48,265 bases of DNA. It comes from Conexivisphaerales archaeon. Lineage in GTDB: Archaea > Thermoproteota > Nitrososphaeria > Conexivisphaerales > DTJL01. This document shows, one piece after another, positions 1 through 48,265 of the stretch. How positions within the stretch are numbered: position 1 is the stretch's first letter; every line of letters begins with the position of its first letter. Position numbers and translations under genes: made by a program. Location of the stretch: NCBI GenBank assembly GCA_038728585.1, contig JAVYTR010000012.1, forward strand, positions 1-48,265, given 5' to 3'. The notes under the pieces were generated by a model. It did no database searches. It saw only the letters and a list, made by a program, of their open reading frames with translations, and had not been told where the DNA came from.

Positions 1-176
1 ATGGCTGAATTTATTCTGTTTCATGTATAACAAGATGAGAAGCGGAATCATGTTTAATCGACTCTTGAACCTAGTGGAGGTGAGTTCCTAAGTTAACAGC
101 GCCTAAATAGATTGGAGAAACTTTTTATTCACTATCTGCAAGGCGTCTCCAGCGAGCAGCAGGGGAAGGTCGGTTT
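1..176. other. Upstream region of the rpl3 operon, no gene seen
   Basis: No convincing coding region is seen. Only a nine-codon reading frame opens at base 1, and I give it no meaning. The last 60 bases hold the promoter and ribosome binding site of the rpl3 operon. The usual archaeal neighbours upstream of rpl3 are not visible. Confidence 0.5.
116..130 (+). promoter_or_regulatory. TATA-like promoter of the rpl3 operon
   Basis: An A/T-rich box (AAACTTTTTATTC) is preceded by GAG, which fits an archaeal BRE/TATA pair. A start of transcription about 25 bases downstream would leave a leader of roughly 25 bases. That leader carries a purine-rich GGGGAAGG ribosome binding site at about 162-169, before the ATG at 177. 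Confidence 0.5.
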
Positions 177-1184
177 ATGGGTCACAGAAAGCACAGCGCT
201 CCGAGGAGAGGTTCTCTAGCCTTCGCACCCAGAAGCAGGGCGAAGAGTCTGTTGCCCAGGGTCAGGACCTGGGCCAAGCCTGCAACCAAGGGTGAACCCT
301 CGCTCGCTGGATTCATAGCCTTTAAGGCCGGTATGCTTCATCTGGTTACTGTTGACGACAGGGAGAAGACCCCAAATTTTGGCAAGCCTCTGTTCATACC
401 TGCAACAGTTCTTTCAGTCCCGGCTGTAAGAGTGTATGGTGTCAGGGCATATTCCTCTGCTGACGGAGAGAGTTTTGCGCTGAAGGATGTTTACGACCCG
501 TCGTTTGAGCTCTTCAGCAAGAGTAAAAAGAAGAAGCAGGATGTGAATGCAGATTTAACCAAGCTGAAGGAGCTTGCTTCTGATATTACGGAGATTAGAG
601 TATTAGCAGCAGTATATCCGAAGGAAGTCGGGCTCTCCCAGAAGAAGCCGATTCTTTACGAGATACCTGTTCTGGGGGCAGATATGGTTAAGAATATAGA
701 TTATGCTGCCCAGCTTCTTGGAAAAAATGTTCAACCGCACAAGAGTTTGAGTGCAGGAACTTTTGTTGATGTTGCTGCTGTCACCAAGGGTAAAGGGTTT
801 GAAGGACCAGTTACAAGGTTTGGAGTGAAGAGAAAGCAGCACAAGTCCAGGAAGAGCGTGAGGGCTGTTGGCGTTCTGAGCCCTTGGCACCCTCACGACG
901 TAATGTACACAGTTCCAAGGGCAGGCCAGATGGGCTTTCATCAGAGGGTAGAGTACAATCATAAGGTGATGATTGCAGGCTCTGAGGAAAGCAATCCGAT
1001 TACTCCTGCAGGAGGGTTCATGCACTTTGGCAGACTTAAGGGTGATTACATAGTAGTCAATGGTTCTGTTCCTGGAACTGCAAAGAGGCCCGTCGTGGTT
1101 AGGCTTCCCGTCAGACCGAAAGGAAAACAGGTAAAGCCTCCTCAGGTGATATTTACGAGCACAAAAGCGGTGGCTAGCCAATGA
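177..1184 (+). CDS. rpl3: 50S ribosomal protein L3 (uL3)
   Basis: This is the large-subunit protein that binds near the 3' end of 23S rRNA and helps organise the peptidyl transferase region. The N-terminus (MGHRKHSAPRRGSLAFAPR) is the archaeal/eukaryal L3 start. The central GKGFEGPVTRFGVKRKQHKS segment is the family signature around the modified glutamine loop. The length of 335 residues is normal for archaea. It is first in an operon, and its stop overlaps the ATG of rpl4 (ATGA), so the two are probably translationally coupled. Identity is certain. Confidence 0.97.
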   Translation: MGHRKHSAPRRGSLAFAPRSRAKSLLPRVRTWAKPATKGEPSLAGFIAFKAGMLHLVTVDDREKTPNFGKPLFIPATVLSVPAVRVYGVRAYSSADGESFALKDVYDPSFELFSKSKKKKQDVNADLTKLKELASDITEIRVLAAVYPKEVGLSQKKPILYEIPVLGADMVKNIDYAAQLLGKNVQPHKSLSAGTFVDVAAVTKGKGFEGPVTRFGVKRKQHKSRKSVRAVGVLSPWHPHDVMYTVPRAGQMGFHQRVEYNHKVMIAGSEESNPITPAGGFMHFGRLKGDYIVVNGSVPGTAKRPVVVRLPVRPKGKQVKPPQVIFTSTKAVASQ

Positions 1185-1969
1185 GTCTTATAGTGTATGA
1201 TGTGGAGGGTAACAAATCTTCAGAAGTGAAGGTTCAAGACTATTTCAACTATCCAGTCAGCATGAGGCTGATAAACAAGGCCTTCTGGCTGGTCTGGTCT
1301 CATTCTCTTCAGAGAAAGGGGAGAGACCCGTATGCAGGAGAGAGGACGAGCGCACAATCTTGGAACACAGGGAGGGGTGTTTCAAGGGTAGCCAGGGTGA
1401 AGGGAGAGAGAAGCCCCAGAGCTGGTCAGGCCGCAGGGGTTGCTGGAGTGGTTAAAGGGAGGCTGGCAAAGCAGCCCTCATCTGAAAAGGTTGTCTACCT
1501 TCATATAAACAAGAAGGAAAGACATGCAGCATTTCTATCCGCTCTTTCAGCAGCCTTCTCCAAGAATTATGTGGTAGCCAGGGGGCATAAGATTGCGGAT
1601 GAGACTCAGGTCCCTCTTGTAGTTGAGGATTCGCTTCAGGAGCTGAACAAAGCTGCCAAGCTCAGGCAATTTTTCGAGAAGATTGGAGTTTTAGACGATA
1701 TCAGAAGGGCCGCAAGGAGGAAGAAGAGGTCAGGTAAGGCCGAGTGGAGAGGCAGGGCAAGGAAAGAAGGAAGGGGCCCCCTGCTTGTGATCTCGGAGGA
1801 CAAAGGAATCTCAAGGGCGGCTGCTGCCTTTCCTGGGGTTGAAGTTGTGAGGGCGAAAGACCTGAGCATACTTCACTTGGCTCCTGGAGCAGTCCCTGGA
1901 AGGCTCTGCATATTCACTTTATCTGCACTCGAAGACCTTAAGAGGAGGGTTTCACAGGATGAATCTTGA
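1181..1969 (+). CDS. rpl4: 50S ribosomal protein L4 (uL4)
   Basis: The archaeal L4 (L1e-like) protein binds 23S rRNA and lines the exit tunnel with its extended loop. The tunnel-loop region around residues 45-90 (GRDPYAGERTSAQSWNTGRG) is conserved, as is the C-terminal RGRARKEGRGPLLV segment. The ATG start overlaps the rpl3 stop. The gene end overlaps rpl23 by 11 bases, with a GAGGAGGGT ribosome binding site for rpl23 inside the rpl4 tail. Confidence 0.97.
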   Translation: MSLIVYDVEGNKSSEVKVQDYFNYPVSMRLINKAFWLVWSHSLQRKGRDPYAGERTSAQSWNTGRGVSRVARVKGERSPRAGQAAGVAGVVKGRLAKQPSSEKVVYLHINKKERHAAFLSALSAAFSKNYVVARGHKIADETQVPLVVEDSLQELNKAAKLRQFFEKIGVLDDIRRAARRKKRSGKAEWRGRARKEGRGPLLVISEDKGISRAAAAFPGVEVVRAKDLSILHLAPGAVPGRLCIFTLSALEDLKRRVSQDES

Positions 1970-2225
1970 CGAAGCATACAGGATAATAAAAATCCCCTAT
2001 GTGACTGAAAAGACCTTCTCGATGATAGAGAAGCAGAACAAACTTGTCTTCCTGGTGGATGACAGGGCAACGAAGAGAGCGATCAAGGAAGCTATAGAGA
2101 AGATATACGAGGTCAGAGTTATCAAGGTTAACGTGCTGAGAACTGCTACAGGCAAGAAAGCATATGTAACCTTCTCCCCAGACCATCCTGCATCAGAGCT
2201 TGCTTCGAAGCTAGGTGTGCTTTAG
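1959..2225 (+). CDS. rpl23: 50S ribosomal protein L23 (uL23)
   Basis: This small exit-tunnel protein is the docking site for SRP and other factors at the tunnel mouth. The segments PYVTEKTFSMIEKQNKLVFLV and KVNVLRTATGKKAYVTFSPD match the archaeal L23 fold, and 88 residues is typical. The ATG is preceded by a strong GAGGAGGGT site lying inside rpl4. Confidence 0.96.
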   Translation: MNLDEAYRIIKIPYVTEKTFSMIEKQNKLVFLVDDRATKRAIKEAIEKIYEVRVIKVNVLRTATGKKAYVTFSPDHPASELASKLGVL

Positions 2226-2240
2226 CGAGGTTGACCTGGT

Positions 2241-2999
2241 TTGGGTAAGAGAATCTTAGTAAGAAGAAGAGGAAAGGCGGGTCTGCAGTGGCTTGCTCCT
2301 AAGAGGGGTAAGATCTCCCCTGTCTCATACCCGAGCATAGACAGCTCTCTGACTATGGGAGCTACAGTGGCAGCTATTCTGCATGAGAGAGGCAGGGCTG
2401 CACCTCTTGCCAAGTTGCAGCTTGACAATGGCACTACATGCTGGATACCTGCAGTGAGCGGTCTGGAGCAGGGGCAGAGAATAACCATAGGGCCTATGGC
2501 ACCTCCGTCAACAGGCAATATACTGCCGCTATCCAGGATTCCAGAAGGTACATCGGTCTGCAACATTGAAGCTCACTACGGTGACGGCGGCAAATATGTC
2601 AGGGTTGCAGGTTCTTCAGCGATAGTCTTCTCTCAGAGCGGAGCAAAGACTGTGGTCAAGTTCCCTTCAGGCAGAAGTCTGTTCATAGACTCTTCTGCAA
2701 GGGCGACTGTCGGTATAGTGGCAGGAGGGGGAAGAGTTGAAAAACCATTCTTGAAGGCTGGAAACAGGCTCAAGTACATGAGAGCAAGGGGAAAGGCATA
2801 CCCGAAAGTAAGGGGAGTGGCAATGGCAGTTGTTCACCATCCTTTCGGAGGGGGAAGGCACCAGCATCCTGGCAAGTCCACTTCAACGGCAAGGATGACT
2901 CCGCCAGGCAGAAAGGTTGGCCACATAGCCCCAAAGAGGACCGGAAGGGGAAGGGCTGCAAGGCAGCAGCAACAACAGCAACAACAACAAGCCAAGTAA
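2241..2999 (+). CDS. rpl2: 50S ribosomal protein L2 (uL2) with a polyglutamine tail
   Basis: This is an RNA-binding protein of the peptidyl transferase centre. Family motifs include the C-terminal AVVHHPFGGGRHQHPGK, which contains the conserved histidine, and SSARATVGIVAGGGR. The start is TTG at 2241, preceded by GAGGTTGA, and the N-terminus MGKRILVRRRGKAG fits archaeal L2. The protein is 252 residues. An unusual run of nine glutamines (residues 242-250), encoded by a CAG/CAA repeat, precedes the final Ala-Lys. The tail looks like a simple-repeat expansion and is probably disordered. Confidence 0.96.
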   Translation: MGKRILVRRRGKAGLQWLAPKRGKISPVSYPSIDSSLTMGATVAAILHERGRAAPLAKLQLDNGTTCWIPAVSGLEQGQRITIGPMAPPSTGNILPLSRIPEGTSVCNIEAHYGDGGKYVRVAGSSAIVFSQSGAKTVVKFPSGRSLFIDSSARATVGIVAGGGRVEKPFLKAGNRLKYMRARGKAYPKVRGVAMAVVHHPFGGGRHQHPGKSTSTARMTPPGRKVGHIAPKRTGRGRAARQQQQQQQQQAK

Positions 3000-3001
3000 C
3001 C

Positions 3002-3026
3002 GTTTTATACATGATATGAGAAAGGT
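3002..3026 (+). promoter_or_regulatory. Possible internal promoter and RBS of rps19
   Basis: GTTTTATAC at 3002-3010 is TATA-like, and GAGAAAGGT at 3019-3027 is a good ribosome binding site for the ATG at 3035. The box lies only about 25 bases before the ATG, so a transcript from it would be nearly leaderless and would not include the ribosome binding site. The TATA match may therefore be fortuitous. Confidence 0.25.
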
Positions 3027-3034
3027 AATAATGC

Positions 3035-3418
3035 ATGCCTCGGGAATTCAGATATAGAGGTTACAGCATAGAGCAGCTTCAGGAGATGCCGCTAGAGCAG
3101 GTTCTAAACCTGATGCCGAGCAGGCAGAGGAGGACTCTGAACAGGGAACTCAGTCACGAAAAGAAAAAGCTGATCGAGAAGGTGAGGGCAGGAAACGGTG
3201 AAAAGATAAGGACACATGCAAGGGATATGGTGATACTTCCTTTCATGGTCGGGCTTACTATAAACGTTTACAACGGAAAGGAGTTTGTACCCATAGAGAT
3301 AAAGCCTGAGATGGTAGGGCATTACCTTGGCGAGTACTCTAACCCTATAAAGAAAGTAGTCCATGGAACTCCTGGTATAGGTGCAAGCAGAAGTTCGCTT
3401 TATGTTCCTCTCAAATGA
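3035..3418 (+). CDS. rps19: 30S ribosomal protein S19 (uS19)
   Basis: This small-subunit head protein contacts 16S rRNA together with S13. The protein has the archaeal N-terminal extension ([22 protein letters not shown]) followed by the conserved core [19 protein letters not shown] and a typical LGEYS end. The length of 127 residues is normal. It is the last gene before the ribosomal cluster is interrupted. A T-rich stretch at about 3427-3432 just after the stop could end transcription. Confidence 0.97.
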
Positions 3419-3630
3419 CATTTCCCTTTTTTGGCGTTTAGACGACGTTGCAGTGCTGGCTTCTTGTCCAGTTCCTTTAGAGCAAAATCAGTGATGAAGC
3501 TTATTCGTCTGCGTGTATTATCCTCCTTATTTGTTGAAAGTAATAGGTCTCTTGCTTTATAGCAATAGAGCTTGATCAGGCACCATAAATCAACTACTTC
3601 TTTATCTACTTCCAGAACCCAAGCAATCAA
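3400..3630 (-). CDS. Small unrecognised reading frame, doubtful
   Basis: A 76-residue frame starts with TTG and lies 28 bases downstream of the PDCD5-like gene on the same strand. Its end overlaps the tail of rps19 by 19 bases. The product is Lys/Arg-rich (for example [18 protein letters not shown]) and I do not recognise it. It uses several CGN arginine codons, whereas neighbouring genes use AGA/AGG, and no clear ribosome binding site precedes it. It may be a chance frame or a gene remnant in the convergent intergenic region. Confidence 0.2.
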
Positions 3631-3658
3631 AAGTCAAAAATGCAACTTTCCGAAGCAG

Positions 3659-4033
3659 TTACTCCTCTCCTTTAATCTTGAACTTGTCAGACAAATCAAC
3701 AAGCTTTCCGTGTTCTTCGACCTTTATTGAAGTCTCTATTCTTACATCTAGACCAAGTCTTCTGAACAGATAAAGCAGTTCGCCACCGCTAATATTGCTC
3801 TCCATCTTACCACTAGCATAAAGTTCAGCCAGCCTTTCCACAATCGCCTTCGTTTCCTTGGGGTACTGTGATTCAGCAGCGCTGAGAACTTCCTCACCTC
3901 TTTCGACCAGATGCGCCAGCACTATTTCTCTCGGACTTTTTTCCTGCTTGCCTGTCTTTGTTGCCTTGGCCATAAGCTCTCTCAGCTTTCTGTTCATCAG
4001 GAGTCTAAGCTCAGAATCCTCAGAAGACGACAT
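3659..4033 (-). CDS. PDCD5-like DNA-binding protein (tentative)
   Basis: The 124-residue charged protein is predicted mostly helical. The order of elements recalls the PDCD5/TFAR19 family of archaeal double-stranded DNA-binding proteins: a basic N-terminal helix (LMNRKLRELMAKATK), then a region predicted as a three-helix bundle, including KETKAIVERLAELYASGKM and SGGELLYLFRRLGL. A C-terminal part of about 25 residues (SIKVEEHGKLVDLSDKFK) is longer than in standard members, so this may be a distinct archaeal family. The gene runs against the ribosomal cluster, between rps19 and rpl22, and is divergent from the SPOUT gene at 4124. Confidence 0.45.
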   Translation of the reverse strand: MSSSEDSELRLLMNRKLRELMAKATKTGKQEKSPREIVLAHLVERGEEVLSAAESQYPKETKAIVERLAELYASGKMESNISGGELLYLFRRLGLDVRIETSIKVEEHGKLVDLSDKFKIKGEE

Positions 4034-4055
4034 GCAGCGTACTTTTAAAGAGCAT

Positions 4056-4098
4056 ATCTTATAAGATTTCTTGATAAAAATTCATACCGTTAAATATG
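4056..4098. promoter_or_regulatory. Divergent promoter region between the PDCD5-like and SPOUT genes
   Basis: The palindrome ATCTTATAAGAT (4056-4067) gives a TATA-like box about 28 bases upstream of the minus-strand ATG at 4033. GTTAAATATG (4089-4098) lies about 30 bases upstream of the plus-strand ATG at 4124. Both spacings would give leaderless or nearly leaderless transcripts. Assignment is by pattern only. Confidence 0.4.
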
Positions 4099-4123
4099 AC
4101 GATACTCATAACTTGCAGCTGTA

Positions 4124-4945
4124 ATGCAAGAAATTCATGTTGCAGTTCCTGATTCCCTTCTCATGGAGGACAGAGACCTTAGAGACAGAACTGTAAAGCT
4201 GGGGCTTGTTGCAAGGGCTCTGGCAATCTACAGGGTCGAGAGAGTCTACATATTCAGAGACCCTATTGAAGGAATGCCAGAGAGCGAGGGGAGATTCATA
4301 GCAGAGGTATTAGGATATCTGGAAACTCCTCAGTACCTTAGAAAGAGACTCTATCCGTTGAAGCCTGAGCTCAGATATGCAGGCTTGATGCCCCCTCTGA
4401 AGATACCATCACACAAGAAGAACCCAATTCTTACGCCTGGAGAGTTCAGGGAGGGCATTGTTGAGATTACAAGAGGGGAAAAATCCGTATTCGTAGGAAC
4501 TGACAGTAATCTCAGGTTTGTAGGTGATGCTCGAGCCAATAGCAGGGTTACAGTCAAGATAGAAAGGAATGGAAGTGGATACTATGCAAGGCAGGTGACA
4601 AGGAAGGAAGTGAAAGATTACTGGGGGTATGTTGTGAGAATTGAGAAGAATATACTCCAGCTCTGCAGGAGTTATGGCCTGAGTGTGATAACCTCGAGGC
4701 TTGGATCCAAGATAGAAGAGACATGGAAGGAAGTGAAAGACCTCCTGCATACTTCGTCAGAAACACTGCTTGTCTTCGGAGCGCCCAGGAGAGGACTTCT
4801 TGAGATGTATGGGAGGGAGCAGTGGCTCGGTGTATCCAGATTCATACTAAACACGATACCCAATCAGGGAGTGGATACGGTCAGGACGGAGGAAGCACTC
4901 TTAGCTACGCTGCAGACGTTCAATCTGCTAGCCGTTATGAAGTGA
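4124..4945 (+). CDS. SPOUT-superfamily RNA methyltransferase (COG2106 / C9orf114-like)
   Basis: The protein is 273 residues. The N-terminus (IHVAVPDSLLMEDRDLRDRTVKLGLVARALAIYRV) and the C-terminal knot signature, with a GAPRRGL loop and NTIPNQGVDTVRTEEALLAT, match the family. It is annotated as a putative RNA (uridine-N3) methyltransferase with a trefoil-knot SAM site. An inserted OB-like domain is expected around residues 90-170. In many archaea this gene sits just upstream of rpl3; here it lies between rps19 and rpl22. The ATG start has no clear ribosome binding site, in line with a leaderless message. Substrate specificity cannot be read from the sequence. Confidence 0.85.
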   Translation: MQEIHVAVPDSLLMEDRDLRDRTVKLGLVARALAIYRVERVYIFRDPIEGMPESEGRFIAEVLGYLETPQYLRKRLYPLKPELRYAGLMPPLKIPSHKKNPILTPGEFREGIVEITRGEKSVFVGTDSNLRFVGDARANSRVTVKIERNGSGYYARQVTRKEVKDYWGYVVRIEKNILQLCRSYGLSVITSRLGSKIEETWKEVKDLLHTSSETLLVFGAPRRGLLEMYGREQWLGVSRFILNTIPNQGVDTVRTEEALLATLQTFNLLAVMK

Positions 4946-5285
4946 ACGTTGAAGGAGTATTAGAAACATTTTGAAGCAGTAACCAGAGACTGTTTTATCA
5001 GCCTGTACCATTTTACAGTTCATATAGGAAGAAAGTATCTTCATTAAGCATGAGAGTCAGCCTACTCCTCGAATGATTGAGCTGAATCCTGTATCGGTCT
5101 TTTTGTTGCATTTCTCCTAAACCCTTCATCCCAGCGACGCCAGAGCACTAAACTAACTTCGATTGTTTTTAGACAAATTCTTACTGGCAACCTCTTGAAT
5201 CATATTCAGGCTTTTGCTGAAAGAATATCAAGGAAAGTATTTATGTAGTATCGCTAGGGGCGAATAGTACGCGCGTGTTGGATGT
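4946..5285. other. 340-base intergenic region before rpl22
   Basis: I see no coding region and no tRNA fold here. The stretch is A/T-richer than its surroundings. Its only interpretable element is the TATA-like box AAAGTATTTATG at 5234-5245, about 40 bases upstream of the rpl22 ATG. It marks a new transcription start for the second half of the ribosomal cluster. A small RNA cannot be excluded. Confidence 0.4.
5234..5246 (+). promoter_or_regulatory. TATA-like promoter of the rpl22 operon
   Basis: AAAGTATTTATG is a good archaeal TATA-like match. It predicts transcription starting near 5265 and a leader of about 20 bases. It is needed because the upstream ribosomal operon is broken after rps19. 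Confidence 0.45.
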
Positions 5286-5750
5286 ATGCCTCAATTCGGG
5301 TATTCGTTCAGTGCATTCGATAGTGCAGTTCATGTCAGAGCTAGCGGTAGAGAGGTAGACGTCAGCCCGAAGAAGGCAAGGGAAGTCTGCCAGGCTATCA
5401 AGGGCCTGACAATACCTGAAGCAAGAACTTTTCTTGAAGATGTTATAGCGATGAAGAGGCCCGTAGCCTTTAGGCGGTACAAGCTGAAGAGGGGCCACAA
5501 GAAGGGGCTGCAGGGCTTTTATGCCGGAGGCTATCCGGTGAAAGCAGCAGACGAAGTGCTCCGCGTTCTGGACAATCTTCAGAACAACGCGGAACATAAG
5601 GGTCTGAACACAGATAAGGTCCTGATAATTCATGCCTCTGCCTACCCCGGCAGAAGGCTCGAAAGGTTTGTCCCACGCGCGTTCGGAAGGTCAAGCCCCT
5701 CGATGAAGGTTCTTGTTCACATCGAACTGGTTGGAAAGGAGATAGAGTGA
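5286..5750 (+). CDS. rpl22: 50S ribosomal protein L22 (uL22)
   Basis: This exit-tunnel protein has archaeal features: an N-terminal MPQFGYSF start, EVDVSPKKAREVCQAIKGL in the core, and a C-terminal loop SAYPGRRLERFVPRAFGRSSP that reaches into the tunnel. The length of 154 residues is normal. Six bases separate it from rps3. Confidence 0.96.
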   Translation: MPQFGYSFSAFDSAVHVRASGREVDVSPKKAREVCQAIKGLTIPEARTFLEDVIAMKRPVAFRRYKLKRGHKKGLQGFYAGGYPVKAADEVLRVLDNLQNNAEHKGLNTDKVLIIHASAYPGRRLERFVPRAFGRSSPSMKVLVHIELVGKEIE

Positions 5751-5756
5751 TATAAG

Positions 5757-6464
5757 ATGCCTTACGGTAAAGCACTTCTTGCTCGATATTACAAGTTCGC
5801 GGAGCTCGACGAGTTTCTGGCACAGACGCTGAAGGAAGCCGGATATGGAGGTTCTGAACTTGAAAAGCTTCCACTTGGCTACAGGCTGCATGTATTCGTG
5901 GTAAGGCCAGGCCTGGTGATAGGGAGAAAAGGCCTCGGCATAAAGGACCTGACAGATATTCTCAGCCAGAGGTTTGGCCTTGATAACCTTACGATAAACG
6001 TGGAGGAGGTGACAAACCCGGACCTGAACCCTAGGATAGTTGCAAGCAGAATAGCGAGCATGGCTGAGAGGGGGATGGCGTTCAGGAGAGCTGCTAATAT
6101 GGCCATGAACAGCATAATGAGGGCTGGGGCTTTAGGCTGCATAATCGTGATAAGAGGTAAGCTCAGAAGCGAGAGGTCACACTTTGAAAGATACACAGCA
6201 GGGGTTGTCCCTGTCAGTGGTTATACAAGTAAGGTGGTTGTCAAGCAGGCAGTAACCTCGGTTTTGCTCAAAATGGGCCTGTATGGCATAAACGTAAGGA
6301 TAGCCTACAGGGACGTTCTGCCTCCTGAATTTGAGTTGAAGAAGCAACAACAACAGCAGCAGCCTCAACCTCAACCTCAACCTCAGTCTCAGTCTCAGCA
6401 GCAGGAAAACAAGCAACCCCAGCAGGAAGCAGAGAAGCCTCAACCCAAGCCTGAACCATCATAG
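5757..6464 (+). CDS. rps3: 30S ribosomal protein S3 (uS3) with a Gln/Pro-rich tail
   Basis: This small-subunit protein sits at the mRNA entry site. The KH domain is visible as HVFVVRPGLVIGRKGLGIKDL (about residues 45-65), followed by the S3 C-terminal domain (RGKLRSERSHFERYTAGVVP). The core ends near residue 193 and is followed by a tail of about 40 residues made of Gln, Pro, Ser, Glu and Lys. The tail is encoded by hexanucleotide-like repeats (CCTCAA, TCTCAG) at about 6361-6400. Extended acidic or Gln-rich S3 tails occur in some archaea, but the repeat nature is notable. Confidence 0.96.
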   Translation: MPYGKALLARYYKFAELDEFLAQTLKEAGYGGSELEKLPLGYRLHVFVVRPGLVIGRKGLGIKDLTDILSQRFGLDNLTINVEEVTNPDLNPRIVASRIASMAERGMAFRRAANMAMNSIMRAGALGCIIVIRGKLRSERSHFERYTAGVVPVSGYTSKVVVKQAVTSVLLKMGLYGINVRIAYRDVLPPEFELKKQQQQQQPQPQPQPQSQSQQQENKQPQQEAEKPQPKPEPS

Positions 6465-6474
6465 GTGTGTAGAT

Positions 6475-6681
6475 ATGCCACTCCCCAAAGCAAGAGAGAT
6501 GAGAAAGCTGAAGGATGATGAACTTGAGCAGAAGCTGTCAGACTACAGAAAGGAGCTGATAAGATTGATGACTTTGGCAAAGAGAGGAACTCTGGGCAAG
6601 GAATCCGGAAAGGTCAAGAACATCAGGAGGGTCATTGCAATGCTCGAAACAGTCAAGAATGAAAGGGTGAAGAAGGGTTGA
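6475..6681 (+). CDS. rpl29: 50S ribosomal protein L29 (uL29)
   Basis: The 68-residue two-helix protein binds near the tunnel exit. KAREMRKLKDDELEQKLSDYRKEL and the conserved NIRRVIAMLETVKNER end identify it. Its stop overlaps the TTG start of the next gene. Confidence 0.95.
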   Translation: MPLPKAREMRKLKDDELEQKLSDYRKELIRLMTLAKRGTLGKESGKVKNIRRVIAMLETVKNERVKKG

Positions 6682-6938
6682 AAGCGAAGCAGTTCGATAG
6701 AAGCTTATCATTGCTTGGAGAAAGGCTGGTTGCAACCCATCTGTCAGGTAAGTCATCATATTCAGTATCAGGTGAATGTGTGTATGAGTCAAAGAACATG
6801 CTCTATCTGAGGAAAGATGATCAGAAGATAATCAAGCTGCCCAAATCAGCATACCTGTTCATTCTTCAGGACGGAACAACGGTAAACGGGAAAGCATTGA
6901 GAGGAAGGGTAGTTGACAGACTGGTGAACATTGCATGA
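6678..6938 (+). CDS. rnp1: RNase P protein component 1 (Rpp29/Pop4 family)
   Basis: The 86-residue Sm-like barrel subunit of archaeal RNase P acts with the RNA subunit in tRNA 5' maturation. Conserved features are the LLGERLVATHLSGKSSYSVSGE strand region and the C-terminal LRGRVVDRLVN. The TTG start (6678) overlaps the rpl29 stop. The position between rpl29 and rps17 is the standard archaeal one, which supports the call. Confidence 0.9.
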   Translation: MKAKQFDRSLSLLGERLVATHLSGKSSYSVSGECVYESKNMLYLRKDDQKIIKLPKSAYLFILQDGTTVNGKALRGRVVDRLVNIA

Positions 6939-7261
6939 GAAAGCAGAGCGTAGCAGGAGTCAGACCACCAACAAAGTCATGCAGGGACCCTGACTGTCCC
7001 TGGCATGGAACAATATCGATAAGGGGGAAACTTCTTTACGGCAGGCTGGCATCCCTGAAGGCAAAGGGGCTAGCCGTTCTAGAAAGGGACTATTATCAGT
7101 ACGTTCCCAAATATTCTAGGTATGAGAAGAGGAGAAGCAGAGTGCATGCTCACATCCCTCCGTGCGTGAGCGCCGAAGTGGGGGATAACATAGTCGCAGC
7201 TGAATGCAGGCCTCTTGCAAAGACTGTGTCTTTTGTCGTTCTTGGAGGACAGGGTGAATAG
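6935..7261 (+). CDS. rps17: 30S ribosomal protein S17 (uS17)
   Basis: This OB-fold rRNA-binding protein of the small subunit is 108 residues long. The archaeal N-terminal extension carries CRDPDCPWHG, and the end of the fold contains VVAAECRPLAKTVSFVV-like conserved sequence. The ATG overlaps the stop of rnp1 (ATGA). Confidence 0.95.
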   Translation: MRKQSVAGVRPPTKSCRDPDCPWHGTISIRGKLLYGRLASLKAKGLAVLERDYYQYVPKYSRYEKRRSRVHAHIPPCVSAEVGDNIVAAECRPLAKTVSFVVLGGQGE

Positions 7262-7263
7262 GT

Positions 7264-7698
7264 TTGTCTGCCAAGTCCAGAGCTGTTTCTGCAAAGGGAG
7301 TGCAGGAGTTCAAGCCATACATAACAAAGGCAATCCCATTCTATTCGATAGTTAACTGTGCAGATAACACAGGCGCCAAGACACTGAGGATAGTGCAGGT
7401 TGTCAAATTCAAAGGAAGGCTGAGCAGGATGCCTGCAGCAAGTGTTGGAGACCTGGTTATAGCTGTGGTCAAAAAGGGACCTCCTGATTTGAAGAAGCAG
7501 ATACTGCATGCTGTAATAGTCAGGCAGAAGTATCCGATCAGAAGAGTCGGTGGTATGAGGGTCAGCTTTGAGGATAACGCTGCAGTCATAGTGACTCCGG
7601 AAGGAGAATTGAAAGGAACAGACATAAGGGGACCTGTTGCTGCCGAGGCTGCAGAGAGATGGGCAAGGATAGCAAACGTTGCTCCGATGATAGTATGA
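7264..7698 (+). CDS. rpl14: 50S ribosomal protein L14 (uL14)
   Basis: The protein lies at the subunit interface. The core SIVNCADNTGAKTLRIVQV and the C-terminal GTDIRGPVAAEAAERWARIA are characteristic. The start is TTG, two bases after the rps17 stop, with a GGGTGA ribosome binding site inside the rps17 end. The length of 144 residues includes a short archaeal N-terminal extension. Confidence 0.96.
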   Translation: MSAKSRAVSAKGVQEFKPYITKAIPFYSIVNCADNTGAKTLRIVQVVKFKGRLSRMPAASVGDLVIAVVKKGPPDLKKQILHAVIVRQKYPIRRVGGMRVSFEDNAAVIVTPEGELKGTDIRGPVAAEAAERWARIANVAPMIV

Positions 7699-7705
7699 TG
7701 GTGAT

Positions 7706-8098
7706 ATGATGATGATGCTGAAGAATCAAAGTATGAAAAAAATATCTCATATACCGAAGAAGGTAAGAACGAAGCTCTCAAAAAAGGGCTACTCCGGCCT
7801 GAGGAAGTTGCTAGGGGCAAGACTCAGTGATGCTCTAAGGGAGAAGTACAAGAGGAGAAGCCTGACGGTTAGAAAAGGTGATACTGTTAAAGTGCTGAGA
7901 GGCGATTTCAAGAATATAGAGGGTAAGGTTACCGCAGTATACCCTGCGGAAGGTAAGGTAGCCATTGAAGGCGTGACAAGGGAGAAGGTGAAAGGAGGAA
8001 CTGTTCAGTTGAGGATCCACGCATCCAAACTGATGATAACCAACTTGAACCTTGACGATAAGAGAAGAAGGGCTGCTCTGGAGGGCAGGGTGAGCTAG
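7706..8098 (+). CDS. rpl24: 50S ribosomal protein L24 (uL24)
   Basis: The KOW-motif protein initiates large-subunit assembly. TVRKGDTVKVLRGDFKNIEGKV is the KOW region. The start is ambiguous: four ATG codons lie in a row at 7706, 7709, 7712 and 7715. The ribosome binding site GGTGAT (7700-7705) directly abuts the first, so the third or fourth is better spaced. Any choice adds only Met residues before LKNQS. Confidence 0.95.
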   Translation: MMMMLKNQSMKKISHIPKKVRTKLSKKGYSGLRKLLGARLSDALREKYKRRSLTVRKGDTVKVLRGDFKNIEGKVTAVYPAEGKVAIEGVTREKVKGGTVQLRIHASKLMITNLNLDDKRRRAALEGRVS

Positions 8099-8100
8099 AA

Positions 8101-8832
8101 TTGGCCAGAAAGTCAGGTTCAAAGGTTCTGAAGAGGCAGGCTGCGCCTGCGTTCTACTCTGTCCCTAGAAAGAGGTATCCTTTCATAACCAGAACAGGTC
8201 CTGGACCTCATCCAAGGAATCGTAGCTATGACCCGGTAACCCTGATGAGAGATATACTGAAGGTAGCAGATACTAGGGAAGAAGCTATCTACGTACTGAG
8301 AAGAAGAAGGTTGCTGGTTGACGGAGTTGCAAGAGTCGAGCCAAACTTCCCGATAGGCCTGATGGATGTTATCGAGTTTTCTGGCACTTCAAGCATATAC
8401 AGGATGCTTCCTACAAAAGGCTCTCCTGTGTACCCATTGCCTATACCACAGGAGGAGAAAGGCCTGAAGCTCTGCCAGATAGCAAGAAAGGTGACAGTTA
8501 AGGGAGGGAAGGTCCAGCTGGGAACTCATGACGGCAGGACCTTCGTTGTTGAGGACCCCTCAAAGTACAGGGTTGGGGACAGCATTCTGGTTACTGTGCC
8601 ACAACAGGAGATAAAGGAGGTTGTGCCGATGAAGAAGGGCTACCTTGCGCTTGTTGTAGGAGGAAGAAGGCTCGGCTCGTACGGAGAAATAGTAGAAATC
8701 ATAGACGGAACTTTCTCCAACCCACGCAGCCTGAAACTGAAGCTGCCTGAGGGTGAAGTGATACTGCCGATGAACCTAGTGATGCCAGTGGGAAAGGAGA
8801 AGCCTCTGCTTTCTCTGCCTTTGAGGAGTTAG
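8101..8832 (+). CDS. rps4e: 30S ribosomal protein S4e (eS4)
   Basis: This archaeal/eukaryal small-subunit protein has an S4-like RNA-binding region (EEAIYVLRRRRLLVDGVARVE) and a central RS4NT/KOW fold. The length of 243 residues is typical. The TTG start is two bases after the rpl24 stop, preceded by GGGTGAG within rpl24. Confidence 0.95.
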   Translation: MARKSGSKVLKRQAAPAFYSVPRKRYPFITRTGPGPHPRNRSYDPVTLMRDILKVADTREEAIYVLRRRRLLVDGVARVEPNFPIGLMDVIEFSGTSSIYRMLPTKGSPVYPLPIPQEEKGLKLCQIARKVTVKGGKVQLGTHDGRTFVVEDPSKYRVGDSILVTVPQQEIKEVVPMKKGYLALVVGGRRLGSYGEIVEIIDGTFSNPRSLKLKLPEGEVILPMNLVMPVGKEKPLLSLPLRS

Positions 8833-8841
8833 TGATAGACT

Positions 8842-9375
8842 ATGGCCACATCAGCTGTACAGCAGAATGTTAACCCGATGCAGAGGGTAGAGATAGGAAA
8901 GGTGACACTCAACATAGCTGTAGGCAAGTCAGGTGAGACACTCGAAAAGGCTGCAAAGGTTCTGGAGATGCTAACTGAACAGAAAGCAAGCCTGAGGAAT
9001 GCCAAGAAAACGATTAGAGACTTTGGAATCCACAAGGGCGAGCCGATAGCTGCTATAGTAACTCTGAGAAAGCAGAAGGCGCTGGAAGTGCTCAAGAAAC
9101 TTCTTCAGGCGAAGGGTAACACGCTGAAGGCCTCTTCTTTCGACCAGCTTGGCAACGTCAGCTTCGGACTGAGAGAGCATATCGATATACCCGGCATGAA
9201 ATACGACCCTGAGATTGGCATCTTTGGCATGGATGTGTCAGTATCGCTTGAAAAGCCAGGGATGAGGGTGCAAAGAAGAAGGAGGGCCGCTTCAGAGGTG
9301 CATATCAGCCAGAGGGTTTCGAAGGAGGAAGCCATCGAGTTCTTCAAGTCAGTCCTTTCTGTTGAGGTGGTCTGA
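8842..9375 (+). CDS. rpl5: 50S ribosomal protein L5 (uL5)
   Basis: This 5S rRNA-binding protein shows MQRVEIGKVTLNIAVGKSGE near the N-terminus, FGLREHIDIPGMKYDPEIGIFGMDV in the centre, and the family C-terminus. The length of 177 residues is typical for archaea. Its stop abuts the TTG start of rps14 directly. Confidence 0.96.
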   Translation: MATSAVQQNVNPMQRVEIGKVTLNIAVGKSGETLEKAAKVLEMLTEQKASLRNAKKTIRDFGIHKGEPIAAIVTLRKQKALEVLKKLLQAKGNTLKASSFDQLGNVSFGLREHIDIPGMKYDPEIGIFGMDVSVSLEKPGMRVQRRRRAASEVHISQRVSKEEAIEFFKSVLSVEVV

Positions 9376-9540
9376 TTGGTCAAGATAAGACATGGTAAGA
9401 AGAGAAAATTTGGCAAGGGAGCAAGACCATGCAGAAGGTGTGGTCAGTATGGGCCTGTCATCCAGAAGTACAACCTCATGGTCTGCAGGCAGTGCTTCAG
9501 AGAAGTGGCAGAGAAGATGGGATTCCAGAAATTTGAGTAG
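9376..9540 (+). CDS. rps14: 30S ribosomal protein S14 (uS14), zinc type
   Basis: A 54-residue protein starts with TTG directly after the rpl5 stop. The product begins [17 protein letters not shown] and has two CxxC pairs (CRRC and CRQC) that bind zinc, as in archaeal S14. It ends in KMGFQKFE. Its position between rpl5 and rps8 is the conserved one. Confidence 0.95.
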
Positions 9541-9552
9541 GTGTTGTTGAAG

Positions 9553-9945
9553 ATGCCAGCCACATCAGTATTACCAAACCTCTTTTCTACAATATACAAC
9601 AACGAGCTGAGGAACAAGAAGGAATGTCTTGTAATACCTGCTTCGAAGCTTGCGCAGGAGGTCCTCAGGGTGATGCAGAAAGGCAAGTACATAGGTGAAT
9701 TCGAGTTCATAGACGACGGGATAAGGGGGAAGCTGAGGGTCCAGCTTCTCGGTCGAATAACAAAGTGCGGCTCTATAACACCAAGGTACCCGGTTTCGCT
9801 CGACAAGTACTACATCTGGGAGAGGAGGTATCTACCTGCTGTCAACGTTGGAATGCTGATAGTCACTACAAGTAAAGGAGTGATGAGCCACACAGAAGCG
9901 ATACAGAAGGGATTGGGAGGGAGGCTGCTTGGCTACGTCTACTAA
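9553..9945 (+). CDS. rps8: 30S ribosomal protein S8 (uS8)
   Basis: This primary 16S rRNA-binding protein of the platform has the C-terminal signature TTSKGVMSHTEAIQKGLGGRLLGYVY. I place the start at the ATG at 9553 (MPATSVLPNLFSTIYNNE), because archaeal S8 proteins begin just before the LxxIYNNE helix. An upstream in-frame GTG at 9541, directly after the rps14 stop, would add four residues. The 3' end overlaps the start of rpl6. Confidence 0.93.
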   Translation: MPATSVLPNLFSTIYNNELRNKKECLVIPASKLAQEVLRVMQKGKYIGEFEFIDDGIRGKLRVQLLGRITKCGSITPRYPVSLDKYYIWERRYLPAVNVGMLIVTTSKGVMSHTEAIQKGLGGRLLGYVY

Positions 9946-10489
9946 GAGCAAGGAAGGTATAGAGCTGGAGATTGCTCCGCCTGAAGGAGTCAGGGTCTCG
10001 ATGAACGGAAGCATACTGGTGGTTAACGGGCCAAAGGGGAAGGTGGAAAGGGACTTCTCTAAGATACCGATAAGAGTTGCAGTCGAGAATGGCAAGGTGA
10101 AGCTCTATACACTCTCCTCTAAGAAGTTCGATAGGTCCGTTCTGAACACCTGCAGGAGCCATGTTGAAAACATGTACAGAGGGGTCACGAAGGGCTTCAG
10201 CTACAGACTCAAAGTGGTCTTTGCACACTTTCCTATAACCGTCAAGGTTCAGGGAAACGAAGTTCTGCTTGAGAACTTCTACGGAGAAAGGGCTCCAAGG
10301 AGAGCCAGGATAGTTGGTGATCAGACGAAGGTTACTGTTGAGGGTGATGACATAGTTGTATCTGGTCCTTCACTAGAAGGGGTAGCACAGACTGCAGCCA
10401 ACATAGAGCAGGCCACAAAGGTCAGGGAAAAGGACCAGAGGGTCTTCCTGGATGGAGTCTACATCTACCAGAGGAAGGTGAGTGAGTAG
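9929..10489 (+). CDS. rpl6: 50S ribosomal protein L6 (uL6)
   Basis: This large-subunit protein binds near the factor-binding site. The GPKGKVERDFS turn near the N-terminus and VFLDGVYIYQRK at the C-terminus are conserved. The start is a TTG inside the end of rps8 (17-base overlap), with GGGAGGGAGG just upstream as a strong ribosome binding site. The length is 186 residues. Confidence 0.95.
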   Translation: MATSTKSKEGIELEIAPPEGVRVSMNGSILVVNGPKGKVERDFSKIPIRVAVENGKVKLYTLSSKKFDRSVLNTCRSHVENMYRGVTKGFSYRLKVVFAHFPITVKVQGNEVLLENFYGERAPRRARIVGDQTKVTVEGDDIVVSGPSLEGVAQTAANIEQATKVREKDQRVFLDGVYIYQRKVSE

Positions 10490-10837
10490 ATGGGGAGAAA
10501 GTTTGTCAGGCCTGAGAGCTGGAGGTACGTAAGGCTAAAGCCAAACTGGAGGAAGCCAAAGGGTATAGACAACAAGGTCAGGTTGAGTGTTAAAGGTGCT
10601 CCCCCTTTGGTCAAGGTGGGCTACAGGAAGGAGAAGGCCAAGAGGGGACTTCATCCTTCAGGGCTGGCTGAGAAACTTGTACACAACCTGAATGAGCTGG
10701 AAGGCCTTGACCCCAAAATACATGCAGTAAGGATAGCTGCTGCCGTCGGAAGGAGAAAGAGAATCGCTATAACTGATAAGGCTAGGCAGCTCGGGTTGAG
10801 AGTGCTCAACCCTGCAAGGAGTGTGGCTTCCAAATGA
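10490..10837 (+). CDS. rpl32e: 50S ribosomal protein L32e (eL32)
   Basis: This archaeal/eukaryal-only protein is identified by KFVRPESWRYVRLKPNWRKPKG, by KVGYRKEKAKRGLHPSG and by the DKARQLGLRVLN end. The length of 115 residues is normal. Its ATG follows the rpl6 stop without a gap, and its stop overlaps the ATG of rpl19e. Confidence 0.95.
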   Translation: MGRKFVRPESWRYVRLKPNWRKPKGIDNKVRLSVKGAPPLVKVGYRKEKAKRGLHPSGLAEKLVHNLNELEGLDPKIHAVRIAAAVGRRKRIAITDKARQLGLRVLNPARSVASK

Positions 10838-11274
10838 GTCTTGCACCCAAGAAGATGATGGCAGCAAAGCTGCTTAAAGTAGGTGTAAACAGGGTCAGGT
10901 TCAACCAGGATTCCCTTGACAGGATCAGCGATGCTGTGACAAGAGAAGACCTGAGGAGGCTGATAAAGGCTGGGGATATTTGGGCTGCACAGCCGAAGGG
11001 GATAAGCTCAGGCAGAAAGAAATTCAGGAAGATGAAGAAGTCAAAGCGTGGAAGAGGGATGGGTTCAAAGGAAGGAAAGAGCACCACCAGACAGCCCAGG
11101 AAAGAAACATGGATCAGACAGGTGAGGGCTTTAAGGCGTTATCTCAAGCTTCTGAAGGAGAAGAACGAGCTGAACAACGAGCAGTTCAGGAGATTCTACA
11201 GAAAGGTGAAAGGAGGAGAGGTAAGAACTCTGAGAAGGCTGAAGGAAATGGTTGAAGAGGAGAGGAGAAGGTGA
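10834..11274 (+). CDS. rpl19e: 50S ribosomal protein L19e (eL19)
   Basis: This very basic, helical archaeal/eukaryal protein is typical in RFNQDSLDRISDAVTREDLRRLI and in the SSGRKKFRKMKKSKRGRGMGS hinge. The length is 146 residues. Confidence 0.95.
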   Translation: MSLAPKKMMAAKLLKVGVNRVRFNQDSLDRISDAVTREDLRRLIKAGDIWAAQPKGISSGRKKFRKMKKSKRGRGMGSKEGKSTTRQPRKETWIRQVRALRRYLKLLKEKNELNNEQFRRFYRKVKGGEVRTLRRLKEMVEEERRR

Positions 11275-11280
11275 ATCTGA

Positions 11281-11865
11281 ATGAAGGATAAGTATACCCA
11301 GGTCTTCAGAAGGAGGAGAGAGGGCAAGACAGACTACAAGAAGAGAAGGGCTCTGGTAATCTCCAGAATCCCTTTTGTCAGCGTTTTCATATCTTCGAAG
11401 AACGTTTACGCACAGATCGCAAGGGCTACACCTGAAGGAGACAAAGTCATAGTCTCTGCAAACTCTCTGCAGCTGAGAAAATCAGGCTGGAATGGTAGTG
11501 GAAAGAGCCTTCCAGCCTGCTATCTTACTGGACTACTTCTGGGCAAGAAGGCGAAGGATGCAGGACTTGATGAAGAAGTGATACTTTACACAGGGCTAAG
11601 AGCTTATGTTCCAGGCTCGAGGTTATCAGCTGTTGCAAAGGGCCTTGTTGATTCCGGCATAAAGTTGAGGGTCGACGAAGAATCCCTGCCAGAAGAGGGC
11701 AGAGTGTCAGGTGAGCATATAGCTGAATATGCCAGGCATCTGAAGGGAAGCGAAGAGTTCGAAAGAAAATTCTCAGCTCTGCTATCCAGGAATCTTAACC
11801 CCGAGGGAATAAGAGATAACTTCGAAGCCGTTAAAGCCAAGATTGCAGGGGGTTTGGAGAAGTAA
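11281..11865 (+). CDS. rpl18: 50S ribosomal protein L18 (uL18)
   Basis: This 5S rRNA-binding protein of archaeal length (194 residues) shows RRRREGKTDYKKRRALV at the N-terminus, and TGLRAYVPGSRLSAVAKGLVDSGI with GEHIAEYARHL further on. Two bases separate it from rps5. Confidence 0.95.
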   Translation: MKDKYTQVFRRRREGKTDYKKRRALVISRIPFVSVFISSKNVYAQIARATPEGDKVIVSANSLQLRKSGWNGSGKSLPACYLTGLLLGKKAKDAGLDEEVILYTGLRAYVPGSRLSAVAKGLVDSGIKLRVDEESLPEEGRVSGEHIAEYARHLKGSEEFERKFSALLSRNLNPEGIRDNFEAVKAKIAGGLEK

Positions 11866-11867
11866 TC

Positions 11868-12500
11868 ATGGCGCTAGCAGAGAAAGGTGCAGAAGAACAG
11901 ACACCCTGGGTTCCCAGGACGAAACTTGGCAGCATGGTTGCAAGCGGTAAAATAACTTCGCTTCAGGAGATATTCGAAAACGGGTGGAAGATCAGGGAGC
12001 CTGAGATAGTGAGGACCCTGCTACCCAACCTGAAGAGCAACGTGGTAGGTGTTGGGATAGTGCAGAAGCAGACAGATGCAGGGGAGCTGACCAGGTTCAG
12101 GGCTGTAGTCGCAGTTGGAGAAGAGAGCGGATGGTTCGGTGTCGGCCATGCCAAAGCTGCTCAGATGAGAAATGCGATAGATAAAGCCACTTCCGTAGCG
12201 ATGCTGAACATAATACCCGTTGTGCAGGGTTGTGGCAGCTGGGAGTGCAGGTGCGGCTCAAACCATTCTGTTCCGTTTAAGCTTGAGGGGAAGAGCGGCA
12301 GCGTGAAGGTGGTGATACTTCCGGCTCCAAGGGGGCTAGGCCTGGTTGCAGGGCAAACACTGAAGGATTTACTCTCCATAGCAGGAATAAAGGACTGCTG
12401 GACGGTAACTTTCGGAAACACAAGCACTCCATCTTCGATAAGCAACGCCCTCTACGATGCCTTCTTGAACGAATACAAGCTTCTGACTTCTCAAGCCTAG
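11868..12500 (+). CDS. rps5: 30S ribosomal protein S5 (uS5)
   Basis: This small-subunit protein guards decoding accuracy at the mRNA entry site. The dsRBD-like N-domain is present, and the archaeal segment GCGSWECRCGSNHSVPF (around residue 125) with its cysteines is a good marker. The length is 210 residues. ATG start. Confidence 0.96.
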   Translation: MALAEKGAEEQTPWVPRTKLGSMVASGKITSLQEIFENGWKIREPEIVRTLLPNLKSNVVGVGIVQKQTDAGELTRFRAVVAVGEESGWFGVGHAKAAQMRNAIDKATSVAMLNIIPVVQGCGSWECRCGSNHSVPFKLEGKSGSVKVVILPAPRGLGLVAGQTLKDLLSIAGIKDCWTVTFGNTSTPSSISNALYDAFLNEYKLLTSQA

Positions 12501-12517
12501 AATTGTGGTGATATGTT

Positions 12518-12988
12518 TTGGCTCTTCTTCTTGCAGTGAGGCTCAGGGGGACGCTGAACGTAAGGAGCAATGCTTCTGAAGCGATGAAAAGGATGAAGCT
12601 TCTCAGGAAGTTCAACGCTACGCTTCTTCAGGATGATAAGAGCACACTGGGAATGCTCAGAGCCGCTTCTGCCTTTGTTGCGTGGAGCAGGATAGATAAG
12701 GAGCAGCTGGTCAGCCTTCTGAAGGCTAGAGGTATGATAACTGATGGTAAGCTCAGGAAAATGAGTGATGAAGAGGTGAAGAAGTTCGGCTACAACTCAC
12801 TCGACGAGCTTGCAGATTCTCTGCTACAGGGTAAGGTAAAGTGGTCCCAGCTAGACTGGGTAAAGCATACATTCAACCTGGCTCCTCCGAAGGGAGGGTT
12901 CAAGAGGAAACTGACCAGGCTCTACGGTGCAGGAGGTATGCTGGCAGAGAATCCAGAACTGCCTCAGCTGGTTGAGCGAATGCTTTAA
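12518..12988 (+). CDS. rpl30: 50S ribosomal protein L30 (uL30)
   Basis: This archaeal-length L30 (156 residues) shows AVRLRGTLNVRSNASEAMKRM for the N-terminal fold and APPKGGFKRKLTRLYGAGG near the end. The start is TTG at 12518, preceded by GTGGTGAT. A nearby ATG at 12513 is out of frame. Confidence 0.95.
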   Translation: MALLLAVRLRGTLNVRSNASEAMKRMKLLRKFNATLLQDDKSTLGMLRAASAFVAWSRIDKEQLVSLLKARGMITDGKLRKMSDEEVKKFGYNSLDELADSLLQGKVKWSQLDWVKHTFNLAPPKGGFKRKLTRLYGAGGMLAENPELPQLVERML

Positions 12989-13042
12989 GTGTATGCAGGA
13001 TGAAGGTAAAATGCTCTTAGAATTTGGGGGGTTTGCCTGATT

Positions 13043-13459
13043 TTGCCAACAAGGCTCAGAAAAGCTAGGAAACTGAGGGGAAGCAGGACTGTGGGCTGGG
13101 GTCAGGTAGGCCAGCACAGGAAGCACGGAGCCAAGGGAGGCTACGGAAGGGCAGGAAGGCACAAGCACAAGTGGAGCTGGGTAGTCAAGTACCAGCCAGA
13201 CTATTTTGGTTCTCATGGCTTTTACAACCCTACTGTCAGAAAGGTTGAAAGATGGGTCAACGTTGGACAGCTGGAGGAACTTGCTGGCAAATATGCAAAG
13301 GATAATCTCCTGGACCTTCATGCTCTGGGAATAGATAAGCTGCTGGGGTCAGGCGAAATAACTGCTCCGATCACAGTAAAGGTGGCATCTTTCAGCAGCC
13401 TGGCCAAGAGCAAGGTTGAGAAGGCGGGAGGAAAGGTTATTCCATTGGAGGGGGTATAG
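13043..13459 (+). CDS. rpl15: 50S ribosomal protein L15 (uL15)
   Basis: The Gly/Arg/His-rich N-terminal segment (RKLRGSRTVGWGQVGQHRKHG) that penetrates 23S rRNA is the signature. The start is TTG (MPTRLRKARK). A run of six Gs at about 13025-13031 may act as ribosome binding site. The length is 138 residues. secY follows after eight bases. Confidence 0.95.
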   Translation: MPTRLRKARKLRGSRTVGWGQVGQHRKHGAKGGYGRAGRHKHKWSWVVKYQPDYFGSHGFYNPTVRKVERWVNVGQLEELAGKYAKDNLLDLHALGIDKLLGSGEITAPITVKVASFSSLAKSKVEKAGGKVIPLEGV

Positions 13460-13467
13460 GCCCCGCA

Positions 13468-14901
13468 TTGGCCTTCACCGACATAATAAAGAGCGCCGCT
13501 TCTGTACTTCCTGAGATACCTAAACCGACGAAGAAGCCATCCCTGACTGAAAAGTTCGTCTGGACTGCAATAGCTCTTGTGATATTTCTCATAATGTCCG
13601 AGGTCCCGCTCTACGGTGTTTCGATAGCTGGAAACCTGCAGAACACTGCTAGCATACTGCGTACCATCTTCGCATCCACACAGGGATCGCTGATGGAGCT
13701 GGGGATAGGGCCTATAGTCACAGCAGGCCTCATTTCTCAGCTGCTTGTAGGCTCTGAGCTGATAAGGCTTGATTTCAGCAAGCCTGAAGACAGGTCTGCC
13801 TTCACCGCATTCAACAAGGTGTTTACAGTTGCTTTTATCATAGCTGAAGCTATTCTTTATACACTCAGCGGATACCTGAGAGGTCCTAACGGTGCACAGC
13901 TCAGCGCGTTGACCTCTCTAATAGTGATCATACAGCTTGTTGCTGCTAGCATGGTTGTCTTCATGCTCGACCAGATGATACAGAGGGGCTGGGGCTTTGG
14001 CTCTGGAATAAGCCTCTTCATAATGGCAGGGGTTGCTCAAAGGTTCATGCTGGACCTCTTCTCCCCTATAGCCCAGACCTCAATAGGTTACTTCGGGATA
14101 GTTCCGTTTGCAATAAACGCAACAGTAACCAAGACGATACCTACCATAGTCTACAGAGGCGGCCTGGCCCCCGACCTGATAGGACTAGTCGCAACAATAG
14201 CTATCATGCTCTTTATCATCTACCTTGAAGGAGTGAGGATAGAGGTTCCGATATCTTCACAGAAGTACAAGGGATTTTCAGGCGTGTATCCGATAAAGCT
14301 GCTATATGTAAGCAACATACCTGTAATTCTTGTTGGTGCGCTCATAGCAAACCTTCAGTTCTTCTCGCTACTTCTTCAGAGCAGGCTTGCAACCGCAGGT
14401 ACCAATCCTTGGATAAACCTATTCGCAACATACACAAACCAGGGAGGTCAGCAGGTTCTCACTGGAGGAATCCTGTATTACTTGGTTACTCCCAACTCGC
14501 TCGGCCAAGCTGCCCATGAACCTCTTCAGACAGTGACATCCATCCTCTTCATGGTCCTGTTTTCAGTCCTTTTCGCCAAGCTCTGGGTCGAGCTGGGAGG
14601 AATGTCTCCTGAGAAGGCTGCGAAGAGTCTTCTCGACGCTCAGGTCAGCGTGCCAGGTTTCAGAAGCACAACCGCATCTCTTGGCTTGGTGCTTGCCAAG
14701 TACATACCTTCTGTAACTGTCATAGGTGGATTGCTTGTAGGACTCATAGCCGGGGTTTCAAGTATATTCGGCGTTTATGGTGGCTCAGGCATAGGCCTCC
14801 TGCTTATGATAGACATCATACTTCAATACTACCAGACTCTGATAAAGGAACAGGTTGATGAGCTGATGCCAAGGCTCGGTGGTCTGATTGGCAGCTCCTA
14901 G
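13468..14901 (+). CDS. secY: Preprotein translocase subunit SecY
   Basis: This channel subunit of the Sec61/SecYE-beta translocon in the cytoplasmic membrane is 477 residues with about ten hydrophobic segments. Recognisable parts are SEVPLYGV in the first-helix/plug region, GSGISLFIMAGVAQRF, YLEGVRIEVPISSQKYKGFSGVYPIKLLYVSNIPVIL, and GVYGGSGIGLLLMIDIILQYYQTL at the C-terminus. The start is TTG. It sits at the end of the spc-like ribosomal cluster as in most archaea, and its end overlaps adk. Confidence 0.97.
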   Translation: MAFTDIIKSAASVLPEIPKPTKKPSLTEKFVWTAIALVIFLIMSEVPLYGVSIAGNLQNTASILRTIFASTQGSLMELGIGPIVTAGLISQLLVGSELIRLDFSKPEDRSAFTAFNKVFTVAFIIAEAILYTLSGYLRGPNGAQLSALTSLIVIIQLVAASMVVFMLDQMIQRGWGFGSGISLFIMAGVAQRFMLDLFSPIAQTSIGYFGIVPFAINATVTKTIPTIVYRGGLAPDLIGLVATIAIMLFIIYLEGVRIEVPISSQKYKGFSGVYPIKLLYVSNIPVILVGALIANLQFFSLLLQSRLATAGTNPWINLFATYTNQGGQQVLTGGILYYLVTPNSLGQAAHEPLQTVTSILFMVLFSVLFAKLWVELGGMSPEKAAKSLLDAQVSVPGFRSTTASLGLVLAKYIPSVTVIGGLLVGLIAGVSSIFGVYGGSGIGLLLMIDIILQYYQTLIKEQVDELMPRLGGLIGSS

Positions 14902-15511
14902 CAGAATCCTTGTCGGAGGGCTTCCGGGGGTCGGAAAGACAACAGTCCTCAACAGCGTAGCTGAGCAGATCAGGTCATCTGGAATGCAGGTGGAGCTGGT
15001 AGTGTTCGGAAGCGTAATGCTCGAGGAAGCAAAGAAGATGGGAGTAACTGACAGGGACCAGCTCCGCTTCCTGCCTGTTCAGCAGCAGAGGTCTCTTCAG
15101 GTGAAGGCTGCGAAGAAGATCAACTCGATTTCAGCAGACTTCGTTCTGATCGATACACATTTCGTAATCAGAACCCCTGAGGGTTTCTGGCCAGGCTTGC
15201 CGATCGATGTGCTGAGGGAGATAAACCCCACTCATATAATAATGATAAGGGCACCAGTTCAGGCCATAATTTCGAGAAGAGAGCAGGATAAGGCGAGAAA
15301 GAGGGACTTCGAACCTGCTGAGCAGATAGAGCAGGAGCTCGAATTGTCGAGGCAGTTCATGGTAGTTGCATCTGCCGAAACAGGAGCTCCGATGAAGGTG
15401 ATAGATAACCCTGAAGGAAAGCTTGATGATGCTATATCAGAATTCCTGAGCACTATAAGGGCCAAGCAGTCCGTGAAGAACTATGCCCCAGATGGAAGTG
15501 CAGGCCAATGA
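14888..15511 (+). CDS. adkA: Archaeal-type adenylate kinase
   Basis: This enzyme converts AMP and ATP to two ADP. The P-loop GLPGVGKT lies at residues 11-18, and DTHFVIRTPEGFWPGLP is characteristic of the archaeal AdkA family, which differs from the bacterial enzyme. The length is 207 residues. The TTG start overlaps the secY end by 14 bases. The position after secY is conserved. Confidence 0.93.
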   Translation: MAAPSRILVGGLPGVGKTTVLNSVAEQIRSSGMQVELVVFGSVMLEEAKKMGVTDRDQLRFLPVQQQRSLQVKAAKKINSISADFVLIDTHFVIRTPEGFWPGLPIDVLREINPTHIIMIRAPVQAIISRREQDKARKRDFEPAEQIEQELELSRQFMVVASAETGAPMKVIDNPEGKLDDAISEFLSTIRAKQSVKNYAPDGSAGQ

Positions 15512-15512
15512 A

Positions 15513-15535
15513 CCCTGCGATGAAAATTTGCAGGG
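15513..15535 (+). other. Hairpin between adk and the DUF106 gene
   Basis: CCCTGC at 15513-15518 and GCAGGG at 15530-15535 form a perfect six-pair stem with an 11-base loop, starting two bases after the adk stop. It is not followed by a long T run, so it may stabilise or separate the mRNA segments rather than terminate transcription. Confidence 0.35.
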
Positions 15536-15597
15536 AAAGATTAAAGAAGCCAGACATAGGTAAAGGGAAAGGCCATTCAGGCGGTGAACCTATCTAA

Positions 15598-16119
15598 TTG
15601 TTCGAACTAGCTACTCTGCTAACCTTTCCGTACATAGCGATCATAGTCATTCCGATTGAGATCGCCTCGAGCTTCATAGCCAACTATGTGATAGTCAAGA
15701 AGACTGACGTCAATCAGTTAAGAATAGCCACAGTGGAGTATCAGGCATTCATGAAGGAATACAGGCAGGCTGTTATGCAGAAAGACCAGGCCAGAGTCGA
15801 CAAGCTGAAGAAGAAGATGAAGAGCGTGCAGGACCCATACATGAAGGCGCAGAGGGAGAGGATGAGGGTCAGCTTCTCCTACCTGTTTCCACTTACCCTC
15901 ATCTATTTTGCACTTGCATTTGCTGTAGGGTTCAGAACTCTGGTAGCTGTATCGCCATACAAGATACCTGCTCTACCTCTTCCTCAGCTTCCTTTCATCG
16001 AAGCTCTTACAGCCTTCCATTCCGGCTTCGGCATGCCTCTGTTTACATGGTACTTTCTTACATACACAGCAGTTAACCTGCTGATAAGCAGGGTTATGGG
16101 TACCACGTGGGCTCAGTAA
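15598..16119 (+). CDS. DUF106 membrane protein (EMC3/TMCO1/Oxa1-like insertase)
   Basis: The 173-residue protein has a hydrophobic N-terminal segment (residues 1-30), a charged coiled coil (about 40-85, rich in Lys/Gln/Arg) and two further membrane segments (about 90-112 and 140-168). This is the archaeal homologue of the Oxa1 superfamily insertases. Its place after secY and adk fits a role in membrane protein insertion. The start is TTG, with GCGGTGA upstream. Confidence 0.85.
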   Translation: MFELATLLTFPYIAIIVIPIEIASSFIANYVIVKKTDVNQLRIATVEYQAFMKEYRQAVMQKDQARVDKLKKKMKSVQDPYMKAQRERMRVSFSYLFPLTLIYFALAFAVGFRTLVAVSPYKIPALPLPQLPFIEALTAFHSGFGMPLFTWYFLTYTAVNLLISRVMGTTWAQ

Positions 16120-16128
16120 AAAGGGTGT

Positions 16129-16695
16129 TTAGCCTCGCAATCGATAGTTCTTTCAGGCCCTCCAGCAGTTGGGAAGACTACCGTAGCTAGGATAATCTCT
16201 TCAAAACTTCCGCTGAAGTACGTATCTGGCGGCGATATGCTGAAGGAAATAGCGAAGGAGAAGGGATACAGGGTTGGTGGGGAGGAATGGTGGGATACCG
16301 ACGAAGGCCAGAAATTCCTCCAGGAAAGGGCGAAAGACTTCAGGTATGACCTCGAAGTTGACAGAAGGCTTCAGCAGCTGGTAACCCAGGGAGGCTACGT
16401 CATCACAAGCTATGCTATCCCCTGGCTGAACCCGAACGGTGTGAAGGTCTGGCTGAAGGCTTCTCAGCTTGTAAGGGCAAGAAGGATGGCCAGAAGAGAC
16501 AGCATAACAGTCGAAAAGGCACTTGAGGTGGTCAGGCTGAGGGACAGAGAAAACGCAGAGCTGTACAAGAGAATGTACGGCTATGAGTTCGAGAAGGACC
16601 TCTCTGTCTTTGACCTGATGGTGAATACAGAGCAGATAGAGGCAGAAGAAGTTGCAAACCTGATAATACAATATGTCTCCTCCCTCCAGAAGTGA
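16129..16695 (+). CDS. cmk: Cytidylate kinase without a canonical start codon
   Basis: This enzyme phosphorylates CMP/dCMP. The P-loop GPPAVGKTT, the conserved SGGDMLKEIAKEKG and DVDRRLQ-type residues match the archaeal CMK family. The frame is open from the DUF106 stop at 16117, but has no ATG, GTG or TTG before the P-loop. The first ATG (16237) would delete it. The best candidates are TTA at 16129, which would give MASQSIVLSGPP and copies the TTG-GCC starts common here, or ATA at 16144. GGGTG at 16123-16127 may be the ribosome binding site. A single G-to-A change, a sequence error or genuine non-AUG initiation could explain it. The 3' end overlaps truB. Confidence 0.85.
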   Translation, partial: LASQSIVLSGPPAVGKTTVARIISSKLPLKYVSGGDMLKEIAKEKGYRVGGEEWWDTDEGQKFLQERAKDFRYDLEVDRRLQQLVTQGGYVITSYAIPWLNPNGVKVWLKASQLVRARRMARRDSITVEKALEVVRLRDRENAELYKRMYGYEFEKDLSVFDLMVNTEQIEAEEVANLIIQYVSSLQK

Positions 16696-17728
16696 AGATG
16701 CCATGTCGAGCGAACTTAGAGAAGAAATATTCAAGGGTCTCAAAGTTGTTGGTGAAGATTCAGAGGGAGAGTATGGGTATTTTCCTGACCGTAGGCCTGT
16801 ACATGAGCTGCTCAGATACGGCTTCGTCCCACTCGATAAGCCTGCAGGCCAGCTGAGCCACCAGGTGGTTGCGTGGGTTCGCAGGCTAGCTAGCGTAGAC
16901 TCAGCCGGACACAGTGGTACGCTTGACCCTATGGCTACAGGCCTGCTACCAGTAGCTATAAACGAAGCAACAAAGGCCCTTTCGACACTTCTTCTAGGTC
17001 CCAAGGAGTACTATGCTGTAATGAGGCTGCACAGTCCTGTGCCTGATTCCGAACTACTTCAAGTACTCGATGAATTCACTACTGAGATCTACCAGAGGCC
17101 CCCTCAGAGAAGCAGCGTAAGGCGAGTGACGAGGACAAGAACAGTTTATGAGATGGAACTGGTTGAGAGAAGGGGGAATCTTGCTCTGATCAGGGTGCTC
17201 TGCCAAGCAGGGACCTACGTGAGGAAGCTGATCTATGATATGGGTGAGGTTCTTGGGGTGGGTGCAACGATGACTGAGCTGAGGAGGACAAAGGTGTGCA
17301 ACATAAAGGAGAGCGATGGCCTTGTAAGGCTTCAGGAGCTCGCTTTAGCATTTAAGCACTACAGAGAGAAGGGGGACGAAGCTCTTCTCAGGAAAACAAT
17401 CTGGCCTGTAGAAAGGGCAGTGCAGCACCTCAAGAAGGTGGTGGTGAAGGATTCTGCCGTCGACCCGCTCTGTCATGGAGCGATGCTGGCAGCCCCAGGT
17501 CTGGCAAGAATATCGATGGATATCGAAAAGCAGGACGTTGTGGCAATTTACACTCAGAAGGCCGAGCTGGTAGGTTTTGGAATCTCACTCGTGAATTCAG
17601 CTGCGATGGAGGAGGCAGAGAAGGGCTTTGTTGTAAGGGTCGACAGGGTAGTTATGCCTACTGGGAGCTATCCTCACTACAGGAAGGGGGCAGAGATTAA
17701 AGAAGAGCTGCAGGCTGGGAGCATTTAG
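16673..17728 (+). CDS. truB: tRNA/rRNA pseudouridine synthase Cbf5/TruB
   Basis: This archaeal Cbf5 is the catalytic subunit of H/ACA ribonucleoproteins and can also make pseudouridine 55 in tRNA. The catalytic aspartate lies in GHSGTLDPMATG (Asp85). A C-terminal PUA domain is evident (residues about 255-340, including HGAMLAAPG and VVAIYTQKAELVGFG). The length is 351 residues. The ATG at 16673 overlaps cmk by 23 bases. A second in-frame ATG at 16703, downstream of cmk, is an equally good start. Confidence 0.94.
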   Translation: MSPPSRSEDAMSSELREEIFKGLKVVGEDSEGEYGYFPDRRPVHELLRYGFVPLDKPAGQLSHQVVAWVRRLASVDSAGHSGTLDPMATGLLPVAINEATKALSTLLLGPKEYYAVMRLHSPVPDSELLQVLDEFTTEIYQRPPQRSSVRRVTRTRTVYEMELVERRGNLALIRVLCQAGTYVRKLIYDMGEVLGVGATMTELRRTKVCNIKESDGLVRLQELALAFKHYREKGDEALLRKTIWPVERAVQHLKKVVVKDSAVDPLCHGAMLAAPGLARISMDIEKQDVVAIYTQKAELVGFGISLVNSAAMEEAEKGFVVRVDRVVMPTGSYPHYRKGAEIKEELQAGSI

Positions 17729-17741
17729 GCAGGTACAATAC

Positions 17742-17753
17742 ATTAATAAATTT
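17742..17753 (+). promoter_or_regulatory. TATA-like promoter of the RecA-fold ATPase gene
   Basis: ATTAATAAATTT lies about 75 bases upstream of the TTG start at 17822. It is a reasonable TATA match and predicts a leader of about 50 bases. It separates this gene from the ribosomal cluster. Confidence 0.35.
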
Positions 17754-17821
17754 CCTGATTCTGCAGAAAAAAGGTTTGAAAACGTCCAAAAATTCACCTA
17801 TGATTCTCAAGGTGGCATCGT

Positions 17822-19195
17822 TTGACTGAGCAGATACTAGAAATTCCCTTCGGACTTGATGGACTGCAGTCGTTTTTGCAGAGGAGAGGCCACACACTCC
17901 TGATAAAGGGATTAGCAGGGACGGGAAAGACTACACTTGCTCTGCAGCTACTTTCCGGGCTAGGAAAAGGAGAAGGCATCTATATATCGTCGAGGGTTTC
18001 TGAAGCCAAGCTGGCAAAGCAGATACCCTGGATCAAAAGGGAAAGAGCTGCAAGAGACAGCGAATTTGTAGATGTCAGGGTCGATTCTCCTGCTGCAGTC
18101 CTTGAAAGCATAATGCTGCTTGTCTATCAGAAGAAGGCCCCGGTTATAGTCCTCGATACCTGGGATGGTCTAGCTAAGGAGATGGAGCCTGTCGAGAGAC
18201 TGAGGGCAGAAAAGACCTTGACAGCGCTTGCAGATTCCTCTGAAACCAGAGTTATCTTCGTCAGCGAAGAGCCAGGGATGACCACTATGGACTATATGGT
18301 GGATGGTATAGTCGAGCTGACCAGGTCTGAAGAGCACTCAAGGGTCTTCAGAGAGATCGAGCTGAATAAGTTGAGAGGGACTTCGATAACCCAGCAGAGG
18401 TATCTGTACACACTGTTGGGAGGTAAATTCAGGCATTTTATCCCCTATACAGAGCCTGACTACAGCAGGATGAAAAAGACCAAGCCTATACCTGATTACG
18501 AGGAGGGCTATTCCTATGGTAGCAAGGAGCTTGATGAAATTCTCACTCCACTCCGCCAGGGCACATCGTTGACAATAGAATATGGAGAGGGGGTTCCTTA
18601 TTCTGCAATAAGGCTGATAGAGTATCCTCTTGTTACGAACTTCCTGAACCTGGGCAGAAGCGTTGTGATGATTCCATTACTGGGAGCCAGCGTCAGAGAG
18701 CTGCATAACCATATTTTGAGATGTGTTGACAGAGATGCTATCAGAAATAGGCTGAGAATTGCCGTTGCTTCAGAGTACGGCACGAACGGTGGTAGTGAGT
18801 TCTACAATATGGGTAGAAGCAAAGTGAGCAGAGAACACAAAAGTTATGCTGAAGAGGTCGAGAGGTTAAAGAAGAAATCCAAGGACAGACACCTTCTAGT
18901 GATTGACAGCATCAGCTTTCTGGAAAACAGATTCGCCACTGAGCTTGAGGAGCTGGTCGAAAGCCTTTCCCACAGGGTGATTCAGACTCAATCTAACGGC
19001 GATGCTGTTGTCTTCCTCCTCAATTCGTTTTCAAAGCTCAGAGATAGAATTCTTACGATGACAGACAGGCATATCAAACTGTTTGTGAAAGACAGGTCCA
19101 TCGTTCTCATGGGAGAAAAGCCAGCAACGGAAGCCTATGTGCTTCAGCCAAGCAATTCCAACCCGCTTCTACCAGAGGTAACGAGAGTGGTGTAG
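17822..19195 (+). CDS. Tandem RecA-fold ATPase, KaiC/GvpD-like
   Basis: The 457-residue protein has an intact Walker A (GLAGTGKTT, residues 30-38) and Walker B (VIVLDTWDG, about 108-116) in the first domain. A second RecA-like domain opens with YGSKELDEIL near residue 232. It has a degenerate Walker A (EYGEGVP) but keeps a Walker B-like HLLVIDSIS near 357-365. This layout resembles archaeal KaiC-family and GvpD-type regulators, in which one domain hydrolyses ATP. The start is TTG with AAGGTGG upstream. Four bases separate it from the small gene at 19200, so they are probably one transcript. The target process is unknown; gas vesicle function is not implied. Confidence 0.75.
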   Translation: MTEQILEIPFGLDGLQSFLQRRGHTLLIKGLAGTGKTTLALQLLSGLGKGEGIYISSRVSEAKLAKQIPWIKRERAARDSEFVDVRVDSPAAVLESIMLLVYQKKAPVIVLDTWDGLAKEMEPVERLRAEKTLTALADSSETRVIFVSEEPGMTTMDYMVDGIVELTRSEEHSRVFREIELNKLRGTSITQQRYLYTLLGGKFRHFIPYTEPDYSRMKKTKPIPDYEEGYSYGSKELDEILTPLRQGTSLTIEYGEGVPYSAIRLIEYPLVTNFLNLGRSVVMIPLLGASVRELHNHILRCVDRDAIRNRLRIAVASEYGTNGGSEFYNMGRSKVSREHKSYAEEVERLKKKSKDRHLLVIDSISFLENRFATELEELVESLSHRVIQTQSNGDAVVFLLNSFSKLRDRILTMTDRHIKLFVKDRSIVLMGEKPATEAYVLQPSNSNPLLPEVTRVV

Positions 19196-19199
19196 CTTA

Positions 19200-19562
19200 T
19201 TGGAGGAGATTTCATTCTTGAAAGGCAACAGAGAGGTCAGGGAGAATGCGGAACAAAGAGTTGACGGGGTGATTCTTGAATGCATCGAAAAGGCACTCGA
19301 ACCTCTGGGAGCCGTTGCCAGAGAATCAATCTTCAGGCTGTTTGAAACTAGAACTGGAATGTCCAAAAAGAAGATACCGGATAACGCAGAGGCTTTTTTG
19401 GGACACCTTGAGAACCTCTTCGGGAAACCTGCAACCAGTACTCTCGAAGCTGCTATGAAGAGGGAGATAGGCAAAAGGTTTGCCGTTTCAAACGTTACTG
19501 ATGGTAACCTGTCTTCTATAATAAAATTCCTGAAGGATAATATCAAGAAATCTGAAAGCTAG
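19200..19562 (+). CDS. Small helical protein resembling a NitrOD5 output domain
   Basis: This 120-residue protein starts with TTG, within GCTTATTGG. Its layout (a long helix ending in ALEPLGAVARESIFRLFETRTGM, then KKKIPDNAEAFLGHLENLFG and a final helix) recalls the thaumarchaeal output domain called NitrOD5, often linked to signal proteins. The match is from memory of the pattern. It is co-directional with the tandem RecA ATPase, suggesting a signalling pair. Confidence 0.45.
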   Translation: MEEISFLKGNREVRENAEQRVDGVILECIEKALEPLGAVARESIFRLFETRTGMSKKKIPDNAEAFLGHLENLFGKPATSTLEAAMKREIGKRFAVSNVTDGNLSSIIKFLKDNIKKSES

Positions 19563-19579
19563 AAGCCGCAGGTTTGAAT

Positions 19580-19592
19580 AGATTTTTATAGT
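19580..19592 (+). promoter_or_regulatory. TATA-like promoter of tRNA-Ser
   Basis: GATTTTTATAG lies 25-35 bases before the first base of the tRNA at 19616, the spacing expected for an archaeal tRNA promoter. Confidence 0.5.
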
Positions 19593-19645
19593 GTATCTGT
19601 AGCGAGCAGCACAACGCCGAGGTACCCTAGCCTGGTAGGGGGCAG

Positions 19646-19665
19646 AATCAACACGAAGAGCCCAA
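19646..19665 (+). other. tRNA-Ser intron 1 (anticodon stem, non-canonical)
   Basis: This is the 20-base segment between exon ends CAG and GC. Its removal restores the fifth-pair anticodon stem CAGGC/GCCTG. Such stem introns are known in Thermoproteota tRNA genes and need the heteromeric splicing endonuclease. Boundaries are inferred from the mature fold. Confidence 0.7.
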
Positions 19666-19673
19666 GCCTGGAG

Positions 19674-19689
19674 CCAGGCATAGCTGGAC
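19674..19689 (+). other. tRNA-Ser intron 2 (position 37/38)
   Basis: This 16-base segment lies between G37 and A38 of the anticodon loop. CCAG at 19674-19677 can pair with CTGG at 19684-19687, forming the central helix of a short bulge-helix-bulge element. A one-base shift of both ends would leave C instead of G at position 37, which is less usual. Confidence 0.7.
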
Positions 19690-19808
19690 AGCCTGTGTCC
19701 GAAAGGACTCGTGAGTTCAAATCTCACCCTCGGCGCCACTTGTTTCATAGCATAGCAGAATCTTAAAGACCCTTACAATCAAATCAAAATATAGACCAAA
19801 CTATTCCT

Positions 19809-20168
19809 TCAGGTTTTGTAGGTCTTCTTCGCTTCCATGATCTCTTTCGCTACCCTCTCCTTGTTATCTACTTCGACAACGATCACATCATATTCCTCGT
19901 TCCTGAATTCAATGGTAACGCAAAAGTCTGGATGTCTCATCGCAAAGAATACTTTTTTACCGTTGACAATGTACCTTCCCTCCTTTACCACTCCTGGTAA
20001 CCCTGCCCCACTTATTCTGAATCCTTCTATCCAAGGGTGTGAACCTGTAGTAACCGAAACAACATTGGAAAGAGAGAACACTAACCTTCTCTCAAAGGCT
20101 TCAAGCACCTCTATCCCTTCAAACTCTACAATGACCTTATCTTCGTTAATGAAAAGTTTGTGTGGCAC
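19809..20168 (-). CDS. Small PH-domain-like protein, function unknown
   Basis: The 119-residue protein has alternating beta-strand patterns and a final amphipathic helix (NKERVAKEIMEAKKTY). This resembles small bacterial/archaeal PH-like (bPH) proteins; EGRYIVNGKKVFFAMRHPDFCVTIEF would be the central strands. No signal peptide or membrane segment is seen. The start is GTG at 20168. A TATA-like GATAAATATTTC (minus-strand reading GAAATATTTATC) lies at 20195-20206, just over 25 bases upstream. The role is not known. Confidence 0.55.
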   Translation of the reverse strand: MPHKLFINEDKVIVEFEGIEVLEAFERRLVFSLSNVVSVTTGSHPWIEGFRISGAGLPGVVKEGRYIVNGKKVFFAMRHPDFCVTIEFRNEEYDVIVVEVDNKERVAKEIMEAKKTYKT

Positions 20169-20194
20169 GGAATCGCTTTTGCAATAGGTCGTTC

Positions 20195-20206
20195 GATAAA
20201 TATTTC
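20195..20206 (-). promoter_or_regulatory. TATA-like promoter of the PH-like gene
   Basis: Read on the minus strand as GAAATATTTATC, the box lies 27-38 bases upstream of the GTG start at 20168 and would give a short or absent leader. Confidence 0.4.
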
Positions 20207-20331
20207 TCCTTATTTTGGCTCTAAATACTATCCTCTTTCATGTGAGGACAAATGTGGAGAATATCGCCCTCCTCTTTGATAAGCTTAGATCGAAGACTGG
20301 TCTATTTAATTCTCTTTTTCACAAGTCTAGC

Positions 20332-20646
20332 TCAGTCCAGCTTTACTTTTGTTACCTTATCCTCCATAACTCTGGGCTTGTCTCTTCTGTCATCTACTCT
20401 CAACAGAAAATCAACTCTCTCTGCTCCTTCGCTGAATACAGCTTCGTGAGCAGCAGAGACAGCCTTGAATATGGTGGTCAAGTCATCAGCCTCTAATACA
20501 GTAGCCATCGGATTCGTCTCAAATCGAACGCCCTTTACCTCTGATATCGCCTTCAGCGCCGCTTTCACGTATTTAGACACGCTTATCCCAGAACCAATCG
20601 GATGTATACTAAACTCTGCTATCACCTTAATTCTTCTTTTTGGCAT
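20332..20646 (-). CDS. MTH1187/DUF77-family thiamine-binding-type protein
   Basis: The 104-residue protein has the ferredoxin-like fold of the COG0011 family: VIAEFSIHPIGSGISVSKYVKAALKAI, then FETNPMATVLEADDLTTIFKAVSAAHEAVF and a final beta strand. Family members bind thiamine or related ligands and form tetramers. The ATG at 20646 has a minus-strand GTTTATA box at 20671-20677, so the message may be leaderless. No thiamine gene is next to it in this window. Confidence 0.85.
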   Translation of the reverse strand: MPKRRIKVIAEFSIHPIGSGISVSKYVKAALKAISEVKGVRFETNPMATVLEADDLTTIFKAVSAAHEAVFSEGAERVDFLLRVDDRRDKPRVMEDKVTKVKLD

Positions 20647-20667
20647 AACTTTTTAGCGAAGCAGGTT

Positions 20668-20678
20668 GGCTATAAACT
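20668..20678 (-). promoter_or_regulatory. TATA-like promoter of the DUF77 gene
   Basis: GTTTATAGCC on the minus strand lies 25-32 bases before the ATG at 20646. A second A/T-rich box occurs at 20684-20694. Spacing favours the first and a leaderless transcript. Confidence 0.35.
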
Positions 20679-20810
20679 TCTGCGTTATAAAACCTCATGA
20701 TAGGACTTATGGTCCTTCGAAAGCCCACAGCGATGCCTGAGCCGCATTGGGTGTAAATGGCTTATTCAGAACTATTCGCATCTTTACGCACAAACTGGTC
20801 AAAAAGCTTG

Positions 20811-20840
20811 ATTCGATTCGATTCGATTTGATTCAATTCG
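20811..20840. repeat. Imperfect ATTCG pentanucleotide repeat
   Basis: There are six tandem five-base units: ATTCG three times, then ATTTG, ATTCA and ATTCG. The tract is in the 253-base gap between the divergent DUF77 and nucleoside phosphorylase genes and lies about 60 bases upstream of the latter. No function is evident. Confidence 0.8.
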
Positions 20841-20899
20841 ACCTGACTCTCGAAATAACTTTCTCACGAAAAGATTAAGTGTCCTAATCTGTTCAAGCC

Positions 20900-21739
20900 A
20901 TGCAGTTGAAGAAACTGAAATCTGCAACACATCCGGAGGACACAGAAAGGCGACAGTACCATGTTTCACTTTCCCCGGGGGAAGTATCCAGGTACGTGCT
21001 TTTGCCAGGCGACCCTGCAAGAGTTGCAAGGATAGCATCAAAGTGGCAAGAGAAGAGAAAGGTGGCTGAGCATAGGGAGTTTGTCACTTATACTGGCAGA
21101 TACAATCAGGCAGAGATATCGTGCACTTCGACCGGCATAGGCGCGCCTGCTGCAGCTATAGTTATGGAAGAATTGCTCAGCATCGGTGCTGATACATTCA
21201 TAAGGGTCGGAACGACAGGAGCTCTGAAGAAGGAGATTAAAATAGGAGACCTGATAATAACTTCAGCATCTTGCAGGTTCGACGGCACCAGCTCTCAATA
21301 CATCTGGCCTAACTACCCTGCGGCTGCCAGCTACGAAGTCGTTCTTGCACTGGTCGAAGCAGCAGAAAAACTCGGGGCCAGATACCACGTTGGCTTGACT
21401 GCTAGCTCTGACTCTTTTTATGTCGGGCAGGGGAGGCCTGGTTTCAAACATTACCAGCCGAGCTGGAGCAGAACGCTTCTTGAAGACGCGAAAAGGGCAA
21501 ATATTCTGAACTTTGAAATGGAATCATCTGTCCTGCTCACTCTAGCAGGGCTGTATGGGGTTAGGGCTGGGTGCGTCTGCGCAGTGATAGCAAACAGGGA
21601 GACTGATGAATTCGTTCAGGATGCAGGTGTCGAAGAGGCGATAAGAGTTGCGAACGAAGCAGTGGCCATATTGAGCAGATGGGACGAAGAGAAGAAAAGA
21701 AGGAACAAACAGAACTTTTATCCGTCGATTTTAGGATAA
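20900..21739 (+). CDS. udp: Uridine phosphorylase-like nucleoside phosphorylase
   Basis: The protein is 279 residues in the PNP/UDP phosphorylase family, which cleaves nucleosides with phosphate to base and ribose 1-phosphate. LLPGDPARVARIA (phosphate-binding start), CTSTGIGAPAAAIVMEELLSIGA and RVGTTGALKKEIKIGDLII are the family blocks, and ILNFEMESSVLLTLAGLYG supplies the Glu-Met-Glu ribose motif. Sequence features favour uridine phosphorylase, but substrate range is not certain. ATG start; the promoter is not clear. Confidence 0.85.
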   Translation: MQLKKLKSATHPEDTERRQYHVSLSPGEVSRYVLLPGDPARVARIASKWQEKRKVAEHREFVTYTGRYNQAEISCTSTGIGAPAAAIVMEELLSIGADTFIRVGTTGALKKEIKIGDLIITSASCRFDGTSSQYIWPNYPAAASYEVVLALVEAAEKLGARYHVGLTASSDSFYVGQGRPGFKHYQPSWSRTLLEDAKRANILNFEMESSVLLTLAGLYGVRAGCVCAVIANRETDEFVQDAGVEEAIRVANEAVAILSRWDEEKKRRNKQNFYPSILG

Positions 21740-21788
21740 AACGTTATCTAATGATGTCTTGTAGGCCAAAAGTCAGAGCTGAAAGCGA

Positions 21789-22955
21789 TTGTACCTGACA
21801 AATCAAGAGGAGAAGGCTCTCAACGGTGAGTTCGGCGAAGCCATCGCAACCTCATACAGAGTCTTGCTTTCACTCGGAGAATTTCTTGGGGCGGATAGGC
21901 TGATACCTATCACGTCTGCTCACATATCAGGGGTAAACTATGCGAACATAGGCGAAGAGGGATTGAATTTCATAGAGAAGGTGAGCCAAGAAGGAAGAGT
22001 GAGCGTAAAGACAACTCTCAACCCGTGCGGAATAGAGCTGAGCGACCCGTTCTCGCTAAACCCACCCGCAGACTTTGTAGAGAGGCAGAAGAAGATCATA
22101 GATTCATACATGAAGATGGGCGTATCGGGTACTTTGACATGTGTGCCGTATGAATTCGACAACAGGCCGAAGAGGGGAAGCCATATAGCATGGGCTGAAA
22201 GCTCAGCCTCCATCTACGCGAATTCTGTGTTGGGAGCCATGACCAACAGGGAGAGCGCGATAAGCTCCCTCGCGGCAGCCATAGCCGGGAAGACGCCTAA
22301 CGCTGGAATGCACATTGCTGAAAACAGGAAGCCAGGGCTTATAGTTTCAGTTTCAGCTGATGCCAATTTGGAGACAACTGCAGATTACGGGCTGCTTGGC
22401 CTCTTCGCTGGTAAGCTTACTCAAAAACCGATTGGGTTTACGGGCCTTAGAAGGTCTGCGAAGCATCTCTTGAAGGCTCTTGGGGCAGGGATAGGCACAT
22501 CTGGCTCCTCGCCTATGTTCATGCTGCTCGACTCAAAGCCAAAGAATGTTGAAGAGGTTCCGTACACGCAAAGGGAGAAGCAGGAGATGAAGGAAAGCAC
22601 AACCCTGTCGTCAGACCCGGATATGGTGCTTCTAGGCTGCCCGTTCTACACGTTTGCAGAAGTGAAGAGACTTGCAAGCGCAGTAAGTGGCAGGAAGGCA
22701 AAGAAGAAGATATACCTTCATCTTTCAAGGAGTGTCTACGAGAAGGCAAAGAACGAAGGGGCAATAGGAAAGCTCGAAAAGGCAGGAATCAAGGTGCTGA
22801 GGGATGTCTGCCCCAGTCTGACACCTATAGGTGCATGGAACGGCATGAACAAGGTTATAACCGATTCAGCAAAGGGCAGTTTCTACATGAGGACAGCCCT
22901 GAAGTATAACGTTGGAGTACTAGACCTAGAAGCCATTGTAAAATCTTACACCTAG
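21789..22955 (+). CDS. Aconitase X, probable phosphomevalonate dehydratase large subunit
   Basis: The 388-residue protein belongs to the DUF521/aconitase X catalytic family. In archaea the family enzyme dehydrates mevalonate 5-phosphate to trans-anhydromevalonate 5-phosphate. MYLTNQEEKALNGEFG, ITSAHISGVNYANIGEEG, TLNPCGIELSDP and a GCPFYTFAEV block with a later DVCPS provide cysteines suited to an iron-sulfur cluster. The start is TTG. Mevalonate kinase, IPK and IPP isomerase lie at 36-39 kb, which supports this role. The small (swivel, DUF126) subunit is not encoded next to it. Another aconitase X activity is possible but less likely. Confidence 0.8.
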   Translation: MYLTNQEEKALNGEFGEAIATSYRVLLSLGEFLGADRLIPITSAHISGVNYANIGEEGLNFIEKVSQEGRVSVKTTLNPCGIELSDPFSLNPPADFVERQKKIIDSYMKMGVSGTLTCVPYEFDNRPKRGSHIAWAESSASIYANSVLGAMTNRESAISSLAAAIAGKTPNAGMHIAENRKPGLIVSVSADANLETTADYGLLGLFAGKLTQKPIGFTGLRRSAKHLLKALGAGIGTSGSSPMFMLLDSKPKNVEEVPYTQREKQEMKESTTLSSDPDMVLLGCPFYTFAEVKRLASAVSGRKAKKKIYLHLSRSVYEKAKNEGAIGKLEKAGIKVLRDVCPSLTPIGAWNGMNKVITDSAKGSFYMRTALKYNVGVLDLEAIVKSYT

Positions 22956-22992
22956 CTGTGTGTTGGCCTGAAGCTGCAGCCTGTTCGTTGTT

Positions 22993-24750
22993 TCACTTGA
23001 CAGTGACAGACTTTGCAAGGTTCCTGGGCTTGTCTATTTCAGCCCTCAACAGCCTAGCTGTATGGTAGGCAAGAAGCTGCATGGGTATCGCTGTTATGAG
23101 GGGGTACTGCTGGCTTTCAGCTTCTGGTATCTTGATGAAGTAATCGTAGATCCTTTCTGGCTTTGATGAGACACCTATCAGCAATCCCCCTCTGGCCTTC
23201 ACCTCCATACCGTTGCTGAGAGAATCCTGGTAAGATTCGTCTACCGGATTTATCAGTATGAGGGGTACTCCTCTGTCGATAAGCGCAAGAGGTCCGTGCT
23301 TGAGCTCCCCTGCTGCCAGCCCTTCAGCATGAATGTAGGCTAGCTCCTTCATCTTGAGTGCTCCCTCCAAGGCTATGGGGTAGCTGAGACCCCTGCCAAG
23401 GTAGTACACATCCTTCCCAGAAGCTATCACCTCAGCTATCCGGATTATCGCCTGTTCCTGCTTCAATGCCTGCTCTATCGATGCTGCTATCCCTTCGATT
23501 TCGTTTTGTCTGACCCCTTTCTTTGAGATGAGATAGAAGAGTGCTATCTGCGAAGTGAAGCTTTTAGTTGCTGCCACCCCTACTTCCTGCCCAGCCCGGA
23601 GGTTTACAGAAACATCGCTCATCCTTTCAAGAGTTGAAGGGGAGTGATTCACCACCCCGAGCACAGAGCATCCCTTCTCCTTCCCAGCTCTGACAGCTTC
23701 CAGAACATCCATGGTCTCTCCGCTCTGACTTACAGCAACCAGCACTGTTTCGTCATCGAACCATCTCAGGTATGACTTGTACTCACTTGCAAGTATCACT
23801 TCGCTGTACACTGCCATATTTCTGGCTAGGTACTCTTTTGCTATCAGGCTCGCGTGGTAGCTAGTGCCGGCTGCAACAAAGAAGACCCTCTTGGCTTCTT
23901 GCAGCTGCCTCCTGAAGAGAGTCAGAGTGCCAGCATCCTGATTCAGAACTCTTATGACTGCTTCGGGCTGTTCATATATCTCCTTCAGCGTGTAATGCTC
24001 ATAGCTCTCCTTCTCCGGCTTGCTCAGCTCCTCAGCGAGCTGGACAACCTTGAAGCTTCTTTTTGCGCCATTAAGGCTCCTGATATCTATCTGCCCTCTG
24101 GTCATCAAGCATATGGAGTCGTCTTCCAGGAATATGGCCCGGTTTGTCCAGTCAATGAAGCCAAGCACGTCGCTCGCAATGGCTTGAAAGCCGTCCCCTA
24201 CTCCTATTATGAGAGGTGCCTTGTGCCTAAGGCTCAACAGCGAATCGGGATGGGCCCTGCTCATTATGACGAGCGCATACTGACCTTCAAGAACCCTGGC
24301 CAATTGCAAACCTGCATCCATCAGTCCCTTACCCTGCTTGAGATAATCCTCCATAAGGTGAGCTACAACCTCAGTATCTGTCTGGCTTGTAAACCTGTGT
24401 CCCTTCTGAACCAGCTCATCCTTCAGCGCATTAAAATTTTCTATTATGCCGTTATGTATAACGGCTACGCTTCCATCACATGATAGGTGGGGATGTGCGT
24501 TAGTATCGTTGACACCTCCGTGCGTTGCCCACCTTGTATGAGCTATCGCCACATGCCCTCTGACCGGCCTTTCCTTGTAAAGCTGAACCAGCCTGTCAAC
24601 AGTCCCAGCCTTCTTCAGAACTTGAATCCCACTACCGTTCAGAACGGCAAGACCTGCGGAATCATAGCCTCTGTATTCAAGCTTCTTGAGTCCTGACAAA
24701 ACTTCGCTCGAAACATCTGATGAGTCGATCCTTCCTATGATTCCGCACAT
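22993..24750 (-). CDS. glmS: Glutamine-fructose-6-phosphate aminotransferase (isomerizing)
   Basis: This enzyme makes glucosamine 6-phosphate for sugar nucleotides and surface glycans. It has an N-terminal class II glutamine amidotransferase domain whose catalytic Cys2 directly follows the start Met (MCGIIGRIDSS), and two SIS isomerase domains (VAAGTSYHASLIAKEYL; VYYLGRGLSYPIALEGALKMKE). The end LAKSVTVK is typical. An in-frame codon 33 bases upstream would bury the cysteine, so 24750 is the true start. A minus-strand TATA box lies about 25 bases before it, so the message is probably leaderless. The length is 585 residues. Confidence 0.95.
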   Translation of the reverse strand: MCGIIGRIDSSDVSSEVLSGLKKLEYRGYDSAGLAVLNGSGIQVLKKAGTVDRLVQLYKERPVRGHVAIAHTRWATHGGVNDTNAHPHLSCDGSVAVIHNGIIENFNALKDELVQKGHRFTSQTDTEVVAHLMEDYLKQGKGLMDAGLQLARVLEGQYALVIMSRAHPDSLLSLRHKAPLIIGVGDGFQAIASDVLGFIDWTNRAIFLEDDSICLMTRGQIDIRSLNGAKRSFKVVQLAEELSKPEKESYEHYTLKEIYEQPEAVIRVLNQDAGTLTLFRRQLQEAKRVFFVAAGTSYHASLIAKEYLARNMAVYSEVILASEYKSYLRWFDDETVLVAVSQSGETMDVLEAVRAGKEKGCSVLGVVNHSPSTLERMSDVSVNLRAGQEVGVAATKSFTSQIALFYLISKKGVRQNEIEGIAASIEQALKQEQAIIRIAEVIASGKDVYYLGRGLSYPIALEGALKMKELAYIHAEGLAAGELKHGPLALIDRGVPLILINPVDESYQDSLSNGMEVKARGGLLIGVSSKPERIYDYFIKIPEAESQQYPLITAIPMQLLAYHTARLLRAEIDKPRNLAKSVTVK

Positions 24751-24768
24751 ACTCTGGCTCTTTCTGTG

Positions 24769-24781
24769 CGTGTATAAAAGC
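24769..24781 (-). promoter_or_regulatory. TATA-like promoter of glmS
   Basis: CTTTTATACA on the minus strand (24771-24780) lies about 25 bases upstream of the ATG at 24750, which predicts transcription starting at or next to the start codon. Confidence 0.5.
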
Positions 24782-24855
24782 ACCTACTGCGCGTGCTTGA
24801 TAATTTTGTTCCTGACTATGCTTCTCCTGAACCTCTTCAAGGCTCAAACCATAGT

Positions 24856-24872
24856 AAATGTTTTAATAATAT
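24856..24872 (+). promoter_or_regulatory. TATA-like promoter of the HTH/S-layer-like gene
   Basis: The A/T-rich TTTTAATAATATT lies about 30 bases before the TTG start at 24894, in the divergent gap shared with glmS. No strong ribosome binding site precedes the TTG. Confidence 0.4.
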
Positions 24873-24893
24873 TATCAATTATCTTATAGTGGT

Positions 24894-25847
24894 TTGAGGT
24901 CTAAGATAATCTTCAACGACAGGTCTGGCGCTTTTGAAGCTGAGGTGGAGCTGCTTGAGGAGGCAAGTGCGCTGAAGAGCGCATCTGATGAAATGGCGTT
25001 GGCGATAATGAGGGAAGCATCAAACGGCCCTGTCTATTCAAGGGAGATAGCGTCTAGACTGAAGGTCAGGGAGCAGACGGTTTACTACCATGTAAGGAAG
25101 CTGGTCTCTCTCGGCCTGCTCAGGGTTCACTCTACCCAGCTTGTCAGAGGCGCATTGGCCAAGAGGGTAGAGGCCAGCTCTCAGGGTCTCGCATTCATCT
25201 ACGACAGGGGCAGCCTGAAGCCTCTATCGCGCAGACCCGACTCCGATTCGTTTCGCCGCTTCTTCAAAGAGTTTGTGCAGGATGGCTCTTTCAGAGGCTA
25301 TATAGTCGTGGGAAGCCCCGAACCACACGGAAGGTTCAGAGCTTCTGCAAGAGACGGCCATTATGCTACTCAGTTGGCTCTCTATATAGGTTCAATAGCT
25401 TTGCCGTCATCTTCGTTTGCTGTAAAGCTGGACACAGACACCAAGGTTGAAATGTCTTACACCGACAACATGGTTCTGATAGGCGGCCCAGCTACGAACC
25501 AGATAATGGCAGATGTGAACAATACTCTACCAGTAAGGTTCGATGAGACCAACTACTGGGCAGGACTGCTCGATGAGAAGGGCAGGAGGTTCAGTAGCGA
25601 CACAGATGCGCTGATTGCCAAGGTTAGAAACCCTTTCAACCCTCAAAAACACATAGTTGCAATAGCTGGCATAAGGCATGTGGGTACAAAGGCTGCTGTT
25701 ATAGCGCTGACACAGCAGCCCGACGAGGTGCTTGGAGAGTATCGGGGTGAAGAGCCGTTTGCATGCGTGATAAGGGGGTTCGACCAAGATGGAGACGGCA
25801 AGGTTGACAGGGCAGACCTTGTGGCATCTTACAATCCAGCAGGTTGA
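24894..25847 (+). CDS. HTH regulator fused to an S-layer-like domain with a calcium-type loop
   Basis: The protein is 317 residues. Residues about 30-80 are a winged HTH of ArsR type (MREASNGPVYSREIASRLKVREQTVYYHVRKLVSLGLL). Residues about 125-285 resemble the archaeal S-layer-associated domain (GYIVVGSPEPHGRFRASARDGHY, NMVLIGGPATNQIMADVNNTLPVRF). The end has an EF-hand/dockerin-like loop DQDGDGKVDRAD (about 297-308). There is no signal peptide or membrane helix, so it should act in the cytoplasm. The S-layer-like part presumably serves as a sensor or dimer module. It is divergent from glmS, so it could regulate surface glycan genes; that is a guess. Confidence 0.7.
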   Translation: MRSKIIFNDRSGAFEAEVELLEEASALKSASDEMALAIMREASNGPVYSREIASRLKVREQTVYYHVRKLVSLGLLRVHSTQLVRGALAKRVEASSQGLAFIYDRGSLKPLSRRPDSDSFRRFFKEFVQDGSFRGYIVVGSPEPHGRFRASARDGHYATQLALYIGSIALPSSSFAVKLDTDTKVEMSYTDNMVLIGGPATNQIMADVNNTLPVRFDETNYWAGLLDEKGRRFSSDTDALIAKVRNPFNPQKHIVAIAGIRHVGTKAAVIALTQQPDEVLGEYRGEEPFACVIRGFDQDGDGKVDRADLVASYNPAG

Positions 25848-25920
25848 GCTAAAAACAGACAGGTATCGAGAGGACAGGAATGGCTGAGTGTTCGCACTGC
25901 AAAAACATGTATTAAGGTAA

Positions 25921-25932
25921 GACATATAAGCA
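25921..25932 (+). promoter_or_regulatory. TATA-like promoter of the rps13 operon
   Basis: GACATATAAGC lies about 55 bases upstream of the TTG start at 25984. It leaves a leader of about 30 bases that ends in GTGAGGA, a good ribosome binding site. Confidence 0.45.
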
Positions 25933-25983
25933 ATTCACCCAGAGGCAGAAGGCACAAGTAAGTAGGTAAGTGAGTGAGGATTA

Positions 25984-26463
25984 TTGTCAACAGAGTTCAG
26001 GCCGATAGTGCGTCTTGCAGGTAGAGACCTTGACGGTACAAGGAAGGTAGTTTATGCTCTGCAGGATATCAAGGGCCTGAATGTGAGCTTGGCTAACGCA
26101 ATTGCAAATTCTCTAAGGATAGACCCGAAGCTGAGGCTTGGCCAGCTGTCTGACTCCCAGCTCAACGAGCTTGAAAAGAGCCTGAAGGACTTGAGGTCTC
26201 TTGGTCTTCCCTCCTGGCTGCTGAACAGGAGGAAGGACTTTGAAACCGGAGAGGATAGACATCTTCTTGAATCAGACCTGGATTTTGTAATAAAGAACGA
26301 TATTGAGAGAGAGAAGGCGATAGGCAGCTGGAGGGGAATAAGACACAGCCTGGGCCTGAAGGTGCGCGGTCAGAGAACAAGAACAACAGGAAGAAAGGGA
26401 CAGACGGTAGGTGTTAGGAAAGCTGCTGTCCAGGCAACCCCAGCCAAGGAGGAGAAGGAATAG
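25984..26463 (+). CDS. rps13: 30S ribosomal protein S13 (uS13)
   Basis: This small-subunit head protein contacts S19 and P-site tRNA. FRPIVRLAGRDLDGTRKVVYALQDIKGL and RGIRHSLGLKVRGQRTRTTGRKG are diagnostic. A C-terminal tail of about 15 residues (VQATPAKEEKE) follows the core. TTG start. It is first of the S13-S4-S11-RpoD cluster. Confidence 0.96.
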   Translation: MSTEFRPIVRLAGRDLDGTRKVVYALQDIKGLNVSLANAIANSLRIDPKLRLGQLSDSQLNELEKSLKDLRSLGLPSWLLNRRKDFETGEDRHLLESDLDFVIKNDIEREKAIGSWRGIRHSLGLKVRGQRTRTTGRKGQTVGVRKAAVQATPAKEEKE

Positions 26464-26478
26464 AGGTTGAGGTGCTGA

Positions 26479-26979
26479 TTGGGCGACCCAAAGAAACCGA
26501 AGAACAAGTATTCAACCCCCAGAAATCCCTGGAGCGCTGACCAGCTGTCTTCCGAGCTCTACCTTCTTGGCAACTACGGACTCAGGAACAAGAGGGAGCT
26601 ATGGAAGGTCGAAACAGAACTTTCCAGGATAAGAAAGCAGGCCAGGTCTCTACTGGCTGCACCTCCTGACGTGAGAGAAAGGACAAGTGGTGTGCTGATA
26701 AGGAGGCTGTACAACCTTGGGCTGGTTTCAGAAGGCGCATCGATAGACGATATACTCAGCCTTAAGGTGGAGGATATACTCGAAAGAAGGCTGCAGAGCC
26801 TTGTATGGAGGAAGGGCCTGGCAAAGACACCTTATGAAGCAAGACAGATGATATCACACAAAAGAATACTCGTTGGAGGTAGAGTTGTCTCAAAGCCTGG
26901 CTATCTTGTGAAGAGGTCTGAAGAAGATAAACTATCTGTCAGAGGAGCAATTGTAGCTCAGGAGGGAGCTGCAAGTTGA
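26479..26979 (+). CDS. rps4: 30S ribosomal protein S4 (uS4)
   Basis: This primary assembly protein has the archaeal N-terminus ([18 protein letters not shown]) and an S4 RNA-binding motif ([35 protein letters not shown]). The length is 166 residues. TTG start, with GAGGTTGAGGTG just upstream. It overlaps rps11 by four bases. Confidence 0.96.
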
Positions 26980-27518
26980 GTGAAGCTGCTCAGCCCGAAG
27001 AAAAGAAGGCGAAGAGGGGGAGAAGAAAGGCCAAGGCTTCTGCAGAGGCAGCGGTTGTTTCTGAAGAACCTGCAAAGGTAGAGACAGAACAGGCTGCGCA
27101 GCCTGAGCAGGCAGAATCTGCAGCCGGACAGGAAAGGCTCAGGTGGGGTGTTGCTCACATCTACAGCAGCTTTAACAACACCCTTGTTCACATCACAGAC
27201 CTTTCAGGTGCAGAAACGATAGCTTTCAGCTCAGGAGGTCAGCACGTGAAAGCTGACAGGCTGGAGTCTTCGCCGTACGCTGCGATGAAATCAGCTGCGA
27301 AGTGTGCAGAGATAGCCAAGACAAAGGGGATAAATGCGCTTCATATCAAGGTCAGAGCGGTTGGGGGAACAGGGCCAAGGACCCCTGGTCCAGGAGCTCA
27401 GGCTGCCATAAGAGCTATAGCAAGGGCTGGTTTCAGGATAGGGAGAATAGAAGATGTGACCCCTATACCTCATGATACAACAAGGAAGCCGGGCGGAAGG
27501 AGAGGAAGAAGAGCCTGA
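26976..27518 (+). CDS. rps11: 30S ribosomal protein S11 (uS11) with a long N-terminal extension
   Basis: This platform protein has the core from about residue 55: [24 protein letters not shown] through [19 protein letters not shown] to [18 protein letters not shown]. It is preceded by an Ala/Glu/Lys-rich extension of about 50 residues with a basic KRGRRKAK patch, probably disordered. The TTG start overlaps the rps4 stop, which supports the long form. A shorter start would lie inside the extension. Confidence 0.96.
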
Positions 27519-27538
27519 ATCTGGATGGTGGTTATGCT

Positions 27539-28186
27539 TTGGCAGAAACGATTAAGGTTATCGAGAAGGATGATGTGCATGTCAAGGTCAGGTTCGAAGG
27601 CTATGGAAGGTCTTACATCAATGCATTAAGAAGGATCAGCTTGGCCGAAGTTCCTGTCCTGGCAATAGACGACGTCGTTATCCTTGAGAACACTTCACCT
27701 GTATATGATGAGATAGTAGCCCACAGGCTGGGGCTGATACCTCTTCTCACACCTGTCGACAAATATCCTCTCCCCGAAGAGTGCGACTGCCACAACCCCT
27801 CAGGTTGCCCGAAGTGCAGGGTGATGATAGTGCTAGACGCGAGCGCCTCCAACATACCCAGGACGGTCTTCTCTGGGGAGCTTGTCTCACCGGAAGACCC
27901 CTCGATAAGACCTGTCAGCGACAAGATCCCTATAGTTAAGCTTGCACCAAACCAGAAGCTGAAGGTTGAATGCTATGCTAGAATGGGAAGGGGAAGGGAG
28001 CATGCGAAATGGCAGGCAGCGCCTGTTGCTGTGCTTGCTGATGCAGAAGAAAGTACTGAAGGAAAAGAGGCTTTCACTCTTGAAGTTGAGAGTGTGGGAA
28101 ACTACACTGCACCCGTGCTTCTGAAGAAGGCTGCTCAGACACTCACAAAGCAGCTCAGTCAGCTGCAGTCAGCTATAGGTGAATAA
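27539..28186 (+). CDS. rpoD: DNA-directed RNA polymerase subunit D (Rpo3)
   Basis: This assembly-platform subunit (Rpb3/alpha homologue) pairs with subunit L. Markers are FEGYGRSYINALRRISLAEVPVLAIDDV and the C-terminal ESVGNYTAPVLLKKAAQTL. A cysteine group ECDCHNPSGCPKC around residue 84 could hold a metal or iron-sulfur centre, as in some archaeal D subunits. The start is TTG with GGATGGTGG upstream. The length is 215 residues. Confidence 0.95.
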   Translation: MAETIKVIEKDDVHVKVRFEGYGRSYINALRRISLAEVPVLAIDDVVILENTSPVYDEIVAHRLGLIPLLTPVDKYPLPEECDCHNPSGCPKCRVMIVLDASASNIPRTVFSGELVSPEDPSIRPVSDKIPIVKLAPNQKLKVECYARMGRGREHAKWQAAPVAVLADAEESTEGKEAFTLEVESVGNYTAPVLLKKAAQTLTKQLSQLQSAIGE

Positions 28187-28189
28187 GCT

Positions 28190-28519
28190 ATGCTCGACAG
28201 GATTGGAACACTGAAGAGTCTGAGGAAGGCAGAAAGACCGGTCTTCAGAGCTGCGCTTGAGAGGCTGGAGGGTTCAAGGAGAAGAATGGCAAAGGTGAAT
28301 GTGGGGAAGCTTTCAGCCATCGCGGAAGAGGGCTCATATGTTCTGGTGCCGGGAAAGGTTCTGGGCTCTGGAAAGATGGAGAAGAAGCTGATAGTCGGTG
28401 CCCTTGACTACTCTTCCGAAGCTAGAAAGAAGATAGTCTCTGCAGGCGGCGAAGCCCTTACACTGACAGAATTCATCAAGCGCTATTCAGATAAGGAGGG
28501 TATAAGGCTTGTCGGCTGA
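28190..28519 (+). CDS. rpl18e: 50S ribosomal protein L18e (eL18)
   Basis: This 109-residue archaeal/eukaryal protein is related to bacterial L15. KVNVGKLSAIAEEGSYVLVPGKVLGSG and VSAGGEALTLTEFIKRY are characteristic. It overlaps rpl13 by 11 bases. Confidence 0.94.
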   Translation: MLDRIGTLKSLRKAERPVFRAALERLEGSRRRMAKVNVGKLSAIAEEGSYVLVPGKVLGSGKMEKKLIVGALDYSSEARKKIVSAGGEALTLTEFIKRYSDKEGIRLVG

Positions 28520-28997
28520 AGAAGTACTGATAGATGCGAGCGAGACTATACTGGGCAGAGTAGCAAGCATAGCTGCAAAGCTGGCTCTTCAGGGGAAGAA
28601 GGTGCATGTTGTGAACGTGGAAAAGATACTTATAAGCGGTAGCAAAAAGCATGTAATCTCTTCTTGGAAGAGGTTCCTTGAGGTAGGCTCCGTCATCAAC
28701 CCTGAGCACGGGCCTATTCATTTCAGAAGGCCAGACAATATATTCAAGAGAGTTGCGAGAGGAATGCTGCCCTGGAGAAAGCCAAAGGGGAAAGCTGCAT
28801 ATAAGAGGCTGAGAGCTTATCACGGTTTCCCTGACCAGCTGAAGAGGATCCAGCCTTATGACGTGAGCAAGGCAAAGGCAACCAAGCCTACCAGCTTTTA
28901 CATAAGACTGGGCGAGCTGGCGGAGGAGCTTGGATGGAGAGGCTACAGAATACCAAATAAGCAGGCAGTCAGTAAGCAGCAGGGTGCAGGTCAATGA
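28509..28997 (+). CDS. rpl13: 50S ribosomal protein L13 (uL13)
   Basis: This early-assembly protein is identified by LIDASETILGRVASIAAKLALQGKKVHVVNVEKI, and by the RGMLPWRKPKGKAAYKRLRAYHGFP block. The length is 162 residues. The TTG start lies inside rpl18e. Confidence 0.95.
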   Translation: MSAEEVLIDASETILGRVASIAAKLALQGKKVHVVNVEKILISGSKKHVISSWKRFLEVGSVINPEHGPIHFRRPDNIFKRVARGMLPWRKPKGKAAYKRLRAYHGFPDQLKRIQPYDVSKAKATKPTSFYIRLGELAEELGWRGYRIPNKQAVSKQQGAGQ

Positions 28998-29410
28998 GCA
29001 CAACTACAGCGAAGAAGTTCAAGCTGTTTTCGGGGACCAGAAAAGCTGCAAGAGCTACTGCAGCCATATATCCGGGTACAGGCAGGGTGAGGATAAACGG
29101 CTATCTTCTCGAAGCTTTGCCGAATGAACTAGCAAGGGAGATAATTATGGGTCCTCTCAGGGTTGCTGGAGACCTTAGATGGAAGGTGAACATAGACGTA
29201 GATGTGAAAGGTGGTGGAGTCATGGGTCAGGCCTATGCCTCTGCCATGGCCATAGCTAGAGCCTTCGTCGGGTTCATCAAGAGCCCTGAACTGAAGAAGA
29301 ATATGCTCGAATATGACGAGCACCTGTTGACTGGAGACCCCCGTCAGGCCGAGCCCAAGAAGTTCGGAGGGCCTGGTGCGAGAAGAAGAAGGCAGAAATC
29401 ATACAGGTAA
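28994..29410 (+). CDS. rps9: 30S ribosomal protein S9 (uS9)
   Basis: This protein's C-terminal tail reaches P-site tRNA. GRVRINGYLLEALPNELAREII and the end DPRQAEPKKFGGPGARRRRQKSYR are the archaeal S9 signatures. The length is 138 residues. The ATG overlaps the rpl13 stop. Archaeal clusters usually continue with rpoN; here the next gene is about 300 bases away on the other strand. Confidence 0.96.
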   Translation: MSTTTAKKFKLFSGTRKAARATAAIYPGTGRVRINGYLLEALPNELAREIIMGPLRVAGDLRWKVNIDVDVKGGGVMGQAYASAMAIARAFVGFIKSPELKKNMLEYDEHLLTGDPRQAEPKKFGGPGARRRRQKSYR

Positions 29411-29472
29411 GGCTGTCATCTAAACCAAAAATCATTTCCAGCATACGATTATCCAGCATCTTCCATCTAACT

Positions 29473-29497
29473 TATTCTATCCTATTCTATTCTAATT
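29473..29497. repeat. TATTC-type pentanucleotide repeat
   Basis: Tandem units TATTC, TATCC, TATTC, TATTC are followed by a partial unit. This is the second intergenic pentamer tract of the window. Confidence 0.7.
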
Positions 29498-29505
29498 CCC
29501 GGGTA

Positions 29506-29528
29506 GCTCTTTCCTCCAGGAAAGAAGC
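29506..29528 (+). terminator. Stable hairpin downstream of rps9
   Basis: GCTCTTTCC (29506-29514) pairs with GGAAAGA plus GC (29519-29528) with one bulged A, leaving a four-base loop TCCA. It could serve as a transcript end or processing signal. There is no T run directly after it, so the terminator label is provisional. Confidence 0.35.
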
Positions 29529-29716
29529 GGGTATGCTGGTTATTCTGTCCTACATCAAAACGTCTACAGTTCTATCACTGCAGCTTCCTGTTCCGGTTTG
29601 CTCAGTAAACGAGCTCAAAGTGAGCTGGGGTTATCATCATAAGGTCAGATACCCCAGAAGATATCATCGCTCACCATCCAGTGAAAGAGGTCATATATGT
29701 GCAGTTCGCATTAGAC

Positions 29717-31486
29717 TCATTCTGAGGGTTGACGGTCTCTGGTATCGTTCCCTTTGTCATCCATCCTCTCAGGGTCTTTCTCTGAACTCGCTTCTATTCC
29801 CATCTGGCCTTTCGCAGGTTGTCTTTGCACTTCGTAAATGATGGGTGCGCCTCTTAGCGCAGATGCTACCGCTGCAATAAAAGCAAGCGCAGATGCTGTA
29901 TAGAAGGCTATCCTGAGCGAGGACATGAAGGCAGGAGCAACAGTGCTCGGGAACCACGTCTTCCCCTCCAGAAAACCTACGGTTGATTGAGGTATCGAAG
30001 AGACCAGCTGCTGGGGGAGCTGCTGCAATATGCTGGCGACTGGATTGTAGCCAAGAAACGCAGCAAAAAGTGCTGAGGTAGGTGGTATGTTCGCAAAGAC
30101 GTTTGCGAGCTGAGGGGCTCCAGCATTAGTGAGAGCTGAAGCAAAGGTTGAGGGGAGCTGGGATGCAAGAGCACTGATTATCACGCCGAAGAATAGGGCT
30201 ATGCTGAGTGTCTGACCAACGTTCTGAAGAGTTGCCCTCATCCCTGAGGCGACTCCCCTGTACTCAGGGGGTATGGCGTTCATTATCGCAGCTATGTTTG
30301 GAGAGCCAAACAGTCCGTTTCCCACACCCATCACGAAGATTATCAGAGCAAATACTCTGTAGTCGAAGTTGTAAGATAGAGCTGAGAGGGCTATGAACGA
30401 TGCTCCTACGATAACCATGCCAGCTGTAGCCAGAAGCTTTGAGCCCATCCGGTCTGAGAGTATGCCGCTTGTCGGACCCATAAGAACAAACCCGAGCATC
30501 ATCGGTATTATGTATATGCCTGACCAGAACGGTGTTGATTCATAGGAGTAGCCGTGAAGAGGAAGCCAGATCCCCTGCAGCAGAATTATCAGCATAAGCA
30601 TCACACCACCATATGCTATCGAGCTGAGCATCCCAGCTATGTTTGCTGCACTGAACATCCTTATCCTGAAGAGTTGCAGTCTGAACATTGGCTGCTCCAC
30701 TCTGCTCTCAACGAACGGAAAGAGAGCCAGCAGCAGCAGACCTGAAGCTATGAAACCCACAACCTCAGGGTTTGACCAGCCCATCAGGCTCTTCCCGTAT
30801 GGTATGAGCCCGTAGGTCAGGCCTATCAGCAGCAGTGTGAGGCCGACTGCAAACGTGATGTTACCAAGCAGGTCTATCTTCTGGCCCTTCTGCAGCGATC
30901 CCAGCTCCCTCAGCTTCGTATAGGACCAGATGGTTCCAAAGATTCCAAAAGGTACACTCACAAGAAAGATCAGCCTCCAGTCTATCGGAGCAAGCAGACC
31001 ACCAAGCACAAGTCCTATCAGCGAACCTGCAAGAAATGTCACCTGATTCAGGCCGAGCGCCTTCCCTCTTTCCTGAGGTGGGAATGCGTCTGTAAGTATA
31101 GCGGCGCTGTTTGCAAAGAGGAAAGCTGCACCTACCCCCTGAATGAACCTGAAGACTATCAGCTCTAGAGCCCCTGCATTACCATTGCTAGGGGTGATGA
31201 AGAGAAGTATAGAACCTGCGGAGAAGATGGCAAATCCCAGATTATAGAGCCTTACCCTGCCGTACATGTCCGAAAGCCTACCGAATGTTACCAGAAGGGT
31301 TGATACAGCTATGTTGTATCCAAACAGTATCCAGAGCAGATACTGAAAGGAGCCGTTGCTAAGCGGGTTAACTCCTATTCCGTTGAATATAGTTGGCAGG
31401 GAGATCAGGATTATCGTACCGTTTGTGGAGCCCATCAACGTTCCAAGTGTGGTGTTCGATAGGGCAACCCATTTGTACTGAACCAT
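29717..31486 (-). CDS. MFS drug exporter, DHA2 (14-helix) type
   Basis: This 589-residue major facilitator has about 14 hydrophobic helices. Motif A is seen as [17 protein letters not shown] (about residues 68-84), and the motif C-like region follows as [21 protein letters not shown]. Proteins of this layout export drugs or other organic compounds against protons. The C-terminal end of about 30 residues is charged and cytoplasmic. ATG start. It is transcribed against the rps9 and nuo genes, so it is a separate unit. Substrate unknown. Confidence 0.85.
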
Positions 31487-31510
31487 GCGCGAGGCCGGAA
31501 GGCGAGACGA

Positions 31511-31529
31511 CGTTTAAGCTTTAAGTTTT
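31511..31529 (-). promoter_or_regulatory. TATA-like promoter of the MFS gene
   Basis: A minus-strand box reading roughly AACTTAAAGCTTAAAC lies 25-43 bases upstream of the ATG at 31486. It would give a very short leader. Confidence 0.35.
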
Positions 31530-31636
31530 AACCAACTTACACCTGAAAGACCAATTCAGAGAGATTGAGGAAGGAGCAGAGTTGAGAATTGCAAGTGAAG
31601 TAGTTACGCGAAGGTAGAAGAAAAAAAGATTGCACA

Positions 31637-31648
31637 TCTTTTATAAAG
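31637..31648 (+). promoter_or_regulatory. TATA-like promoter of the nuo block
   Basis: TCTTTTATAAAG lies about 55-64 bases before the nuoB start at 31701. Transcription would begin near 31670, leaving a leader of about 30 bases with the AGAAGGGGG ribosome binding site at about 31690-31698. Confidence 0.5.
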
Positions 31649-31700
31649 ACGCCAAATGACGGCAACTTGAGAAGCAGATTGCCCCAAGTAGAAGGGGGAA

Positions 31701-32321
31701 TTGAGAGCCTTGGCTGAAATAACCTCAGATAACCAGGCCAGAAGAAAGGCGGTCTACCAGATAGGGGGAAGCGATGGGCTTGCACTTGTGGGAAAGCTGG
31801 ACGAAGTTGTAAAGAAGTCTGCAGAATCACCTCTTGGTCATATAATAAACTGGGGGAGGCTCTACTCTCTGTGGCCAGTACATCTCGAAACTGGCTGCTG
31901 CAGTGTTGAGCTTGGTGCTGCATCAGGCTCCAGGTGGGACATCGAAAGGTTCGGTGTTCTTGAAGCCTTTGGGTCTCTGAGGCAGTGTGACCTGCTGATA
32001 GTGCTCGGCACAGTAACGAGAAAGATGATGCCTAGACTCAGGGTGATATGGGAGCAGATGCCTGAGCCCAAGTGGTGCATAGCCATAGGTGCCTGCAGCA
32101 TAAGCGGAGGCCTTTATCTCGATAGCTACAACGTAATGCAGGGGATAGACCAGTACATACCTGTGGATGTCAAGGTACCTGGCTGCCCTCCCAGCACCTA
32201 TGCCATAATAGATGGCATAATGCTGCTGATGGAGAAGATAAGAAGGAGTGACCTGAAGGGCAGGTATCACGAAAGGGAGGAGGAAAGGAAAGTGCAAGAG
32301 GAGGCGAGGGCAATTCAATGA
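31701..32321 (+). CDS. nuoB: Complex I subunit NuoB (NADH:quinone oxidoreductase 20 kDa type)
   Basis: This subunit carries the terminal N2 [4Fe-4S] cluster that passes electrons to quinone. Cysteine ligands are seen in HLETGCCSVELGA, IAIGACSISGG and VKVPGCPPSTYAI. The length is 206 residues, with an N-terminal extension of about 35 residues before the core. The start is TTG at 31701 after AGAAGGGGG; a second TTG nine bases later is possible. It is first of four overlapping genes. Confidence 0.93.
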   Translation: MRALAEITSDNQARRKAVYQIGGSDGLALVGKLDEVVKKSAESPLGHIINWGRLYSLWPVHLETGCCSVELGAASGSRWDIERFGVLEAFGSLRQCDLLIVLGTVTRKMMPRLRVIWEQMPEPKWCIAIGACSISGGLYLDSYNVMQGIDQYIPVDVKVPGCPPSTYAIIDGIMLLMEKIRRSDLKGRYHEREEERKVQEEARAIQ

Positions 32322-32839
32322 AGCTGAGTGATTTTGTGAAGGGTCTGTATGCCACAATTTCAACGGGCGTCGGGCATCTATTCAGGAAAAGAATGACCAC
32401 AATGTACCCAGACACCCAAGACTACCCTACTACTGATATGTATGCATATGACCCCAAGGCTGGTGTTGCAATAAGCGGATGGAGGGGGAGACATTACCTG
32501 GATATGAACAAATGCACAGGCTGTCAGCTCTGCTACATTGCTTGTGAGAACATAGCCGAAGCTATCGAAATGGTGCCTGTTCCTGGAGCAGCACATCCAC
32601 AGAACAAGAAGAGCATATACCCTGGGGTAGATTATGGTAGATGCGTCTTCTGCGGGTTCTGCGTAGACGCATGCCCGTTTTACGCTCTCTACATGACTCC
32701 TGTTGCAGAGCTGAGCGAAATGGACAGAAACGACCTCTGGTATCCTCCTCTGGAGCTCTCAAAGCCTCCAGCAGTCAACCCTGCCCCCAGGGTTAAGCTG
32801 AACTTCGACATAAGGAGGGGTGTCCACGATGAAAGATGA
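32318..32839 (+). CDS. nuoI: Complex I subunit NuoI (two [4Fe-4S] ferredoxin)
   Basis: This ferredoxin-like subunit of the peripheral arm has two cluster motifs, CTGCQLCYIACE and CVFCGFCVDACP, about 45 residues apart, followed by FYALYMTPVAEL. The length is 173 residues. The ATG overlaps the nuoB stop, and its end overlaps nuoC. Gene order B-I-C-D differs from the usual A-B-C-D-H-I. Confidence 0.92.
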   Translation: MKLSDFVKGLYATISTGVGHLFRKRMTTMYPDTQDYPTTDMYAYDPKAGVAISGWRGRHYLDMNKCTGCQLCYIACENIAEAIEMVPVPGAAHPQNKKSIYPGVDYGRCVFCGFCVDACPFYALYMTPVAELSEMDRNDLWYPPLELSKPPAVNPAPRVKLNFDIRRGVHDER

Positions 32840-33335
32840 AGAGCTCCTGCAGAGAGTGAAGGAGAAGCTGCCTACAGCAGTAATAGCAGATAAGAACAGG
32901 ATAAAGGCTACAGTCAAACCTGAAGAATTGCATCTATCGTGCGAAGCTCTCTATTCTCTCGGGTTCAACTACCTTCACACAATAGCTGCAACAGACTACC
33001 CTGATAAGCAGGAATTTGAGGTGAATTACATAATAGGGAGCATGGAAGATGACAAGAGGAATAACGTTGTAATGCTTATAACAAGAATACCGAAGTCAAG
33101 ACCCACACTTCCAACTGTCAGCGACGTCTGGGCTGCAGCGAAGCTGGAGGAGAGGGAGGAATGGGAGATGCTTGGCATCAACTTCGAAGGAAACGATGAG
33201 CTTCAGAAGCTTTACCTGCCAGAAGACTGGAACGAGATTCCACCGCTCCTGAAGGAGTACAAGCTGAGGAGATGGGTCGACGAAGAAAGGGAGAGGCATG
33301 GTCTGATATTCGAGAGGATAGAACATGAGCATTAA
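32829..33335 (+). CDS. nuoC: Complex I subunit NuoC (30 kDa type)
   Basis: This peripheral-arm subunit binds NuoD. NYLHTIAATDYPDKQEFEVNYII and the family motif SVWAAAKLEEREEWEMLGINFEG-like region are present, followed by LYLPEDWNEIPPLLKEY. The start at ATG 32829 is chosen because AGGAGGGG (32813-32820) is a perfect ribosome binding site eight bases upstream. An in-frame GTG at 32820 lies inside that site. The length is 168 residues. It overlaps nuoI and nuoD. Confidence 0.92.
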   Translation: MKDEELLQRVKEKLPTAVIADKNRIKATVKPEELHLSCEALYSLGFNYLHTIAATDYPDKQEFEVNYIIGSMEDDKRNNVVMLITRIPKSRPTLPTVSDVWAAAKLEEREEWEMLGINFEGNDELQKLYLPEDWNEIPPLLKEYKLRRWVDEERERHGLIFERIEHEH

Positions 33336-34575
33336 CACTAACACTGACACTAACACTAACACAGATACTGACACTAGAAGTGACAGCAGCACTAGCAATA
33401 GCAACAGCAAGAAGACACAGAACAGGCAGCAGATATCAGCATACGAGGCCCTGCCAGGGGTCTTTCAAGAGGAGTTCTCTCCCGAAGGAAGACTGAAGGT
33501 CAGTTTTGGTCCACAGCATCCCGGCTCGGGGCACATGAGGATAATACTGACTATAAACGGAGACATAGTCGAAGATGCGATACCAGATGTAGGCTATGTG
33601 CACAGGGGTGTCGAAAAGATGTGTGAGTACAAGAACTACATACAGAACATACCCCACATAGAGAGACCTGCCATCCATGACTCTGCAGGAACCACTCTGC
33701 CATACATTCTTGCTGTAGAGAAGCTGCTTGACCTGACTGAGAAGGTACCTGAGAGGGCCCAATACATAAGGATTATACTGGCGGAAATGAACAGAATAAT
33801 AAACCACTTCTATTTCCTAGGCATACTGGGCATATTCATGGGCCATTCAACAGTCACCACATGGGGTATGGGGGACAGAGAGCTGATGATAGAGACTGCA
33901 GCGATGATGACTGGAGCTAGGGTGACTTTTAGCTTTATAGTGCCGGGAGGGGTAAGGACAGATACTCCTTACGGCTTTGAGGATAGGCTGCTGAAGAGCT
34001 GTGACTACTTGGAAAGCAGGATGAAGGCATACAGGGATTATCTGTTCGAGAACCCGTTTGCGAGGATGAGGATGGAGGGGGTCGGGATAATAAGGAAGAG
34101 CGATGCCATCAGCCTTGGACTTGTGGGCCCCACGCTTAGAGGCTCAGGGGTCAGGTCTGATGTGAGAAAAGATGAGCCTTACATTCTGTACGACACTATA
34201 GATTTCTCCATCCCTTCATACGAGGAAGGTGATGCGATGGCAAGGACAAAAGTTCACTTCGACGAAATAATCCAGAGCATATCTATAATCAGGCAAGCTG
34301 TAAAGAAGATGAAGCCCGGTCCTGTCAAAATTCCGCTGAGAGGCCAGATCAGAGGGAAGGTTGGTGATGCCTATGCAAGGGTCGAAGGAGCAAGGGGTAT
34401 GAATAGCTACTACATAATATCTGATGGTCAGGTTCATCCATACAGAGTTAGGGTCAACACAGCAGACTCAAGAAACCTTGCAGTGATGAGAAAGGTGCTG
34501 CAGGGTGTCAAGGTTGCTGACGTGCCAGTGGTCCATTGGTCTCTGGATTACTGGCCTGTAGCTGCTGACAGGTAG
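33325..34575 (+). CDS. nuoD: Complex I subunit NuoD (49 kDa type) with a repeat-encoded N-terminus
   Basis: This subunit forms the quinone pocket with NuoB. The signature FGPQHPGSGHMRIIL carries the conserved quinone-site histidines, and VGYVHRGVEKMCEYKNYIQNIPHIER follows. Paired CxxC motifs of [NiFe] hydrogenases are absent, so this is a respiratory complex I subunit and not a hydrogenase. Residues 2-30 are Thr/Asn/Asp/Ser only, encoded by ACACTA/ACACTG hexamers at about 33329-33375. The ATG overlaps nuoC, with GAGAGGA upstream. A T5 stretch follows the gene at about 34616. Confidence 0.94.
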   Translation: MSINTNTDTNTNTDTDTRSDSSTSNSNSKKTQNRQQISAYEALPGVFQEEFSPEGRLKVSFGPQHPGSGHMRIILTINGDIVEDAIPDVGYVHRGVEKMCEYKNYIQNIPHIERPAIHDSAGTTLPYILAVEKLLDLTEKVPERAQYIRIILAEMNRIINHFYFLGILGIFMGHSTVTTWGMGDRELMIETAAMMTGARVTFSFIVPGGVRTDTPYGFEDRLLKSCDYLESRMKAYRDYLFENPFARMRMEGVGIIRKSDAISLGLVGPTLRGSGVRSDVRKDEPYILYDTIDFSIPSYEEGDAMARTKVHFDEIIQSISIIRQAVKKMKPGPVKIPLRGQIRGKVGDAYARVEGARGMNSYYIISDGQVHPYRVRVNTADSRNLAVMRKVLQGVKVADVPVVHWSLDYWPVAADR

Positions 34576-34611
34576 GATTGCTAGTGTTCAAATAAGATTC
34601 ATGAAACTGTC

Positions 34612-34654
34612 CAGCTTTTTAGTCGTCAAATGTGATTAGCATCAGCAGGATGCT
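34612..34654 (+). terminator. T-rich stretch and hairpin after nuoD
   Basis: A run of five Ts (about 34616-34620) is followed by AGCATC-AGCAG-GATGCT, a six-pair hairpin at 34638-34654. Archaeal transcription can end at T runs, so this probably marks the end of the nuo message before rpoN. Confidence 0.35.
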
Positions 34655-34710
34655 TGGAACAACTTATTAGAGAGGTGTAAACAGGTTTTGACTAGGGTAA
34701 ACGATAGAAG

Positions 34711-34941
34711 ATGCTCGTTCCAATAAGATGTTTCACGTGCGGGGCTCTGGTTGGAGATAAATTCTCAGAATTCAGAAGGAGGGTGGACATAGGAGAAGAC
34801 CCTTCAAAGGTTCTTGACGAGTTGGGCCTCAAGCGATACTGCTGCAGAAGGATGCTCCTCAGCGGGTTCGAGATAATAGACTACCAGCTGCCTTATTACG
34901 AAGCTACAGAAAGAAGAAGGAAGGATCTGCTAGGTAGCTGA
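34711..34941 (+). CDS. rpoN: DNA-directed RNA polymerase subunit N (Rpo10)
   Basis: This small zinc-binding subunit (Rpb10 homologue) is identified by [12 protein letters not shown] at the N-terminus and the CC pair in [12 protein letters not shown]. The length of 76 residues is typical. The start is ATG. It is separated from rps9 by the MFS and nuo genes, and from rps2 by 75 bases; no rpoK lies nearby. Confidence 0.95.
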
Positions 34942-34954
34942 CAAAATTCACAAA

Positions 34955-34967
34955 CGTTATTATACCG
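34955..34967 (+). promoter_or_regulatory. TATA-like promoter of the rps2 operon
   Basis: CGTTATTATACC lies about 50-60 bases upstream of the TTG start at 35017 and leaves a short leader that includes CTGGTGGT. Confidence 0.4.
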
Positions 34968-35016
34968 ATACGAAAAAGGCCATACGCAGTAAAATAGAAT
35001 ATCTGGTGGTCTTACC

Positions 35017-35685
35017 TTGTCCAAAGACTTCGAAGATGAAGAGGGCAGTGCAGAGAGGCTGATAACTTCACAGCTCTCGGAAAAGACGCTTGTATCCACT
35101 GGTATAAGGATAGGAACAACTCTGAAGACTAAATACATGGCAGGCTACGTTGCAAAGACAAGAAACGACGGACTTCACATTATAGACATGAACAAAACTC
35201 TATCCAGGATCGATACTGTTGGCAAGTTCGTTGCCAGGTTTCAACCAAGCCACGTGGTTGTCTACACCTCCAGGGAATTTGGCAAGACGCCTGTTGAAAA
35301 GTTCTCTGAGCTTACCGGATGCAAAGGCATCACAAAGAGGTTCATGCCTGGAACTTTCACGAATCCACAGCTGCCTTTTTACACAGACACTGACCTGCTC
35401 ATAGTTGTGGACCCAGCACTAGACAGGCAGGCTATAGTCGAGGCCTCTAGCATAGGTGTTCCTGTAGTTGCGCTTGCTGATACTGACAACACAACTGAAG
35501 ATGTGGATGTTGTGATTCCTGCCAACAACAGGGGGAGGAGGTCTCTTGCTGCTGTATTCTGGCTACTTGCCAGGTCTGTTCTGATACACTCTGGTTCTTT
35601 GGCAGTAGACCAGCCGATGAAGTATACGATAGAGGACTTCGAAACGAAGCTGGTCGAGCAAGAGGCGGGGGAGGTTGAGGAATAG
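35017..35685 (+). CDS. rps2: 30S ribosomal protein S2 (uS2)
   Basis: Conserved blocks include GIRIGTTLKTKYMAGYV, MPGTFTNPQ, LLIVVDPALDRQAIVEASSIGVPVVALADTDN and VIPANNRGRRSLAAVFWLLAR. The length of 222 residues is archaeal. TTG start. Its last 11 bases overlap the MEMO gene. Confidence 0.95.
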   Translation: MSKDFEDEEGSAERLITSQLSEKTLVSTGIRIGTTLKTKYMAGYVAKTRNDGLHIIDMNKTLSRIDTVGKFVARFQPSHVVVYTSREFGKTPVEKFSELTGCKGITKRFMPGTFTNPQLPFYTDTDLLIVVDPALDRQAIVEASSIGVPVVALADTDNTTEDVDVVIPANNRGRRSLAAVFWLLARSVLIHSGSLAVDQPMKYTIEDFETKLVEQEAGEVEE

Positions 35686-36523
35686 ACAGCCTGCAGTGGC
35701 GGGCCAGTTCTACGAATCAGACGCTGAATCCCTGAGAAGACAGATCGAAGGATGTTTTAAGCACAACCTTGGCCCAGGCAGGCTGCCTGATAGGTCAGAC
35801 GAATCAGATTCTGAATCTGTAGTCGCTACAGTCAACCCGCATGCAGGTTACATGTACTCTGGCCCCATCGCTGCCCACTCTTTCATCAAGCTATCGGGAA
35901 AGAAGTCCCAGCTCTTCGTCATAATTGGCCCAAATCACTTTGGCATAGGCAGCGGTGTGGCTGCACCTCAGAGCGACGAATGGATCACACCTCTCGGAAG
36001 CGCAAAAGTTGATGTCAAGGCTGCAAGGGAGCTGATGATGCTCTCCAGGATGGTGGATATGGATGATTCAGCTCACTGGAGGGAGCACAGTATAGAGGTT
36101 CAGGTGCCCTTCCTTCAGTTCATGTTCGGCGAGAACTTCACTATTCTGCCAATCAGCATGGCGATGCAGGACAAGGAGACTGCTGAGCATCTCGGCAGGT
36201 CTGTTGCGTCGCTTCTGTCCACCAGAAGTGCTACGCTTATAGCGTCGAGCGACTTCACCCACTATGAGCCGCATAAGGTTGCTGAAGAGAGAGACAAAAA
36301 GGCCATAGAACTGATACTCTCCTTCGACATAGACGGCTTCTACAGATACATCGAAGAGGTTAACCTGACTATGTGCGGTTTTGGACCAGTTGCATCGGTA
36401 ATGTATGCTGCAAAGAGACTAGGAGCCCAGAAGGCTATGCTGCTCAGCTACGCCACCAGCGGCCTTACAGGTGGGGATATGAAGTCTGTAGTCGGCTACG
36501 CATCGATAGCCTTTGTGAAGTAG
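35675..36523 (+). CDS. MEMO-family protein (AmmeMemoRadiSam system protein B)
   Basis: This 282-residue member of the MEMO1 family is related to extradiol dioxygenases. Markers are RNRQPAVAGQFYESD, VNPHAGYMYSGPIAAHSF, GPNHFGIGSGVA, EHSIEVQVPFLQ and ASSDFTHYEP, whose His, Asp and Cys residues line a putative metal site. In many archaea the gene sits between rps2 and mevalonate kinase, as here. Its function is still unsettled. The start is TTG inside rps2. Confidence 0.9.
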   Translation: MRNRQPAVAGQFYESDAESLRRQIEGCFKHNLGPGRLPDRSDESDSESVVATVNPHAGYMYSGPIAAHSFIKLSGKKSQLFVIIGPNHFGIGSGVAAPQSDEWITPLGSAKVDVKAARELMMLSRMVDMDDSAHWREHSIEVQVPFLQFMFGENFTILPISMAMQDKETAEHLGRSVASLLSTRSATLIASSDFTHYEPHKVAEERDKKAIELILSFDIDGFYRYIEEVNLTMCGFGPVASVMYAAKRLGAQKAMLLSYATSGLTGGDMKSVVGYASIAFVK

Positions 36524-36637
36524 TCTTGGTCTGAAATTGAAGAAGAGACAAAACTGGGGTGAAGATTCATCTGCACAATATAGATAAGTCAAATGCTATT
36601 CAACCAGCGACAGGGGAGTGGTTGACAGACGCAGGCT

Positions 36638-37567
36638 ATAGCTAGGGCTCCTGGAAAGGCTATACTGCTAGGGGAGCACTTTGTTGTGCATGGTGGTAGC
36701 GCACTGGCAGTGGCTCTTGACAGAGGTGTGACAGCCAAGGCAGAGATGTCTGCTGATAACAGAATATCTTCAGTAAGGAATGGCGATCAGAAGTTAACTT
36801 CTTCGATAGAGGGGGCAGAGGGCTTCCTAGCTCCTGCTGCAGCTTCACTCAGGAAGTTCATGGAGGACTACAGGGTTAACGGCATCTCTGTCAGCATCTC
36901 GAGCGAAATCCCAGAAGGGGCAGGCCTAGGCTCTTCTGCTGCTTCTTCAGTTGCAGCTATCGCAGCGGCTTCAGCACTCTTTGGTATCAACCTCAGCAGG
37001 AGGAAACTGTACGAATACTCTATGTTTGCAGAGAGAATTGTGCACGGCAGGCCTTCTGGCATAGACTCTTTTGTCTCTGTCAACGGCGGTCTTGTATTCA
37101 TGAAGAAGAGGACTAGAAAGAAGGTTGAATGCAGACCGTTCAGGTTGATGGTTGCCTACAGCGGGATGACAAGAAGTACGGGGGAGATGATAGCAAGGGT
37201 TGATGAATACAGGAAGAGGGAGCCCAAGTCCTTCAGAAACCTGATGAGAGCTCTAAATGCGCTCGTACCTGATGTGGTATCTGCATTGCAGTCAGGAGAA
37301 TTGGCAATTCTTGCTGCAGCAATGAACTTCAATCATGAAGCATTGAAGATCATAGGAGTATCCAATCAGAAGCTTGACCTCATGGTCAGGAGGGCAAGGG
37401 AGGATGGGTTTGCAGGGGCGAAGCTCACGGGGGCAGGTGGAGGCGGATGCATAATAGCCCTGCCAAAGCTAGACGGAGAGAAGGAGCTTGCCAGTTTCAG
37501 GCAGAAGTATGCTGACTCATTCCTCTGCAACGTGCCGGGTGAAGGTGTCAGGTCATGGCTGGAATAG
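36638..37567 (+). CDS. mvk: Mevalonate kinase with a missing or frameshifted start
   Basis: This GHMP kinase makes mevalonate 5-phosphate. N-terminal ARAPGKAILLGEHFVVHGG, the ATP loop PEGAGLGSSAASSVA and C-terminal AKLTGAGGGGCI are diagnostic. The frame runs back to a stop at 36623-36625 with no ATG, GTG or TTG before ARAPGK. The first usual codon (GTG 36686) would remove this motif. ATA at 36638 stands where Met is expected. Alternatively, TTG at 36622, right after GGGGAGTGG, is the real start in the other frame, and one base has been gained. I give the frame from 36638. It could be sequence error, a recent mutation or non-AUG initiation. Confidence 0.88.
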   Translation: MARAPGKAILLGEHFVVHGGSALAVALDRGVTAKAEMSADNRISSVRNGDQKLTSSIEGAEGFLAPAAASLRKFMEDYRVNGISVSISSEIPEGAGLGSSAASSVAAIAAASALFGINLSRRKLYEYSMFAERIVHGRPSGIDSFVSVNGGLVFMKKRTRKKVECRPFRLMVAYSGMTRSTGEMIARVDEYRKREPKSFRNLMRALNALVPDVVSALQSGELAILAAAMNFNHEALKIIGVSNQKLDLMVRRAREDGFAGAKLTGAGGGGCIIALPKLDGEKELASFRQKYADSFLCNVPGEGVRSWLE

Positions 37568-38337
37568 ATAAAAATAAAGGGGTAGCCGTTATCAAACTTG
37601 GAGGCTCTTTCCTCACCGACAAGTCTATGCCATTTAAAGCTAGGGTAGACAGCATCAAGAAGGTCGCAGATGCGCTGAGGGGATTCGAGGGCAGCATAGC
37701 TATTGTGCACGGTGGAGGCTCCTTTGGCCATTCTGTTGCGATGAAATACGGCCTGTCAAGCAGCAAGAACTTCTCAGACTCTGAAGCTATATTCGAAACC
37801 AGAAAGGCGATGCACAAACTTTCATCGATAGTAACTTCTTCTTTCGAAGAATCAGGACTGAAGACGTATACTCTACCTGCAGCAGGGCTTCTGAGAAAGG
37901 ATAAGAGACCTAGAGCAGACCTTCAATCCATTTTGAATAACATAATGAAGGCAAAGATGATACCTCTGACTTTCGGTGACGTGATTCCATACAGAGATTC
38001 ATTCACGATAGTCAGCGGAGACTATCTATCCTACGTTCTATGCAGTAGGTTAAGAGCCGAGAAGATGTGCTTTCTGATAGACAGGCCTGGCATATTAATG
38101 GACCCTGCCGATGAAAACTCGATTATCAGAAGATTAACAGGCATGGAAATCAAGTCGATAAGGTATGATAATGCACATGACGCAACAGGAGGACTGAAGG
38201 CGAAGCTCCTGGCAGCACTCAAGATAGCAGAGCTGGGAGTGCAGACAGCCATACTGAGCGGATTTAACACGGATGCACTTATTAGCTTCCTGGCTGGCGG
38301 CAAGGTGCAAGGCACAGTGGTGAAACCTCAGGGATGA
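37555..38337 (+). CDS. ipk: Isopentenyl phosphate kinase
   Basis: This amino acid kinase-fold enzyme makes IPP from isopentenyl phosphate, the last step of the archaeal mevalonate route. KLGGSFLTDKSMPFK, IVHGGGSFGHSVAMKYGL (with the catalytic His in GGGSFGH) and DATGGLKAKL are family signatures. The length of 260 residues is normal. The ATG overlaps the mevalonate kinase stop region by 13 bases, and its own stop overlaps the ATG of idi2. Confidence 0.93.
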   Translation: MAGIDKNKGVAVIKLGGSFLTDKSMPFKARVDSIKKVADALRGFEGSIAIVHGGGSFGHSVAMKYGLSSSKNFSDSEAIFETRKAMHKLSSIVTSSFEESGLKTYTLPAAGLLRKDKRPRADLQSILNNIMKAKMIPLTFGDVIPYRDSFTIVSGDYLSYVLCSRLRAEKMCFLIDRPGILMDPADENSIIRRLTGMEIKSIRYDNAHDATGGLKAKLLAALKIAELGVQTAILSGFNTDALISFLAGGKVQGTVVKPQG

Positions 38338-39401
38338 CAATAGAGGAAAGAAAGAGGGACCATCTTGACATCTGCCTGCACGAAGATGTCAACGCAAGGC
38401 AGAAGAGCACTCTCTTTGAGTGTGTCGAACTCGTTCACAAAGCTCTTCCTGAGCTGAATATAGATGATATAAACACGGAAACTGTCTTTCTTGGCCACAG
38501 GTTGAAGATTCCTCTCTTGATAGACTCGATGACAGGCGGCACCCAGATGAGCCTGGAGATAAACAAGGCTTTGGCCGAGGCTGCGGAGGAGGCAGGCATA
38601 GGGATAGGGGTTGGCAGCCAGAGGGCTGGGCTGAGAAGGCCAGAGGTAGCAGAGACCTATGCTGTGGTTAGAAGGCAGGCTCCGAACGCTTTTGTCTTCG
38701 GGAACATAGGGGCTGCACAGCTTGTAAAGGGACTTACAGTGCAGGATGTCAAGAAGGCGATAGAGATGATAGATGCAGATGCAGTTGCTGTTCATCTCAA
38801 TCCGCTTCAAGAAGCTGTTCAGGTAGGAGGTGACCCTCAGTACAGGGGAGCTCTCGAGAAGATAAGAGAGCTGGCAGCATCTATCGATATACCTATAATA
38901 GCAAAGGAGGTCGGAGCAGGCATTTCAGGTGAAGTTGCTTTACAGCTGGAAAAAGCAGGGGTGAAGGCGATAAACGTCTCAGGAGCTGGAGGTACAAGCT
39001 GGTCAGGTGTGGAGTCGATCAGGGCCCTAAGGGCCAAGAACGAAAAGGTTGCTCTGCTCGGTTCAGCCTTCTGGGACTGGGGCATTCCGACTGCAGCTGC
39101 TCTGATAAACGTAAGAAGCAGCGTCAGCATACCTGTTATTGCATCAGGCGGGATAAGGAACGGCATAGAGATAGCCAAGGCGATAGCCTTGGGCGCGGAT
39201 GTCTGCGCAATGGCAAGGCCTTTCCTGATGGAGGCAGCTAGGGGCGGCAAGCAGCAGGTTCTTTCTCTCATAGAGAAGCTTTCTTCTGAGATAAGGCTGA
39301 GCATGTTCCTTACAGGCTCTCCAGATGTTGGCAGGCTCAGGGAGGCGAAGAGAGTACTCAGGGGAGAACTGCTCGACTGGGTCAGGGGGCTTTCTTCTTG
39401 A
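38334..39401 (+). CDS. fni: Type 2 isopentenyl-diphosphate isomerase
   Basis: This FMN-dependent enzyme interconverts IPP and DMAPP. IDSMTGGTQMSLEINKALAEAAEEAGIGIGVGSQRA and HLNPLQEAVQVGGD-type blocks, with the FMN phosphate site GASGGIRNGIEIAKAIALGAD, identify it. The length is 355 residues. It is translationally linked to the kinase upstream (ATGA) and overlaps the prenyl synthase start. Confidence 0.94.
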   Translation: MTIEERKRDHLDICLHEDVNARQKSTLFECVELVHKALPELNIDDINTETVFLGHRLKIPLLIDSMTGGTQMSLEINKALAEAAEEAGIGIGVGSQRAGLRRPEVAETYAVVRRQAPNAFVFGNIGAAQLVKGLTVQDVKKAIEMIDADAVAVHLNPLQEAVQVGGDPQYRGALEKIRELAASIDIPIIAKEVGAGISGEVALQLEKAGVKAINVSGAGGTSWSGVESIRALRAKNEKVALLGSAFWDWGIPTAAALINVRSSVSIPVIASGGIRNGIEIAKAIALGADVCAMARPFLMEAARGGKQQVLSLIEKLSSEIRLSMFLTGSPDVGRLREAKRVLRGELLDWVRGLSS

Positions 39402-40387
39402 GTCTTGAATCAGAAATGAAGAGAATTGCTATGCTTGTCGATTCCAAGATGAAAGAATCTCTAACAGGAGAGCCAGAGCTCCTCTATTCAGCATCATCAC
39501 ACCTCATCCAGGCAGGCGGAAAGAGGCTGAGGCCTCTCATCCTCATGAAGTTCTATTCTCTCTACAGGGATGATGAGGTTTCTGTCCTGCCGCTTGCTGC
39601 AGCACTCGAACTTGTCCACAACTTCACCCTGATACATGACGATATCATGGATAACGACGACATGAGAAGGGGAGTACCAACAACTCACAGGAAATACGGA
39701 GTGCCAATGGCGATCCTTGCAGGAGACGTCCTCTTTGCAAAGGTATTCAGCCTTGTATCAGAGACACCAGCCCTTCAGGGTGATGCCAGAAGAATGAAAG
39801 AAGCGGTGAGAGTGGTGGCAGAATCTCTTGTTACCATATGTGAAGGCCAGGCGCTCGACCTGAACCCACCTCCCCTATCTGATTTTACGGAAGAATTTTA
39901 CTTCGGCATGATAAAAAAGAAGACCTCTGCTCTCTTCGAAGCTTCGGCGCTTTTGGGCTGCATAGCTGCTGGCAGCCCATCATCGCATCTTGACCTGGCA
40001 GAAAGATTTGCCAGGCATCTTGGCCTTGCATTCCAGATTGTAGACGACGTGCTTGGTGTTGTTGGTGAACCAGAAGTGACCGGCAAGCCTGTGGGGGGCG
40101 ATATAAGGCAGGGGAAGAGGACGCTGCCTATAGTCATGGCCTTCAGGAAAGCAGACAGAAGAGAGCAGGAGCTTCTCCTCTCTGTGTGGGGTGTAAGAGA
40201 TGCTCCAGAAAAGAAGGTTAAGGAAGCTGTTGATTTCATAAGAAGTTCAGGAGTGGAGGAAGCTGCAAGAAGTCTTGCATCGCAGCATCTCTCTGAAGCA
40301 CTGAAGGCTCTTGAAGGTCTGCCTCAGTCCAGCGCTAATGAGACCCTGAAGGAGCTTGCCAATTTTCTGACAGTGCGAAGGATGTGA
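39398..40387 (+). CDS. idsA: Polyprenyl (geranylgeranyl-type) diphosphate synthase
   Basis: This trans-prenyltransferase makes the C20 or longer chain for archaeal lipids. The first aspartate-rich motif is HDDIMDNDDMRRG, and the second is QIVDDVLGVVGE; KRLRPLILMKFY and TGKPVGGDIRQGKRTLPIVMAF also fit. The chain length cannot be read surely. TTG start. Its stop overlaps the GTG of gltX. RNase J, present in similar clusters of some archaea, is absent here. Confidence 0.92.
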   Translation: MSLESEMKRIAMLVDSKMKESLTGEPELLYSASSHLIQAGGKRLRPLILMKFYSLYRDDEVSVLPLAAALELVHNFTLIHDDIMDNDDMRRGVPTTHRKYGVPMAILAGDVLFAKVFSLVSETPALQGDARRMKEAVRVVAESLVTICEGQALDLNPPPLSDFTEEFYFGMIKKKTSALFEASALLGCIAAGSPSSHLDLAERFARHLGLAFQIVDDVLGVVGEPEVTGKPVGGDIRQGKRTLPIVMAFRKADRREQELLLSVWGVRDAPEKKVKEAVDFIRSSGVEEAARSLASQHLSEALKALEGLPQSSANETLKELANFLTVRRM

Positions 40388-42171
40388 GCAGGTTGGAGGA
40401 ACCTGCCAAGAGCGTTTTGATAGCAGCTTTACTCAACGCAATTCAGCACTCAGGCAGAGCAGACACCAAAGCTGTTGTTGCCAGGGTCCTTGCGGAGCAT
40501 GCCGAACTGAGAAAGGATGCCAGGCTTATAGCTAACTATGCTGCCGATGCAGTAGCCAAAGTGAACTCGATGAGCCTGCAGCAGCAGAAGGATATGCTGC
40601 TGTCGCTGAGGCCTTCAATACTGCAGGAGGAGGAGAAGAGAAGGGAGGAAGCCAGAAGAAGGGAGCAGGAGAAGAAGGGGTTGCCTCCTCTTCCCGATGC
40701 CGATAAGTATGAGATTGTGATAACAAGGTTCGCTCCAAACCCTGACAGTGTACTGCACCTGGGCTCGACCAGAGCTATCATACTTAGCCATGACTATGCC
40801 AGGCTATACAACGGCAGGTTCATCCTGAGGTTCGAGGACACAGACCCCAGGCTGAAGAAATCAGCGTTGCCTCTTTACGAATATATAAGGGAAGATCTGC
40901 TCTGGCTCTCCTGCAAACCTGACGAAACCTATTACCAGAGCGACAGGCTCGAGATATACTACCATTACGCTGAAGAGCTGATAATGCTGGGAGGAGCCTA
41001 CGTCTGCACCTGCAGGCCTGAGGAATTCAGGAGATACATAGCTGCAAAGAGGGCATGTCCATGCAGGAACCTTTCAGTCTCAGAGAACATGAAGAGATGG
41101 GAGAAGATGCTGAACGGCGAGTATGCCGAAGGAGAAGCTGTGCTGAGAGTTAAGACTGACCTCAACCATCCGAACCCGGCTGTAAGGGACTGGCCAGCGA
41201 TGAGGATAATCGACACAAAGAAGCACAGGCATCCTAGGGTGGGGTCTAGATACAGGGTATGGCCGCTCTACAACTGGTCTGCAGGGTTAGATGACCACCT
41301 CATGGGGATAACCCACATAATAAGGGGCCAGGAGCATGCAACCAACGCAGTGAGACAGAAATATTTCTACGACTACTTTGGCTGGAGGTATCCTACAGCA
41401 ATTCACTATGGCAGGCTTAAGATAGAAGGAGCAGAGCTCAGCAAGTCAAAGGTTGAACAGGGGATAAGAGAGGGCAGATACAAAGGTTATGACGACCCCA
41501 GGCTTGCAACCCTGAGAGCCCTGAGAAGAAGGGGAATAAGGCCAGATGCAATAAGGAGGATTATAACCGAGATAGGCCCCAAGCCTGTTGATGTAACGAT
41601 AAGCTGGGAGAACTTGTATGCATACAACAGGCAGATCATCGATCCAGAGGCACCGAGGCACTTCGCCGTATTCGAGCCTGTCAGGCTGGAGATTGCAGGC
41701 ATACCTACCGAAACTATCAATGTTGAGCTACCTCTTCACCCATCAAAGCCTGAACTTGGTAAGAGGGTCTTCAGCCTAAAGGCGGAGAAGTCGAGGCTGG
41801 CTCTCTGGGTGTCTAAACAGGACGTGCAGCTGACGGATGATGGCAAAGACCAGACCTATCTCCGGCTGATGGGGATGCTGAACGTCAGTGTAGTCAAGAA
41901 AGGTGAGACATATCACTGCACCTATCTGAGCGAATCGCTCGAGGAGGCAAGAAGGCTGCAGGCGAAGTCTATACAATGGGTGCCATATGACGATTATACA
42001 AACATAATAGTAATAATGAACGATGCGAGCAGAAGAGAGGGTCTGGCTGACAAATACATTCTTGACGAGAGGGTAGACACAGTGGTTCAGTTAGAAAGGT
42101 TGTTCTTTGCGAGAGTCGACCTTATAGACAGGGAAAGAAATACAGTCCAGCTTTACTTCACCTGCAACTGA
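40384..42171 (+). CDS. gltX: Glutamyl-tRNA synthetase, archaeal type
   Basis: This 595-residue class I enzyme charges tRNA-Glu (and tRNA-Gln in archaea that use the amidotransferase route). There is a helical N-terminal region of about 105 residues, then the HIGH-like motif FAPNPDSVLHLGSTRA (about 116-131), the segment RGQEHATNAVRQKYFYDYFGWRYP, the KMSKS-like ELSKSKVEQG, and a beta-barrel anticodon-binding C-terminus. The start is GTG, overlapping the idsA stop. Confidence 0.95.
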   Translation: MSRLEEPAKSVLIAALLNAIQHSGRADTKAVVARVLAEHAELRKDARLIANYAADAVAKVNSMSLQQQKDMLLSLRPSILQEEEKRREEARRREQEKKGLPPLPDADKYEIVITRFAPNPDSVLHLGSTRAIILSHDYARLYNGRFILRFEDTDPRLKKSALPLYEYIREDLLWLSCKPDETYYQSDRLEIYYHYAEELIMLGGAYVCTCRPEEFRRYIAAKRACPCRNLSVSENMKRWEKMLNGEYAEGEAVLRVKTDLNHPNPAVRDWPAMRIIDTKKHRHPRVGSRYRVWPLYNWSAGLDDHLMGITHIIRGQEHATNAVRQKYFYDYFGWRYPTAIHYGRLKIEGAELSKSKVEQGIREGRYKGYDDPRLATLRALRRRGIRPDAIRRIITEIGPKPVDVTISWENLYAYNRQIIDPEAPRHFAVFEPVRLEIAGIPTETINVELPLHPSKPELGKRVFSLKAEKSRLALWVSKQDVQLTDDGKDQTYLRLMGMLNVSVVKKGETYHCTYLSESLEEARRLQAKSIQWVPYDDYTNIIVIMNDASRREGLADKYILDERVDTVVQLERLFFARVDLIDRERNTVQLYFTCN

Positions 42172-42189
42172 ATCAATAAGCCCAACCTT

Positions 42190-42735
42190 TCATACCTTTT
42201 CGGTTTCCTGCTGGACTGCTGGGGGAAACAGCCTCTTCAGCTTTTCCTTCACCTGGCTCGGGTCAGAAGGGAGTCCGAAGTAATGCGCGAAGAAATCGGT
42301 TGTTGTGTACACCATATTCTTACCCTCCTGCCTTCCAGCTATCAATCCCCATGACTCGAGGACCTTCAGATGGTTGTAGACCGATGTTCCCCGTCTGTCG
42401 GCGAGGCTCTTTGCTGATATCGGCTGAAAATATGCTATCATCGTAAGTGTCTTCAGCACAGACTTGCTGAGTATAGGTCTGGACCCGAACTTCTTTGCAA
42501 CGACGTTGAACTCTGGTCTCAGCTGTATCGCAAAGCTGTCGTTCCCGACCTTGGCAACTTCTATAGCCTTAAAGTTCGAGTTGATCCGAGAAGCTATGTC
42601 TGCTATCGCTTTCAGCACCTTTCTCCTTGATTTGGTGTTCGCAGCCTTGCAGAGCTCATCTACCGATAGGGGCCTCCCCGCTGAGTATAGAGCTGCTTCA
42701 AGCTTCGCCTGCAGCATGTCCTTATCGATGATCAT
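42190..42735 (-). CDS. scpB: Segregation and condensation protein B (ScpB)
   Basis: This winged-helix KITE protein of the SMC complex is 181 residues. LEAALYSAGRPLSVDELCKAAN and KSVLKTLTMIAYFQPISAKSLADRRGTSVYNHLKVLESWGLIAGR are the paired winged helices. It is the last of the smc-scpA-scpB operon, with 16 bases after scpA. ATG start. Confidence 0.92.
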   Translation of the reverse strand: MIIDKDMLQAKLEAALYSAGRPLSVDELCKAANTKSRRKVLKAIADIASRINSNFKAIEVAKVGNDSFAIQLRPEFNVVAKKFGSRPILSKSVLKTLTMIAYFQPISAKSLADRRGTSVYNHLKVLESWGLIAGRQEGKNMVYTTTDFFAHYFGLPSDPSQVKEKLKRLFPPAVQQETEKV

Positions 42736-42751
42736 AGGCCATCTTTCCCAG

Positions 42752-43390
42752 CTAGCCTACGCTGACCAGATATATTTCTTCACTTGCTTCGTCCTGTGTG
42801 ACCACTACCTTCTGGTTGTGAGCAAGATAGAGCACAGTCATGAAGATTCTTACAATCTCCTTCCAATCCTTCCCTTCAAAAAGAGACCTGAGGGAAAGCT
42901 GCTGACTTTGCTTCAGTCTTTCCAGTATAGTATATGAATACTCTTCTATGAGCGATGTTATCGACTCTCTCTCTATCACCTGCTGCTCAAGACCAGGCTG
43001 GAACGGATTCTTCTCTCTGACCTCCTGAGCCCTTTCCATTTCTGTCAGCAGAGATTGCAGTGCTGCAAGCAGGTCCGATATGTCAGAGGCCGGAGGTTGA
43101 AGCCTGAAAGGCATCCTGAGGACTTCGACAGGCTCAACCAGCTCAGATACTCTCTTCTTGGCAGACCTCTCTTCTTCATAAAAGAGATGCTCAACCTTGA
43201 GCTTGTATATCAGGCTGGATGTCAGAAGCGCCAGCCCGCTGAGCCTCATGTCAGCAACAGGCTTCTCCTGCAGAAACTCAAGGAACCTCTCCAGAAGAAG
43301 CTGGATGTTCAGGTCCCAGGGCCTCTTTCTCAGCGCCAGATTCGGGTTGAGCAGAAGCCTCACTGATTCATCCTTGTTCTGCTCTGACAC
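42752..43390 (-). CDS. scpA: Segregation and condensation protein A (ScpA, kleisin)
   Basis: This kleisin bridges the SMC heads. The N-terminal region LLLERFLEFLQEKPVADMRLSGLALLTSSLIYKLKVEHLFYEE and the C-terminal winged helix (residues about 150-205) match, and an acidic middle is seen. The length is 212 residues. The GTG start overlaps the smc end by 23 bases, so translation is coupled. Confidence 0.9.
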   Translation of the reverse strand: MSEQNKDESVRLLLNPNLALRKRPWDLNIQLLLERFLEFLQEKPVADMRLSGLALLTSSLIYKLKVEHLFYEEERSAKKRVSELVEPVEVLRMPFRLQPPASDISDLLAALQSLLTEMERAQEVREKNPFQPGLEQQVIERESITSLIEEYSYTILERLKQSQQLSLRSLFEGKDWKEIVRIFMTVLYLAHNQKVVVTQDEASEEIYLVSVG

Positions 43391-46300
43391 CGAGAGCCTC
43401 CTCCTTCTTGAGCCTGACTACATTGCTTGAGCCGCCTGCCATGTAGACCCCCACAATATTCGTAGCCTTTTCAACGACAGACTCCTTGAAGGAAATCACT
43501 ATTATCTGCGCCTTCTTCGACCATTCAGCCAAGAGATTTCCGAGTCCCTGTGCGTAAACCGGGTCTAGCGCCGCATCGACTTCGTCCATCAGGTAGAAGC
43601 CAGACGGGTATATCGACTGAAATGCAAGGAGAAAGGCAACAGCAACTATAGCCTTCTCCCCACCGCTCAGGCTTGAAGATTCTCTAGCTGTGCCTTTGGG
43701 GAACTTCGCCATCAGGAAGATACCCCCTGAGAACGGGTCGTCAGGGTTCTCCAGCTCAAGCCAGGCCTCCCCTCCAGTAAGCATCTGAAATATACTCCTC
43801 ACCTCCCTGTCTATTCTTTCGAAAGCCTTCATGAAAGCCTCCCTCTTCTCTGCTTCAACCTTGTTCACAAAGCTGACTATTGCGTTCCTGTCCCTCTCCA
43901 GCTCGTTCCTTCTTTCAGATGCGTTTCTGTAGCTTATATATGCCTCCTGATAAGTCTGGGGAGCAAGCAGGTTTACACTGTTCCTCAGCTCTTCTTCCTC
44001 CGCCATCAGGTCCTGAAGCAGTATATCGAAGCCAGTCGAATAGTAGACATCTTCTGCTATACCGAGCGAAGAGACTTCAGCCTCCAGCTTCTGCTTCTCC
44101 TGAAGATGAGCTTGCACATTTCCTTCAACCTTCAGAACTTCCCTGTCTATTCTGAGTATCCTCTGCTGCTCTGACGCTATCTGCTCCTCCTTTTTGCCTA
44201 TCAGCTGCTCCAGCTCCTTCAGTCTTGGTAGAGCCCTTTCATCCTCCTCTCTTACCACTTTCTCCTCTTCAGCTAGCCTCTTCACCTCCTCCTCTATCTG
44301 AGGCAGCCTGGCATCGATTCTGGGCAATTCTTCCTGAAGGCTCTTCAGCTCCTGTTCCGACTTCCTCAGAGAGTCAGAGAGCTGGTTTATCCTGGGAGCA
44401 ACTTCGCCGTTAAGTCTGGCCTCGAATCCGGAGACCTCTGCATTCAGAGTTGAAATCTCGCTTGATAATTGCTCTATTTCCTGCGATGTAGACGATAGCC
44501 TTCCGTCGATCTCCTGAAGCCTCCTCCGCATCTCTTCGGTTCCGAGCGAGCTTCTTCTGGCTGCGAGGTCTGTCTTTATTTCTTCGATCCTGTTGATCCT
44601 TGCAACTAGGTGCTCCCTTCTCTTTCCCGCCAATTCCAGCTTCTTCCTGACGTATTCTCCCTTTCTGGTTACTCTTGCAGCCAGATTTTCGTATCTTTTT
44701 ACAAACGACCTGTAGGTCTTGAGGTTCGACTCTTCTTCCCTGATTCTCAGCGATTTTTCGAACCTCTTCTCCTCAAGTTCTGCCTGAAGTCTGTCCAGTC
44801 TTTCAAGATTCTTCCTTCTCCTGTCGAGCGATTCCTTCAGCGCCTTCAGTGATTCTTCGGCCATCTTGATCGATTCAGGGTCAGTCAGTCCAACCTGCTT
44901 CAGCGAGACTTCACTCAGGTAGCCTGTTTCCATCGCTGAACCCTTCGGCTCGAAGATATCTCCCGCTATAGTTACGCATCTGTATCCTGACCTTGAGAGC
45001 AGAAATGCAGTCTTCGCAGATGACGTCAGAATGAAATTGCCGAACACAAAATCGACCGCAGGTCTGAACCTTGGTTCACATTCCACATATTCGCTCAGCC
45101 TGCCAAGCACTCCAGACCCGAGAGGTGCTTCTGGTTCTGGGATACCCTCGATTTCTGAAAGAGGAAGTATCCTCACCCTGCCAGTCTTCAGTTTCTTTGC
45201 CAGAGATGCGATCTGAAGAAGGCCATTCAAATCATCAACGACGAAGGAATTTAGCCATTCTTGGGCAGCTGCCCTGACTGCGTTCGAATACTTCTTTTGG
45301 TAATCTATAAGAGAGGATAGAACTCCATGGAAACCCTCTATCGCACCGGTTTCAGCTATCTCCTCTATCTTCCTGATGTTCAGCTCGCTGCCGAAAAAGC
45401 GTTCAGCGAGCTCGAGGCCGGAGCTATATCTGGCAACTGTTCTGAACGACTCGTTCAATATCTGCTCAGCATCAGCAAGCTCCTTCGAGAGCTTCTTCTT
45501 CTGATTCTTAGCATTCTCTATCTGCAGCTCAAGCTGCCTTACTTCTTCAGCCTCCGTCGGAATGGCTCTGCCAAGCTCTTCCACCTTTTCCTTGAAAAGA
45601 TTAGTCATGCCGGTCAGGTCTTCCTGCTTTCTGCTCAGCTCCTGCAGTTCAACCTGCATATCAGAGATTAATTTGTCTGTCTCTGCGATTCGAGCAGCTA
45701 TGTCTCTCTCTTTACTTTCTAGAACCAAAATTCTACCCTGCAGTATAGCGTCCTTCGTCGAATATTTGGCCAATTCCTTCTGTGTAATCAGTCTCTCCTG
45801 TCTGAGGGATTCAGCTTGACTCGAGAGAAGGGTGAGCTTTTCGTTCCTCTCCCTTATCCTCGACTTTAAATCATCAATATGACTGAGCAGCGAGTCTCTC
45901 TCCTGCTCAGCATTCTTCATCATATCAGTTAGCCTAGGGATTGCTTCATCTAGCTTTGTCTTTAGCGATAGCAGCTCCTTCTTTCTCTGGTCAAGGGTGT
46001 ACATTTCGTTCTCCAGCTTGCTTATGGATAGACCGATTTCGGTCAACCTCTTGTTTGGCCCAGCAACCTTTGCAGTATAATATTCGTCTCTTTGCAGTTC
46101 CAGCTGTTTCTTCTCTTCTTGGAGCTTGGCTATCGAAGCTTCAGCTGCTGCCTTCTGGGATGAAAGTTCACCTAACCTCTTCCTGAGCTCCTCGATGCTT
46201 GTGTCTATTCTGTCGATATCCTTCAGTATTATGGCCTTCCTTATCCTTGATATTTCATGCTTCACCTGTCTATACCTAAGTGCATCGTTTCTCTCCTTTT

Positions 46301-46916
46301 GTAACCTTTCAATCGCTTCCCTTCTTTCGTCAAGCTTTGCAAACGATATGGCAAGTTCGTTGTCCGCCTCCCTAAGCCTGGCCATGGCCTCGGCCTTCTT
46401 TTCGTCGAAGTGTTTCAGACCAAGAAACTGTTCAACCGCTCCCCTCTTTTCATCAGGAGTCAGTTCCGCCAGCCTCTGTATCGTTCCCTGTGCTATGATG
46501 TTCATACCGTCGTAAGAAATGTGTGCAGCGCTGAGTATCTCTAGGTATTGGTTTCTGGACATCCTTCTGCTGTTGATGTAATAGGCACTCTCTCCATTCT
46601 TCCTCAGCTCCCTTGTCGCTATCACCCTTTCTTCTTCTACTGGAAGCGATTTGTCGTTATTCTCGAGGGTCAGTGAGACCCTTGCGTATGGATTCTCTTC
46701 CTTCGACTGGTCATAAATGATGTCAGACATCTTGCTATGCCTGAGGTTCTTTGGACTGTTCTCACCAAGAACAAAGCGTATAGCATCTATAATGTTCGAC
46801 TTTCCAGACCCGTTCGGGCCTGTTATGCTGTTCATTCCGTTCTCGAACTGTATCGAGACAGGCCTCTGGGGAAAGGACTTGAACCCCTTCAGCGTCAGCC
46901 TCGAAATATACACCAT
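43368..46916 (-). CDS. smc: Chromosome segregation ATPase SMC
   Basis: This 1182-residue protein has the full SMC layout. Walker A ITGPNGSGKSN lies at residues 31-41, followed by a long coiled coil, a hinge at about 500-640 (GFHGVLSSLIDYQKKYSNAVRAAAQEW), and a second coiled coil. The C-terminal head has the signature LSGGEKAIVAVAFLLAFQ and Walker B FYLMDEVDAALDP. It forms a ring with ScpA and ScpB for chromosome organisation. The start is ATG at 46916, about 38 bases after a minus-strand TATA box. Confidence 0.97.
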   Translation of the reverse strand: MVYISRLTLKGFKSFPQRPVSIQFENGMNSITGPNGSGKSNIIDAIRFVLGENSPKNLRHSKMSDIIYDQSKEENPYARVSLTLENNDKSLPVEEERVIATRELRKNGESAYYINSRRMSRNQYLEILSAAHISYDGMNIIAQGTIQRLAELTPDEKRGAVEQFLGLKHFDEKKAEAMARLREADNELAISFAKLDERREAIERLQKERNDALRYRQVKHEISRIRKAIILKDIDRIDTSIEELRKRLGELSSQKAAAEASIAKLQEEKKQLELQRDEYYTAKVAGPNKRLTEIGLSISKLENEMYTLDQRKKELLSLKTKLDEAIPRLTDMMKNAEQERDSLLSHIDDLKSRIRERNEKLTLLSSQAESLRQERLITQKELAKYSTKDAILQGRILVLESKERDIAARIAETDKLISDMQVELQELSRKQEDLTGMTNLFKEKVEELGRAIPTEAEEVRQLELQIENAKNQKKKLSKELADAEQILNESFRTVARYSSGLELAERFFGSELNIRKIEEIAETGAIEGFHGVLSSLIDYQKKYSNAVRAAAQEWLNSFVVDDLNGLLQIASLAKKLKTGRVRILPLSEIEGIPEPEAPLGSGVLGRLSEYVECEPRFRPAVDFVFGNFILTSSAKTAFLLSRSGYRCVTIAGDIFEPKGSAMETGYLSEVSLKQVGLTDPESIKMAEESLKALKESLDRRRKNLERLDRLQAELEEKRFEKSLRIREEESNLKTYRSFVKRYENLAARVTRKGEYVRKKLELAGKRREHLVARINRIEEIKTDLAARRSSLGTEEMRRRLQEIDGRLSSTSQEIEQLSSEISTLNAEVSGFEARLNGEVAPRINQLSDSLRKSEQELKSLQEELPRIDARLPQIEEEVKRLAEEEKVVREEDERALPRLKELEQLIGKKEEQIASEQQRILRIDREVLKVEGNVQAHLQEKQKLEAEVSSLGIAEDVYYSTGFDILLQDLMAEEEELRNSVNLLAPQTYQEAYISYRNASERRNELERDRNAIVSFVNKVEAEKREAFMKAFERIDREVRSIFQMLTGGEAWLELENPDDPFSGGIFLMAKFPKGTARESSSLSGGEKAIVAVAFLLAFQSIYPSGFYLMDEVDAALDPVYAQGLGNLLAEWSKKAQIIVISFKESVVEKATNIVGVYMAGGSSNVVRLKKEEALGVRAEQG

Positions 46917-46947
46917 TTCTATGAACGCAGGGGGGCAATGGTAAGGT

Positions 46948-46960
46948 CAATATATAAATG
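46948..46960 (-). promoter_or_regulatory. TATA-like promoter of the smc-scpAB operon
   Basis: The minus strand reads CATTTATATATTG, a strong TATA-like box, 32-44 bases upstream of the smc ATG. It leaves a leader of roughly a dozen bases. Confidence 0.5.
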
Positions 46961-47470
46961 ATAGGCTTGTGAACTGACTTATCATAGATGCTCAAACATC
47001 CTGTATCTAGACTTTCCTATGCAGCTCTGACTGGCCAAGAAATACTCTCACTCAAACCACAAATCTGGTTAGATACTAAGGTGAAATGTGATGGTAATTA
47101 ACAACTTGTGGGTATCCATTTGGGGAAAATAAGACCGGTAACGGATTGATTTCTGGCGAGGATTAAAGGTCTAGCAATTCTTTCTTACAAGGTCTTCCGC
47201 TAACAAGAGTGTATATGGAATAACGTTGTACAAAATAGTTCAATGACAGAAAAGGATTGATTATCATCGTTGATTATCTTGGATTAACTTCGAGTTTTAA
47301 AGTTACTCGATACGATACAAACAGGTTAGAGAAGGGGTTCAGTGAAATATGTATCTTCAGATTGTGAACAGAAAGGAATATTACACTTTGCCCTGCTTTT
47401 TGCTTATTAAGTGACTAGCCTGGTAGAAAATTGGAGTCTCTAATCTCTTCTTTCCCCTTCATTTCCTTCA

Positions 47471-47484
47471 CGTGTCTTGACACG
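47471..47484. promoter_or_regulatory. Palindrome CGTGTC-TT-GACACG
   Basis: This is a perfect six-base inverted repeat with a two-base centre in otherwise non-coding DNA, downstream of the partial gene. It might be an operator or a transcript end; there is no direct link to a gene start. Confidence 0.25.
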
Positions 47485-47628
47485 ATCGTCTGAAAGACAA
47501 TGGCACACAATTGTTTCCATGCAACGAAAGTGATAGTACCAATTGCGCCGAAACCGAAGGATTTCCAGTAAGACGCTGTATCTCTGATCTAGCAGATAAA
47601 ATTGTATATGTCGAAACAACAGCAAATC

Positions 47629-48265
47629 CTACTGGGACTCATTCTCGATCAAGCTGGGATATTCTAGGCAGAGCAGAAGAAAGGACTGAGCCGATCTGTC
47701 AGTAGCGATTATATCGCTTCCCATCGCACCAAAATGAATTACAAGTCCTTTCATATATCTGTGTATGTATGACACAATTGTGAAATGATCCATAGGTTGT
47801 TTTCTCTGCCATGTCGCTATTATCGTCGTGTATGATAGATTTGTCAGTCTGTTCTCTTCGTGACCGTGATAGTTTGTAAAGACGTTCTTACCGTAGGTTC
47901 GGTTAAGAATAATTGCAAGTTGATTTCCTAAGCTATTGTTCAGCGCTAGTGTGGCCCCTTGGTAAGCTCCAAAATCGTAGCAACAATAGTTGCTTCCGAC
48001 CCAATTCATGGTATCATTATACCATCTCTCGTAAACATCTGGAAACGCCGCGGTACCATTAAAATGCCAGCCATGTCCTCTTACCAGAGCTAGGTGGTTA
48101 CTAGAAGGGTAATACTTGACTTCAGCTAGAAAATTGGTTGCATCAAGGAAGATAAGTGTACCGCCTTCTGCAACAAACTTCTTGAAGGAATAATATTCCT
48201 GTGAGCTGACATATTCTTCAAATCCGAGCAATACGACATCGTATTTTGGATTTCCTGAACGGTCG
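47629..48265 (-). CDS. C-terminal part of a thaumarchaeal-type surface or hydrolase-like protein (cut by the window edge)
   Basis: The frame stays open to the right edge, so the true start lies outside. About 212 residues are seen. It begins with SGNPKYDVVLLGFEEYVSS and continues with a glutamine-amidotransferase-like strand (FVAEGGTLIFLDATNFLAEVKYY). The block VRGHGWHFNGTAAFPDVYERW recalls a family common in Nitrososphaeria, sometimes annotated as N,N-dimethylformamidase beta subunit-like. I cannot state the reaction. The base composition is A/T-richer, with more ATT/AAT codons than the ribosomal genes. Confidence 0.6.
   Translation of the reverse strand, partial: DRSGNPKYDVVLLGFEEYVSSQEYYSFKKFVAEGGTLIFLDATNFLAEVKYYPSSNHLALVRGHGWHFNGTAAFPDVYERWYNDTMNWVGSNYCCYDFGAYQGATLALNNSLGNQLAIILNRTYGKNVFTNYHGHEENRLTNLSYTTIIATWQRKQPMDHFTIVSYIHRYMKGLVIHFGAMGSDIIATDRSAQSFLLLCLEYPSLIENESQ

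Follow-up and report, generated by a model that had tools for sequence, protein, structure and literature searches.

A tRNA-Ser(GGA) gene with two introns in the anticodon arm from an uncultured Nitrososphaeria archaeon

The window analysed here, a stretch of 48,265 nucleotides, is contig C12 of a 1.93 Mb genome assembled in 27 contigs. The host is an uncultured archaeon from a deep branch of the Nitrososphaeria; its Cbf5 protein is nearest to those of uncultured Nitrososphaeria/Thaumarchaeota, the best named record being 63% identical. On the forward strand, at 19616-19735, lies a tRNA-Ser(GGA) gene that has its anticodon GGA at 19670-19672 and two introns in the anticodon arm. Read from 19616, it runs GCCGAGG TA CCCT AGCCTGGTA GGGG G CAG, then 20 nt, GCCTGGAG and 16 nt, and continues as A GCCTG TGTCCGAAAGGACTC GTGAG TTCAAAT CTCAC CCTCGGC G to its end at 19735. 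Exon 1 (19616-19645, tRNA positions 1-29) holds the 5' strand of the acceptor stem, the D arm and the first three bases of the anticodon stem (CAG), and is near-identical in same-family relatives. It is followed by intron 1 (19646-19665, 20 nt) at position 29/30, by exon 2, GCCTGGAG (19666-19673, positions 30-37, with G37 at 19673), and by intron 2 (19674-19689, 16 nt) at the canonical position 37/38. Exon 3 (19690-19735, positions 38-73) provides the 3' strand of the anticodon stem, the long variable arm, the T arm, the 3' strand of the acceptor stem and G73; its limits follow from the match to the tRNA model, the spliced fold and the family alignment.

A TATA-box-like element, TTTTTATA, is located at 19583-19590 on the same strand, 26-33 nt before the tRNA begins, and a T-rich or TATA stretch is likewise placed in three same-family relatives. 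The gene cbf5 lies 1.9 kb from the tRNA gene in the host genome. Between the two (17822-19562) there are an ORF for a KaiC-like ATPase (457 aa) and one of 120 aa, for which a family match was not found. In three same-family relatives the tRNA gene follows cbf5 in the same orientation at a distance below 1 kb, and this arrangement, with the tRNA gene downstream, is seen in 31 of the 42 genomes that have both genes on one contig.

In a whole-genome search, the Rfam tRNA model RF00005 matches 19616-19735 with 35.2 bits (cut-off 29, E 8.5e-6). A serine-specific covariance model made from relatives scores the gene at 73 bits (E 5e-11), a value to be read with the gene itself being among the model's 13 member sequences. 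ARAGORN makes no call for it in the window, Rfam at default settings leaves it unreported there, and permissive Rfam settings applied to the locus gave chance matches only. The earlier note on this DNA had given the span as 19616-19738. The start stands, but the gene proper stops at G73 (19735), and the CCA at 19736-19738 may be due to chance, since it is missing from three same-family relatives.

Once the 20- and 16-base segments are removed, the minimum-energy structure is a perfect class II cloverleaf with a long variable arm (-42.1 kcal/mol). This agrees with the earlier statement that the anticodon arm forms only after both segments are taken out and, together with the RF00005 match, with the assignment to serine and anticodon GGA. 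The serine tRNAs recognised in the genome-wide search with the serine model are this gene, one at C1:220739 (GCT, also called by ARAGORN) and one at C5:101118 (TGA, assigned by inspection), and a genome search with an intron-free Ser(GGA) pattern gave no match. Neither search thus found a rival intronless tRNA-Ser(GGA) gene, and in a genome that is 99.6% complete the window gene is the sole one detected.

The placement of intron 1 at 29/30 is unique if the mature stem is taken to be CAGGC. The cloverleaf needs its removal, and homologous introns are found in 36 other genomes, which upholds the position proposed before. Its junctions lie in a bulge-helix-bulge (BHB) motif (19637-19669) of textbook, canonical form. 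The central helix GGGC:GCCC joins exon bases 19640-19643 to intron bases 19660-19663, the bulges are of three nucleotides each, AG/A (19644-19646) and AA/G (19664-19666), and the outer helix AGG:CCT pairs 19637-19639 with 19667-19669 of exon 2. Both helices are included in the predicted minimum-energy fold of the precursor. This motif and the exon-intron covariation described below are the strongest evidence for splicing, and neither had been cited in the earlier note.

Intron 2 sits in a CTGGA direct repeat, so that seven cut registers are possible from the window sequence. Six of these lead to C37 and were rejected in favour of the purine of the family alignment, and the cut at 37/38 is the only one to give a purine, G37, in agreement with that alignment. 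It can be argued that the gene and both introns are as described while intron 2 is cut in one of the other CTGGA registers (31/32 to 36/37), so that the anticodon loop would read CUGGACA and position 37 would be C, and with CTGGA on both sides the window sequence alone would permit this. However, position 37 of a tRNA is normally a purine, and the same-family relatives G001-G003, with near-identical exons and freely varying introns, have an intron 2 of 12-13 nt that lacks the extra CTGG and hence the repeat; they align with G37 or A37. We therefore consider another register very improbable. The survey presented below is not independent evidence on this point, as its pattern demanded a purine at position 37. 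Intron 2 itself, at the place given in the earlier note, is a secure assignment on the basis of the cloverleaf, the family alignment and the 37/38 intron in 51 homologues.

The splicing motif of intron 2 is, as modelled, weak and relaxed. CUGG at 19668-19671 (bases 32-35) would pair with CUGG at 19684-19687, with all four pairs formed, two of them wobbles, and with AC/A as the 3' bulge. For the intermediate, the fold of canonical geometry is about 7 kcal/mol less favourable than the predicted minimum, which contains a CCAG:CUGG helix instead. The latter had been put forward in support of the splice points; it is indeed present in the predicted intermediate fold, but conservation is lacking even among members of the family. 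The expected pairing of intron 2 has 3-4 of 4 pairs in relatives, and over the 51 homologues the expected helix has a mean of 3.16 of 4 pairs, with 4/4 in 22 of them. Imperfect 37/38 motifs are thus common in this set.

A total of 400 genomes of the class were searched with a pattern for the 3' part of tRNA-Ser(GGA), and the exons and introns of the 62 that matched were parsed. The 29/30 intron is found in 37 genomes, all of which also have the 37/38 intron, while 14 have the latter alone and 11 have neither; as the pattern demands GCCTG in the stem and a purine as base 37, and misses lineages with other stems, these counts are not class-wide frequencies. All 37 two-intron homologues have an eight-base middle exon. 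The earlier note called this exon unusual, a view that we do not retain, as it is simply what remains between introns at 29/30 and 37/38 and recurs in 37 genomes. With the architecture conserved in that many genomes, chance is excluded as its origin. One member of the set, L163 of another genome (family f9), has an intact central helix although its 29/30 intron measures 37 nt, roughly double what is usual.

The central helix of intron 1 is fully paired (4/4) in 35 of the 37 homologues and has 3/4 pairs in the other 2. Shifting the intron side by 1-4 bases lowers the mean from 3.95 pairs to at most 2.16, and shuffled introns reach 4/4 pairing in 1.3% of cases. The exon and intron strands covary: the main intron partners of exon GGGC are GCCC and GCCT, those of exon GCGC are GCGC and GCGT, and AGGC goes with GCCT, the GGGC and GCGC types each being present in several families. 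When introns were reassigned among exons, none of 20000 trials reached the observed mean pairing, in a test that ignores relatedness.

These data also bear on the idea that the locus is a decayed pseudogene with random insertions, and that another gene or tRNA reads the UCC and UCU codons. The absence of an ARAGORN call and the low score of the interrupted gene with a general model could be seen in that light. However, all stems are perfect in the spliced fold, the exons of relatives are nearly identical with variable introns, another Ser(GGA) gene was not found in the genome, and 37 genomes have insertions at exactly the two sites, with covarying helices. We give this option next to no credence. 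A single intron, with the anticodon stem built from the CAGGC at 19675-19679 that can pair with GCCTG at 19691-19695, was likewise rejected and has a negligible probability: it leaves an 11-base loop, no single deletion was found that gives a 5-bp stem and a 7-base loop, and homologues exist with the 37/38 intron alone and an uninterrupted CAGGCCTGGA.

The two-intron tRNA gene calls for a suitable splicing enzyme, and the genome encodes two EndA proteins, one catalytic and one without the catalytic histidine. The former (L001 1240-1779) has the catalytic chain of the Aeropyrum pernix enzyme as its match, with an E value of 2.5e-46, and retains both the histidine and the lysine of the active site. 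In the Crenarchaea-specific loop, its K37 is aligned with A. pernix K44, a lysine reported to be needed for broad substrate specificity (PMC6379350). The earlier note had anticipated an endonuclease of broad specificity, a requirement that we uphold. The second protein (L002 1204-1791) has a proline in place of the catalytic histidine and is, judging from its sequence, probably a structural subunit. The two would assemble together, and Thaumarchaeota have been described as having the two-subunit EndA type (PMC4090602). Both introns would almost certainly be removed by this usual archaeal tRNA-splicing enzyme.

We have little doubt, then, that this is a functional gene for tRNA-Ser(GGA), with no second copy found in the genome, whose two anticodon-arm introns would be cut by a two-subunit EndA, intron 1 at its BHB and then intron 2 via a relaxed motif. 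The computational basis of this reading is the gene with its exon structure, the covarying BHB of intron 1, and the two EndA genes; transcription, cleavage, ligation, splicing order and subunit assembly are what we infer. In the precursor, the D-stem 3' strand, together with base 27, would pair with exon 2 and with the last part of intron 1 to create the canonical BHB at 29/30, where EndA would cut. Ligation of CAG to GCCTGGAG would rebuild the anticodon stem, which could then serve as the outer helix for the cut of intron 2 at 37/38. The motif of intron 1 draws on the D-stem 3' strand, base 27 and bases 31-33, and thus shares exon nucleotides with that of intron 2. Since both motifs use the same nucleotides, and the full anticodon stem is available only once CAG has been joined to GCCTGGAG, the removal of intron 1 probably precedes that of intron 2. 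According to the authors of tRNAscan-SE 2.0, there are two- or three-intron tRNAs in which a further BHB forms only after one intron has gone (PMC8450103).

The two-intron state, mapped on a tree of Cbf5 from 54 genomes, requires at least nine changes, six of them forced by well-supported branches, compared to a mean of 15.3 with shuffled labels. The state is inherited within families and has been lost, gained, or both, several times. Both introns are kept in all four genomes of the host's family; the sampled genomes of the order's other families have the 37/38 intron alone or none. As a tentative history, to which we assign somewhat less than an even chance, the 29/30 intron would be old in Nitrososphaeria, kept by compensatory exon-intron changes and repeatedly lost, with an obligatory splicing order from intron 1 to intron 2 as the motifs compete for exon bases.

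An apparent extra intron was observed in tRNA-Ser(GGA) genes of other genomes, in the acceptor stem near 5/6 (L148-L150, L152, L160, L161 and L171), and most genes with this insert would carry three introns. In families f13, f14 and f16 the inserts resemble one another, with the sequence AAAGG...CCTTG.CAA, and possibly represent an old or moving intron. By inspection, an apparent third interruption is also seen in the D loop of L168 and L169. Other tRNAs of the host genome likewise seem, by inspection, to be interrupted at noncanonical sites (L067, L068, L105, L106 and L109), with D-arm inserts in L109, in Ser(TGA) and in a pair of Gly(GCC) copies whose inserts differ, and a T-loop insert in L068. 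A 156-nt tRNA match of the same genome without an ARAGORN call (L032 1501-1656) probably carries long or several introns.

The two-intron tRNA-Ser(GGA) is genuine, yet it adds one more ordinary example to a phenomenon already known, in a layout common to many relatives. Multi-intron tRNA genes with canonical and noncanonical introns are established in Thermoproteales and Thaumarchaeota (PMC8450103, PMC4033280, PMC3293823, PMC3218864). In the papers covered, a description of the 29/30 and 37/38 pair in tRNA-Ser(GGA) was not found, but the pair may already be catalogued. It is of practical relevance that a fast scanner, ARAGORN, overlooks the genome's only detected Ser(GGA) tRNA gene. The orthologues of this tRNA gene, which are often neighbours of cbf5, offer a well-sampled natural series of zero, one, two and apparently three introns that is useful to test intron gain and loss, splicing order and exon-intron coevolution in archaeal tRNAs.

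Compared with the A. pernix (alpha-beta)2 endonuclease (PDB 3P1Z/3AJV), the host's catalytic subunit is alike in the Crenarchaea-specific loop, its lysine, and the catalytic histidine and lysine, whereas the second EndA has a sequence that resembles the M. jannaschii chain (1A79) more than the second A. pernix chain. The tRNA-Ser(GGA) genes of other Nitrososphaeria (37 homologues, e.g. L113-L115, L130 and L149) have the same intron positions and the same eight-base exon, and many genomes share the cbf5 neighbour seen in the same-family relatives, but their introns differ in length and sequence from the host's; in several families there is the 37/38 intron alone or no intron, and some apparently have a third. 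The multi-intron tRNAs of Thermoproteales, e.g. Pyrobaculum calidifontis, and of Thaumarchaeota also combine two short introns, one canonical at 37/38 and one noncanonical, with BHB motifs, and close introns occur there too, one of which may be obliged to leave first (PMC8450103, PMC3218864, PMC3293823). The two introns of Caldiarchaeum tRNA-Thr(GGU), on the other hand, are at 24/25 and 45/46, as opposed to 29/30 and 37/38 in the tRNA-Ser(GGA) of the present host.
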